Positions 1-41,764 of a DNA stretch of 41,764 bases are shown in pieces (the first letter of the stretch is position 1; each line of letters opens with the position of its first letter). The notes below the pieces were generated by a model. It ran no database searches, was not told the DNA's origin, and saw nothing but the letters and a program-made list of their open reading frames with translations. The position numbers and the translations under genes are program-made. The stretch is from positions 1 through 41,764 of the forward strand of contig CACHVT010000007.1 of assembly GCA_902583345.1 (NCBI GenBank), in the 5' to 3' direction. Source of the stretch: an uncultured Pelagibacteraceae bacterium (GTDB lineage Bacteria > Pseudomonadota > Alphaproteobacteria > Pelagibacterales > Pelagibacteraceae).

Positions 1-593
1 AATTAACTCTTATACCTTCATTACAATTTGATTTTGGGCATACAATACTTAACGGATATACAGAAACAGGAACAGGAGCTATTGAAGTTGAAGACCAACA
101 TGTTAGAACAAAAAATTTAAGAGCTACGATGGCAGTGGTTGAAGATTTATCAAGTGATAAATACACTTTAAAGAGGCACGGAAAATTAGAGTATTTAGCT
201 GAATTAGATCGTTCATCAAACTTTAAATATACTTATGTTGGGGATGGTAGCGTTAAGTTTAATGATACATTGCATACTGGCACTTTACATAATCTTAACG
301 GTGAGATTGGTATAGATATAATTTTTCCAGAGCACTACAGTGTTTTTATTATTTACGAAAGAAACCATGCTTTCAGCACAGGATATACAGATAATTTATA
401 TATAGCCTTAGGTTATCTACCTCATGAGGATACAGAGTATGCATTTTCATTAAATGGATCTGAAAATTTGATGTCAAAAGTAGAAATAAAAAAAAGTATG
501 AACGGATATGATTTAAGTTTCAATATTAGTGATGATTTTACTAATTTAGGTGATAGTAAGGAAGCTAGTATAAACCTAAATAAAGTCTTTTAA
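1..593 (+). CDS. Outer-membrane beta-barrel protein, autotransporter-like, C-terminal fragment
   Basis: The reading frame is open from base 3, so the ATG at 129 is internal and the gene begins upstream of the window. The visible 197 residues alternate polar and hydrophobic positions with many aromatic residues, as in amphipathic beta strands. The protein ends in ...NLNKVF, and a terminal phenylalanine is the usual C-terminal signature of outer-membrane barrels recognised by the BAM complex. It lacks recognisable enzymatic motifs. This fits the last strands of an autotransporter translocator domain. The family call rests on strand pattern and C-terminus only; another barrel type is possible. 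The next gene follows after 31 bases. Confidence 0.55.
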   Translation, partial: LTLIPSLQFDFGHTILNGYTETGTGAIEVEDQHVRTKNLRATMAVVEDLSSDKYTLKRHGKLEYLAELDRSSNFKYTYVGDGSVKFNDTLHTGTLHNLNGEIGIDIIFPEHYSVFIIYERNHAFSTGYTDNLYIALGYLPHEDTEYAFSLNGSENLMSKVEIKKSMNGYDLSFNISDDFTNLGDSKEASINLNKVF

Positions 594-624
594 TTTTCTT
601 TATAAATAATAAACTAAAATTCTT

Positions 625-999
625 ATGAGCTACAAATGGGATAACAAAAAACCAACTGCACAAATGCTTGGAAGATGGCAACCATTCCATGACGGTCATT
701 ACGCTTTATTTAAAGAGATTATAAAAAAAACTGGGCAAGTTTGTATTCAAATTAGAGATGTGCAAGGAGTGGATGACAATCCATTTGATTTTGAAACAGT
801 AAAGAAAAAAATAGAAGAAAGATTAAATCCAGAATTTGAGGGAAGATTTAAAGTTATCCTAGTGCCTAATATTACCAATATCTGCTACGGAAGAGGAGTA
901 GGTTATAAAATTGAGGAAATAGTTATGCCTGAAGAAATACAAAAAATTTCAGCAACAAAAATTAGAGCTAAAATGCGAGAGGATGGAGATCTAAAGTGA
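625..999 (+). CDS. Cytidylyltransferase-like nucleotidyltransferase (NMNAT-type motifs)
   Basis: A 124-residue protein of the HIGH-type nucleotidyltransferase superfamily, which joins a nucleotide from ATP or CTP to a phosphorylated or carboxylated acceptor. GRWQPFHDGH at residues 16-25 holds the (H/T)xGH nucleotide-binding motif, and ISATKIR at 108-114 matches the second conserved motif of this fold. It is shorter than NadD or NadM (about 170-210 residues), so it may be a minimal catalytic domain. Its end overlaps the next gene's GTG start by four bases, so it is probably translationally coupled to the 2OG oxygenase. The real acceptor substrate cannot be read from sequence; an NMN adenylyltransferase role is only one option. 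Confidence 0.7.
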   Translation: MSYKWDNKKPTAQMLGRWQPFHDGHYALFKEIIKKTGQVCIQIRDVQGVDDNPFDFETVKKKIEERLNPEFEGRFKVILVPNITNICYGRGVGYKIEEIVMPEEIQKISATKIRAKMREDGDLK

Positions 1000-1847
1000 A
1001 CGAAAGACTTAAGTCGATTATAGATTTAAAGAAATATCCAATCTATGACTTAAATTCTCCAATAATTAAAAATTTAATTAAAAGATGCAAGAAAGAACTA
1101 GATCAGTTTAGTTGTTCGACTATTCCTAATTTTATTTTACCAAAATCATTAGAAATAATGAATTCAGAATTAGAAAAGCAATTAGATGAGGTTTATATGT
1201 CTAAGGAAAGTATAAATCCTTATTTATATGCTGAAGACAATCCAAAATTACCTAAGGATCATCCAAAAAGAACTTTTATGAGTAGATATAACGGATATTT
1301 AAATTCAGATTGTTTTCCAAAAAATTCAGAGATGAAATATCTTTATGAAACTGATGAACTTTTAAAATTTGTATCCGCATGTTTAGGAGTTTATCCAATT
1401 TATAGATGGGCAGATCCGTTGGCTTGTCACGCTTATAATGTAATGGAACCAGAAGGAATTCTTCCTTGGCATTTTGATAGTTGTGAATTTACATTAAGCT
1501 TAATGATACAAAAACCTGAAAAGGGCGGAGTATTTGAATATTGTCCAAATATAAGAAAACCAGGTGAAGAAAATTTTGAGGAAGTAAAAAAAGTTTTAAA
1601 TGGTGACAGAACTAGAGTTAGACAATTAAGTTTAGAACCAGGCGACTTACAAATTTTTAAAGGAAGATTTACAATGCATAGAGTAACAAAAATAGAGGGT
1701 AATAAATCAAGATACATGTGTATTCCTGCATATGTAATGGATCCTTGGAGGGTAAATACACCAGAACATTCCAAAGCTATATACGGAAAGGTATTGCCTA
1801 TTCATTTAGAGAGAAACATACCAAGATCTGACGGTTTAGCTGATTAA
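996..1847 (+). CDS. 2-oxoglutarate/Fe(II)-dependent oxygenase, hydroxylase-type
   Basis: A 283-residue protein with the double-stranded beta-helix facial triad: H159-F-D161 (in PWHFDS) and H228 (in FTMHRVT), followed by R239 in SRY, the likely 2-oxoglutarate-binding arginine. Overall it resembles the HalD/BesD-type group acting on free amino acids or other small molecules. It carries HxD, not the HxG of halogenases, so hydroxylation is expected. The start is GTG, overlapping the upstream stop (GTGA). The stop abuts the ATG of the carnitine dehydrogenase-like gene with no gap, which suggests one transcript and perhaps a shared substrate chemistry. The substrate is unknown. Confidence 0.75.
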   Translation: MNERLKSIIDLKKYPIYDLNSPIIKNLIKRCKKELDQFSCSTIPNFILPKSLEIMNSELEKQLDEVYMSKESINPYLYAEDNPKLPKDHPKRTFMSRYNGYLNSDCFPKNSEMKYLYETDELLKFVSACLGVYPIYRWADPLACHAYNVMEPEGILPWHFDSCEFTLSLMIQKPEKGGVFEYCPNIRKPGEENFEEVKKVLNGDRTRVRQLSLEPGDLQIFKGRFTMHRVTKIEGNKSRYMCIPAYVMDPWRVNTPEHSKAIYGKVLPIHLERNIPRSDGLAD

Positions 1848-2786
1848 ATGTTTAAAAAAATAGGTGTAGTTGGATGTGGTGTTATTGGTTCTGCTTGGAT
1901 CATTAGACTTCTTGCTCATAATAAAAAAGTAATCGCTTTCGATAATAATAAAAAAATAGAAAAAAAAATTATTAAGGAAATTAAAGTTACTTGGCCTTCT
2001 GTAAAAAAATTATTTAATAAAAAAAAACTTAACATAAAAAATTTTAAGTTCGTAACGTCTTTATCTGAGTGTGTAAAAGACGTAGATTTAATCCAAGAAT
2101 GTGCACCAGAAAACTATAATTTAAAAATTAAGTTAATGAAAAATATTGGAAAATATGCAAAACCTAATGCAATTATTTCTTCAAGCTCATCAGGCTTGCT
2201 TCCTTCAAGAATTTATTCTAAATGTAAAAACAAATACAGAACCCTAGTTGCTCATCCTTTTAATCCCGTTTATTTAATACCAGGAATTGAAATTGTACCT
2301 GGAAAAAAAACAAAAAAAAAATTTCTTAACAAAGCTTATAAATTTTATAAATCAATATCAATGAAACCAATTATGCTAAGAAAAGAGTTGCCAGGTTATC
2401 TTTCAGATAGACTGCAAGAAGCTTTATGGAGAGAAGCATTACATATTGTAAACGATGGATATGCAACTACAAAAGATTTAGATAGAGCTGTAGAAGACGG
2501 GCCAGGGCTTAGGTGGTCATTGATGGGTACTTTTTTAACGTTTCATTTAGCAGGCGGCAAAGCAGGCATGAAACATATGCTAGAACAATTTGGACCTGCG
2601 CTAAAATTACCTTGGACAAAACTCAAAGCTCCTAAACTTTCTAAAAAACTTTCACTAAGAGTTATTAATGGTACTAGACAACAAGCTAAAGGTAAATCGG
2701 TTGAAACATTGTCCAAAATAAGAGATGAATATTTAGTAAAGCTTCAAAAGCTAAGAAAAAAATATGAAGACAAAATTAGAAAATGA
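1848..2786 (+). CDS. L-carnitine dehydrogenase-like 3-hydroxyacyl-CoA dehydrogenase family enzyme
   Basis: A 312-residue NAD-dependent dehydrogenase. The Rossmann motif GVVGCGVIGSAW lies near residues 6-17. The catalytic segment HPFNPVYLIPGIEIV and the C-terminal blocks DRLQEALWREALHIVNDG, GPGLRWSLMGTFLTFHLAGG and EQFGPALKLPWTK are the pattern typical of L-carnitine 3-dehydrogenase rather than fatty-acid 3-hydroxyacyl-CoA dehydrogenases. That enzyme oxidises carnitine to 3-dehydrocarnitine, a route to glycine betaine. No BKACE cleavage enzyme or betainyl-CoA thioesterase lies beside it, so the substrate assignment is inferred from sequence resemblance. The gene starts directly after the oxygenase stop codon and is cotranscribed with it. 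Confidence 0.75.
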   Translation: MFKKIGVVGCGVIGSAWIIRLLAHNKKVIAFDNNKKIEKKIIKEIKVTWPSVKKLFNKKKLNIKNFKFVTSLSECVKDVDLIQECAPENYNLKIKLMKNIGKYAKPNAIISSSSSGLLPSRIYSKCKNKYRTLVAHPFNPVYLIPGIEIVPGKKTKKKFLNKAYKFYKSISMKPIMLRKELPGYLSDRLQEALWREALHIVNDGYATTKDLDRAVEDGPGLRWSLMGTFLTFHLAGGKAGMKHMLEQFGPALKLPWTKLKAPKLSKKLSLRVINGTRQQAKGKSVETLSKIRDEYLVKLQKLRKKYEDKIRK

Positions 2787-2801
2787 ATGTAGTAAAATAA
2801 C

Positions 2802-3575
2802 ATGAGGGTTTTGGTAAAAAATTTAGGTAGTGGAGTCAAAATTGTTACAATAAATGATCCAAAAACATATAATTCACTATCCTTTGAAACTCTAAAATCT
2901 CTTTTAAGCATTTTTAAACAATTAGATAAAGATAATGATACAAAAGTGATTATTTTAGAAGGAGCTGGAAAAGGATTCAGCGCGGGTCACAATTTAAAAG
3001 AAGTCAGATCGTTAAAAGTAAGATCAAAATATCTTAAACTATTTAATCTTTGTTCAAAGGTAATGATCCAAATAGTTGAAGGTAGAAAACCAGTTATTGC
3101 AAAAGTACATGGAGCAGCTTATGCCGCCGGATGTCAATTAGCAGCTAGTTGTGATTTAGCCTACAGTACAAAGGATGCAATGTTTGCAACACCCGGCGTT
3201 AATATAGGATTATTTTGCAGTACACCAATGGTTGCAGTTAGTAGAAAAATACATAGGAAGAGAATGATGAAAATGCTTTTAACTGGTGAACCTATAAAAG
3301 CTAACTATGCTAAAGAAATAGGTTTAATTAATAATTATTATTCAAAATCAAAATTAAATAATGAAGTTTTAAAGGTAGCAAAAACAATTGCTTCTAAGTC
3401 AAACCTAACTATAAAAATTGGAAAACAAGCTTTCTATAAACAATTAGAAATGCCATTAAGGAAAGCATATTTGTATACAAGCAAGATGATGACTTTAAAT
3501 ATGATGTCTAGAGATGCTCATGAAGGAATATCTGCCTTTTTAGAAAAAAGGAAACCCAAATGGAAAAATAAATAA
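2802..3575 (+). CDS. Enoyl-CoA hydratase/isomerase family protein, ECHDC3-like
   Basis: A 257-residue crotonase-fold protein. The oxyanion-hole regions are present: FSAGHNL at 59-65 and GAAYAAGCQLAASCD at 104-118. The segment FATPGVNIGLFCSTP at 128-142 is characteristic of the ECHDC3-like subgroup. Where classical enoyl-CoA hydratase has two catalytic glutamates (Glu144 and Glu164 in the rat enzyme), this protein has Q112 and G132, so ordinary hydratase chemistry is unlikely. It probably binds a CoA thioester and does something else, or acts as an accessory protein. It sits in the 625-4612 operon 15 bases after the dehydrogenase and abuts the next gene. Confidence 0.8.
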   Translation: MRVLVKNLGSGVKIVTINDPKTYNSLSFETLKSLLSIFKQLDKDNDTKVIILEGAGKGFSAGHNLKEVRSLKVRSKYLKLFNLCSKVMIQIVEGRKPVIAKVHGAAYAAGCQLAASCDLAYSTKDAMFATPGVNIGLFCSTPMVAVSRKIHRKRMMKMLLTGEPIKANYAKEIGLINNYYSKSKLNNEVLKVAKTIASKSNLTIKIGKQAFYKQLEMPLRKAYLYTSKMMTLNMMSRDAHEGISAFLEKRKPKWKNK

Positions 3576-4043
3576 ATGAGCAATAATGAAATAAAAAAAA
3601 TTTTAGAAAATTCAAAAACTATTGCAATGGTTGGAGTTAGTTCAGAGAAAAAAGGAGAAGATCCAAAAAATTTAAAAAGAAAACCCGCCAATGTTGTAAT
3701 GAAATATATGCAAGATTTTGGCTACAAAGTAATACCAGTAAATCCATTTGCTGAAGGAGAAATTATAAATGGAGAAGTTGTGATAAAGGATTTAGAAGAA
3801 ATTAAAGAGCCAATCGATATCGTAGATGTATTTCGTCCATCAAAGGAAGCACCAGATATTGCAAAAAAAGCCGCAAAAATCGGATCCAAAGTTTTTTGGT
3901 TACAATACGGTCTTCACAGTGATGAAGCAGAAAAAATTTCAGCCAATTCCAAAATGCAATATGTATCTGATAAATGTATAAAACAGGAATATCAAAAAAT
4001 TTTTGAAAAATCTAATCCAGTTTTTCCAGTTTTAAGAAATTAA
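3576..4043 (+). CDS. CoA-binding domain protein (YccU-like)
   Basis: A 155-residue single-domain Rossmann protein. TIAMVGVSSEKKG near residues 15-27 and KVIPVNPF near 51-58 match the CoA-binding domain seen alone in YccU-like proteins and fused in succinyl-CoA synthetase alpha and acyl-CoA synthetases. The C-terminal SDKCIKQEY corresponds to the family's conserved DRCIKIEH-like tail. No catalytic residues are known for the stand-alone form, and its cellular role is unsettled. Here it follows an enoyl-CoA hydratase-like gene without a gap and overlaps the next gene by one base (TAATG), so a role connected with CoA thioesters is plausible but unproven. Confidence 0.85.
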   Translation: MSNNEIKKILENSKTIAMVGVSSEKKGEDPKNLKRKPANVVMKYMQDFGYKVIPVNPFAEGEIINGEVVIKDLEEIKEPIDIVDVFRPSKEAPDIAKKAAKIGSKVFWLQYGLHSDEAEKISANSKMQYVSDKCIKQEYQKIFEKSNPVFPVLRN

Positions 4044-4612
4044 TGAAAAAAATTTTTATTGTATATGGTCACTACAATGATCAATCTTTTAATGCAGCTA
4101 TAAAAAATACATTTGTTAAAACTTCTGAGGAAAAGGGAAACAAAGTTGATTGCGTTGATCTTTATAAAGAAAAATTTAATCCTGTATTTTCTGGTGAAAA
4201 ACCTGACTCTATGGTTATAGATTATCAAAAAAGAATTGAAAAATCAGATGTTATAGTACTCATAGCGCCTATTTGGAATTTTAGAATGCCTGCAATTGTA
4301 GAAGGATGGATTGATAAAGTTCTTGCGCCACCTTGGGCATTTAGATTTAAAAAAATATTTGGTAATTATGGTTATCCAATAGGTAATTTAAAAGGTAAGA
4401 AAGCTGTTGTTTTTTGCACATATGGATCTCCACAATTTGCAATTAGAACTTTTTTTTTAAATATGCCAACTAAAAGATTAAGGAGAGGAGTCTTTAATAT
4501 TTGTGGAATAAGTGACGTTGTTTACAAAAGATTTTTTGCTGTTCCATTTGTCAGTCCAGAAAAAAGAAAAAAATTTTTAGAGGTTGTTAAAAAAACAGCT
4601 CTAAATATATGA
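4043..4612 (+). CDS. NAD(P)H:quinone oxidoreductase, flavodoxin-fold (KefF/MdaB/NQO1-like)
   Basis: A 189-residue cytosolic flavoprotein. The N-terminal strand and loop IFIVYGHYNDQSFNAA and the segment DVIVLIAPIWNFRMPAIVEGWIDKVL (near residues 69-94) are the FMN/FAD-binding parts of the flavodoxin-like quinone reductase family. The following PPWAFRF matches the region shaping the quinone pocket. Such enzymes make two-electron reductions of quinones at the expense of NAD(P)H. It overlaps its upstream neighbour by one base and its downstream neighbour by four (ATGA), so it belongs to the same long operon. Physiological substrate unknown. Confidence 0.8.
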   Translation: MKKIFIVYGHYNDQSFNAAIKNTFVKTSEEKGNKVDCVDLYKEKFNPVFSGEKPDSMVIDYQKRIEKSDVIVLIAPIWNFRMPAIVEGWIDKVLAPPWAFRFKKIFGNYGYPIGNLKGKKAVVFCTYGSPQFAIRTFFLNMPTKRLRRGVFNICGISDVVYKRFFAVPFVSPEKRKKFLEVVKKTALNI

Positions 4613-5253
4613 AAAAAATTTTATTAATTTTAATATTTATTTTTAATTTTAATAATTCTGTAAATCCAATAGATTTACCAAAATATTATCAATTTCCAGA
4701 TAATTATTTAAAAGGAAAATATTACGAAACAACAGAAAATTTTTTTATAGTAGCTACAAAAAAACTTAAAGATACCAGATTTAAAAAAACTGTAGTGGTA
4801 ATGCTTGATCATGATGAAAAGGGAGCGATAGGTATTGTTGTAAATAAACCATTAGGAACTGTTACCATTGGTTCTTTGATAAAAAATCTAGATGATCAAA
4901 GTATAAAAAAAGATTTATTAAATTATAAAGTGCCAATTTATTGGGGTGGTCCTTTGGATAATAATAAAATTTTAATTATTCATTCGAAAGATTATGAAAA
5001 TAATAATACTAAAAATTATGAAAAAATTTCTATTTCAAATGATTATAAAGCATTATTAGATATCGCAAAAAAAAAAGGTCCAAGTAAAAGTTTGGTAGTT
5101 ATAGGCATATCTGCCTGGAATGTAGGTCAGCTAGAAGGTGAAATTGATAAAGGTCATTGGAATTTGTCTGAAATAACACAGGACATTTTGTTTCAGGAAA
5201 AAAATGAAAAAAAACATATAATGGCTACCAAAAATAGTTTTGTTCGTTTATGA
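4609..5253 (+). CDS. YqgE/AlgH family protein (DUF179) with N-terminal signal sequence
   Basis: A 214-residue protein. From about residue 35 on it follows the YqgE/AlgH pattern: TENFFIVATKKLKDTRFKKT, then MLDHDEKGAIGIVVNKPLG, and later PIYWGGPLDNNKILIIHS. Members normally number about 185-190 residues and start directly at this domain. Here a hydrophobic N-terminus (MKKILLILIFIFNF) precedes it and looks like a Sec signal peptide or membrane anchor, so the domain would sit outside the inner membrane. The start overlaps the quinone reductase stop (ATGA), which supports this ATG. The family's molecular function is not settled. Confidence 0.85.
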   Translation: MKKILLILIFIFNFNNSVNPIDLPKYYQFPDNYLKGKYYETTENFFIVATKKLKDTRFKKTVVVMLDHDEKGAIGIVVNKPLGTVTIGSLIKNLDDQSIKKDLLNYKVPIYWGGPLDNNKILIIHSKDYENNNTKNYEKISISNDYKALLDIAKKKGPSKSLVVIGISAWNVGQLEGEIDKGHWNLSEITQDILFQEKNEKKHIMATKNSFVRL

Positions 5254-5717
5254 AAAAATATTTATTTATTTTTACTTTAATCTTGTCTTTCTTTTTTATT
5301 TCTAATCTTAAAGCTGAATTAATTAAACCAAATAGCAATATTGAACCTTATAAAGTAGTTAAAATTCAATTAACAAGCCTAATGAAAAATAATTATCCTG
5401 ATCAAGATAATGGTATCAAGCAAACTTGGGAATTTGCGCACCCAAATAATCAAAAATATACAGGACCATTAGAAAAATTTAAAAAAATGATTAAAGGTAA
5501 CTCTTATTCAATGTTATTGAATCATATGGAACATAAAATTACTGAAAGATTTATTTCAGACAATGTTGCAACTTTTGAAGTAATAGTTTTAGACTTTGAA
5601 AAAAAATATTTTAAATTTAAATGGCAAGTAGAAAAATACGATAAAGAAGGTCCATTGAAAGATTGTTGGCTGACGACTTCTGTTTCGCAACCTGTGCCTT
5701 ATGGTTCAGCAATATAA
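5250..5717 (+). CDS. DUF4864 domain protein, exported
   Basis: A 155-residue protein with a clear Sec signal peptide (Lys-Lys, then a hydrophobic core to about residue 20, with a plausible cut after LKA). The mature part has the DUF4864 pattern: a QLTSLMKN helix, a DNGIKQTWEFAHPNN block, TGPLEKFKKMI and a C-terminal WLTTSVSQP strand. Function is unknown; proteins of this domain look like small NTF2-like or cystatin-like folds. It overlaps yqgE by four bases and the next small gene by one, so three envelope proteins are made from one message. Confidence 0.75.
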   Translation: MKKYLFIFTLILSFFFISNLKAELIKPNSNIEPYKVVKIQLTSLMKNNYPDQDNGIKQTWEFAHPNNQKYTGPLEKFKKMIKGNSYSMLLNHMEHKITERFISDNVATFEVIVLDFEKKYFKFKWQVEKYDKEGPLKDCWLTTSVSQPVPYGSAI

Positions 5718-5920
5718 TGAAAAAACCACCTTTTTATTATAGAATTCCAATTTTGATGGCAATACTCTGTGTTCCACCAATAGGAACGACACAAGTAGGT
5801 TGGTATTTTTTTGGAAAAGACATGGGTATTAATTTAGGTATGATTGCAGGAACCGTATCTGTTACTATAGCCGCTTATTTGTTATATAGAATGGATTGGC
5901 GTGACGATGATGATTATTAA
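5717..5920 (+). CDS. Small two-helix membrane protein
   Basis: A 67-residue protein starting at the ATG that overlaps the upstream TAA (TAATG at 5715-5719). A longer in-frame start at 5663 would lie deep inside the DUF4864 gene and is not preferred. Two hydrophobic stretches, near residues 10-31 and 37-56, are followed by an acidic C-terminus DWRDDDDY that would face one side of the membrane. I do not recognise a family. It is the last gene of the 625-5920 run; a gap of 43 bases follows before the dimethylglycine dehydrogenase-like gene. Confidence 0.7.
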   Translation: MKKPPFYYRIPILMAILCVPPIGTTQVGWYFFGKDMGINLGMIAGTVSVTIAAYLLYRMDWRDDDDY

Positions 5921-5963
5921 AATTATGTTTCTTAAATATTAAAAATTTAGTAGAAATCTCATA

Positions 5964-8396
5964 ATGAAATCTAAAGCAAAAGTAGTTGTTGTTGGTGGCG
6001 GTGTCGTCGGGGTAAGTATGCTTTATCATCTAGCAAAAAAAGGGTGGTCAGATGTTGTTTTAGTTGAAAGAAAAGAATTAACCTCAGGTTCAACTTGGCA
6101 CGCTGCTGGATTGCTCCCTTTATTTAATATGAGCTATTCAGTAGGTCAGCTTCATCAGTATGCAGTAAATTTTTATAAAACTTTGGAAGAAGAAACAGGA
6201 AAAAATGTTGGTTTCAGCGTTGTATCAAATATAAGATTAGCGAGTACAAAAGATAGAATGGATGAGTATCACCAGTATGCGGGTGTTGCTCAAACTATTG
6301 GAGTAAAATATAAATTTTTGACTCCGGATCAAGTAAAAGAAATTTGGCCATTATGTAATACAACAGATTTAATTGGCGCTATTCAACATCCAGAAGATGG
6401 TTATATACAGCCAGCTGACTTGACTCAAGCACTCGCAACAGGCGCAAGAAACAGAGGTGCAGAAATTTACAGAAATACAACAGTAGTTGGAATTAAACAA
6501 ACTAAAGATGGTTGGGTTGTAGAAACAGATAAAGGAACAATAGAATGCGAGCATGTTGTTTCTTGTTCAGGAAACTTTGCAAGACAAACAGGAAAAATGG
6601 TTGGACTTGAAATACCAGTTATACCAGTTGAACATCAATATATCGTAACTGAACCTCATCCCGAAATTCAAAAGAGAAAAAAAGATGGTCTTCCAGAAAT
6701 GGGCGTTCTAAGAGATAGTGATAGTCGATGGTATATGAGAGAAGAAGCTGGAGGTTTAATATTAGGTCCTTACGAAGATGGTGCACCCTGTTGTTATGTA
6801 GATGGACCATCAAAAGATTCAGAGTATGAATTGTTTCAAGAGGATTTAGAAAGACTTGCGCCTCACATCGAAGGGGCAATACATCGTGTTCCAGCATTTG
6901 GAGAAGTTGGAGTAAAAAAAGTTTACAATGGAGCAATTTGTTATACTCCAGATGGAAACCCAATTGTTGGACCAGCATGGGGGTTAAAAAACTTTTGGAT
7001 AAATGAAGGACATAGTTTTGGAATTACTGCAGCAGGTGGAGCCGGATGGCAGCTAGCAGAATGGATTATAGATGGAGAACCAACAGTAGATATGCTTGGA
7101 GTGGAGCCAAGAAGATATGGCGACTACTGCTCTAAATCATATTTAAAAGAAAAAAATGAAGAAGCATATAGAAATGTGTTTATTATTCATTACCCTGATG
7201 AAGAAAGGGAGGCTGGAAGACCACTAAGAACAGCTCCTTGTTATGATAGAATGAAAAAATTAGGAGCAGTTTTTGGACAAAAATTTGGGTGGGAAAGACC
7301 TAACTTTTTTGCAATAGACGGAATGGAACAAAAAGATGATTGGTCATTTAGAAGATCAAAATGGTTTAAAGCTGTTGAGAAAGAATGTAAAAATGTTAAA
7401 GAAAACGTAGGTCTACTTGATATGTCAGCATTTGCGAAATGCAGAATTAAAGGACCAAAAGCTGAGGAATTTTTAGATTATTTAGTTGCAAATAAACTTC
7501 CGAAAAAAATAGGTAGAATTAATCTATGTCACGCGCTTAACACTAAAGGTGGAGTTCATTCAGAATTCACTATAATGAGAGAGGCAAAAGATAGTTTTTA
7601 CCTTGTGTCTGCTGGTGCATTTCAAAGACTTGATCATGATTGGATACAAAAATGGATGCCAAAAGATGGGAGTGTGCAATTTGAAAATTTGACAAATAGT
7701 ATGGGAGTACTTGTTGTCTCTGGTCCAAAAGCAAGAGAGTTAATGCAAAGAGTTTCTAAAGATGATTTTTCAAATGAAAATTTTAAATGGTTAAGCTCAA
7801 AAAATGTTGATATTGGAAATGCTCCTGTTAACGCTATGAGAGTAAATTTTGTTGGAGAATTAGGATGGGAATTACATCACCATATCGAATATCAAAATCA
7901 TATATTTGATAAACTAATGGAGGCTGGCAAAGATTTAGGTATCAAACCTTTTGGTATAAGAGCTATGAATTCTTTAAGAGTAGAAAAATCTTATAAATTA
8001 GTTGGAACTGAACTATCTATTGAATATTCTCCATATGAATCTGGTTTAAATAGATTTGTCCATCCTAATAAAGGAAATTTCATAGGTTTAAATGCACTTA
8101 ATAAGTGGAGAGAAAAAGGTTTCAATAATAAGTTAGTTACAATGGAGGTACATAATGTAACTGATGCAGATGTACTAGGAAATAATCCTATTTATGAAAA
8201 TGGAAAAGTTGTTGGAAGAGCAACAGGGGGCGATTTTGGTTTTAGACTAAACAAATCAATTGCATTAGGAATGGTTAAACCCGAGATTGCGACAACTGGT
8301 CAAAAATTAAAAATTGATATTTTGGGTAAAATGCACGACGCTACAATTTTGGACGAAAGTCCTTACGATTCAGAAAATAAATTGTTAAGAGCATAA
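5964..8396 (+). CDS. Dimethylglycine/sarcosine dehydrogenase-like flavoprotein (DAO-GcvT fusion)
   Basis: An 810-residue enzyme expected to demethylate dimethylglycine or a similar N-methyl amine, passing electrons to ETF and the methyl group to tetrahydrofolate. The N-terminal DAO domain has [17 protein letters not shown] at residues 11-27. STWHAAG at 43-49 contains H46, equivalent to the histidine carrying covalent FAD in DMGDH and SARDH. A central FAO_M-like segment leads to a GcvT aminomethyltransferase domain from about residue 480 ([16 protein letters not shown]) to the C-terminus. It overlaps etfB by one base and is followed by etfA and ETF-QO, the exact electron acceptors this family needs. 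DMGDH and sarcosine dehydrogenase cannot be separated confidently by eye. Confidence 0.88.
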
Positions 8397-9145
8397 TGAA
8401 AATATTAGTCGCAGTAAAAAGAGTTATTGATTATAATGTTCAAATCAGAGTTAAGGAAGATGGTACAGGCGTAGTCACCGATAATGTTAAGATGTCTACA
8501 AATCCTCCAGATGATAATGCGGTTGAAGAGGCAGTAAGAATTAAAGAAGCTGGGAAAGCAAAAGAAATAGTTGCAGTTACAGTAGGTGAAGACAAGGCGC
8601 AAGAAACTGTAAGAAAAGCTTTAGCTGTTGGAGCGGATAAAGGTATTCATGTTAAAGTTGATGAAATAATTGAACCGTTAGCAGTATCTAAAATATTACA
8701 CAAAATAGTAGAAAAAGAAAAACCGGATCTAGTTTTTATGGGTAAGCAAGCAATTGATGACGACTGTAATCAAACAGGACAAATGTTGGCGGCATTATTA
8801 AATTGGCCACAAGCTACTTTTGCATCTAAAATAGATGTAAAAGATAAAAAACTTGAGGTAACACGAGAAGTAGACGAAGGACTAGAAACTATTGAGGTAA
8901 ACATACCAGCGATTGTTACTTGTGATTTAAGATTAAATGAACCTAGATATGCATCTTTACCAAATATAATGAAGGCAAAAAAGAAACCAATTGAACAAAT
9001 TAATGTATCTGATCTGGGAGTCGATACAAAGCAAAGAATCAAACAAATTAAAGTTGAGGAACCACCAAAAAGAAAAGCTGGAATTAAAGTTGCTAATGTT
9101 GAGGAATTAGTTCAAAAACTTAAAAACGAGGCAAAGGTAATATAA
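8396..9145 (+). CDS. etfB: Electron transfer flavoprotein beta subunit
   Basis: A 249-residue ETF small subunit. The N-terminus [19 protein letters not shown] and the conserved blocks [20 protein letters not shown] and [20 protein letters not shown] are typical of EtfB/FixA. The C-terminal basic helix is the region that reaches over to EtfA. With EtfA it forms a soluble FAD- and AMP-containing heterodimer that accepts electrons from the dehydrogenase encoded upstream. It overlaps both neighbours by one base (TAATG junctions), implying coupled, stoichiometric translation. Confidence 0.95.
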
Positions 9146-10098
9146 TGTCAGCACTATTAATAGCAGAGCATAATAATAAAGAGGTGAAACCTTTCACTCT
9201 GAACGCAATAACAGCGGCATCTCAAATTGACCAAGACCTTCATGTTTTGGTTATAGGATGTAAAGCTGATGATGTTGTTAAATCAATTTCTCAAACAGCA
9301 AATGTAAAAAAAGTTATCTATATTGACAATGAAATTTACGAAAATTATTTAGCTGAAAATTTTACACCTGTAATTGTTAAACAATCAGAAAATTATTCAC
9401 ATATTATTTGTTCCGCAAATACATTTGGTAAAAATTTGATGCCAAGAGTTGCTGCATTATTAGATTCTTCGCAAGTTAGTGATGTTATTAAAGTAATATC
9501 TTCTGATACATTTCTAAGACCAATTTACGCTGGAAATGCATTCGCAACCGTTAAAAGCACTGATCAAAAAAAATGTATAACGATCAGACCAACTTCTTTT
9601 GATCCAGCTTCAACCTCTGGAGGTTTAGCAGAAATTATAAAAGCTGATTCAGCTGAGGCAACATCTCTAACTAAATTTGTCAAAAGAGAGGAAGTTAAAT
9701 CTGATAGACCAGAACTCGGAACTGCTAGAATTGTAATTTCTGGTGGTAGAGGAATGCAAAGTGGTGAAAATTTCAAATTAATTACCGCAGTTGCAGATAA
9801 ATTAAATGCTGCAATTGGAGCCTCAAGAGCTGCAGTTGACGCCGGATATATCACAAACGATCATCAGGTAGGCCAAACGGGTAAAGTAGTTGTTCCAGAT
9901 TTATATATTGCAGTAGGAATATCAGGCGCAATCCAGCATTTAGCAGGCATGAAAGAGAGTAAAATTATTGTCGCAATAAATAAAGATGGCGAAGCTCCAA
10001 TATTTAGTGTTGCAGATTACGGTTTAGAAGCTGATCTTTTTGAGGCACTTCCTAAATTTCTTGAAGAGCTGAATAAATTAAACACTATACAAAAATAA
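9145..10098 (+). CDS. etfA: Electron transfer flavoprotein alpha subunit
   Basis: A 317-residue ETF large subunit. The C-terminal FAD domain is complete: SGGRGMQSGENFKLI, IGASRAAVDAGY, HQVGQTGKVVVPDLYIAVGI, SGAIQHLAGM and INKDGEAPIFSVADYG appear in the usual order. The FAD bound here shuttles single electrons from the dehydrogenase to ETF-QO. It starts within the etfB stop codon. A 24-base gap separates it from the ETF-QO gene, so the dehydrogenase, both ETF subunits and ETF-QO are probably one transcript. Confidence 0.95.
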   Translation: MSALLIAEHNNKEVKPFTLNAITAASQIDQDLHVLVIGCKADDVVKSISQTANVKKVIYIDNEIYENYLAENFTPVIVKQSENYSHIICSANTFGKNLMPRVAALLDSSQVSDVIKVISSDTFLRPIYAGNAFATVKSTDQKKCITIRPTSFDPASTSGGLAEIIKADSAEATSLTKFVKREEVKSDRPELGTARIVISGGRGMQSGENFKLITAVADKLNAAIGASRAAVDAGYITNDHQVGQTGKVVVPDLYIAVGISGAIQHLAGMKESKIIVAINKDGEAPIFSVADYGLEADLFEALPKFLEELNKLNTIQK

Positions 10099-10122
10099 CA
10101 AATACTGTAAAAAATTAACAAT

Positions 10123-11745
10123 ATGTCCAATAGGGAAGTAATGGAATATGATGTTGTAATTGTAGGTGGGGGTCCATCAGGATTGGCAACTGCGATTAAA
10201 CTTAAACAACTAAAATCAGATTTAAACGTTTGTGTTCTAGAAAAAGCATCTGAAATTGGAGCCCACATACTTTCAGGCAATGTTTTTGAGACTAGAGCGT
10301 TGGACGAATTGTTACCTAATTGGAAAGAATTAAATGCGCCTATTAAAACAAAAGTATCAAATGAAAAATTTTTATTCTTGAGCAAAACTAAATCATTGAG
10401 CTGGCCAACATGGTTGTTACCAAAAGTTCAGCATAATAAAAATAATTATATCATAAGTCTTGCAAATCTATGTAGATGGCTTGCAGAACAAGCAGAAGCT
10501 TTAGGAGTAGAAATATTTCCAGGATTTCCAGCTAGTGAAATTTTATATAAGGACGATGGCTCGGTTAAAGGAATTGTAACTCAAGATATGGGTTTAGATA
10601 AAGATGGAAATAAAAAAGATAGTTATGAATCTGGTATGGAACTTCATGCCAAAGTAACAGTTTTTGCTGAAGGATGTAGGGGACACTTAGGAAAAGAATT
10701 GATAAAAAAATTTGAATTAGATAAAGGAAAAAATCCCCAACAATATGGAATAGGTTTTAAAGAAATTTGGGAAGTCAACGAAAAAAATCATGAAGAAGGT
10801 CTAGTAATGCATACAGCAGGTTGGCCATTAGATAATAAAACTTATGGAGGGAGTTTTATTTACCATGCTGAGAACAAGCAAATTTTTTTAGGCTATGTCA
10901 TTGGATTAGATTATAAAAATCCTCATCTTTCCCCATTCGATGAATTTCAAAGATTTAAAACTCATCCAGCAATTAAAAAAGTAATTGAAGGTGGAAAAAG
11001 AATTTCGTATGGAGCAAGAGCATTAATTGAAGGAGGTTTACAAAGTTTACCTAAGATGTTTATGCCTGGTGCATTATTAGTTGGATGTGATGCTGGAACT
11101 TTAAATATGCCAAAAATTAAAGGTTCTCATACTGCAATGAAAAGTGGAATGATTGCTGCTGAGACTATATTTGAGCATTTTGATCAACAAAAAGATTTAC
11201 AAATTTATGAAGAAAAATTTAATAAGAGTTGGATATTTAAAGAATTGCATGCTGCTAGAAATGTAAAACCAAGTTTTAGTTGGGGTTTAATTTTAGGTAT
11301 AATCTTTACAGGTATTGATCAAATTCTCTTCAGAGGAAAATTACCTTTTACTCTAAAACACAAACATGCTGATCATGAAACTCTAAAATCTGCAAAAGAA
11401 ATGCCTAAGATAGATTATCCAAAACCCGATAATGTTTTCACATTTGATAAAACGAGCTCTGTTTATTTAACTGGAACAAACCACGCGGATAACCAACCAG
11501 TACATTTAAAACTAAAAAATCCAGATTTACCGATCAGTTTTACGCTTGATAAATTCGACGAGCCAGCACAAAGATATTGTCCTGTTGGAGTTTATGAGGT
11601 TCAAAATGAAAATAACGTAAAAAAATTCGTTATAAATTCACAAAATTGTATTCATTGTAAAACTTGCGATATTAAAGAACCTTCTCAAAATATCACTTGG
11701 GTAACTCCCGAAGGTGGTGGTGGACCAAAATATGGAAATATGTAA
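10123..11745 (+). CDS. Electron transfer flavoprotein-ubiquinone oxidoreductase (ETF dehydrogenase)
   Basis: A 540-residue membrane-associated enzyme passing electrons from ETF to ubiquinone. The N-terminal FAD motif VVIVGGGPSGLATAIKLKQL is followed by EKASEIGAHILSGNVFE, both standard for the family. The C-terminal domain carries C486 (RYCPVG) and C509, C512 and C515 (NCIHCKTCD), the four ligands of one 4Fe-4S cluster. The mid-protein segment GVEIFPGFPASEILY also fits. A second ATG at 10141 has a better purine-rich leader (AGGGAAG) and could be the true start, but REVMEYDVV resembles the conserved N-terminus, so the first ATG is kept. It converges on the next gene with one base between stop codons. 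Confidence 0.95.
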   Translation: MSNREVMEYDVVIVGGGPSGLATAIKLKQLKSDLNVCVLEKASEIGAHILSGNVFETRALDELLPNWKELNAPIKTKVSNEKFLFLSKTKSLSWPTWLLPKVQHNKNNYIISLANLCRWLAEQAEALGVEIFPGFPASEILYKDDGSVKGIVTQDMGLDKDGNKKDSYESGMELHAKVTVFAEGCRGHLGKELIKKFELDKGKNPQQYGIGFKEIWEVNEKNHEEGLVMHTAGWPLDNKTYGGSFIYHAENKQIFLGYVIGLDYKNPHLSPFDEFQRFKTHPAIKKVIEGGKRISYGARALIEGGLQSLPKMFMPGALLVGCDAGTLNMPKIKGSHTAMKSGMIAAETIFEHFDQQKDLQIYEEKFNKSWIFKELHAARNVKPSFSWGLILGIIFTGIDQILFRGKLPFTLKHKHADHETLKSAKEMPKIDYPKPDNVFTFDKTSSVYLTGTNHADNQPVHLKLKNPDLPISFTLDKFDEPAQRYCPVGVYEVQNENNVKKFVINSQNCIHCKTCDIKEPSQNITWVTPEGGGGPKYGNM

Positions 11746-11746
11746 T

Positions 11747-12121
11747 TTAAGATAAGTCTATTGCAAATTTTTTTAATTTTTCAATTGGAACAAGTTTGAG
11801 AGTATTTTCATGTGTTCTTTTTAAATATATTGAGCATCCTTTTCCAGCTTCTATTGCCTTTGCAACCCAACTGGCACATACACACCATTTATCGCCATCT
11901 TTTAATCCTGGAAAACTAAACTCAGGATGTGGAGTAACTAAATCATTACCAGCTTCTTTACACCAAGTTAAAAATTCATTATTAACTTTTACACAAACGG
12001 TATGAAGTCCATGATCGTTTTCGTCTGTATTGCAGCATCCGTCTCTAAACCAACCTGTTAATGGATCTAAAGAGCACTCCTCTAAATCTCCACCTAAAAC
12101 ATTTTTTTGCTTAATACTCAT
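11747..12121 (-). CDS. DUF2237 family protein
   Basis: A 124-residue protein matching DUF2237 along its whole length: NVLGGDLEECSLDPLTGW, RDGCCNT, HTVCVKVNNEFL, GNDLVTPHPEFSFPGLKDGD and KWCVCASWV. It has eight cysteines (C16, C29, C30, C43, C54, C80, C82, C96), several conserved in the family, suggesting metal or redox chemistry, but no function is established. No signal peptide is seen. Its start directly abuts the 2OG oxygenase stop, so it is the last gene of the minus-strand hisI-oxygenase-DUF2237 group. Confidence 0.85.
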   Translation of the reverse strand: MSIKQKNVLGGDLEECSLDPLTGWFRDGCCNTDENDHGLHTVCVKVNNEFLTWCKEAGNDLVTPHPEFSFPGLKDGDKWCVCASWVAKAIEAGKGCSIYLKRTHENTLKLVPIEKLKKFAIDLS

Positions 12122-12769
12122 TTATTTTTTAATTGCTATATCAGCGTTAAAGGAAAAAGATCTTCTTTCACCTGGTCCATAAAATGGATAAACTGTATGT
12201 AACATATAATTTGGAAATAAAATAAATTTTCCAACCTCAGGTTTTATTACCTCTAGAGCCCTACAATTAAATATATTTGCACCATGGGCTAATTGAATCT
12301 GTCCATTATAATTAGTCCCTACTTTATTTTGTGGCGGTCTACCAAAATCTTTTGGAAGCATAGTGTAGCAAACACCAGAAATATTTCCTGTATGAAAGTG
12401 TAAAGGGTTATATTCATTTTCAAACTGTCTAACTATCCATGCTTGTCTGTAGTTGATTAATAATTTTTTTTTAAACTCATCAATAGTTTTTATATTTAGA
12501 TCTGGGCGAGATTTAAACATGTAGGCTGCAATCATATTGCTAAGATAAGGACTTATTTTTGAATTAAAAAATTCTTTTTCCAATGAAATTTCTTGAGTAA
12601 CAGCACCTACCAATGTATTTCCAGCATCTAAATTTTTTGCTTTTTCTTTATCTTTAATAACTGAATTACTATAATCATTTAAATCTTTCACAAATTGAGA
12701 AAATACTTTGATTTCTCCTATAGTAGGTCCAAAAGGTTTTGTTACGTTCATTTCCTTTGTGAGATCCAT
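12122..12769 (-). CDS. 2OG-Fe(II) oxygenase superfamily protein
   Basis: A 215-residue protein resembling the putative 2OG-Fe(II) oxygenases common in marine bacteria and cyanophages. Candidate iron ligands are H124-F-H126 in PLHFHTGNISGVCY and H191 in FPNYMLHTVYP, with R202 or R203 in GERRSFSFNAD as the 2-oxoglutarate arginine. The first motif reads HxH where the textbook facial triad has HxD. The strand order (SGVCYTMLP, then a FILFPNYMLH strand, then an arginine-containing strand) matches a double-stranded beta helix. Substrate unknown. It lies two bases after hisI and abuts the DUF2237 gene. Confidence 0.7.
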   Translation of the reverse strand: MDLTKEMNVTKPFGPTIGEIKVFSQFVKDLNDYSNSVIKDKEKAKNLDAGNTLVGAVTQEISLEKEFFNSKISPYLSNMIAAYMFKSRPDLNIKTIDEFKKKLLINYRQAWIVRQFENEYNPLHFHTGNISGVCYTMLPKDFGRPPQNKVGTNYNGQIQLAHGANIFNCRALEVIKPEVGKFILFPNYMLHTVYPFYGPGERRSFSFNADIAIKK

Positions 12770-12771
12770 TT

Positions 12772-13239
12772 TTATATTTTTGTAGGATTAGGTTGATTTT
12801 TATAAACTTTATCTGGATCAAAAGATTTTTCTTTTTCCTCAAATTTCATTTCAATTTTTCTAGCATTATCAATTTTTCCAAGAGGTACTGATCTGTAAAA
12901 ACATGATCTATATCCGACATGGCAACTTGATCCATCTCCGATATCCACAATTAACCAAATTGCATCTTGATCATCATCAATCCTTAATTCAATAACTTTT
13001 TGAATAAAGCCACTATGTTTTCCTTTATGCCAAATTTGTTTTCTTGATCTACTCCAATAGTGCGCTTCTTTTGTTTCAATTGTTTTTTTTAAAGCCTCTA
13101 TATTCATGTACCCGTGCATCAGTACATCTTTCGTAGTGGAGCAAACTGTTACAACAGGTATTAATCCATCATTATCAAATTTTGGTGATAGAAACTTGCC
13201 CTCTTCAATTTCTTTAATATTTTCTCTATTTTTAAACAT
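12772..13239 (-). CDS. hisI: Phosphoribosyl-AMP cyclohydrolase
   Basis: The protein has 155 residues from the ATG at 13239. An in-frame ATG at 13260 would add seven hydrophobic residues with no family match. The enzyme opens the purine ring of PR-AMP in histidine synthesis. LIPVVTVCSTTKDVLMHGYMN, then HYWSRSRKQIWHKG, then the aspartate cluster DDDQDA (D88, D90, D92; magnesium site) and CHVGYRSCFYR (C106 and C113; zinc site) occur in the usual order. HisE, often fused or adjacent, is absent here and no other his gene is nearby. The gene is divergent from folE, with 78 bases between starts. Confidence 0.92.
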   Translation of the reverse strand: MFKNRENIKEIEEGKFLSPKFDNDGLIPVVTVCSTTKDVLMHGYMNIEALKKTIETKEAHYWSRSRKQIWHKGKHSGFIQKVIELRIDDDQDAIWLIVDIGDGSSCHVGYRSCFYRSVPLGKIDNARKIEMKFEEKEKSFDPDKVYKNQPNPTKI

Positions 13240-13317
13240 AACTAGGTAAATATGTAGCATATCAGGAAATATATTAAATATTTTAAAATTGGGAAATTAT
13301 CTGTATAAAAGCCCTTC

Positions 13318-13929
13318 ATGAAATTAGTTAAAGACTTTGACAGCAAGATATTAAAAAAAAAAAGTGTTTCTGATAAGGAAGCTGAGGAAGCATTTGTTAA
13401 AATATTAGAATGGATTGGAGAAGATCCTTCGAGAGAGGGACTTGTTGAAACACCCAAAAGAGTAATGAAAGCATTTAGAGAATATTTCAAAGGTTACGAA
13501 GAAGACGCTGATAAAATATTGAAAAAGACTTTTGGAGATGTTGATGGTTATGATGATATGGTTATACAAAAAAATATATCTGTACAAAGTCATTGCGAAC
13601 ACCACATGGCACCAATTATAGGAGTTGCACATGTAGCTTATATTCCCAATGAACGGGTGGTTGGTCTTAGTAAATTAGCCAGAGTTGTGGAAGTTTTTTC
13701 AAAAAGACTTCAAACTCAAGAAAGGCTTACTATGCAAATAGCAAATACTTTAATGACCTCATTAGATGCAAAAGGTGTTGCAGTTTCAATAGACTCAACG
13801 CACCAATGCATGACAATGAGAGGGATAAAAAAAGAGCAAGCTACAACCGTAACAAATTATTACCTTGGTAAATTTAAAGAGGATTTAAGTTTTCAAAATA
13901 GATACCTAAGATTCATTAGTAAATCATAA
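13318..13929 (+). CDS. folE: GTP cyclohydrolase I
   Basis: A 203-residue enzyme converting GTP to dihydroneopterin triphosphate, the first step of folate synthesis. The zinc ligands C93 and H96 in SHCEHHMAP and C164 in THQCMTMRG are all present. GEDPSREGLVETPKRVMKAF near residues 34-53, GLSKLARVVEVFSKRLQTQE near 116-135 and the C-terminal MRGI motif are standard for FolE. This is the zinc-dependent FolE1 type, not FolE2. A TATAAA at 13304-13309 is a possible -10 element, but I see no good -35. Folate made here would serve the tetrahydrofolate-dependent GcvT domain of the dehydrogenase at 5964. Confidence 0.95.
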   Translation: MKLVKDFDSKILKKKSVSDKEAEEAFVKILEWIGEDPSREGLVETPKRVMKAFREYFKGYEEDADKILKKTFGDVDGYDDMVIQKNISVQSHCEHHMAPIIGVAHVAYIPNERVVGLSKLARVVEVFSKRLQTQERLTMQIANTLMTSLDAKGVAVSIDSTHQCMTMRGIKKEQATTVTNYYLGKFKEDLSFQNRYLRFISKS

Positions 13930-13996
13930 AATATTATTAACTTTTTTATTCTATTATTAATCAACTTTAATTGATAAGTTTTAAATAATCATATTT

Positions 13997-15664
13997 ATGA
14001 TTAAAGAATTATCACAAGAAAAACAAAAAAAATTAGATGAATTAATTAGTAGTAATGATTTTTATGGGATAGAAAATTTTATAAATTCACTAGAGAAAAC
14101 TGAGCAAGAAATTCCTTTTATATTGAATCTACTAGGAGCCTGCAAAATTTCGAAAAAAGTTAAAAATAAAGAAACTGCCATTCAAGAAGCAAAAGAAGCA
14201 CAAGAACTTTTTAAAAAAGCTTATAAAAAAGATAATAATTTTATAGATGCATTATATAACTTAGCAGAAATAAGTCTTAAAACATTAAATTATGATGAAG
14301 TAATAATTTTACTCAATAACTACTTAGAAAAGGTAAATTATGACTTTAAAACTGTTTTTTTTTTAGCAAGAATTAATTTTCACTTAGGAGAAATTCAAAA
14401 AACTATAAATTACTATAATAAAATAATTGAAAAGAATGACGCTACAAAATTTATTTTAATCAATTCGGTTTACATATACAATTATTCAAATTTATATACA
14501 CAAAAAGCATATAGCGAGATCTGTAAAAAATACATAAGTTCAATTAAAAAAATTGAAGATAGTAAATTGTTAAAACTTTCATATCAAAAAAATAAAAAAA
14601 AAAGAATAGGTTTTTTTTCTACAAACTTCAGAGATCATGCAGTTATGAATTTTTTAATAGAAACAATTAAAAATTTAAATCAAAATAATTTTGAAACTGT
14701 TGCTTTTAATTTTACAAATCCAAAATTTAATGATCACATAACAACAGAGCTTCAAAAAAATTTTTCTAGTTGGCAAAATATTCATCATTTAGACGATATA
14801 GCCACAGTAAATTTAATAAGGAAAAATAAAATAGATATTTTATTTGATTTAGTTGGTTATTCAGGAGGAACAAGATTAGAACTTTTTAAATATAGATCCG
14901 CTCCGATACAAATTTCTTGGTTAGGTTATACTAATTCAACTGGAATTAAGGAGATGGATTATATTATTGCCGACCCTTATGTATTATATAATAAAGAGCA
15001 TTACTCAGAAAAAGTTTTAAGATTACAAAATATATGGAGTTGCCATATACCTTTAAATGAGCAAATAAAAGTTAATGTGTTACCTGCAAAAATAAATGGT
15101 TATGTTACTTTTGGATCATTTAACAATTTTGCTAAAATATCAGATAATTCGATTGTTTTGTGGTCTAAACTTCTCAAAAGAATAAATTCTAAATTAATTT
15201 TAAAGTCCTCATCAGAAGCGCATGAGACTAGTAAAGCAAATTTAATTAAAAAATTTGAAAACCAAGGCATTAGCAAAGAAAAAATAAAATTTTTGAGGAG
15301 AACAGAAAGTCGTGAGGAACATCTTAAAAATTATAATAAAATAGACATTGCTCTTGATACCATTCCTTATAATGGTGCCACTACAACCTTTGAGGCAGTT
15401 TGGATGGGTGTACCAGTAATGACAATTATTGGTAATTCATTTACCTCAAGATATGGTTTTAGCATAAACAAAAACTTAAAACTTGAAAACTTTATTGCAA
15501 AAGATGAAAATGAATTTTTAGATAATGCTGAAAAAATATGTTCTAAGTTAAATGAACTTGAAAATTTAAGAGGAAATTTAAGGAGCTTAGCAGTTAAATC
15601 GCCATTATTTAACCAAGATAAATTTAATAACAATTTTATTAATTTAATTAAAAAACTTCTGTAA
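13997..15664 (+). CDS. TPR protein with O-GlcNAc-transferase-like glycosyltransferase domain (GT41)
   Basis: A 555-residue protein. The first 190 residues or so are helical repeats of TPR type (for example NFIDALYNLAEISLKTLNYD). From about residue 200 a GT41/SPINDLY-like domain follows: KKRIGFFSTNFRDHAVMNF, DILFDLVGYSGGTRLELF, APIQISWLGYTNSTG, FGSFNNFAKIS and DIALDTIPYNGATTTFEAVW. The last block with GVPVMTI is the nucleotide-sugar binding region. Such proteins transfer GlcNAc or other hexoses to protein Ser/Thr or Asn residues; bacterial targets include flagellin and adhesins. No flagellin or adhesin gene is adjacent. It is a single-gene unit with about 67 bases of AT-rich spacer on each side. 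Confidence 0.85.
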   Translation: MIKELSQEKQKKLDELISSNDFYGIENFINSLEKTEQEIPFILNLLGACKISKKVKNKETAIQEAKEAQELFKKAYKKDNNFIDALYNLAEISLKTLNYDEVIILLNNYLEKVNYDFKTVFFLARINFHLGEIQKTINYYNKIIEKNDATKFILINSVYIYNYSNLYTQKAYSEICKKYISSIKKIEDSKLLKLSYQKNKKKRIGFFSTNFRDHAVMNFLIETIKNLNQNNFETVAFNFTNPKFNDHITTELQKNFSSWQNIHHLDDIATVNLIRKNKIDILFDLVGYSGGTRLELFKYRSAPIQISWLGYTNSTGIKEMDYIIADPYVLYNKEHYSEKVLRLQNIWSCHIPLNEQIKVNVLPAKINGYVTFGSFNNFAKISDNSIVLWSKLLKRINSKLILKSSSEAHETSKANLIKKFENQGISKEKIKFLRRTESREEHLKNYNKIDIALDTIPYNGATTTFEAVWMGVPVMTIIGNSFTSRYGFSINKNLKLENFIAKDENEFLDNAEKICSKLNELENLRGNLRSLAVKSPLFNQDKFNNNFINLIKKLL

Positions 15665-15731
15665 GATAAATATTTATTCAAAGATTGGTTGAAAATTTAT
15701 AACTATCCTTTAGATTATTAATATAAAAGTT

Positions 15732-16736
15732 ATGTCAGAAAAATTTAATGCATTAATCATAAATCAATCAGATGAAAATTTTACAAGAGAAATTCAAAAA
15801 ATTGATAAAAACTTTTTAAAACATGGTGATGTTCTTGTAAAAGTTGATTACTCAAGTTTAAACTTCAAAGATGCCCTTATATTAAAAAACGGCGCAAGAT
15901 TAGTTAAAGAGTTTCCTCATATACCAGGCGTAGATTTTTCTGGAAAGGTAGTAGAAAGTGGAAATTCAAAATTTAAAGATGGAGATGAAATTATCTGTAC
16001 TGGAATGAGAGTGGGTGAAAACTTTTATGGAGGATATTCGCAATTTGCAAAAGTAAATGGTGATTTTATATTAAAAAAACCGGAATCAATTTCAACAAGG
16101 CAAGCAATGGTTTTGGGTACCGCAGGTTTTACAGCCTTGCAGTGTGCATTTACAACAAAACAAACAAGAGAAATTTTACTCCTTGGAGAAAAAGTCAATG
16201 ATGTAATAGTTACCGGTGCTTCTGGAGGAGTTGGTAGTATTGCTGTAATGGTATTAAATAAATTAGGATGCAATGTTACAGCTGTATCTGGAAAAGAAAG
16301 CAATTATGAATATTTAAAATCGTTAGGGGCAAATAACATAATAAAAACAAGTGAATTAGACAATGAAGCTAGGCCTTTAGACAAAGGTCTATATGATGGT
16401 GCTGTAGATACTGTTGGAGGAAATATTCTTTCAAAAGTTTTATCTCATATAAAGCCAAGTGGAATAGTTGCTGCATGTGGAAATGCCTCAAGCATAAAAT
16501 TGAATACAACCGTTATGCCTTTTATAATTAGAGGAGTTAAATTATGGGGAATTGACTCAGTAAACGCTTCAATTAAAAGAAGAGAGTTTATTTGGGGGGA
16601 AGCAGCAAAATTAATTGATTTTGATAAACTTGAAAAGTCTATAAAAGAAATTAGTTTAGGTGAATTAATCAATGTTTATCCAAATATGCTTTCAGGAAAA
16701 ACCTCTGGAAGATATATCATAAACGTTAATAAGTAA
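15732..16736 (+). CDS. acuI: Acrylyl-CoA reductase, zinc-independent MDR family (AcuI/YhdH)
   Basis: A 334-residue NADPH-dependent medium-chain reductase. NFKDALILKNGARLV and FPHIPGVDFSGKVVES near residues 44-79 and the nucleotide-binding VIVTGASGGVGSIAVMVLNKLG (quoted in part; about residues 158-179) match the YhdH/AcuI group, which lacks the zinc ligands of alcohol dehydrogenases. AcuI reduces acrylyl-CoA to propionyl-CoA, which detoxifies acrylate released from DMSP cleavage and serves 3-hydroxypropionate assimilation. It overlaps the LysR gene by one base (TAATG), so regulator and enzyme are cotranscribed. No DMSP lyase is visible in the window. Confidence 0.85.
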   Translation: MSEKFNALIINQSDENFTREIQKIDKNFLKHGDVLVKVDYSSLNFKDALILKNGARLVKEFPHIPGVDFSGKVVESGNSKFKDGDEIICTGMRVGENFYGGYSQFAKVNGDFILKKPESISTRQAMVLGTAGFTALQCAFTTKQTREILLLGEKVNDVIVTGASGGVGSIAVMVLNKLGCNVTAVSGKESNYEYLKSLGANNIIKTSELDNEARPLDKGLYDGAVDTVGGNILSKVLSHIKPSGIVAACGNASSIKLNTTVMPFIIRGVKLWGIDSVNASIKRREFIWGEAAKLIDFDKLEKSIKEISLGELINVYPNMLSGKTSGRYIINVNK

Positions 16737-17626
16737 TGGACTGGGATAAATTAAAAATATTTCATGCAGTTGCTGAAGCTGGCAGTTTTACAAGCGCTAC
16801 AGTTAATCTTAATTTGAGTCAATCAGCTATAAGTAGACAAATTCAATCTCTAGAGGAGGATTTAAAAGTAAAATTATTTGAAAGACATGCTAGGGGTCTT
16901 ACTTTAACTGAAAACGGAGAATATGTTTATAAAACAGCTCATGAAGTAATTAGTAAATTAAAAGAAGTTGAGACATCACTAGGGGATCAAAAAAACAAAC
17001 CATCTGGCAAAATAACTATAACTACAGTCAGAAGTTTTGGTACACATTGGCTTACTCCAAGAATTCAAGAATTTATGCAGATTAATCCCGAAATAGAAGT
17101 AGAGCTTATATTTGATGATAAAGAATTAGACCTAAGCACAAGACAAGCCGATATTGGTATTTTTATGAGAAGACCTAAACAACTTAATTATATACAGAGA
17201 AAATTAATGGATATTAATTATCATATTTATGGATCAAGCAAATACTTAGAAAAAAATGGTATGCCAAAAACTATAAATGATCTTAATAACCACAGATTCA
17301 TATCCTTTGGAAAAGGTGCGCCATCTCCAGTTTTTAATCCTGATTGGGCTTTAAAAATAGGGATGAAAGATAACAAAAAGAGAAAATCCATTATGAAAGT
17401 TAACAGTGTTATGGGCCTTTTATTGGCAGTCGAAAGTGGGGTTGGATTAGCCGCTCTTCCAGATTATTTAGTATTACAATCTAGAAATCTTATAAAAGTT
17501 GTTCCTAAAGCAGAGGGCCCCGTTACTGAGGCACACTTTGTTTACCCGCAATCACTTAAAAACGTTGCTAGAGTTCAAGCATTTAGGAATTTTTTATACA
17601 GCAAGATATCTGAGTGGAAGTTTTAG
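16736..17626 (+). CDS. LysR-family transcriptional regulator
   Basis: A 296-residue regulator. The winged helix-turn-helix spans about residues 4-63 (AEAGSFTSATVNLNLSQSAI, then SRQIQSLEEDLKVKLFER). A periplasmic-binding-protein-like effector domain runs from about 95 (KITITTVRSFGTHWLTPRI) to the C-terminus and includes the usual GVGLAALPDYL. Placement in one transcript with acuI suggests control of acrylate or propionate metabolism, perhaps autoregulated; LysR genes are more often divergent from their target. No clear T-N11-A operator was found upstream of acuI. It could instead act on genes elsewhere. Confidence 0.9.
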   Translation: MDWDKLKIFHAVAEAGSFTSATVNLNLSQSAISRQIQSLEEDLKVKLFERHARGLTLTENGEYVYKTAHEVISKLKEVETSLGDQKNKPSGKITITTVRSFGTHWLTPRIQEFMQINPEIEVELIFDDKELDLSTRQADIGIFMRRPKQLNYIQRKLMDINYHIYGSSKYLEKNGMPKTINDLNNHRFISFGKGAPSPVFNPDWALKIGMKDNKKRKSIMKVNSVMGLLLAVESGVGLAALPDYLVLQSRNLIKVVPKAEGPVTEAHFVYPQSLKNVARVQAFRNFLYSKISEWKF

Positions 17627-17642
17627 GACCTGCGTCATTGTG

Positions 17643-17685
17643 TGAGATTGATAATCATTCTCACTGATAATAATTCTCATTCTCA
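17643..17685. promoter_or_regulatory. Two tandem Fur-like boxes upstream of the iron transporter
   Basis: The 19 bases at 17644-17662 match the E. coli Fur consensus GATAATGATAATCATTATC at 16 of 19 positions, inside a near-perfect 21-base palindrome (17643-17663). Two bases on, TGATAATAATTCTCA (17665-17679) matches the 7-1-7 Fur unit TGATAATnATTATCA with one mismatch. The sites lie 33 to 75 bases before the ATG of the ferric-iron binding protein, where a repressor would block RNA polymerase. Fur-family repression under iron sufficiency is the simplest reading; Mur or another Fur paralogue is possible in Alphaproteobacteria. Confidence 0.8.
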
Positions 17686-17718
17686 TTAAAAATAGAGAAT
17701 AAATATTAAGGGGAAATA

Positions 17719-18747
17719 ATGAAAAAAATATCAATTTTGACGTTAATTTCATCCTTATTTGTATCAACTTTTGTGATTGCAAATGAGGTAAATGTTTTCA
17801 ACGCAAGACATTATAAAGCGGATGCGGAACTTTATAGTAAGTTTACAAACAAAACGGGAATTAAAGTAAATTTAATTAATGGAAAAGCAGGCGCTTTAGA
17901 AAAAAGAATGATTGAAGAGGGTGCAGATTCTTCTGCTGATCTTTACATCACAGCAGATGCTGGAAGATGTGGTGCTTTCAAAGCAAAAGGAATGACACAA
18001 GGTGGATTAACATCTGCAGCAATTAAAGCAGCTGTTCCGTCAAACTTTAGAACTTCACATTGGGTTGGCGTAGCTAAAAGAGCAAGAATAGTTTATTATG
18101 CTCCAGAAAGAGTTAGTGGTGCAGAGCTGTCAGGATTAACTTACGAAAGTTTAGCTGATCCAAAGTGGAAAGGCAGATTAGTAATAAGAAAATCCAGCAA
18201 CATTTACAATAAATCTCTTGTTGCTTCATTAGTTAAAAATAATGGAAAAGCAGCTGCAGCTGAATGGGCAAAAGGGGTTGTTGCAAATATGGCAAGAACA
18301 CCAAAAGGTAATGATAGAGCACAAATTATGGCAGTAGCGGCTGGTGAAGCTGACATTGCTGTAGCTAATACTTACTATTTAGCACTTATGCTATCAGGAA
18401 AAAAAGGTGCTGAACAACAAGCAGCAGCAAAAAAAGTTAAAGCATTTTTCCCTAATCAAAATGACAGAGGAACACACATGAATATTAGTTGTGCCGCTAT
18501 GGTTAAGGGCGCGCCTAATAAGGCAAATGCGGTTAAGCTTGTTGAGTTTTTATTAACACCAGAAGCTCAAGAGCACTTTACTAATAATACTTTTGAGTTT
18601 CCTATGATTGATGGTGTTTCACCAAATCCATTAGTAGTTAATAATTTGGGATTAGATTTTAAACAAGATCTAAAAACAAAAGTTTCTAGCTATGGAGCAA
18701 AACAAGCAGATGCATTAGAGGTAATGACAGCTGCTGGTTGGAAATAA
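17719..18747 (+). CDS. Ferric-iron ABC transporter substrate-binding protein (FutA/FbpA type)
   Basis: A 342-residue periplasmic protein with a Sec signal peptide (core to about residue 21, likely cut near VIA-NE). The mature N-terminus VNVFNARHYKADAELYSKF is typical of FutA/FbpA-type iron-binding proteins. The tyrosine pair Y219-Y220 in ANTYYLALML corresponds to the pair that coordinates Fe(III). AGRCGAFKAKGMTQ and the terminal TPEAQEHFTNNTFEFP also fit. It is preceded by AGGGGAAAT as ribosome binding site and by two Fur-like boxes. With the permease and ATPase downstream it forms a complete ferric-iron importer. Confidence 0.92.
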   Translation: MKKISILTLISSLFVSTFVIANEVNVFNARHYKADAELYSKFTNKTGIKVNLINGKAGALEKRMIEEGADSSADLYITADAGRCGAFKAKGMTQGGLTSAAIKAAVPSNFRTSHWVGVAKRARIVYYAPERVSGAELSGLTYESLADPKWKGRLVIRKSSNIYNKSLVASLVKNNGKAAAAEWAKGVVANMARTPKGNDRAQIMAVAAGEADIAVANTYYLALMLSGKKGAEQQAAAKKVKAFFPNQNDRGTHMNISCAAMVKGAPNKANAVKLVEFLLTPEAQEHFTNNTFEFPMIDGVSPNPLVVNNLGLDFKQDLKTKVSSYGAKQADALEVMTAAGWK

Positions 18748-18755
18748 GCAAGATA

Positions 18756-18944
18756 GTGAAAAAGAATTTATTTGATATTGATTATAATAATTCTTCTGAA
18801 TTAGATTATGGATCGCTCACGAAAGCATGCGATCCATGTGCTTCAGAGTGTAAAAAAATCAATAAAAAAATAAATGGAAGAAAATTATCTGAATTAGAAG
18901 ACGAAGAGGTGCCACACATCCTTTCTCCTTTTAATTTAAAATAG
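18756..18944 (+). CDS. Small cysteine-containing protein inside the iron-transport operon
   Basis: The GTG at 18756 opens a 62-residue reading frame (an in-frame TTG at 18738 would give 68 residues and overlap the upstream stop). No family is recognised. It has a CDPCASEC motif (CxxCxxxC) near residues 26-33, followed by a lysine-rich stretch and an acidic LSELEDEEVP segment. It has no signal peptide or membrane segment, so the product would be cytosolic. It lies between binding protein and permease and shares the Fur-controlled transcript, so a metal- or Fe-S-related role is imaginable but unproven. The ribosome binding site is weak, so it may not be translated. Confidence 0.5.
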   Translation: MKKNLFDIDYNNSSELDYGSLTKACDPCASECKKINKKINGRKLSELEDEEVPHILSPFNLK

Positions 18945-18964
18945 TAATTTTCTCTATACTAAAT

Positions 18965-19021
18965 AGTGCTCATAGCCTTCCCAATTAGATGATTTACCCC
19001 ATCTAATATGTTATGAGCACT
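18965..19021 (+). promoter_or_regulatory. Nested RNA hairpin just before the permease start codon
   Basis: AGTGCTCATA (18965-18974) pairs perfectly with TATGAGCACT (19012-19021). Inside, TTAGATG (18985-18991) pairs with CATCTAA (19000-19006) around an 8-base loop. The outer arm ends five bases before the ATG at 19027, so there is no room for a free Shine-Dalgarno sequence. No U-tract follows, which argues against a simple terminator. It may protect the upstream mRNA from 3' decay, or hold permease translation low relative to the binding protein, or be a ligand- or protein-bound leader. It does not match a riboswitch class I know. Confidence 0.65.
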
Positions 19022-19026
19022 TATAA

Positions 19027-20655
19027 ATGACTTCTAAAAATATTAATATCTGGTTTCTATCATCTCTTTTAATTTCATTCATAGTATTAATTCCAATTAT
19101 TACTGTCTTCACCAGTTTTTTTGAAAGCACATCTAATTATTATGAAATTTTAAAAAATACTTTTTTAGTAGAATATATTATAAATTCTTTAATTTTATTA
19201 ATATCAGTATTGCTATTTACATTCTTATTAGGCACAGGAACGGCATATCTAGTATCCTTTTATAAATTTCCAGGTAGTGACTTCTTTAAATGGGCATTAA
19301 TATTATCTTTTGCAGTCCCTCCCTATATTTATGCTTATTCACTGACAGCTTTTTTTGAAAATTATGGTACTGCTTTTACAATTTTAAATTTTATTTTTGG
19401 TGATGCAAATCACAATAAATACATTCCAAAATTTGATGGTATGTTAGGAGCAATATTATCAATTACTTTTTCCTTATATGTGTATGTATATATTCTAGCT
19501 AGAGCATCTTTTTTATATCAATCACAGAATTTAATTGATTTGGGTAAAAACCTTGGTTTTTCAAAATTTAAGTCTTTTTATAAAATAATATTGCCAGCTG
19601 CTCGACCAGCAATTGTTGCTGGTTTATCATTAGTTGCAATGGAAACCTTAGCTGAGTTTGGGGCGGTCGATTTTTTTTCTATCAATACTTTAACAACAGG
19701 TATTTATAATTCATGGATAGCTTTTGATGATTTAGCTTTTGCTAACCAAATATCCTTTTTTCTATTATTGTTTATATTTTCATTGTTTATATTAGAAAAA
19801 TTATCCAGAAGAAAAGCAAAATATCATTTAAATGCTAGAGGTGAATTTAAACAAAAAGAAAAACTCAAGCTATCTGGAAATAAGTCCTTTATAGCATTTA
19901 TTTTTTGTTTTTTTGTATTTTTTATGAGTTTCTTATTCCCTTTAAGTCAAATGTTATATTGGACAATAAAATTTCCAGAAAATTTGCTTGATATACAAAT
20001 AACTGGTCTTTTATTAAACACACTTTATTTAGTTTTGTTATCTAGCTTGGTTTTAATAATATTTTCTTTAATTTCTAATTATGGCAATAGAGTTTCTAAT
20101 AATAAAACTTTAAATATTTTATCTACCTTATCGATTTCAGGCTATGCAATTCCAGGAATAATTTTGGCTATCGCTTTTATTACATTTATTGCATGGTTTG
20201 ATGAAAATATAATTAAGTCTTTAGGTTTTTTATCAATTAAAAAATTATTCATAGGCTCAGTTCTTGGATTAGTTTTAGTTTATTTTGTAAGATTTTATTC
20301 TTTGGCCTTTAATGGTATAAAATCAGGATACGAAAAAATTAATATTTCGGTAGATGAAAGTGCATATATACTTGGTTTTTCTAAAAGAAAAACTTTTACA
20401 AATATTCATATTCCTTTTTTAAGAAATTCACTTTTATTTATTATAATTTTGATATCATTAGAAATAATACGAGAATTGCCAATCACTCTTATTTTAAGAC
20501 CTTTTAATTTTGAAACTTTTGCTACAACTGCATACATTTCAGCATCCGAAGATCTATTAGAGGCTGCAGCAGTTCCTTCATTATTTTTAATTTTAATTGC
20601 AAGCTTCTTTATTATAATAACATCAAAATATATTTTGAAAGTTACAAATGAATAA
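19027..20655 (+). CDS. Ferric-iron ABC transporter permease (FbpB/FutB type)
   Basis: A 542-residue inner-membrane protein with about 12 hydrophobic helices arranged as two tandem permease halves. Each half carries the EAA-like loop that docks on the ATPase: near residues 178-197 (SKFKSFYKIILPAARPAIVA) and again near 456-473 (SKRKTFTNIHIPFLRNSL). The duplicated layout and length are typical of iron permeases such as FbpB. It starts five bases after a nested hairpin and overlaps the ATPase gene by eight bases. It is expected to move Fe(III) delivered by the periplasmic protein encoded at 17719. Confidence 0.9.
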   Translation: MTSKNINIWFLSSLLISFIVLIPIITVFTSFFESTSNYYEILKNTFLVEYIINSLILLISVLLFTFLLGTGTAYLVSFYKFPGSDFFKWALILSFAVPPYIYAYSLTAFFENYGTAFTILNFIFGDANHNKYIPKFDGMLGAILSITFSLYVYVYILARASFLYQSQNLIDLGKNLGFSKFKSFYKIILPAARPAIVAGLSLVAMETLAEFGAVDFFSINTLTTGIYNSWIAFDDLAFANQISFFLLLFIFSLFILEKLSRRKAKYHLNARGEFKQKEKLKLSGNKSFIAFIFCFFVFFMSFLFPLSQMLYWTIKFPENLLDIQITGLLLNTLYLVLLSSLVLIIFSLISNYGNRVSNNKTLNILSTLSISGYAIPGIILAIAFITFIAWFDENIIKSLGFLSIKKLFIGSVLGLVLVYFVRFYSLAFNGIKSGYEKINISVDESAYILGFSKRKTFTNIHIPFLRNSLLFIIILISLEIIRELPITLILRPFNFETFATTAYISASEDLLEAAAVPSLFLILIASFFIIITSKYILKVTNE

Positions 20656-21709
20656 AAATTTTTTTGAAGTTAAAAATGTTGATTTTAGCGCTGGCGGTAA
20701 AAATAAAGTTAAGAACGTATCTTTTTCAATAAAAAAAGAAGGTGATGTTGTGTGTCTTCTAGGTCCATCAGGTATTGGAAAAACTACAATTCTGAGAACA
20801 ATAGCTGGATTAGAAAAAATAGATAACGGCTCAATTGAATTAAATAATAAAACTTTATCTTCAAAAAAAATAAACATAGAACCAGAAAACAGAAATATTT
20901 CTCTTGCGTTTCAAGAAAATAGCTTGTTTCCACATTATACTATTGAAAAAAATATATTATTAGGAGCAGAGAGAAATAAGGAAAAGAAAGAAAAAAAAAT
21001 TAGTTTAAAAGAAATAATTAATTTATTGGATATAACCCACATACTAAATAAATACCCTCATCAAGTCAGTGCTGGAGAGGCTCAGCGGGCTTCTTTAGCA
21101 AGATCTCTTGTCTCTGAACCGGATTTATTACTATTAGATGAACCACTATCAAATGTTGATCAAAGTTTTAAAGAAGAAATTCAAGTTCGATTAAAACAAC
21201 TTATAAAAGATGCAAAAATAACAGCAATAATAGTTACTCATGACTCTTATGAGGCATTTTATCTTGGTGATTATTGTGGAATTATATTAAACCAAGAACT
21301 AAAACAATTCGACAAACCCTATAATGTCTATCACTTCCCAAATTCTATTGAAGTAGTAAATTTTTTAAATAGAGGAATTTTAATTCCAGCAAAGGTGACA
21401 AGTCCTAAAAGTTTGGAAAACTCTGATTTAGGTATAATTACAGGAAATTTTATCAAACCTTACCCAATTGGAACAGATGTAAAACTTTTAATACAGCCTG
21501 AAGATTTAGAACACGATGATAGAAGTAATTTAAAACTAGACGTTACTGATAAAAAATTTAGGGGCTCAAATTTTATATATACTTTAAAAACAAGTAGCGA
21601 TTTATTAATTCCAGTTTTTGTTCATTCACACCACATACATCAACATGAAATAAATGATAAGTTTGGAATTAAAAAACCAATTCACATAGAGCATTTAGTT
21701 TGCTTTTAA
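20648..21709 (+). CDS. Ferric-iron ABC transporter ATP-binding protein (FbpC type)
   Basis: A 353-residue ATPase that powers the iron permease. Walker A is GPSGIGKTT at residues 39-47, the Q-loop lies in LAFQENSLFPH at 87-97, the signature is VSAGEAQRASLARSL at 140-154 and Walker B is LLLLDEPLS at 160-168. The signature reads SAGEA where LSGGQ is usual, a mild variant. A C-terminal regulatory (TOBE-like) domain follows from about residue 245. The start overlaps the permease gene by eight bases. It ends 26 bases before the TPP riboswitch, so the next gene has its own control. Confidence 0.92.
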   Translation: MNKNFFEVKNVDFSAGGKNKVKNVSFSIKKEGDVVCLLGPSGIGKTTILRTIAGLEKIDNGSIELNNKTLSSKKINIEPENRNISLAFQENSLFPHYTIEKNILLGAERNKEKKEKKISLKEIINLLDITHILNKYPHQVSAGEAQRASLARSLVSEPDLLLLDEPLSNVDQSFKEEIQVRLKQLIKDAKITAIIVTHDSYEAFYLGDYCGIILNQELKQFDKPYNVYHFPNSIEVVNFLNRGILIPAKVTSPKSLENSDLGIITGNFIKPYPIGTDVKLLIQPEDLEHDDRSNLKLDVTDKKFRGSNFIYTLKTSSDLLIPVFVHSHHIHQHEINDKFGIKKPIHIEHLVCF

Positions 21710-21734
21710 AAGTTAAATATTATAAATTTTAATT

Positions 21735-21797
21735 AAAGGGGTGTCGAAAGACTGAGATTAAACCCTAAGAACCTGTCCGGTAATTCAGAAAGGGAAA
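21735..21797 (+). promoter_or_regulatory. TPP (thiamin pyrophosphate) riboswitch
   Basis: The conserved THI-box elements appear in order: GGGGTG (21738-21743), CTGAGA (21752-21757), ACCCT (21761-21765), GAACCTG (21769-21775), CCGG and the 3' AAGGGAA (21789-21795). The element is compact, with no extra P3 arm. The 3' strand contains AAGGG, seven to eight bases before the ATG at 21801, so the ribosome binding site is part of the ligand-dependent fold. TPP binding should hide it and switch off translation of the downstream symporter. Confidence 0.95.
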
Positions 21798-21800
21798 AAA

Positions 21801-23231
21801 ATGGAACAAATAAATATTTTAAGTCAATCATCAGCAATTTTACTAATTTTAATAGTTAGTATTATTTTTGTATTCCTAGGAGTAATTTATACAAAAAGAT
21901 ATCAAGGTTTAACTAATTACCTCGTAGCCAATAGATCTGTTAAAACATTTTCGTTAACGTGTAGCTTAGTATCATCAGCTTTGGGTGCATGGATATTATT
22001 TGGCCCAGCATCAGCCGCAACGTGGGGAGGTATTGGTGCTGTGATTGGATATTCTTTAGGAACTGCATTTCCATTATTTATACTTATATATCTTGGAAAA
22101 AAATTTAGAAAATTTTATCCAAAAGGCAAAACTTTAATAGAAGTTGTAAGAATAAGATTTGGAAAAAAATTATTCAAATTAATTTTATTTCTATCAATTT
22201 TTTATATGATAATTTTTTTAATAGCTGAAGTAACAGCTGTATCTATTTTAGTGAAATATATTTCAGGAACAGATTTATGGATAACAGCTTTAATAGTTAT
22301 TATGAGTTCACTTATCTACACTTTATATGGTGGTTTACGAGCATCAATTTTTACAGATAATATTCAGTTTGCAGTTTTTGGTTTATTATTACTAGTCAGC
22401 TTTTCATATCTTATTTCATTTAATTCCAACGAATTTAATTTTGAATTCATAAATTTTAATAAACCACACTTATTAAGCTTAAATTATATGCCAAACTTTA
22501 CTGCTGGATTAATTTTTTTTATTGCTGTAGCTGCAACAAATTTATTTCATCAAGGAAATTGGCAAAGAGTTTACGCAGCAAAAAATGATAAAATATTAAA
22601 AAATAGTCTGATAATTTCATTTATAATAATTATACCAATCGTTTTTATTATGGGATTTAGTGGATTAATTGCTGTATCTCAAAATAGCAATGTTGTTCCA
22701 GATCTTGCTTTTTTTTATCTTTTACTTAAAGAGCAGACTTTTGCTTTATCAATAATTATTCTGGTTCTTGCTATTTCTTTAACTGTCAGTAGCATTGATA
22801 CTTTAATAAACGCAATTTCGAGTCTAATAGTTGTTGACGGAAAGCAGATTATTAAAATTAAAACTAACTATTTAAATTTATCAAAAGTAATAATAGTTTT
22901 GTTATCTTTGATCGCTTTTTTCGTTGCGTCTAAAGGTTTAAGTATTTTATATCTTTTTTTACTAGCAGATTTATTTTGTTGTTCAGCGGTCTTAACTTTG
23001 TTTTACAGTTTTTACGATAAAAGTATTAAGGAAAAAAATGCTCATGTTTCAATTTTAATTGGATTAATAGCCGGATTATTTTTATTTCCAAGTCCTGATT
23101 TTTCAAAATCAATTTTAATAGGTATTTTGTTTCCAATTGATTTATTTCCACAATTTTTGGCTAACTCCTTGCTATTTGCGTCATTTATGTCTGCTACATT
23201 TTTTCCATTACTAGCTTGGAAAATTAAATAA
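21801..23231 (+). CDS. thiV: Sodium:solute symporter, probable thiamin-precursor (HMP) transporter
   Basis: A 476-residue SSS-family membrane protein with about 13 hydrophobic helices. LVANRSVKTFSLTCSLVSSA near residues 41-60, a GAWILFGPASAATWGGIGAV segment and YGGLRASIFTDNIQF near 174-188 are typical of the family. Control by the TPP riboswitch directly upstream ties the cargo to thiamin. In SAR11, which lack de novo synthesis of the pyrimidine moiety (HMP), the riboswitch-preceded symporter named ThiV is the proposed carrier of HMP. Direct transport evidence is, to my knowledge, lacking, and thiamin itself or another precursor remains possible. It is a single-gene unit. Confidence 0.85.
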   Translation: MEQINILSQSSAILLILIVSIIFVFLGVIYTKRYQGLTNYLVANRSVKTFSLTCSLVSSALGAWILFGPASAATWGGIGAVIGYSLGTAFPLFILIYLGKKFRKFYPKGKTLIEVVRIRFGKKLFKLILFLSIFYMIIFLIAEVTAVSILVKYISGTDLWITALIVIMSSLIYTLYGGLRASIFTDNIQFAVFGLLLLVSFSYLISFNSNEFNFEFINFNKPHLLSLNYMPNFTAGLIFFIAVAATNLFHQGNWQRVYAAKNDKILKNSLIISFIIIIPIVFIMGFSGLIAVSQNSNVVPDLAFFYLLLKEQTFALSIIILVLAISLTVSSIDTLINAISSLIVVDGKQIIKIKTNYLNLSKVIIVLLSLIAFFVASKGLSILYLFLLADLFCCSAVLTLFYSFYDKSIKEKNAHVSILIGLIAGLFLFPSPDFSKSILIGILFPIDLFPQFLANSLLFASFMSATFFPLLAWKIK

Positions 23232-23251
23232 AATGATTAAAATCACTTAAT

Positions 23252-24361
23252 ATGCTAAATTATATTTTACCATTTATAATTTTAATACTTGTTGTTGTTT
23301 TCATACACGAATACGGTCATTATTATTTCGCTAAAAAATATGGAGTTGGTGTAACTGATTTTTCAATAGGTTTTGGGAAAGAAATTTTTGGTTGGAATGA
23401 TAAATCTGGAACGAGATGGAAAATTTGTTGGATACCGTTAGGCGGATATGTAAAATTTTTTGGTGATAGAAATGTATTTAGCCAGGCAGATCAAGAAAAA
23501 ATAATAAATAAATACAGCTTAGAAGATCAAAAAAAATTATTTGTTTTAAAGCCTCTTTATCAAAGGGCTCTTATAGTGGCCGCAGGACCAATTGCCAATT
23601 TCTTGCTTGCTATATTTATTTTTTTTTCGATTTATACTTTTGTAGGTAAAGATTTTACTCCTGCTGTAATTAACGAAGTGCAGAACGAAAGTCCGGCAAT
23701 GACTGCAGGACTTAAAAAAAACGACGTAATTGTTTCTATAGACGGAAATGAAGTAAAGAGTATTATGGAGGTTTCTAAGTTTATAACAATGTCTACTGAC
23801 GAATATATTGATTTTGTTGTTTCAAGATCTAATCAAAACATATCAATAAAAGTTAAACCCGATGTAGTTTTTACTGAAGATAATTTGGGCAATAAAGTAA
23901 ATAAAAGAATGGTAGGAATTCAACTTGGTGCTTTCAATAATGAAGTTAATCACATAAAATTGGGTCCAGCGAAATCTTTATACTACTCAGTAAATGAAGT
24001 ATATTTTGTATGTATTTCGTCGTTAAAATATTTAGGCTCTTTAATAAAAGGAAAGGGCGATACATCACAATTAGGCGGACCAATTCGAATTGCAAAAATC
24101 ACCGGACAAGTTGCAGAATTTGGTATTTTACCTTTCTTAAGTATTATGGCTTATATTTCAGTTAGTTTAGGATTAATTAACCTTTTCCCTATTCCACTTC
24201 TAGATGGTGGTCATTTAATGTTTTATGGTTTTGAAAAAGTTTTAGGAAGACCATTAAGCCAAAAAACTCAAGAGGGATTTTTTCGAATCGGTATGTTTTT
24301 GCTCTTATCTCTGATGTTTTTCACTACATTTAATGATCTAAAAGATTTAGGATTGTTTTAA
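23252..24361 (+). CDS. rseP: RIP zinc metalloprotease, site-2 protease type
   Basis: A 369-residue intramembrane protease. HEYGH at residues 19-23 in the first membrane helix is the HExxH zinc motif. A PDZ domain spans about residues 125-205 (INEVQNESPAMTAGLKKNDV). The C-terminal NLFPIPLLDGGHL supplies the third zinc ligand in the conserved LDGGH. About four membrane helices are visible. RseP cleaves anti-sigma factors in the envelope stress response and clears signal-peptide remnants. Its usual neighbours (dxr, bamA, lpxD) are absent; here it stands between thiV and the HU gene, 20 bases after thiV. Confidence 0.93.
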   Translation: MLNYILPFIILILVVVFIHEYGHYYFAKKYGVGVTDFSIGFGKEIFGWNDKSGTRWKICWIPLGGYVKFFGDRNVFSQADQEKIINKYSLEDQKKLFVLKPLYQRALIVAAGPIANFLLAIFIFFSIYTFVGKDFTPAVINEVQNESPAMTAGLKKNDVIVSIDGNEVKSIMEVSKFITMSTDEYIDFVVSRSNQNISIKVKPDVVFTEDNLGNKVNKRMVGIQLGAFNNEVNHIKLGPAKSLYYSVNEVYFVCISSLKYLGSLIKGKGDTSQLGGPIRIAKITGQVAEFGILPFLSIMAYISVSLGLINLFPIPLLDGGHLMFYGFEKVLGRPLSQKTQEGFFRIGMFLLLSLMFFTTFNDLKDLGLF

Positions 24362-24520
24362 TTTTAAACTTATTAACATTCTAAAAACCCTTACAAATCA
24401 ACAATAATTTCCAAAATAACTATATATAGTGTTTTTTTAAATTGTAGACACTAAAAAAAAGCTTGATTTATAAGGAATTATAGCAAATAAGTTAATTAAC
24501 CCTTAAAACCGGAGCTAAAA

Positions 24521-24796
24521 ATGAACAAAAAACAATTAGTAGCTAAATTATCTGCTTCACTTAATCAAAGTAAAGCTGATGCAGAGCGTACTTTTGATAC
24601 TATTACCAACACTATTTTGGACGCTTTAAAAGCTGACGATTCAGTGAAAATTGCTGGTTTTGGTACTTATAAAGTAGCTAAAAGAAAAGCACGAATTGGA
24701 AGAAATCCTAGAACAGGTGAACAAATTCAAATCGCAGCTTCTCAAAAAGTTAAGTTTTTACCTGCAAAAGCACTTAAAGAAGTATTTAATAAGTAA
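24521..24796 (+). CDS. DNA-binding protein HU
   Basis: A 91-residue histone-like protein. MNKKQLVAKLSASLNQSKAD, the hinge GFGTYKVAKRKARIGRNPRT and the intercalating RNPRTGE loop (about residues 65-71) are all standard. It bends and compacts DNA as a dimer. The start follows CCGGAG, a clear ribosome binding site. About 160 bases of AT-rich leader (24362-24520) precede it; I see no confident promoter or RNA motif there. A strong hairpin at 24807-24844 follows the stop codon. HU versus IHF: the sequence fits the HU branch better. Confidence 0.95.
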   Translation: MNKKQLVAKLSASLNQSKADAERTFDTITNTILDALKADDSVKIAGFGTYKVAKRKARIGRNPRTGEQIQIAASQKVKFLPAKALKEVFNK

Positions 24797-24806
24797 GCAA
24801 AATAAT

Positions 24807-24844
24807 CTAACAACCCATATGTAAAATTACATCTGGGTTGTTAG
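24807..24844 (+). terminator. Long perfect hairpin after the HU gene
   Basis: CTAACAACCCA (24807-24817) pairs with TGGGTTGTTAG (24834-24844) without mismatch, and ATGTAA/TTACAT extends the pairing inside, leaving a tiny loop. It lies ten bases after the HU stop codon. No run of T follows (TGTATGCG), so it is not a canonical intrinsic terminator. It could end transcription inefficiently or protect the abundant HU message from exonucleases. Confidence 0.7.
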
Positions 24845-24938
24845 TGTATGCGAGAACTGCATAACTCTTTTCCCTTATCAACATTAGTTTCCCAATTAAA
24901 TTTAAATATAAGAGCTCTTTAACTTAAACGGGAGATTT

Positions 24939-26243
24939 ATGAATAAATACATAAAAAAACTTATCGCTCCAATATTTGTTAGTTTATTTTTTTTAATAAA
25001 TATGACGAGCACCGGTTATGCAGACACCACAGTCTCTGCTGAAGTCGGTTTTATATTTAATACCCTCCTTTTCTTAATTTGTGGATTCTTAGTCATGTTC
25101 ATGGCTGCGGGATTTGCAATGTTAGAGTCAGGGATGGTTACATCAAAAAGTGTGTCAGTAATTTGTGCAAAAAATATCGGATTATTCTCAATTGCTGGGA
25201 TAATGTTTTGGCTGTTTGGCTATAATGTTGCCTATGGGATACCTGAAGGTGGCTATATCGGTAAATTTATACCATGGTCTGATAACAGTAAAATAGCTAC
25301 AGGTTATGCTGACGGATCAGATTGGTATTTCCAAATGGTGTTTTGTGCAACAACTTGTTCAATCGTTTCAGGTACATTAGCTGAAAGAATTAAACTATGG
25401 CCATTTTTCTTATTTGCAGCAATTTTAACAGGATTTTTATATCCATTTGTTATGGGCTGGCAGTGGGGTGGCGGTTGGTTAGCAGCTGCAGGATTTAGTG
25501 ATTTTGCAGGATCGACTTTAGTTCACTCAACAGGTGGCGCCGCCGCGCTTGCGGGTGCAATTCTTTTAGGACCTAGATTAGGAAGATTTTCAAAAAAAGG
25601 TGAAGCAGCCCCTCTAAAACCATTTGCAGCATCTTCTATACCTCTTGTTACAATTGGTGTATTTATCTTATGGCTGGGTTGGTTTGGATTTAATGGTGGA
25701 TCACAACTTGCAATGGGCACAGGTAATGATGCTATTGCTGTGTCAAAAATCTTTATCAATACAAATTTAGCAGCATGTGGTGGAGTTTTAGCTGCAGCTA
25801 TACTAACTAGGCTAAACTTTGGAAAAACAGATGTTGTTCAAATGCTTAATGGTGCAATAGGTGGTCTTGTTGCGATAACTGCAGAACCATTATTGCCATC
25901 ACCTTTAGCAGCGATCTTAATTGGTGCTGTTGGAGGAGCTATAGTTGTTTATGGTACTAAATTTTTGTTTGCTTTAAAAATTGATGATGTAGTTGGCGCA
26001 ATTCCAGCTCACTTATTTGCAGGAATTTGGGGAACTTTAGCAGTTCCAATTACAAATACTGGAGCAAATTTTGGCACCCAACTCTTAGGAGTAATAGCAA
26101 TTAACGGAACTGTATTTGTTATATCTTTAATTGTCTGGTGGGCTATGAAGACTACCATAGGTATTAGATTAAGCAAAGAAGCTGAAACTAAAGGTACAGA
26201 CGTTACAGAGACAGGTGTAATTGCTTACGCTATAAGAGATTAG
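24939..26243 (+). CDS. amtB: Ammonium transporter
   Basis: A 434-residue Amt-family protein. A signal peptide (to about GYA-DT, residue 30) is followed by 11 expected membrane helices. The pore histidine pair is present: H196 in STLVHSTGG and H358 in PAHLFAGIWG, as are the conserved WQWGGGWLA and GWFGFNGGS blocks. Amt proteins carry ammonium into the cell and are gated by PII proteins; no glnK gene is adjacent. The leader (24845-24938) has GGGAG as ribosome binding site. I see no sigma-54 promoter. A terminator at 26274-26320 ends the unit. Confidence 0.95.
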   Translation: MNKYIKKLIAPIFVSLFFLINMTSTGYADTTVSAEVGFIFNTLLFLICGFLVMFMAAGFAMLESGMVTSKSVSVICAKNIGLFSIAGIMFWLFGYNVAYGIPEGGYIGKFIPWSDNSKIATGYADGSDWYFQMVFCATTCSIVSGTLAERIKLWPFFLFAAILTGFLYPFVMGWQWGGGWLAAAGFSDFAGSTLVHSTGGAAALAGAILLGPRLGRFSKKGEAAPLKPFAASSIPLVTIGVFILWLGWFGFNGGSQLAMGTGNDAIAVSKIFINTNLAACGGVLAAAILTRLNFGKTDVVQMLNGAIGGLVAITAEPLLPSPLAAILIGAVGGAIVVYGTKFLFALKIDDVVGAIPAHLFAGIWGTLAVPITNTGANFGTQLLGVIAINGTVFVISLIVWWAMKTTIGIRLSKEAETKGTDVTETGVIAYAIRD

Positions 26244-26273
26244 TTATAGTAAGTTAGTTTAAATAACTAAAAT

Positions 26274-26320
26274 AGAAATCCCCTTCTCCTCATATTTATT
26301 CTCATGTGAAGGGGGTTTCT
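26274..26320. terminator. Bidirectional intrinsic terminator between amtB and the convergent glycosyltransferase
   Basis: AGAAATCCCCTTC (26274-26286) pairs with GAAGGGGGTTTCT (26308-26320) over 13 positions, with one T-G wobble. The A-rich and T-rich flanks give short U-tracts for both strands. It lies between the amtB stop codon and the 3' end of the minus-strand gene, so it can stop transcription from both sides. Confidence 0.85.
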
Positions 26321-26324
26321 AAAT

Positions 26325-27314
26325 TTAATCTTTATTTAGCCAAAGCTTTTTGTAGTCTATAAACGGTGATAAACCATAACTTGAATTAATGTTAGTAAAA
26401 TGAACAGATAGGCTTTTCATTGGAGAAACACACAGTTCTTTCTCATAAATTTCGTTAATATATTTCTCAAAAGGATTGTTCCTATTTAGACATGTTTTGT
26501 AGAAATTATCCCAATATTTATTAATATAATTCTTACTTGTCATAAAAGTACATAAAGTTTTGTCTATACTGCGCCAATGTCTTTTATTTCCTATTAAGAC
26601 GTTAGTTTTTTGATTACTCATATATAAGTATGGATAATCACTTGGACACATAAATATATCTTTATTAATTTGTGAAGATATCCTTTCATAAGAGGCAATC
26701 ATTTCCTCCAGCATCGATACAAAATGTATATAATCGTCTTCAATAAAAAAAACTAAATCTTCTCCTTTTTCTTTTGCCGTTTCATAACAACAAAGTAAAC
26801 TTGCAAGATTTGAGAAAGTTTCGGTACTACTTTGATTTATAATTATTTTTTTATAATTTTCATAATTTAAATTTATGATATTTATTTTAAATTCATTATT
26901 TTCTATAATTTTTCTTATTTTGTTTAAATTTTCTTCTTTTGAATTATCATCAATAATTGTTAGTTGAATTCTAAGAGAAGGATATTTTTCTTTACAAAAA
27001 TTTATTGATTTAATAAGCGATTTTAATGATCTAAGGGTATACTCAATTTTTGGTTCTTCAAATAATCTTTTTTTATTTTGATCCCATATATTAACATTGC
27101 TATTAGTTCTAAATAAAAGAAGTATAGATTTTACTTTTCTAGTAATTTCCACCTCTCCTAAAGGAAGAACAATAGATTTTTGGTTAAGTGATGATAAATC
27201 TTCATTAAGCTCTTTTTTAAGGGTTGGAGATCTGAAATTATTTTGATCTATGATTTCATATCCTATTAACCTGGCCAGTCTAATAAATAATTTATTTATA
27301 ATACTTTTTTTCAT
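26325..27314 (-). CDS. Glycosyltransferase-like protein (GT-A fold)
   Basis: A 329-residue protein. A nucleotide-sugar-binding strand and loop, LTIIDDNSKEENL near residues 118-130, and a later acidic motif VFFIEDDYIHF near 188-198 resemble the two aspartate motifs of GT-A (GT2-like) glycosyltransferases. The N-terminal KKSIINKLFIRLARLIGYEI resembles the basic amphipathic start seen in many methyltransferases and glycosyltransferases that touch membranes. No membrane helix is present. It is a solitary minus-strand gene, so the acceptor is unknown. The family match is from motifs only. Confidence 0.55.
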   Translation of the reverse strand: MKKSIINKLFIRLARLIGYEIIDQNNFRSPTLKKELNEDLSSLNQKSIVLPLGEVEITRKVKSILLLFRTNSNVNIWDQNKKRLFEEPKIEYTLRSLKSLIKSINFCKEKYPSLRIQLTIIDDNSKEENLNKIRKIIENNEFKINIINLNYENYKKIIINQSSTETFSNLASLLCCYETAKEKGEDLVFFIEDDYIHFVSMLEEMIASYERISSQINKDIFMCPSDYPYLYMSNQKTNVLIGNKRHWRSIDKTLCTFMTSKNYINKYWDNFYKTCLNRNNPFEKYINEIYEKELCVSPMKSLSVHFTNINSSYGLSPFIDYKKLWLNKD

Positions 27315-27344
27315 TATTTGTTTATGATAATTTATTACAATATT

Positions 27345-27731
27345 ATGAGCATTAAATCACCACAAACTCTCATCGCAGAATCTCTAAAGTCTGTTAAAAC
27401 TATTTCCCCTGCAGAAGCGCTTAAAATGTCTAATGAAAATAAATGTAATTTGATTGATATAAGAGACGAACCTGAACTTGAAAAACAAGGTAGAATTGAA
27501 AATGCTTTTCATATATCTAGAGGATTGCTTGAATTTTCGATTCACCCTGATAGCGCATATGTTCAAAATAATAAAATTGATTTAAACAAAGAGCTAGTTT
27601 TATTTTGTGCTGCTGGAGGAAGATCTGCCCTAGCAGCAAAAACACTTAACGAAATGGGATATAAAAATGTCTCTCATGTCGATGGTGGTTTTGGTTTAAT
27701 GAAGCAAAGTGGATTTAAAACTAAAACCTAG
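27345..27731 (+). CDS. Rhodanese-like domain protein
   Basis: From the ATG at 27345 the protein has 128 residues; an in-frame ATG at 27318 would add a hydrophobic MFMIIYYNI with no family match and lies only three bases from the divergent gene. ISPAEALKMSNENKCNLIDI begins the rhodanese fold. The active-site loop CAAGGR has C88 and R93, so persulfide transfer is possible. HVDGGFGLMKQSG closes the domain. The stop codon overlaps that of the convergent membrane gene (CTAG). Sulfur donor or acceptor unknown. Confidence 0.88.
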   Translation: MSIKSPQTLIAESLKSVKTISPAEALKMSNENKCNLIDIRDEPELEKQGRIENAFHISRGLLEFSIHPDSAYVQNNKIDLNKELVLFCAAGGRSALAAKTLNEMGYKNVSHVDGGFGLMKQSGFKTKT

Positions 27732-28201
27732 TCATATAGAGTAATTTTTTTTGCATAAAAAATCCTTATTAACCAATAAATAAAAATTCCTAATGGTCCT
27801 ATAAAATAAGTTGTTATTAAAGGAATAAAGGTCAATGCTTTTGGAATATTAAGTTTTTGAGAATCATTAACAATCCAACTTCCACAAAAAAGATTAATAG
27901 CTAAAAAATGAATCCAAAACAAAATTAAAAAATATTTTTCTTCAAAAAGATTTAACAAATTTGAAAAACTTAAATACAAAGTGAAATTGTTTAAAAAATC
28001 ATAATCAGCCAAAAAGATCTTATAAAATAAGTATCCATAAACCAGGCTAAAGATAATTATTGGGAATATTGATATAGCAAAAATCTTACATATCCTTAAA
28101 TTAGGAAAAAAAATTAAAATGAACCAAAATGGCAGGACACCAATATTTAACCATATATAGATCATTTCTATGGAAAAATATGTATAAATTTGTTCGATCA
28201 T
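27728..28201 (-). CDS. ABA4-like (DUF4281) membrane protein
   Basis: A 157-residue protein of about four membrane helices, taken from the ATG at 28201. The upstream ATG at 28270 would overlap the divergent recX gene and is less likely. The segment FWIHFLAINLFCGSWIVNDS and the C-terminal FIGPLGIFIYWLIR match the ABA4-like family, whose plant member is needed for neoxanthin formation. Bacterial members are membrane proteins of uncertain function, some near carotenoid or retinal genes; none are visible here. It converges on the rhodanese gene with a four-base overlap. Confidence 0.7.
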   Translation of the reverse strand: MIEQIYTYFSIEMIYIWLNIGVLPFWFILIFFPNLRICKIFAISIFPIIIFSLVYGYLFYKIFLADYDFLNNFTLYLSFSNLLNLFEEKYFLILFWIHFLAINLFCGSWIVNDSQKLNIPKALTFIPLITTYFIGPLGIFIYWLIRIFYAKKITLYD

Positions 28202-28229
28202 TAAAAAATATATTATATTAAAACTTTCT

Positions 28230-28793
28230 ATGATTCCTACAAAAAATAAAAAAAAAAACCTTGAAGCCACAGTTGAGGAGATGAGATATTTCTCAATTTC
28301 TTATTTAGAAAAGTATTCACCTTCAAAACAGCAGCTCAAAACCTATTTATTAAAAAAATATTTAAAATCTTCTAATACCAAAAGTAAGAAACAAGACTTA
28401 ATTGACTTAATAGATATTGTACTAACTGATCTTGAAAAAAATAAATTCATAAGCGATAAATACTATTCTGATACAAAAGCAAAAAACCTTATTCAAAGAG
28501 GAAGTTCAATTAATAAAATTAGAAACTACTTAATTTCTAAAGGAATTAATAATAAATATATTAGTGAAACAATTAATAAAATCACTGAAGAAAACGAGAA
28601 CCAAGATTTTTTTTCTGCTATAAAAATCTGCAAAAAAAAAAGAATTGGACCGTCGCGTCCTGATGATAATAGACCCTTATTTTATAAAAAAGATATATCA
28701 ATATTGGCGAGAAGTGGTTTTGATTTTGAAACATCAAAAAAAGTAATGGATCTCGATAAAGGTGAATATTTAAAAATCATAAATTTATTATGA
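28230..28793 (+). CDS. recX: Regulatory protein RecX
   Basis: A 187-residue helical protein. SISYLEKYSPSKQQLKTYLL near residues 22-41 and KYYSDTKAKNLIQRGSSINK near 77-96 match the first repeats of RecX, and the later LARSGFDFETSKKVMDL is the third repeat. RecX binds and caps RecA filaments. recA is not in the window; RecX genes often stand apart from it in Alphaproteobacteria. The start is divergent from the ABA4-like gene with 28 bases between start codons. The stop codon overlaps the end of a small minus-strand gene. Confidence 0.85.
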   Translation: MIPTKNKKKNLEATVEEMRYFSISYLEKYSPSKQQLKTYLLKKYLKSSNTKSKKQDLIDLIDIVLTDLEKNKFISDKYYSDTKAKNLIQRGSSINKIRNYLISKGINNKYISETINKITEENENQDFFSAIKICKKKRIGPSRPDDNRPLFYKKDISILARSGFDFETSKKVMDLDKGEYLKIINLL

Positions 28794-28931
28794 TTTTTTA
28801 TTTTTATTTTTTTCTTCTAAATAAAACTGAATTTTATTTTTAATATAGTTTTTAACAAATACAAAAACAATTAAACCAAAAATACTTACCGAGGTTATAA
28901 TTATCAAGATTATTCTTAACTTTTCATCCAT
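28788..28931 (-). CDS. Small single-helix membrane protein
   Basis: A 47-residue reading frame starting three bases after the cysQ stop codon on the same strand. A short charged start (MDEKLR) leads into one hydrophobic helix, about residues 7-26, followed by a lysine- and asparagine-rich tail. The N-in or N-out topology cannot be fixed, but the positive tail suggests that the C-terminus is cytosolic. No family is recognised. Coupling to cysQ and intactness in very AT-rich DNA support a real gene; the short length leaves doubt. Its stop region overlaps the recX stop. Confidence 0.5.
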   Translation of the reverse strand: MDEKLRIILIIITSVSIFGLIVFVFVKNYIKNKIQFYLEEKNKNKKS

Positions 28932-28934
28932 AAA

Positions 28935-29708
28935 TTAAAGTTGCTTACTCCTTTTTAAAATTAAACTTGGATTTTTGAAGTCCTTTTTTCCATAGATAAT
29001 TTCTTTACCATTAAAATCAGTGATGATACCTCCAGCATTCTTTAATATTGCATGTCCAGCAGCAATATCCCACTCTGATGCTCTAGGCTCGGCAACATAT
29101 AAATCAAATTCGCTAGAAGCAATAACACAAAATTTTAATGAACTTTTCATTTTTACATGATTGGTTACTCCAAATTTTTTATGAAGTTCTGCAATCTCGG
29201 GTTTAAGATTTTGAGAATATGAAACAGCTTTTACTTCATCTTTTTTTGTTTTTTTTTCGCAATTAAGTTTTATTACTTTTTTATTAGTTGTTTCGTAACT
29301 AAATCCAAAGCCATATGAATAAAATAATCTTTTTTTTGCAGGTGCATATATTATTCCAAGTTCAGGTTTTCTATTTATAATTAAAGCTGCATTTAAGGTA
29401 AATTCATCTTTATTACTTATATAATCAGAAGTTCCATCTATTGGATCAATTAACCAAAAGTTATCCATTTCAATATTTTTTTTATTAGATGAACTTTCCT
29501 CAGAAACAATTGGTATTTTAGGAGTAATATTTTTAATTTTATCGGTTAATATATTATTAACTTCAATATCTCCATTAGTAACAGGAGTATTATCGGATTT
29601 TATCTCTTTTTTAAGACCTTCGTTTCTTAGTTTAATCGATCTTTCTCCTGCAGAAATAAATACATCAATCAATTCATCTGTAAGTGTTTTTAGATCTAGG
29701 TTATCCAT
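28935..29708 (-). CDS. cysQ: 3'(2'),5'-bisphosphate nucleotidase, inositol monophosphatase family
   Basis: A 257-residue metal-dependent phosphatase. E70 and E71 in VSEESS, D88 and D91 in WLIDPIDGTSDY and the C-terminal SEWDIAAGHAIL are the metal-binding motifs of the IMPase/FIG superfamily. The DPIDGTSDY version and the GDIEVNNIL helix fit CysQ better than SuhB. CysQ removes phosphate from PAP, a by-product of sulfate activation, or from PAPS. It overlaps the DUF3553 gene by eight bases and is followed by a 47-residue membrane protein, so three genes share the transcript. A different sugar or inositol phosphatase is the alternative. Confidence 0.85.
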   Translation of the reverse strand: MDNLDLKTLTDELIDVFISAGERSIKLRNEGLKKEIKSDNTPVTNGDIEVNNILTDKIKNITPKIPIVSEESSSNKKNIEMDNFWLIDPIDGTSDYISNKDEFTLNAALIINRKPELGIIYAPAKKRLFYSYGFGFSYETTNKKVIKLNCEKKTKKDEVKAVSYSQNLKPEIAELHKKFGVTNHVKMKSSLKFCVIASSEFDLYVAEPRASEWDIAAGHAILKNAGGIITDFNGKEIIYGKKDFKNPSLILKRSKQL

Positions 29709-29874
29709 TATTTATCTTTTCTAATTTTATATTATTTGCATTTATTACAATTTTGCCAATATTTTCGAAATTTACTGTAACTTTTTCGTGAATTATAGAC
29801 TGAACCTGCCCAATTCCCCATTCTTTATGATCTGGGTTAATAACTTTGTCACCTGGTTCAAATTCTAAAATCAT
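29701..29874 (-). CDS. DUF3553 family small protein
   Basis: A 57-residue protein with the compact DUF3553 pattern: FEPGDKVINPDHKEWGIGQV, QSIIHEKVTVNFENIGK, and a final beta strand. The GxVxNPxxxxWGxGQVQS type of sequence resembles small SH3-like or CarD-like beta barrels, suggesting a nucleic-acid or protein contact; function is not known. The ATG at 29874 is divergent from mnmA, with 15 bases between the two start codons. Its last eight bases overlap the cysQ start, so translation is coupled. Confidence 0.8.
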   Translation of the reverse strand: MILEFEPGDKVINPDHKEWGIGQVQSIIHEKVTVNFENIGKIVINANNIKLEKINNG

Positions 29875-29889
29875 TTAATTTAATTTATA

Positions 29890-31035
29890 ATGGAAATGAG
29901 TATAAATACCATCAATATGACTTTAAAAGTTAATTCTATAGGATTAAATAAAAAACCTAAAGACACTACTGTAGTAGTGGCAATGTCAGGTGGGGTAGAT
30001 TCATCAACAGTTGCAGGCATCATGAAAAAAGATGGTTACAATGTTATAGGTGTAACTTTAAAATTATACGATAATAGTAAAGAAGTAGAGAATTCTAAGC
30101 AGTGTTGTTCAGGTCAAGATGTTATGGACGCAAAAAGAGTTGCACATAAATTGGATATAAAACATAAAATTTTATTTTATCAAAGCAAATTTAAAGAGGG
30201 AGTAGTTGATAACTTTGTTGAAAGTTATCTTAAAGGAGAAACGCCAATACCATGTGTACAGTGTAATAAAACTGTAAAGTTTAACGATTTATTTAATGAG
30301 TCTAAGAATTTAAATGCAGATGCATTAATAACAGGACATTATGTTAAAAGTATAACAAAAAATAATATAACAAATATGTATAGAGCGATTGATGAAAATC
30401 GCGACCAAAGTTATTTTTTATTTAATACAACTAGAGATCAATTAAATTATTTAAGATTTCCTCTTGGTACTATTTTAAAATCTGAAACTAGAGAAATAGC
30501 AAAAAAATTAGATTTAAATGTAGCTGACAAGTCAGATAGTCAAGATATTTGTTTTGTTCCAAACGGTGATTATGTGTCAGTAATTCAAAAACTAAGACCA
30601 GAAGCGTTCAAAAAGGGAAATATAAAAGATATCAATGGAAAAGTTGTTGGCGTTCATGATGGTATTGTAAATTTTACCATTGGACAAAGAAAAGGAATAA
30701 AGTTAGCTGCAAAGGACCCATTATATGTTGTTGAAATTAATGCAGATAATAACGAAATTATTGTAGGATATAAAGATGATTTAATTAGAAAGGAAATTAA
30801 ATTAAAAGACCTGAATCTATTGGTAGATTGCAATGAGCTCAAAAATGAAATTTTTGTTAAGGTAAGATCCACAGGCAAATTGTTAAAATCAAATATAGTA
30901 ATTAAGAGTAATAATGATGCTATTTTATCTTTAAAAGAAGATGAATATGGTATCTCTCCAGGACAAGCTTGTGTCTTTTATTCTAAGGATCAATATGGTT
31001 ATAAAGTCCTTGGTGGTGGATGGATTAAAAAATAA
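29890..31035 (+). CDS. mnmA: tRNA-specific 2-thiouridylase
   Basis: A 381-residue enzyme that makes 2-thiouridine at the wobble position of tRNA for Lys, Glu and Gln. The PP-loop [17 protein letters not shown] (SGGVDS at residues 33-38) activates uridine with ATP. Catalytic cysteines lie in [13 protein letters not shown] and [12 protein letters not shown], and the tRNA-binding DQSYFLF segment is present. About 20 residues precede the PP-loop motif in excess of the shortest family members, so the ATG at 29896 or 29917 is also possible. The sulfur relay partners (IscS, TusA) are not in the window. Confidence 0.93.
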
Positions 31036-31044
31036 ATAGATTTA

Positions 31045-31728
31045 TTATTTTTTCCACATAAAAAAAGTTAACAAATAAAATGTTATCACTCCCAAAAAAT
31101 AATCCCATTCTAATGCATGTTTTAAAAATGTATTTCCAGGCATACTTATTATTGGAACACTAATTATTGCAACTATAATTAATAAGGAAACTAAAACCAA
31201 TTTAGCTTTAAGAATTTTTTCATTAATAAATTTAAATATTTTTTCTTTTAATGAATAAATGGTTATTACTAAATAAAACTGCGCTGTTATTTCAAATATT
31301 ATAAAGCATAGCAATATTATTCTACGAAATAGTTTATATAAATCGTTATCAAATTTAATTCCCAAAAATATTGAATGCAATATAAGAAAAATTGCAGAAC
31401 TCACTCCAAAAAAAACAAATAACTTTATATTTTTATGATTTTCTTCTAAAGATTTGATTATTTCTTTGTTGTAGAGCCAGTATTTAATTAGCAAAAATGA
31501 GGTAAATATCATTGATGGTTTAAAAACTAAATATGTTGGGAATACTCTTGCCGTTCTACTTATTGATGCTCCTCCATCGATATAGGGAAATGTATTATGA
31601 ATTACGTGTGTAGGATTTGGAAAAAGTCCATGAAATTGAGTTATTAATACGAGACATGTATTCACAGCAACAAAAGGGATAATGAAAATCCAAATACTTA
31701 TGGATTTAGCTTTAGCTATATTGTCCAT
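31045..31728 (-). CDS. Membrane protein, possibly FRAG1/DRAM/Sfk1-like
   Basis: A 227-residue protein with about six hydrophobic helices. A short luminal-type loop after the first helix, followed by FPYIDGGASISRTARVFPTY and a second helix, recalls the FRAG1/DRAM/Sfk1 family, where a serine/proline-rich loop sits between the first two helices. The final helices include HALEWDYFLGVITFYLLTF. The family match is weak. It begins 12 bases after a 27-residue basic micro-ORF on the same strand. No neighbour suggests a function, and mnmA converges on it with nine bases between stop codons. Confidence 0.6.
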   Translation of the reverse strand: MDNIAKAKSISIWIFIIPFVAVNTCLVLITQFHGLFPNPTHVIHNTFPYIDGGASISRTARVFPTYLVFKPSMIFTSFLLIKYWLYNKEIIKSLEENHKNIKLFVFFGVSSAIFLILHSIFLGIKFDNDLYKLFRRIILLCFIIFEITAQFYLVITIYSLKEKIFKFINEKILKAKLVLVSLLIIVAIISVPIISMPGNTFLKHALEWDYFLGVITFYLLTFFMWKK

Positions 31729-31740
31729 TATTTAAAGAAA

Positions 31741-31824
31741 TTATTTTTTCTTATTTTTTTTTCTTGCTCTTCTTTTTTTAGAGCCCATTTTCCTTCGGCC
31801 TCTGTGCTTTTTTGGATATCCCAT
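31741..31824 (-). CDS. 27-residue, very basic micro-protein
   Basis: The frame reads MGYPKKHRGRRKMGSKKRRA and then a run of lysine and asparagine to its stop. Sixteen or more of 27 residues are Lys, Arg or His. A clear Shine-Dalgarno sequence (GAGGT) precedes the ATG by five bases, which is unusual in this window, where many genes have weak sites. The product resembles very small ribosome-associated proteins of the bTHX or AURKAIP1/COX24-like sort in composition, not in a motif I can name. It lies just upstream of the 227-residue membrane gene. Confidence 0.5.
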   Translation of the reverse strand: MGYPKKHRGRRKMGSKKRRARKKNKKK

Positions 31825-31899
31825 AATTACCTCAATTTTATAATTTTATTGACTTATTTGTTGGATATAGCATTGTCATAAATACATATCAAATTTTTT

Positions 31900-33075
31900 A
31901 TGTCAAAATCATTTAAAACCTTTCTTAAACATACAGCAAAAGATTATTATAATCAGTCAGTAAACCCACCTGTTGTTAGAGCATCAACAATTATATTTAA
32001 ATCTATGAATGAGCTTAGAAAGACTCAGTATAAGGGTAAAAAAAATCCCATAGGAGGCCACTTTGAATATGGAAGACAAGGAACATCCACAACTTTTATT
32101 TTACAACAAATGTTAAAAAAAATGGAGGAATGTTATCATGTATTTCTAACTCCAACTGGCTTTGGTTCTATTTTTTTATCAATTTTTAGTATTGTACGTC
32201 CAGGAGATGAGATTATTGCAGCAGACCCAGTATATTCACCAACAAGGCTTTTAACTCAAAATTTTTTAAAATCATTTAACATAAAAACAGTTTTTTATAA
32301 TCCTCGCGATTTAAATACCTTAAAAAAAAATATTACCAAAAAAACAAGATTAATTTATGTTGAAAATCCTGGAAGTAATTCTTTTGAATTTCAGGATTTA
32401 TCAAAAATAGTTTCAATTGCAAAAAAAAATAAAATATTTTCTGTAATAGATAATACATGGGGAACGCCATATTACCTTAAGCCTATTAAATTAGGATTTG
32501 ATATGTCAATCGTGTCTGCAACAAAGTATTATTCGGGTCATTCAGATGTTATGGGTGGAAGTTTAGCTGTTAATAAAAGAGTTTTTAAATATGTTGAAAA
32601 TGCAAGTAAGATTAGTGGTCTAAGACTGGGCCCAGATGATGCATACCTTATAATAAGAGGATTAAGGACATTAGATGTTCGTTTAGACAAACATGAGGAA
32701 AATGCAAAAAAAGTTGCATTATTTTTATCCCGTCATAAAAAAGTTAATCTTTTATATCCCTTCAAAAAGGGCTCATACAATTTTAATATGTGGAAAAAAT
32801 ATTATTCCGGTGCAAGTGGTTTGATGGGACTGAAAATTAAAGCAAAAAATAAAAATTCTGTAAGAAAATTTGTAAATTCTTTAAAGCTTTTTGGTTATGG
32901 ATATAGTTGGGGCGGCTTTGAAAGTCTAGCGTTACATCAAGAATTTAGAGAATTGGGAAACAGAAATTATTTAAAACTCTCTAAAGACGAACATCTAGTT
33001 AGACTTCATATTGGACTTGAAGATCCTAAGGATTTAATCAAAGATTTAAAAATATCTTTGAGATTTATTAAATGA
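31900..33075 (+). CDS. metC: Cystathionine beta-lyase, Cys/Met-metabolism PLP enzyme
   Basis: A 391-residue PLP enzyme. ATKYYSGHSDVMGGSL contains K209, the Schiff-base lysine. FEYGRQGTSTTFILQQMLKK near residues 55-74, LTPTGFGSIFLSIFSIVRPGDEI near 83-105 (in part) and VIDNTWGTPYYLKP near 182-195 are typical of the MetC branch rather than MetB or MetZ. It would release homocysteine and pyruvate from cystathionine. It overlaps the MFS transporter gene by four bases (ATGA). A related gamma-lyase activity cannot be excluded. Confidence 0.85.
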   Translation: MSKSFKTFLKHTAKDYYNQSVNPPVVRASTIIFKSMNELRKTQYKGKKNPIGGHFEYGRQGTSTTFILQQMLKKMEECYHVFLTPTGFGSIFLSIFSIVRPGDEIIAADPVYSPTRLLTQNFLKSFNIKTVFYNPRDLNTLKKNITKKTRLIYVENPGSNSFEFQDLSKIVSIAKKNKIFSVIDNTWGTPYYLKPIKLGFDMSIVSATKYYSGHSDVMGGSLAVNKRVFKYVENASKISGLRLGPDDAYLIIRGLRTLDVRLDKHEENAKKVALFLSRHKKVNLLYPFKKGSYNFNMWKKYYSGASGLMGLKIKAKNKNSVRKFVNSLKLFGYGYSWGGFESLALHQEFRELGNRNYLKLSKDEHLVRLHIGLEDPKDLIKDLKISLRFIK

Positions 33076-34292
33076 AATCTGAAAAATTTATAAGAAATAA
33101 TGCTGCTTTAACAACTCTTATTGCAGCCTGCTTAGTTGTTTTAATATCTTTAAGTGTTAGGCAAGTTTTTGGAATGTTTTTTATGGATTTTAACTTAGAT
33201 TTAGGCATATCCAATACAGAGTTTGGTTTAGCAATAGGAATTCAAATGTTAGGCTGGGGTTTATCAGGACCTATATTCGGTGCAATTGCTGACAGATATG
33301 GAGGACATAAAGCTATTTGTATTGCTTTTATCTTTTACATTTTAGGTGTTTATTTTTTATATGCTGGACCAAATACTGGAATTTACTTTCAAATTAGCTT
33401 AGGAGTTTTAATTGGAATAGGTTGTGGTGGTACCGCGATAAGTATTCCGATGTCTATAGTGGGTAAACATTTTCCATTATCTAACAGAACAATAGCAATG
33501 AGTCTCGTAACAGCCGTTGGTTCATTTGGATATTTTTTGTCACCATTGTTCACAAATTATTCATTAATGAACAACGGGTGGGTAGATACACTTTTTATTT
33601 TTATGATTTTTCTATCAATTGGGCTTATTATAGCATTCTTTGTTAGATCGCCAAATTTATCACAAACAGTAGAAAAATCTTATGAACAAACTACTTTAGA
33701 TGCTCTTAAAGAAGCTTTTAAAAATAAAAGTTATGTTTTGCTAACCTCAGGTTTTTTTGTTTGTGGATTTCATATTACATTGGTAGGAACGCATGTGCCC
33801 AAGTATGTAATCGATAGAGGTTTAGATGATTGGACAGCGGCAATGATTTTATCTTTGATAGGTTTTTTTAATATAATAGGCTCATTATTAAGTGGCTACT
33901 TATCTACTAAGATGAGTAAAAAGATTATTTTAAGTGGAATATATCTCTTAAGAGGAGTTTCAATTTGTCTCTTTATTTTTACTCCTCCTAGCACATTAGG
34001 TTCAATTATTTTTGGTGCTAGTTTTGGCTTTTTATGGCTATCAACAGTCCCAGCAACGAGCGGAATAGTTGCACATATATTTGGAACCAAATATCTTGGA
34101 TTGCTATATGGACTTGTTTTTTTAAGTCATCAAATAGGATCTTTTTTTGGCGCGTATTTAGGAGGATTATTTTATGATATGTATGGATCTTATGATTATG
34201 CGTGGTATTTGGCAATTGCATTATCTGTATTTGCAGGTTTAATACACTTACCAATAAAAGAGAAAGCAATTGAAAGAACTCAACTCGCATAA
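33072..34292 (+). CDS. MFS transporter
   Basis: A 406-residue protein of the major facilitator superfamily with about 12 membrane helices in two halves. GAIADRYGGHKA near residues 71-82 is the signature loop between helices 2 and 3. The resemblance is to the monocarboxylate/oxalate-formate group (GIGCGGTAISIPMSIVGKHF). The substrate is unknown. The gene overlaps metC by four bases and pabB by 23, so it is part of one transcript from metC to pabC. A role in exporting or importing an amino acid or organic acid related to metC is a guess. Confidence 0.88.
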   Translation: MKSEKFIRNNAALTTLIAACLVVLISLSVRQVFGMFFMDFNLDLGISNTEFGLAIGIQMLGWGLSGPIFGAIADRYGGHKAICIAFIFYILGVYFLYAGPNTGIYFQISLGVLIGIGCGGTAISIPMSIVGKHFPLSNRTIAMSLVTAVGSFGYFLSPLFTNYSLMNNGWVDTLFIFMIFLSIGLIIAFFVRSPNLSQTVEKSYEQTTLDALKEAFKNKSYVLLTSGFFVCGFHITLVGTHVPKYVIDRGLDDWTAAMILSLIGFFNIIGSLLSGYLSTKMSKKIILSGIYLLRGVSICLFIFTPPSTLGSIIFGASFGFLWLSTVPATSGIVAHIFGTKYLGLLYGLVFLSHQIGSFFGAYLGGLFYDMYGSYDYAWYLAIALSVFAGLIHLPIKEKAIERTQLA

Positions 34293-35484
34293 AATTAAAT
34301 TTAGCCCATTCTTAGAAAAGTTATATAATTCAGAAAAACCACTAATTATTTACAAAGTAAAGGATGGTTATAATTTATATACTGATTTTTCTAAAAAAAT
34401 CATATTAACAAAAAAAAATATCAATAATTTCTTCAATATATTTAAAAATAAAAAATTTAAAAGAGATACAGATCTTTTGATAGGTTTTTTTGGATATGAA
34501 ATTCTTTGTAATTTACTGGAAATTAAAATTAAAAATCAAAAAAAACTAAATTTTTATAGAGGTATTTTTTATAAACCAGAAACATTAATAAAGATAAGAA
34601 AGGATATAAAAATAATTTCATCATTAAAAAAATATAATTTCAACAATTATTTCAACAAGACTCAAATTTTAAGCCCTTTTAAAATGAATATGAATTATAC
34701 AAAATATAAGAAAATATTTGACTATTTTTCAAAAAAAATAAGAAAAGGAGAAACTTACCAAATTAAAATTTGTACAAAATATAAAAATAAATCAAAAATA
34801 AATGCTGTAAATTTTTTCTGGAAGTTAATGAAGACAAATTCTTCCCCAGAATCTTTTATGATTAGAGATAAAAATTTTTCTATTGTTAGTTGCTCTCCCG
34901 AAACTCTTATTGACAGGAATGGATCTAAAATAATTACAAAACCGATTGCAGGAACTTTAAAAAAAACTAAAAAAATTAAAAAAAATTATGCAGAAAAATT
35001 TTTTAAAAATAATGAAAAAGAAAATAAGGAGCATAATATGATAGTTGACATGGAAAGAAGCGACCTATCGAAAATATGTAAGCCAGGAACAGTAAAAATA
35101 CTAAAGAAAAAATATGTAGAAGAGTATAAACATCTTTATCATTACATAACTTCAATACAGGGTAAGCTAAAAAGAAAAACAAATATTAAAGATATTATAA
35201 AATCAATGATGCCAGGTGGATCCGTTATAGGATGTCCAAAGGTTAGAACTCTCGAACTCTTAAACAAACAAGAAAAAGAGGATAGAAATATTTTCACAGG
35301 TAGTTTTGGCTATATAAAATACAATGAAGATATGAAATTTAATATAATTATAAGATCAATTTTAAACTATAAGAATATTTCAGAAATATCTGCTGCATCA
35401 GGAGTTATATTAGACAGCACGGCTAAAAAAGAATTTAATGAAAACTTTATTAAAGCCAAATCATTATTGGATTTGTATAAATGA
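34270..35484 (+). CDS. pabB: Aminodeoxychorismate synthase component I
   Basis: A 404-residue chorismate-utilising enzyme. VSCSPETLIDRNGSKIITKP and IAGTLKKTKK, HNMIVDMERSDLSKIC, SMMPGGSVIGCPKVRTLELL and GSFGYIKYNEDMKFNIIIR are the standard active-site blocks. Followed by pabA and pabC, it is better assigned to 4-aminobenzoate than to tryptophan synthesis. The start codon is TTG at 34270, inside the MFS gene (23-base overlap); no ATG or GTG fits upstream of the conserved region, and AGAGAAAG is a plausible ribosome binding site. The protein is unusually lysine- and asparagine-rich for the family. Confidence 0.9.
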   Translation: MKELNSHKIKFSPFLEKLYNSEKPLIIYKVKDGYNLYTDFSKKIILTKKNINNFFNIFKNKKFKRDTDLLIGFFGYEILCNLLEIKIKNQKKLNFYRGIFYKPETLIKIRKDIKIISSLKKYNFNNYFNKTQILSPFKMNMNYTKYKKIFDYFSKKIRKGETYQIKICTKYKNKSKINAVNFFWKLMKTNSSPESFMIRDKNFSIVSCSPETLIDRNGSKIITKPIAGTLKKTKKIKKNYAEKFFKNNEKENKEHNMIVDMERSDLSKICKPGTVKILKKKYVEEYKHLYHYITSIQGKLKRKTNIKDIIKSMMPGGSVIGCPKVRTLELLNKQEKEDRNIFTGSFGYIKYNEDMKFNIIIRSILNYKNISEISAASGVILDSTAKKEFNENFIKAKSLLDLYK

Positions 35485-36038
35485 TATATATTGTTGATCA
35501 CCAAGACTCCTTCACCTGGAACGTTGTCCATCAATTTTCAAAGTTTGATAAAGTTTATTGTTCTAACTATTTTGAAATCAATCATAAAAAACTTAATAAC
35601 GCCGATACAATAGTTTTATCACCTGGTCCAGGATCTCCAAAAGATTATCCACTGACATCTAAAATTTATAAAAAATATAAAGGTAAAAAAAAAATTATAG
35701 GAATTTGTTTAGGATATCAGCAAATACTATTCAATGAAAATGGGGAAATTATACAGCAAAAAAATATTTTTCACGGTTACCAATCAGTGATAAAAGTTAC
35801 AAAAGAAAGTAATTTGTTTAAAAAAAATAAATTATTCAAAGTCGGGAGATATCATTCTCTCAAATTATTTGAACCTTATATATCAAACAGTATAAAAATA
35901 AGTATGAGATGTAATAAAACTAACATACCAATGGCAATTGAAGATTTAGATAACAATGTTTTTGGCTTTCAATTTCATCCTGAATCTTTTTTAACAGAAA
36001 ATGGCAACACTATTATTAAAAAAATCTTATCGACATAA
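35481..36038 (+). CDS. pabA: Aminodeoxychorismate synthase glutamine amidotransferase component
   Basis: A 185-residue class I glutamine amidotransferase. The catalytic triad is C76 in GICLGYQ, H166 and E168 in QFHPES. VLSPGPGSPKDYPLT near residues 45-59 forms part of the glutamine site. It supplies ammonia to PabB. The start overlaps the pabB stop (ATGA) and the end overlaps pabC by 38 bases. The same protein could serve anthranilate synthase, as PabA/TrpG proteins do in many bacteria. Confidence 0.9.
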   Translation: MIYIVDHQDSFTWNVVHQFSKFDKVYCSNYFEINHKKLNNADTIVLSPGPGSPKDYPLTSKIYKKYKGKKKIIGICLGYQQILFNENGEIIQQKNIFHGYQSVIKVTKESNLFKKNKLFKVGRYHSLKLFEPYISNSIKISMRCNKTNIPMAIEDLDNNVFGFQFHPESFLTENGNTIIKKILST

Positions 36039-36774
36039 AGATCTTAAAGAAATAAAATTTAATGATCTCTGGAACTCTTATGGAGTTTTTACTACAATGA
36101 GAATTTTTGGTCAACCACCAAAAATTTTGTTTTTCAAGAGTCATATCAACAATTTGTTTGAATCTTTAAGAATTTATAAAATTAAAAAAAAAAATATTCA
36201 ACTAAATATTCTTAAATTGATAAAAAAAAATATAAATCCAAAAAAAAAATATGATCATTTATTTAGAGTTGCCGCTAATAATAAAATGATATCTATCTCT
36301 TTGCGAAAAAGACATAAGCCAAAATCAAATTTTAGTCTAAAATTAATAAACTATAAAAGGATTGATCCTGAATATAAAAATTTAAAGTATAAAAAAATAT
36401 TAAATTATCTAAAAAAAATGGATAAAACAAAATCAGATATAGCCTTATACAAAAATAATAAACTTTTAGAAACTGGGACCTCTAATCTTTTATTTGTTAA
36501 AAAAAATAAAATATACTCACCTATTCAAAGTTTTTATAAAGGTACAACTCTTAAATTTTTTTCTAAAAAATTAAAAAAAATAATTAAAAAAAATATATTT
36601 ATCGACTCACTTGCTGATTATGATGAAATTATAGTTATTGGATCTGGCAAAGGTGTAGTTTCAGTAAATTCCATTAAAAAACCTTATTGGAAAAGAAAAA
36701 CGTTAAAAAATTATAGAATTTTATCCAAAATTTATCAAAAAGCTGTTACGAACTGTCCACGATATAACGGTTGA
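36001..36774 (+). CDS. pabC: Aminodeoxychorismate lyase, class IV PLP enzyme
   Basis: A 257-residue fold-type IV PLP enzyme releasing 4-aminobenzoate and pyruvate. NSYGVFTTMRIF near residues 25-36 is the family's N-terminal motif, K132 in KKILNYL is the probable PLP lysine, LLETGTSNLLFVKKNKIYSP near 155-174 and GSGKGVVSV near the C-terminus complete the pattern. The ATG at 36001 lies 38 bases inside pabA. No ATG, GTG or TTG between pabA's stop and the conserved motif offers another start, so the overlap appears real. The lysine content is extreme for the family. A branched-chain or D-amino-acid transaminase is the alternative. Confidence 0.8.
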   Translation: MATLLLKKSYRHKDLKEIKFNDLWNSYGVFTTMRIFGQPPKILFFKSHINNLFESLRIYKIKKKNIQLNILKLIKKNINPKKKYDHLFRVAANNKMISISLRKRHKPKSNFSLKLINYKRIDPEYKNLKYKKILNYLKKMDKTKSDIALYKNNKLLETGTSNLLFVKKNKIYSPIQSFYKGTTLKFFSKKLKKIIKKNIFIDSLADYDEIIVIGSGKGVVSVNSIKKPYWKRKTLKNYRILSKIYQKAVTNCPRYNG

Positions 36775-36824
36775 TCTATTTTGTCATCTATACTAAAAAC
36801 TTTCATCTAAAGGGTATAAAAATC

Positions 36825-37628
36825 ATGATGATATCAATAAATCCATTTGAGATTTTAGCTGAAACTGTTTCTCCTATTTTTATGCAAACTTTTGTTATTT
36901 TAATGTTGGTCTTAATAGTTATTGGTACGCTTTTAGATATAATTCATAAAAAAAATGTAAAATACTTTTTTGATAATGCAAAGAAAGCAAAATTATCTGC
37001 TACAAAATCTCTTACATCAGGTGAAAGAATTTCTGTAATTTCAAAAACTATAATTAGTGATATCGCTACCACGTCAGAACTTGGCACAGGAAAAAGAAGG
37101 GCTGCGCATTTACTTGGAATGTATGGTACAATTTTATTTTGGATCGGGTCTGTAATAATGATTTTTTGTTATTCTAATCCCTCTTCAAGCACACCAACTT
37201 TTTGGCCAATCATTTGGCATCTAGGAGCTTTGATGACAGTAATTGGTGGTGGATGGTTTTGGTTTTTTTTAAGAGTAGATGTTTATTCTGAAGCGCAACC
37301 TTGGTACAGAGTCATAAAAGCAGACTTGTTTGTTTTAGCTCTTATTGCTTCATCTTTCTTTGGATTAATTTGGTCATATTTGCAATTTTTAGATTTAAAT
37401 GAGAGATGGGATGATAAAGTTTTTTTAGTTTTATTCATAATTTCTAACCTAGTTTTATTTGGAGGTGTATATTGGTCAAAATTTGCTCATATGTTTTATA
37501 AACCTGGTGCAGCTATTCAAAAAAACCTTGCAGATGCTGATGGTTCTAGAGACAATTTGCCACCTGAAGCAGATGCCCCAAAACAATTTGGATTAGGTAT
37601 AACTAGAGAGAATCCAAAACATTATTAA
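36825..37628 (+). CDS. aprM: AprM-like membrane protein of APS reductase
   Basis: From the ATG at 36825, preceded by AAAGGG, the protein has 267 residues; a longer in-frame start at 36771 overlaps pabC and is unlikely. About five membrane helices are seen. Histidines in AHLLGMYG, IWHLGALM and SKFAHMFYKP could ligate b-type haem as in NarI- or HdrE-like subunits, but the haem sites are inferred. Position before aprB and aprA reproduces the aprM-aprB-aprA order of sulfur-oxidising bacteria, where AprM is the proposed link between APS reductase and quinone. A possible -10 (TATACT) lies at 36789-36794. Confidence 0.75.
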   Translation: MMISINPFEILAETVSPIFMQTFVILMLVLIVIGTLLDIIHKKNVKYFFDNAKKAKLSATKSLTSGERISVISKTIISDIATTSELGTGKRRAAHLLGMYGTILFWIGSVIMIFCYSNPSSSTPTFWPIIWHLGALMTVIGGGWFWFFLRVDVYSEAQPWYRVIKADLFVLALIASSFFGLIWSYLQFLDLNERWDDKVFLVLFIISNLVLFGGVYWSKFAHMFYKPGAAIQKNLADADGSRDNLPPEADAPKQFGLGITRENPKHY

Positions 37629-37655
37629 ATGAATTTGAAAGGGAAAAAATAAATT

Positions 37656-38126
37656 ATGTCAACTTTTGTTTATATGACACGATGCGATGGCTGTGGTCAC
37701 TGTGTTGATATTTGTCCATCAGACATTATGCACATAGATGAAACTATTAGACGTGCAAAAAATATAGAACCAAATTTTTGTTGGGAGTGTTACTCATGTG
37801 TTAAAGCATGTCCAAATCATGCTATTGATGTGCGTGGATATGCTGATTTTGCCCCAATGGGACACAGTGTAAGAGTTAGACGTGAAGAAGAAAAAGGAAC
37901 GATTTCTTGGAAAATTAAATTTAGGAACGGAACAGTAAAAGACTTCGTATCTCCAATTACAACGAAGCCTTGGGGTAAATTTATTCCAAAACTCGCAGAT
38001 GCAGATAAACCAAATCAAGGTGAAATTAATTCACAAATTTTATATAATGAACCTAAGGGTTTAAATACTAACAAAGAATTACCAAAAGTTGAAAAGAGTG
38101 CATTTAAAAAAGGTGTTTACTACTAA
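37656..38126 (+). CDS. aprB: Adenylylsulfate (APS) reductase beta subunit
   Basis: A 156-residue iron-sulfur protein. C10, C13, C16 and C20 (RCDGCGHCVDIC) and C42, C45, C48 and C52 (CWECYSCVKAC) ligate two 4Fe-4S clusters that carry electrons to or from the AprA FAD. SVRVRREEEKGTISWKIKFR near residues 70-89 and the extended C-terminal tail that wraps around AprA are both present. A GGGAAA ribosome binding site precedes the ATG. It overlaps aprA by one base. In SAR11 the enzyme is thought to work in the sulfite-oxidising direction. Confidence 0.95.
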   Translation: MSTFVYMTRCDGCGHCVDICPSDIMHIDETIRRAKNIEPNFCWECYSCVKACPNHAIDVRGYADFAPMGHSVRVRREEEKGTISWKIKFRNGTVKDFVSPITTKPWGKFIPKLADADKPNQGEINSQILYNEPKGLNTNKELPKVEKSAFKKGVYY

Positions 38127-39985
38127 TGGCAAAAAAAACTATTTTTGAAGATTGTGACATACTTATTGTTGGTGGTGGTATGGCTGGAACAGGTGCCACT
38201 TTTGAAGCGAGACACTGGGGAAGAGACTTAAAAATAGTTTGTGTTGAAAAAGCGAATATTGATAGAAGTGGAGCTGTCGCACAAGGTTTGTATGCAATCA
38301 ACTGTTACATGGGAATGCAGTGGGGAGAAAACCAACCCGAAGATCATGTTCGATATGCTCGAAATGACTTAATGGGTCTTGTAAGAGAAGATTTAGGTTA
38401 TGACATGGCCAGACATGTTGACTCAACTGTTCATATGTTTGATGAATGGGGTCTTCCAATGATGAAAAATAAAGAGACTGGTCGTTACCAACGTGAGGGT
38501 AAATGGCAGATAATGATACATGGAGAAAGTTATAAACCAATTGTAGCTGAAGCTGCAAAAAAATCTGCAGATAAGATTTACAATAGAATAATGATTACAC
38601 ATCTTCTTATGGATGAAACAAAAGAAAATAGAGTAGGTGGTGCTGTTGGTTTTAATATGAGAACGGGAGATTATCATGTATTCCGTGCAAAAACTGTAAT
38701 TGTAGCAGCAGGCGGCGCCTCACATATTTTTAAACCCAGAGCAGTGGGAGAAGGAATGGGTAGAACCTGGTATGCCCCATGGAGTAACGGGTCAGCCTAT
38801 GCTTTACCAATAGCCGCTGGAGCTAAAATGACACAAATGGAAAATAGAATTGTCTTATGTAGATTCAAAGATGGCTATGGTCCAGTTGGCGCGTACTTTT
38901 TACATCTTAAAACTTACACTCAAAATGCTAATGGCGAAAACTATGAAAAAAAATGGTACAACCAAACTAAAGAACTAGTAGGTGAATATATTGATCATCA
39001 CCCAACTCCAACATGTTTAAGAAACCATGCGTTTATTCAAGAAACAATAGCAGGAGGTGGACCAATTCATATGGTCACAAAAGAAGCATTTCAAGATCCA
39101 CATTTAGAAACTGTTGGCTGGGAAAATTTTCTTGGTATGACAGTTGGACAAGCAGTAGTTTGGGCGTCTCAAAATATTGATCCAAAATATACTAATCCAG
39201 AACTAACTACATCGGAACCTTACGTAATGGGCTCACATGCAACATGTTCTGGAGCATGGGTTAGTGGACCTGAAGATATTTCTCCTCCAGAATATTTCTG
39301 GGGCTATAACAGAATGACAACGGTTCAAGGATTATTTGGTGCAGGAGACACGGTAGGAGGAAGCGCTCATAAGTTTTCATCTGGTTCTTTTACTGAAGGA
39401 CGTTTAGCTGCAAAAGCAGCTGTAAAATATATAGAGGAAAAAAAAGCAAAAGAAATAAAAATTAGTGATAAACAGTGTGAAGAATTTAAAAAGATTATTT
39501 TCAAACCTTTAGAGAATTATACAGTTGGAAGAAACGAAATTACTGGAGGAACAGTATCTCCAAGCTATATATCGCCAATACAAGGACTTCAACGTCTACA
39601 AAAAATTATGGACGAGTATGTAGGTGGAATTTCATATAACTATATGACAAATGAAAATACGTTAAAAAGAGGTTTGGAATTATTACATTGGCTCCAAGAA
39701 GATCTTGAACACGTGGGTGCTGAGGATTATCATCAATTAATGCGGGCGTGGGAACTAAAACATAGAACTCTTACATCTCAGTGTGTAACCGAGCATACTC
39801 TTTTTAGAAAAGAAACACGTTGGCCAGGCTATTACTATCGAGGTGACTACATGAAGCTCGATGATGAAAACTGGCATTGTTTAACATTATCTAGAAGAGA
39901 TCCAAAAACAGGAAAGTTTACTATGGAGAAGGCACCTGTTTATCATATAATTGATGACGAAAAAGAAAAAAAAGAAGCCTCATAA
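38126..39985 (+). CDS. aprA: Adenylylsulfate (APS) reductase alpha subunit
   Basis: A 619-residue FAD enzyme interconverting APS with sulfite and AMP. DILIVGGGMAGTGATFEARH at residues 11-30 binds FAD. EKANIDRSGAVAQGLYAINC, GRTWYAPWSNGSAY and PYVMGSHATCSGAWVSGPED are all characteristic AprA blocks (GRTWYAPWSNG follows the FAD-domain IFKPRAVGEG). The C-terminal helical domain with HRTLTSQCVTEHTLFRKETR is complete. With AprB, AprM and an AMP-dependent or ATP-sulfurylase step, it could conserve energy from sulfite made during DMSP or taurine breakdown. No sat gene is visible in the window. Confidence 0.95.
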   Translation: MAKKTIFEDCDILIVGGGMAGTGATFEARHWGRDLKIVCVEKANIDRSGAVAQGLYAINCYMGMQWGENQPEDHVRYARNDLMGLVREDLGYDMARHVDSTVHMFDEWGLPMMKNKETGRYQREGKWQIMIHGESYKPIVAEAAKKSADKIYNRIMITHLLMDETKENRVGGAVGFNMRTGDYHVFRAKTVIVAAGGASHIFKPRAVGEGMGRTWYAPWSNGSAYALPIAAGAKMTQMENRIVLCRFKDGYGPVGAYFLHLKTYTQNANGENYEKKWYNQTKELVGEYIDHHPTPTCLRNHAFIQETIAGGGPIHMVTKEAFQDPHLETVGWENFLGMTVGQAVVWASQNIDPKYTNPELTTSEPYVMGSHATCSGAWVSGPEDISPPEYFWGYNRMTTVQGLFGAGDTVGGSAHKFSSGSFTEGRLAAKAAVKYIEEKKAKEIKISDKQCEEFKKIIFKPLENYTVGRNEITGGTVSPSYISPIQGLQRLQKIMDEYVGGISYNYMTNENTLKRGLELLHWLQEDLEHVGAEDYHQLMRAWELKHRTLTSQCVTEHTLFRKETRWPGYYYRGDYMKLDDENWHCLTLSRRDPKTGKFTMEKAPVYHIIDDEKEKKEAS

Positions 39986-39992
39986 GTAATTA

Positions 39993-40343
39993 ATGAGTCT
40001 TCTAGATAAGTCAGATGAAGAAATAATAAAAATCGCTGAGCCAATATGGGCCAACCTAGTAAAGTCATCAAATATAAAAGATTATGGTAGTTTTACAAAA
40101 GATTTTTCTTCTCAGATGCTCTACGGAGCTAACGAAGTCGAACTTGGTAAGCAGTGGGCGAGTAATGAACTTATATCATCTTTGTCAGAGGACTGCCAAG
40201 CGCTTGGGTGCCTTAAGAGAGGGCAGCATGTTACTATTTTATACAAACAGACTAGCACAAAGATAACCGGTCATTTTTTAGGTCGACTTGTTTTGGGAGA
40301 AGAAGGAGATCAGATTAAAGTTTTTGGGGCTACAATTTTTTAA
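39993..40343 (+). CDS. Unknown 116-residue protein after aprA
   Basis: The ATG lies seven bases after the aprA stop codon, so it shares the aprMBA transcript. I do not recognise the family. The protein has no signal peptide or membrane helix. It starts with an amphipathic helix (LLDKSDEEIIKIAEPIWANL) and ends in a beta-rich region (QHVTILYKQTSTKITGHFLG, then RLVLGEEGDQIKVFGATIF) that could be a small barrel. CQALGCLKRG holds two cysteines four residues apart. Conservation beside aprA in other SAR11 genomes would point to an accessory or assembly factor; this cannot be tested here. Confidence 0.75.
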   Translation: MSLLDKSDEEIIKIAEPIWANLVKSSNIKDYGSFTKDFSSQMLYGANEVELGKQWASNELISSLSEDCQALGCLKRGQHVTILYKQTSTKITGHFLGRLVLGEEGDQIKVFGATIF

Positions 40344-40351
40344 AAATCTAC

Positions 40352-40378
40352 TTGCAAAAATTTCAAACTAGGTATAAT
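40352..40378 (+). promoter_or_regulatory. Sigma-70-type promoter for a small membrane protein
   Basis: TTGCAA (40352-40357) and a perfect TATAAT (40373-40378) are separated by 15 bases, slightly short of the optimum 17. The start codon of the next frame is at 40387, only eight bases after the -10 hexamer, so transcription would begin within one or two bases of the ATG. No Shine-Dalgarno sequence is present, which fits a leaderless mRNA. Confidence 0.6.
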
Positions 40379-40386
40379 TCCTGTTT

Positions 40387-40536
40387 ATGCTTAATAAATT
40401 AAAAAACATTAAAACTTATGTTAAGCAAATTCCAAATTTTCAAATGTTTATCAATACGAAATCAGTTGTTTATGTTGGTCTAGCGGCATACTGGGGAGCA
40501 ATTCTTTTAGGTACCTTAGTAAATTTATCTAGTTAA
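40387..40536 (+). CDS. 49-residue single-helix membrane protein, probably leaderless
   Basis: A short basic N-terminal part (MLNKLKNIKTYVKQIPNFQM) is followed by one hydrophobic segment, about residues 27-46 (SVVYVGLAAYWGAILLGTLV). Small amphipathic-then-membrane proteins of this kind often stabilise larger membrane complexes, but I see no family match and no function should be assumed. The frame begins eight bases after a perfect TATAAT. It ends in a stop codon that overlaps the stop of the convergent minus-strand gene. Position after the apr cluster may be coincidental. Confidence 0.6.
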   Translation: MLNKLKNIKTYVKQIPNFQMFINTKSVVYVGLAAYWGAILLGTLVNLSS

Positions 40537-40985
40537 AAATTTTCTAAAATTTTTTTTTTGTATTCACTAGAAAATTTAGAATAATTATTAATAAAATACT
40601 CTCTAAATTTTGAGTTAATTTTTGTATTGTTTTTTGACAAGATATAAGCTTTATAAAAACTATTTTCCAGGTCATTAATATTATCTCGATCAATAATTTC
40701 TATAGTTTGCTTATAGTTCCAAAAATCAATATCTAAATAATCTTTATATATATTTTTATTTAAATAACTTGTAATCTGTAATCTATTCGCTTTGTTTAAA
40801 AGAGATAATTCCTTTATATTATTTGGATAATTGAGTATTTGTTCATAATTATATGGAGTCCATTTCCATAAAGAATTCTTTATATTGCTTAATGGAATAT
40901 AAAGTATGGATATTGCAAAAATGTTATATGTTAGCAAAAAAATAATAACTAACTTTAAAAACTGAAAAAAGCTTATTTTTTTCAT
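40533..40985 (-). CDS. Unknown protein with N-terminal membrane anchor
   Basis: A 150-residue protein. A lysine start and hydrophobic helix (about residues 5-30) suggest a signal anchor or uncleaved signal peptide; the rest is rich in Asn, Lys, Tyr and Ile and would lie in the periplasm. No motif or family is recognised. Composition is close to that of random AT-rich coding sequence, so its status is less certain than that of its neighbours. Its ATG abuts the ATG of the divergent FecR-domain gene (CATATG at 40983-40988). Confidence 0.55.
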   Translation of the reverse strand: MKKISFFQFLKLVIIFLLTYNIFAISILYIPLSNIKNSLWKWTPYNYEQILNYPNNIKELSLLNKANRLQITSYLNKNIYKDYLDIDFWNYKQTIEIIDRDNINDLENSFYKAYILSKNNTKINSKFREYFINNYSKFSSEYKKKILENF

Positions 40986-41764
40986 ATGTTAAACATTAAT
41001 ATATCATCTAAAAAAATCCATTATTTATTAATTTTGAGTTTTTTATTTATTTCCTTGTTTTTCAATCCTGCATATTCTGAAAATACAAAAATTGGATCGA
41101 TAACGGAATTGTCTGGATATGCAATTTCTATTAATAAAAAGGATGAAGAAAGAGAATTAGGTATATTTGATTCAATATTTTTGGATGATGAAATTTTTAT
41201 TGGAGAGAATTCATCTACGACAATTCAATTTAATGATAATACAACTATGATATTAAAAGAATTTACATCTATAAATATCAACGAGTTTGAAAATTCTGGT
41301 GGAAAAGAAAAATTTAAAGCAAAAGTTGGTAAAGGAAAAATAATAATTGAATCAGGTTCAATTGCAAAAAGTGCAAGTGGAGAGATGCTTTTAGATGTTT
41401 CAAATATGTCTCTTGGTATTAGAGGAACAAGATTTAATGCAATTATTAAACCAAATGGTGATGCAGAAGTAGCTCTTGCAGAAGATAGTTTTGGTAATGT
41501 TGGACAAATTGAAATTTCATCAGAGGGTCAAATGAGAAGCTTAACAAAAACTGATCAAGTAGTAGAAGTAACTGATTCAAAAGAAATCTTTCAACGTGAA
41601 CAATCAGAGGAAGAAAAAAAAGAATTAAAATCCGTAAATGAAACTTTAGTAAAAATTTCAAAAATTGATGAAAATGAATTAACTCAACAACTTAAAGAAA
41701 AACTTGATCAAGGAAATTTACAAGATGAAAATAATGATGGAGTTATTGATGAAAATGATATCGA
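40986..41764 (+). CDS. FecR-domain exported protein with Ca-binding-like repeat, N-terminal fragment
   Basis: The open frame from the ATG at 40986 to the window end gives 259 residues; the C-terminus is missing. A signal peptide (hydrophobic segment about residues 13-30, likely cut after AYS) is followed by a FecR domain. This includes IFLDDEIFIGENSSTTIQFN, a GKGKIIIESGSIAKSASGEM strand and the typical MSLGIRGTRFNAI. An acidic, glutamate-rich, helical region follows. DENNDGVIDENDI at the window edge matches the DxNxDGxID calcium loop of dockerin or EF-hand type. This looks like a periplasmic or secreted structural protein; no FecI or FecA gene is visible. Confidence 0.75.
   Translation, partial: MLNINISSKKIHYLLILSFLFISLFFNPAYSENTKIGSITELSGYAISINKKDEERELGIFDSIFLDDEIFIGENSSTTIQFNDNTTMILKEFTSININEFENSGGKEKFKAKVGKGKIIIESGSIAKSASGEMLLDVSNMSLGIRGTRFNAIIKPNGDAEVALAEDSFGNVGQIEISSEGQMRSLTKTDQVVEVTDSKEIFQREQSEEEKKELKSVNETLVKISKIDENELTQQLKEKLDQGNLQDENNDGVIDENDI

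Follow-up and report, generated by a model that had tools for sequence, protein, structure and literature searches.

The window, i.e. the whole analysed stretch of 41,764 nucleotides, carries at positions 625-4612 six closely packed open reading frames, which were verified together with their overlaps (Table 1). The stop codon of the nucleotidyltransferase gene overlaps the GTG start codon of the oxygenase gene in the sequence GTGA, the oxygenase gene abuts the ATG of the dehydrogenase gene with no gap, and the dehydrogenase, crotonase and CoA_binding genes are followed by gaps of 15, 0 and -1 bases, respectively. All of these features, including the GTGA coupling, are present as claimed in the preliminary description. 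The gene run extends past 4612, as the next two genes also overlap their predecessors. Scans for promoters and terminators yielded no usable signal, their scores lying under those of shuffled sequence.

Table 1. Genes of the locus and of the adjoining downstream region
Feature	Position	Strand	Remarks
Small HIGH-type nucleotidyltransferase, 124 aa	625..999	+	Weak CTP_transf-like/NMNAT-like match
2OG-Fe(II) oxygenase (OG), BesD/Hydrox fold, facial triad H159-D161-H228	996..1847	+	HalD-family
Probable L-carnitine 3-dehydrogenase (CDH), 3HCDH family, apparently relocated out of the carnitine island	1848..2786	+	
ECHDC3-type crotonase (PRK08139/ECHDC3-like), without the two catalytic glutamates	2802..3575	+	Older host operon
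CoA_binding_2 protein	3576..4043	+	Older host operon
Flavodoxin_2/quinone-reductase-like protein	4043..4612	+	Older host operon
AlgH-like (DUF179) protein, overlaps the gene before	4609..5253	+	
DUF4864 protein, overlaps the gene before	5250..5717	+	
Dimethylglycine/sarcosine dehydrogenase-like protein (DAO + GcvT)	5964..8396	+	ETF genes after

The cluster of nucleotidyltransferase, crotonase, CoA_binding and flavodoxin genes was also found without the oxygenase or the CDH and is older than the arrangement that includes them. In relatives an APS-kinase-like P-loop kinase precedes the nucleotidyltransferase or, in some genomes, is fused to it. The nucleotidyltransferase was rejected as a partner of the oxygenase: it is present in 103 of the 117 genus genomes versus 39 for the oxygenase, the association between the two is weak (p = 0.03, shared ancestry uncorrected), and its real neighbour is the small APS-kinase-like protein. 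The crotonase has CQL and TPG at the sites where hydratases have CEL and PE, so both catalytic acids are absent, as had been noticed earlier; human ECHDC3 likewise lacks both, and acid loss is thus the normal state of the ECHDC3 family. The view of this protein as an unusual acid-free enzyme peculiar to the operon was abandoned in favour of an ordinary ECHDC3-like protein.

The dehydrogenase and the carnitine island

The best NCBIfam model for the dehydrogenase is L-carnitine dehydrogenase (NF005471) with 355 bits, the next model scoring 293, and the protein falls under the NF005471 cut-off of 414 bits, which was reached by no SAR11 CDH tested (top SAR11 score 371). The equivalog label is not claimed here; the claim is that the protein very probably functions as a CDH. 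A Caballeronia protein, which is 48% identical and scores 634 on the same model, belongs to a locus with the order OpuAC-BKACE-CDH-thioesterase, and the blocks HPFNPVYL, EALWREALH and AGMxHxxxQFGP are common to the two proteins, which bears out the CDH-type C-terminus reported previously. In a small tree with weak inner branches, where the rhizobial and roseobacter CDHs owe their identity to annotation alone, the SAR11 and CDH rows lie near each other and lambda-crystallins and other dehydrogenases lie apart. Neither this tree nor the gene context places the dehydrogenase outside the CDH clade, although it misses the NCBIfam cut-off.

CDH usually adjoins BKACE in the genomes examined, and 86 of the 87 CDH-carrying genomes of the order contain BKACE (across 197 genomes CDH and BKACE occur together in 86, CDH alone in 1 and BKACE alone in 4; co-occurrence tests were computed without correction for shared ancestry). 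Judged by these two genes, roughly 40% of the sampled genomes of the genus have the island gene set. The BKACE and thioesterase partners considered in the preliminary description are both present in the genome of the window (G000) on another contig (C5), in an island with a BBOX-like dioxygenase and an ABC betaine/choline transporter, including its ATPase; the thioesterase of the island is similar to the thioesterase portion of CDH fusions. The BBOX-like gene was also found where CDH and BKACE are absent, in nine oxygenase genomes and a few more; its product may thus have uses besides carnitine.

Within the island BKACE and SDR are 3 bp apart with no CDH remnant between them, leaving the slot cleanly empty, and the CDH of the window is the only carnitine 3-dehydrogenase detected in the genome. 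CDH is also separated from BKACE in G028, G105 and G165. The oxygenase-CDH order recurs in 33 of the best 80 oxygenase loci (all Pelagibacterales), 26 of which have abutting genes or a one-base overlap, and hence is not due to chance; the oxygenase-adjacent CDHs form one clade (support 94/92) and require one change on the tree. Thus the gene order, whose lack of conservation would have counted against the preliminary description, is conserved in one clade with at least 33 loci. According to these data the CDH appears to have moved out of the island only once and to have been fixed behind the oxygenase in the operon upstream of the dimethylglycine dehydrogenase.

The oxygenase and its M24 partner

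The novel part of the locus is the oxygenase, which is not specific to the nucleotidyltransferase. Its HxD...H site is intact, and the hydroxylase-type HxD occurs in 11 of 11 aligned sequences; BesD-type halogenase identity was rejected, as HxD stands instead of the halogenase HxG/A site. Foldseek gave HalD as the best match of its AlphaFold model (1e-13), and the VIA Z was 21.5 to the BesD-homologous lysine hydroxylase 7jsd versus 16.7 for the group ranked next. Compared by sequence, the oxygenase profile gave nothing significant among solved structures (best E 0.04), and its assignment to the family is therefore based on the fold and Pfam HalD; at about 14% identity the substrate residues are not reliably comparable. 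Phage origin was rejected, as no relative was present in the viral collection. An apparent 789-aa form of the oxygenase in L276 has no Pfam match besides HalD; its extra length is probably an artefact, as high GC tends to keep frames open.

A DddP-like M24 enzyme occurs in 35 of the 39 oxygenase genomes and in none of the 78 others (p = 1e-25, shared ancestry uncorrected), the two genes being unlinked in nine of these genomes, and it was not found in the incomplete genome of the window. Outside SAR11 the oxygenase adjoins the M24 gene in eight loci of Pseudomonas, Caballeronia and other proteobacteria; one order carried in Pseudomonas is LysR-OG-M24-FrhB. The oxygenase would act separately from the CDH pathway, most likely by adding a hydroxyl group to a cationic amino acid or betaine and so providing the compound on which the M24 enzyme acts; a betaine or an N-methylated amino acid is the substrate we infer. 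Trimethyllysine hydroxylation was considered in view of the BesD fold and of a BBOX-like enzyme as partner; it stays as one candidate only, for which no direct support was found. It is tentatively proposed, at somewhat less than even odds, that the HalD/BesD-fold hydroxylase and the DddP-like M24 enzyme, sometimes with an FrhB-like protein, constitute an undescribed catabolic module across Alpha-, Beta- and Gammaproteobacteria, which is common in SAR11, would open a route for a betaine or an N-methylated cationic amino acid, and in one SAR11 lineage is coupled in one gene run to CDH.

Proposed pathway, alternatives and known systems

As read from the sequences, the BBOX-like dioxygenase of the other contig would make carnitine, which the CDH would convert with NAD to 3-dehydrocarnitine; BKACE with acetyl-CoA would yield betainyl-CoA and acetoacetate, and the thioesterase would release glycine betaine. 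The latter may then enter the operon starting at 5964, as suggested previously, with the protein encoded there as a probable sink via dimethylglycine. The whole account, in which the CDH works with the island enzymes on the other contig after a single relocation behind the oxygenase, into the existing nucleotidyltransferase-crotonase-CoA_binding-flavodoxin operon, and the oxygenase is a separate catalyst with M24, is given a probability of about 0.75.

The preliminary description put forward, as a hypothesis, an unrecognised route of the six genes for carnitine or another quaternary amine. A dedicated pathway of this kind, in which a quaternary amine is turned into a 3-hydroxy acid by the oxygenase, the dehydrogenase oxidises this acid and the crotonase, CoA_binding protein and nucleotidyltransferase complete the conversion, could explain why the tight oxygenase-CDH junction is kept in 26 loci, why CDH is found in 27 of the 39 oxygenase genomes (p = 2e-5, shared ancestry uncorrected), and why the CDH of G028 lies inside an OG2-ALD2b-(CDH)-FrhB array, at a place taken in other genomes by a dehydrogenase of the HIBDH family. 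However, 21 genus genomes have CDH without the oxygenase and 12 the oxygenase without CDH, the near-constant companion of CDH is BKACE, and the host-operon genes occur together in the absence of both; a single pathway is thus unlikely. Moreover, the route from carnitine to glycine betaine by CDH, BKACE and thioesterase is already known and its SAR11 genes were published in 2025, so the novelty is the layout.

BKACE family members use many different beta-keto acids. It could be supposed that the dehydrogenase is a CDH-like enzyme for another short-chain 3-hydroxy acid, of the lambda-crystallin/L-gulonate or 3-hydroxyacyl type, with the island BKACE cleaving the corresponding keto acid, which fits the low NF005471 score and the lambda-crystallins as closest solved structures. 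The blocks common with the Caballeronia CDH, the betaine/choline-type transporter and BBOX-like enzyme of the island, and the position of BKACE-CDH-BBOX next to BHMT and DMGDH in one f2 genome make this improbable. Even less probable is degradation of a DMSP-like sulfonium compound by the oxygenase and M24 as a DMSP lyase: in alignment with 4rzy and 4b28, two structures of the DddP type, the M24 enzyme reaches 1e-80 and shares the M24 family and metal-site segments, and its SAR11 copies keep HGxGLCDEW, but the oxygenase-linked proteins lie outside the DddP group of known structure (support 100/100), score well under the DddP cut-off, and have CDEW replaced (HGET, TGEY) in gamma- and betaproteobacteria.

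Compared with the preferred account, the carnitine catabolic operon caiX-cdhCAB-hocS of Pseudomonas aeruginosa (PMC5806209; BKACE route, PMC12482172) has in common CDH, BKACE, a betaine-type substrate-binding protein and glycine betaine as product, and in the related Caballeronia locus the thioesterase gene follows CDH, whereas in the lineage of the window CDH has its place in an operon that begins with nucleotidyltransferase and oxygenase, at a distance from BKACE and thioesterase, and the SAR11 island includes the BBOX-like enzyme. The Arctic SAR11 island (CDH, BBOX, BKACE, CHDH, ALDH, class II aldolase and thioesterase; PMC12421898) resembles the gene set of C5, differing in that CDH is apart from BKACE in the four genomes above; its main-text gene list names neither the HalD-family oxygenase nor CDH relocation. 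SAR11 are among the most abundant ocean cells, and the dissolved nitrogen of the sea includes betaines such as carnitine and gamma-butyrobetaine; where the genes leading from carnitine to glycine betaine are divided between two loci, a search for an intact cluster will miss them. A new step of betaine breakdown may be sought in the oxygenase and M24 enzyme together, a candidate that can be tested and has culturable carriers in Pseudomonas and Caballeronia. With BesD, HalA, HalB, HalD and the lysine hydroxylase Hydrox (7jsd) the oxygenase shares the fold and Pfam HalD, its HxD being as in the hydroxylases, while it is 13-19% identical to them and is linked to betaine metabolism and the M24 enzyme.

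Window operon and identity of the dehydrogenase

The six open reading frames and their overlaps were confirmed from ORF coordinates and junction letters; the window (C7:1-41764) lies at the start of its contig in G000, a genome estimated at 87% completeness, so the genes immediately upstream are missing from the contig.

Features of the window and two from related genomes (Pfam/NCBIfam assignments unless stated)
Feature	Position	Assignment or observation
Truncated ORF	129-593	C-terminal part of a larger protein, cut by contig start; 89% identity to residues 555-750 of a 750-aa G028 protein; family has signal-peptide-like start
Nucleotidyltransferase	625-999	Weak CTP_transf-like match
Oxygenase	996-1847	HalD family (2OG-Fe(II))
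Dehydrogenase	1848-2786	3HCDH protein; top model L-carnitine dehydrogenase, 355 bits vs cut-off 414
Crotonase	2802-3575	PRK08139/ECHDC3, above model cut-off
CoA-binding protein	3576-4043	CoA_binding_2
Flavodoxin	4043-4612	Flavodoxin_2
Next ORF		AlgH-like
Next ORF		DUF4864
Next ORF (DMGDH)	5964-8396	Dimethylglycine dehydrogenase-like
Second 2OG-oxygenase-like ORF, adjoined by short DUF2237-like ORF	11747-12769, - strand	215 aa, HFH motif; both spotted by eye
potC RNA	18960-19026	Rfam RF01751, 54 bits
ABC-permease-like ORF	from 19027	Directly downstream of potC RNA
P-loop kinase	L093:478-888	Short, APS-kinase-like
Split CDH	G171:C1:53267-54197 (L130)	Reading frame in two pieces; island-type genome

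L-carnitine dehydrogenase (CDH) is the best NCBIfam model for the window dehydrogenase by 60 bits; since its cut-off is missed, strict equivalog membership is not claimed for the SAR11 enzyme. A Caballeronia protein 48% identical to the window dehydrogenase scores 634 bits on this model, has C-terminal blocks in common with the SAR11 enzyme and lies in the order OpuAC-BKACE-CDH-thioesterase; the annotated CDHs of rhizobia and roseobacters likewise come after BKACE. The pathway from carnitine to glycine betaine is itself established, running via 3-dehydrocarnitine, BKACE and betainyl-CoA (PMC12482172), and is encoded in P. aeruginosa by the caiX-cdhCAB-hocS operon (PMC5806209). The SAR11 dehydrogenase very probably oxidises carnitine (about 0.8).

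Carnitine island and relocation of the dehydrogenase

Of the 197 Pelagibacterales genomes sampled, 151 encode the nucleotidyltransferase, 87 the dehydrogenase and 41 the oxygenase. Elsewhere in the order, gene-order maps place the dehydrogenase immediately after BKACE or at a distance of a few genes. The two are found together in 86 genomes; one genome has the dehydrogenase alone and four have BKACE alone. This island also includes thioesterase, class II aldolase, choline dehydrogenase, TauD-type oxygenase, SDR, ABC betaine/choline transporter, BBOX-like dioxygenase, GDPD, ALDH and HIBDH (a composite list, some genomes carrying a subset). In a second family the order is ALDH-BKACE-CDH-BBOX, followed in G002 by DddP-BHMT-DMGDH, which ties the island to glycine betaine demethylation. 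Some SAR11 genomes lacking both BKACE and CDH (L151-L154, L156) carry the BBOX-like gene, ALDH, HIBDH, a class II aldolase of a different subfamily and, in most, thioesterase; here the BBOX product could possibly have an alternative fate.

The island is the one reported in Arctic SAR11 cultures (PMC12421898). The preliminary description, which had suggested that the six genes could be an unrecognised route for carnitine or another quaternary amine, is partly supported. The carnitine route was already known, and the SAR11 island has been described in print; what is added here is that CDH moved once to a position behind the oxygenase, together with the proposed module of oxygenase and M24 enzyme.

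In G000 the island lies on contig C5, where BKACE and SDR are 3 bp apart and no dehydrogenase trace is found; BKACE stands apart from the dehydrogenase also in G028, G105 and G165, and the relocated layout occurs in four of the 197 genomes. In the tree, all dehydrogenases next to an oxygenase group in a single clade alongside those of the island (support 94/92; present in 93% of bootstrap trees): one move and subsequent retention. Oxygenase followed by dehydrogenase was found in 33 of the best 80 oxygenase loci from GTDB species genomes (spacing 0 or -1 bases in 26), which is no prevalence figure because the loci were picked as most similar to the window's oxygenase; the 80 loci are from Pelagibacteraceae, one of them labelled no further than Pelagibacterales.

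According to the gene-order maps, an older cluster, kinase-nucleotidyltransferase-crotonase-CoA_binding, exists without oxygenase or dehydrogenase (e.g. G003, G011), most such clusters also holding flavodoxin, DUF4864 and DMGDH further on. Its nucleotidyltransferase/crotonase gap is a repeated insertion site in SAR11, taken by oxygenase alone, by oxygenase with HIBDH, aldolase and FrhB, or by oxygenase with dehydrogenase. The kinase upstream of the nucleotidyltransferase (also L118-L120) is fused to it in G164 (L119) and probably in G090 and G173; the two domains are arranged likewise in PHROG family 10255 ("kinase"). Loci L114, L125 and L126 carry an array of oxygenase paralogue, HIBDH2, class II aldolase and FrhB, and L115 the same array with a divergent oxygenase; in G028 (L091) CDH takes the dehydrogenase place of this array.

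The oxygenase and its M24 partner

The oxygenase AlphaFold model (pLDDT 84) resembles the BesD group, with Z about 21 to the lysine hydroxylase homologue 7jsd, HalA and HalB versus 16.7 or less for other 2OG oxygenases, and HxD in every aligned copy points to a hydroxylase-type site. Within the genus a BBOX-like gene accompanies the oxygenase in 37 of 39 genomes (Fisher p = 1e-11, overstated since genomes are treated as independent), while the strictest partner is a DddP-like M24 metalloenzyme (35/39 oxygenase genomes vs 0/78 others). The four without detected M24 include G000, its contig being cut upstream of the nucleotidyltransferase, and M24 is present in 59 of the 60 loci, among those 80, having at least 5.5 kb upstream. 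Stronger arguments than p-values are the unlinked genomes (nine of the 35, in which the two genes are widely separated or lie on separate contigs) and recurrence in other classes.

Outside SAR11, oxygenase relatives of 35-52% identity have an M24 gene directly behind in a Pseudomonas, a Caballeronia plasmid and six more proteobacterial loci, mostly with a LysR gene divergent or nearby. In Pseudomonas an FrhB-like gene comes next, and in several SAR11 loci FrhB adjoins the oxygenase or sits one or two genes off. Genes for more distant relatives have MttB-family methyltransferases in their vicinity and, in a single instance, a Rieske oxygenase; both families are known to take part in demethylating quaternary amines. 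We hypothesise a two-step module, not met in the literature searched (searches not aimed at that pair), in which the oxygenase would hydroxylate a betaine or N-methylated amino acid and the M24 enzyme would cleave the hydroxylated product. The oxygenase-linked M24 proteins fall outside the DddP group, and some, not all, keep its CDEW segment.
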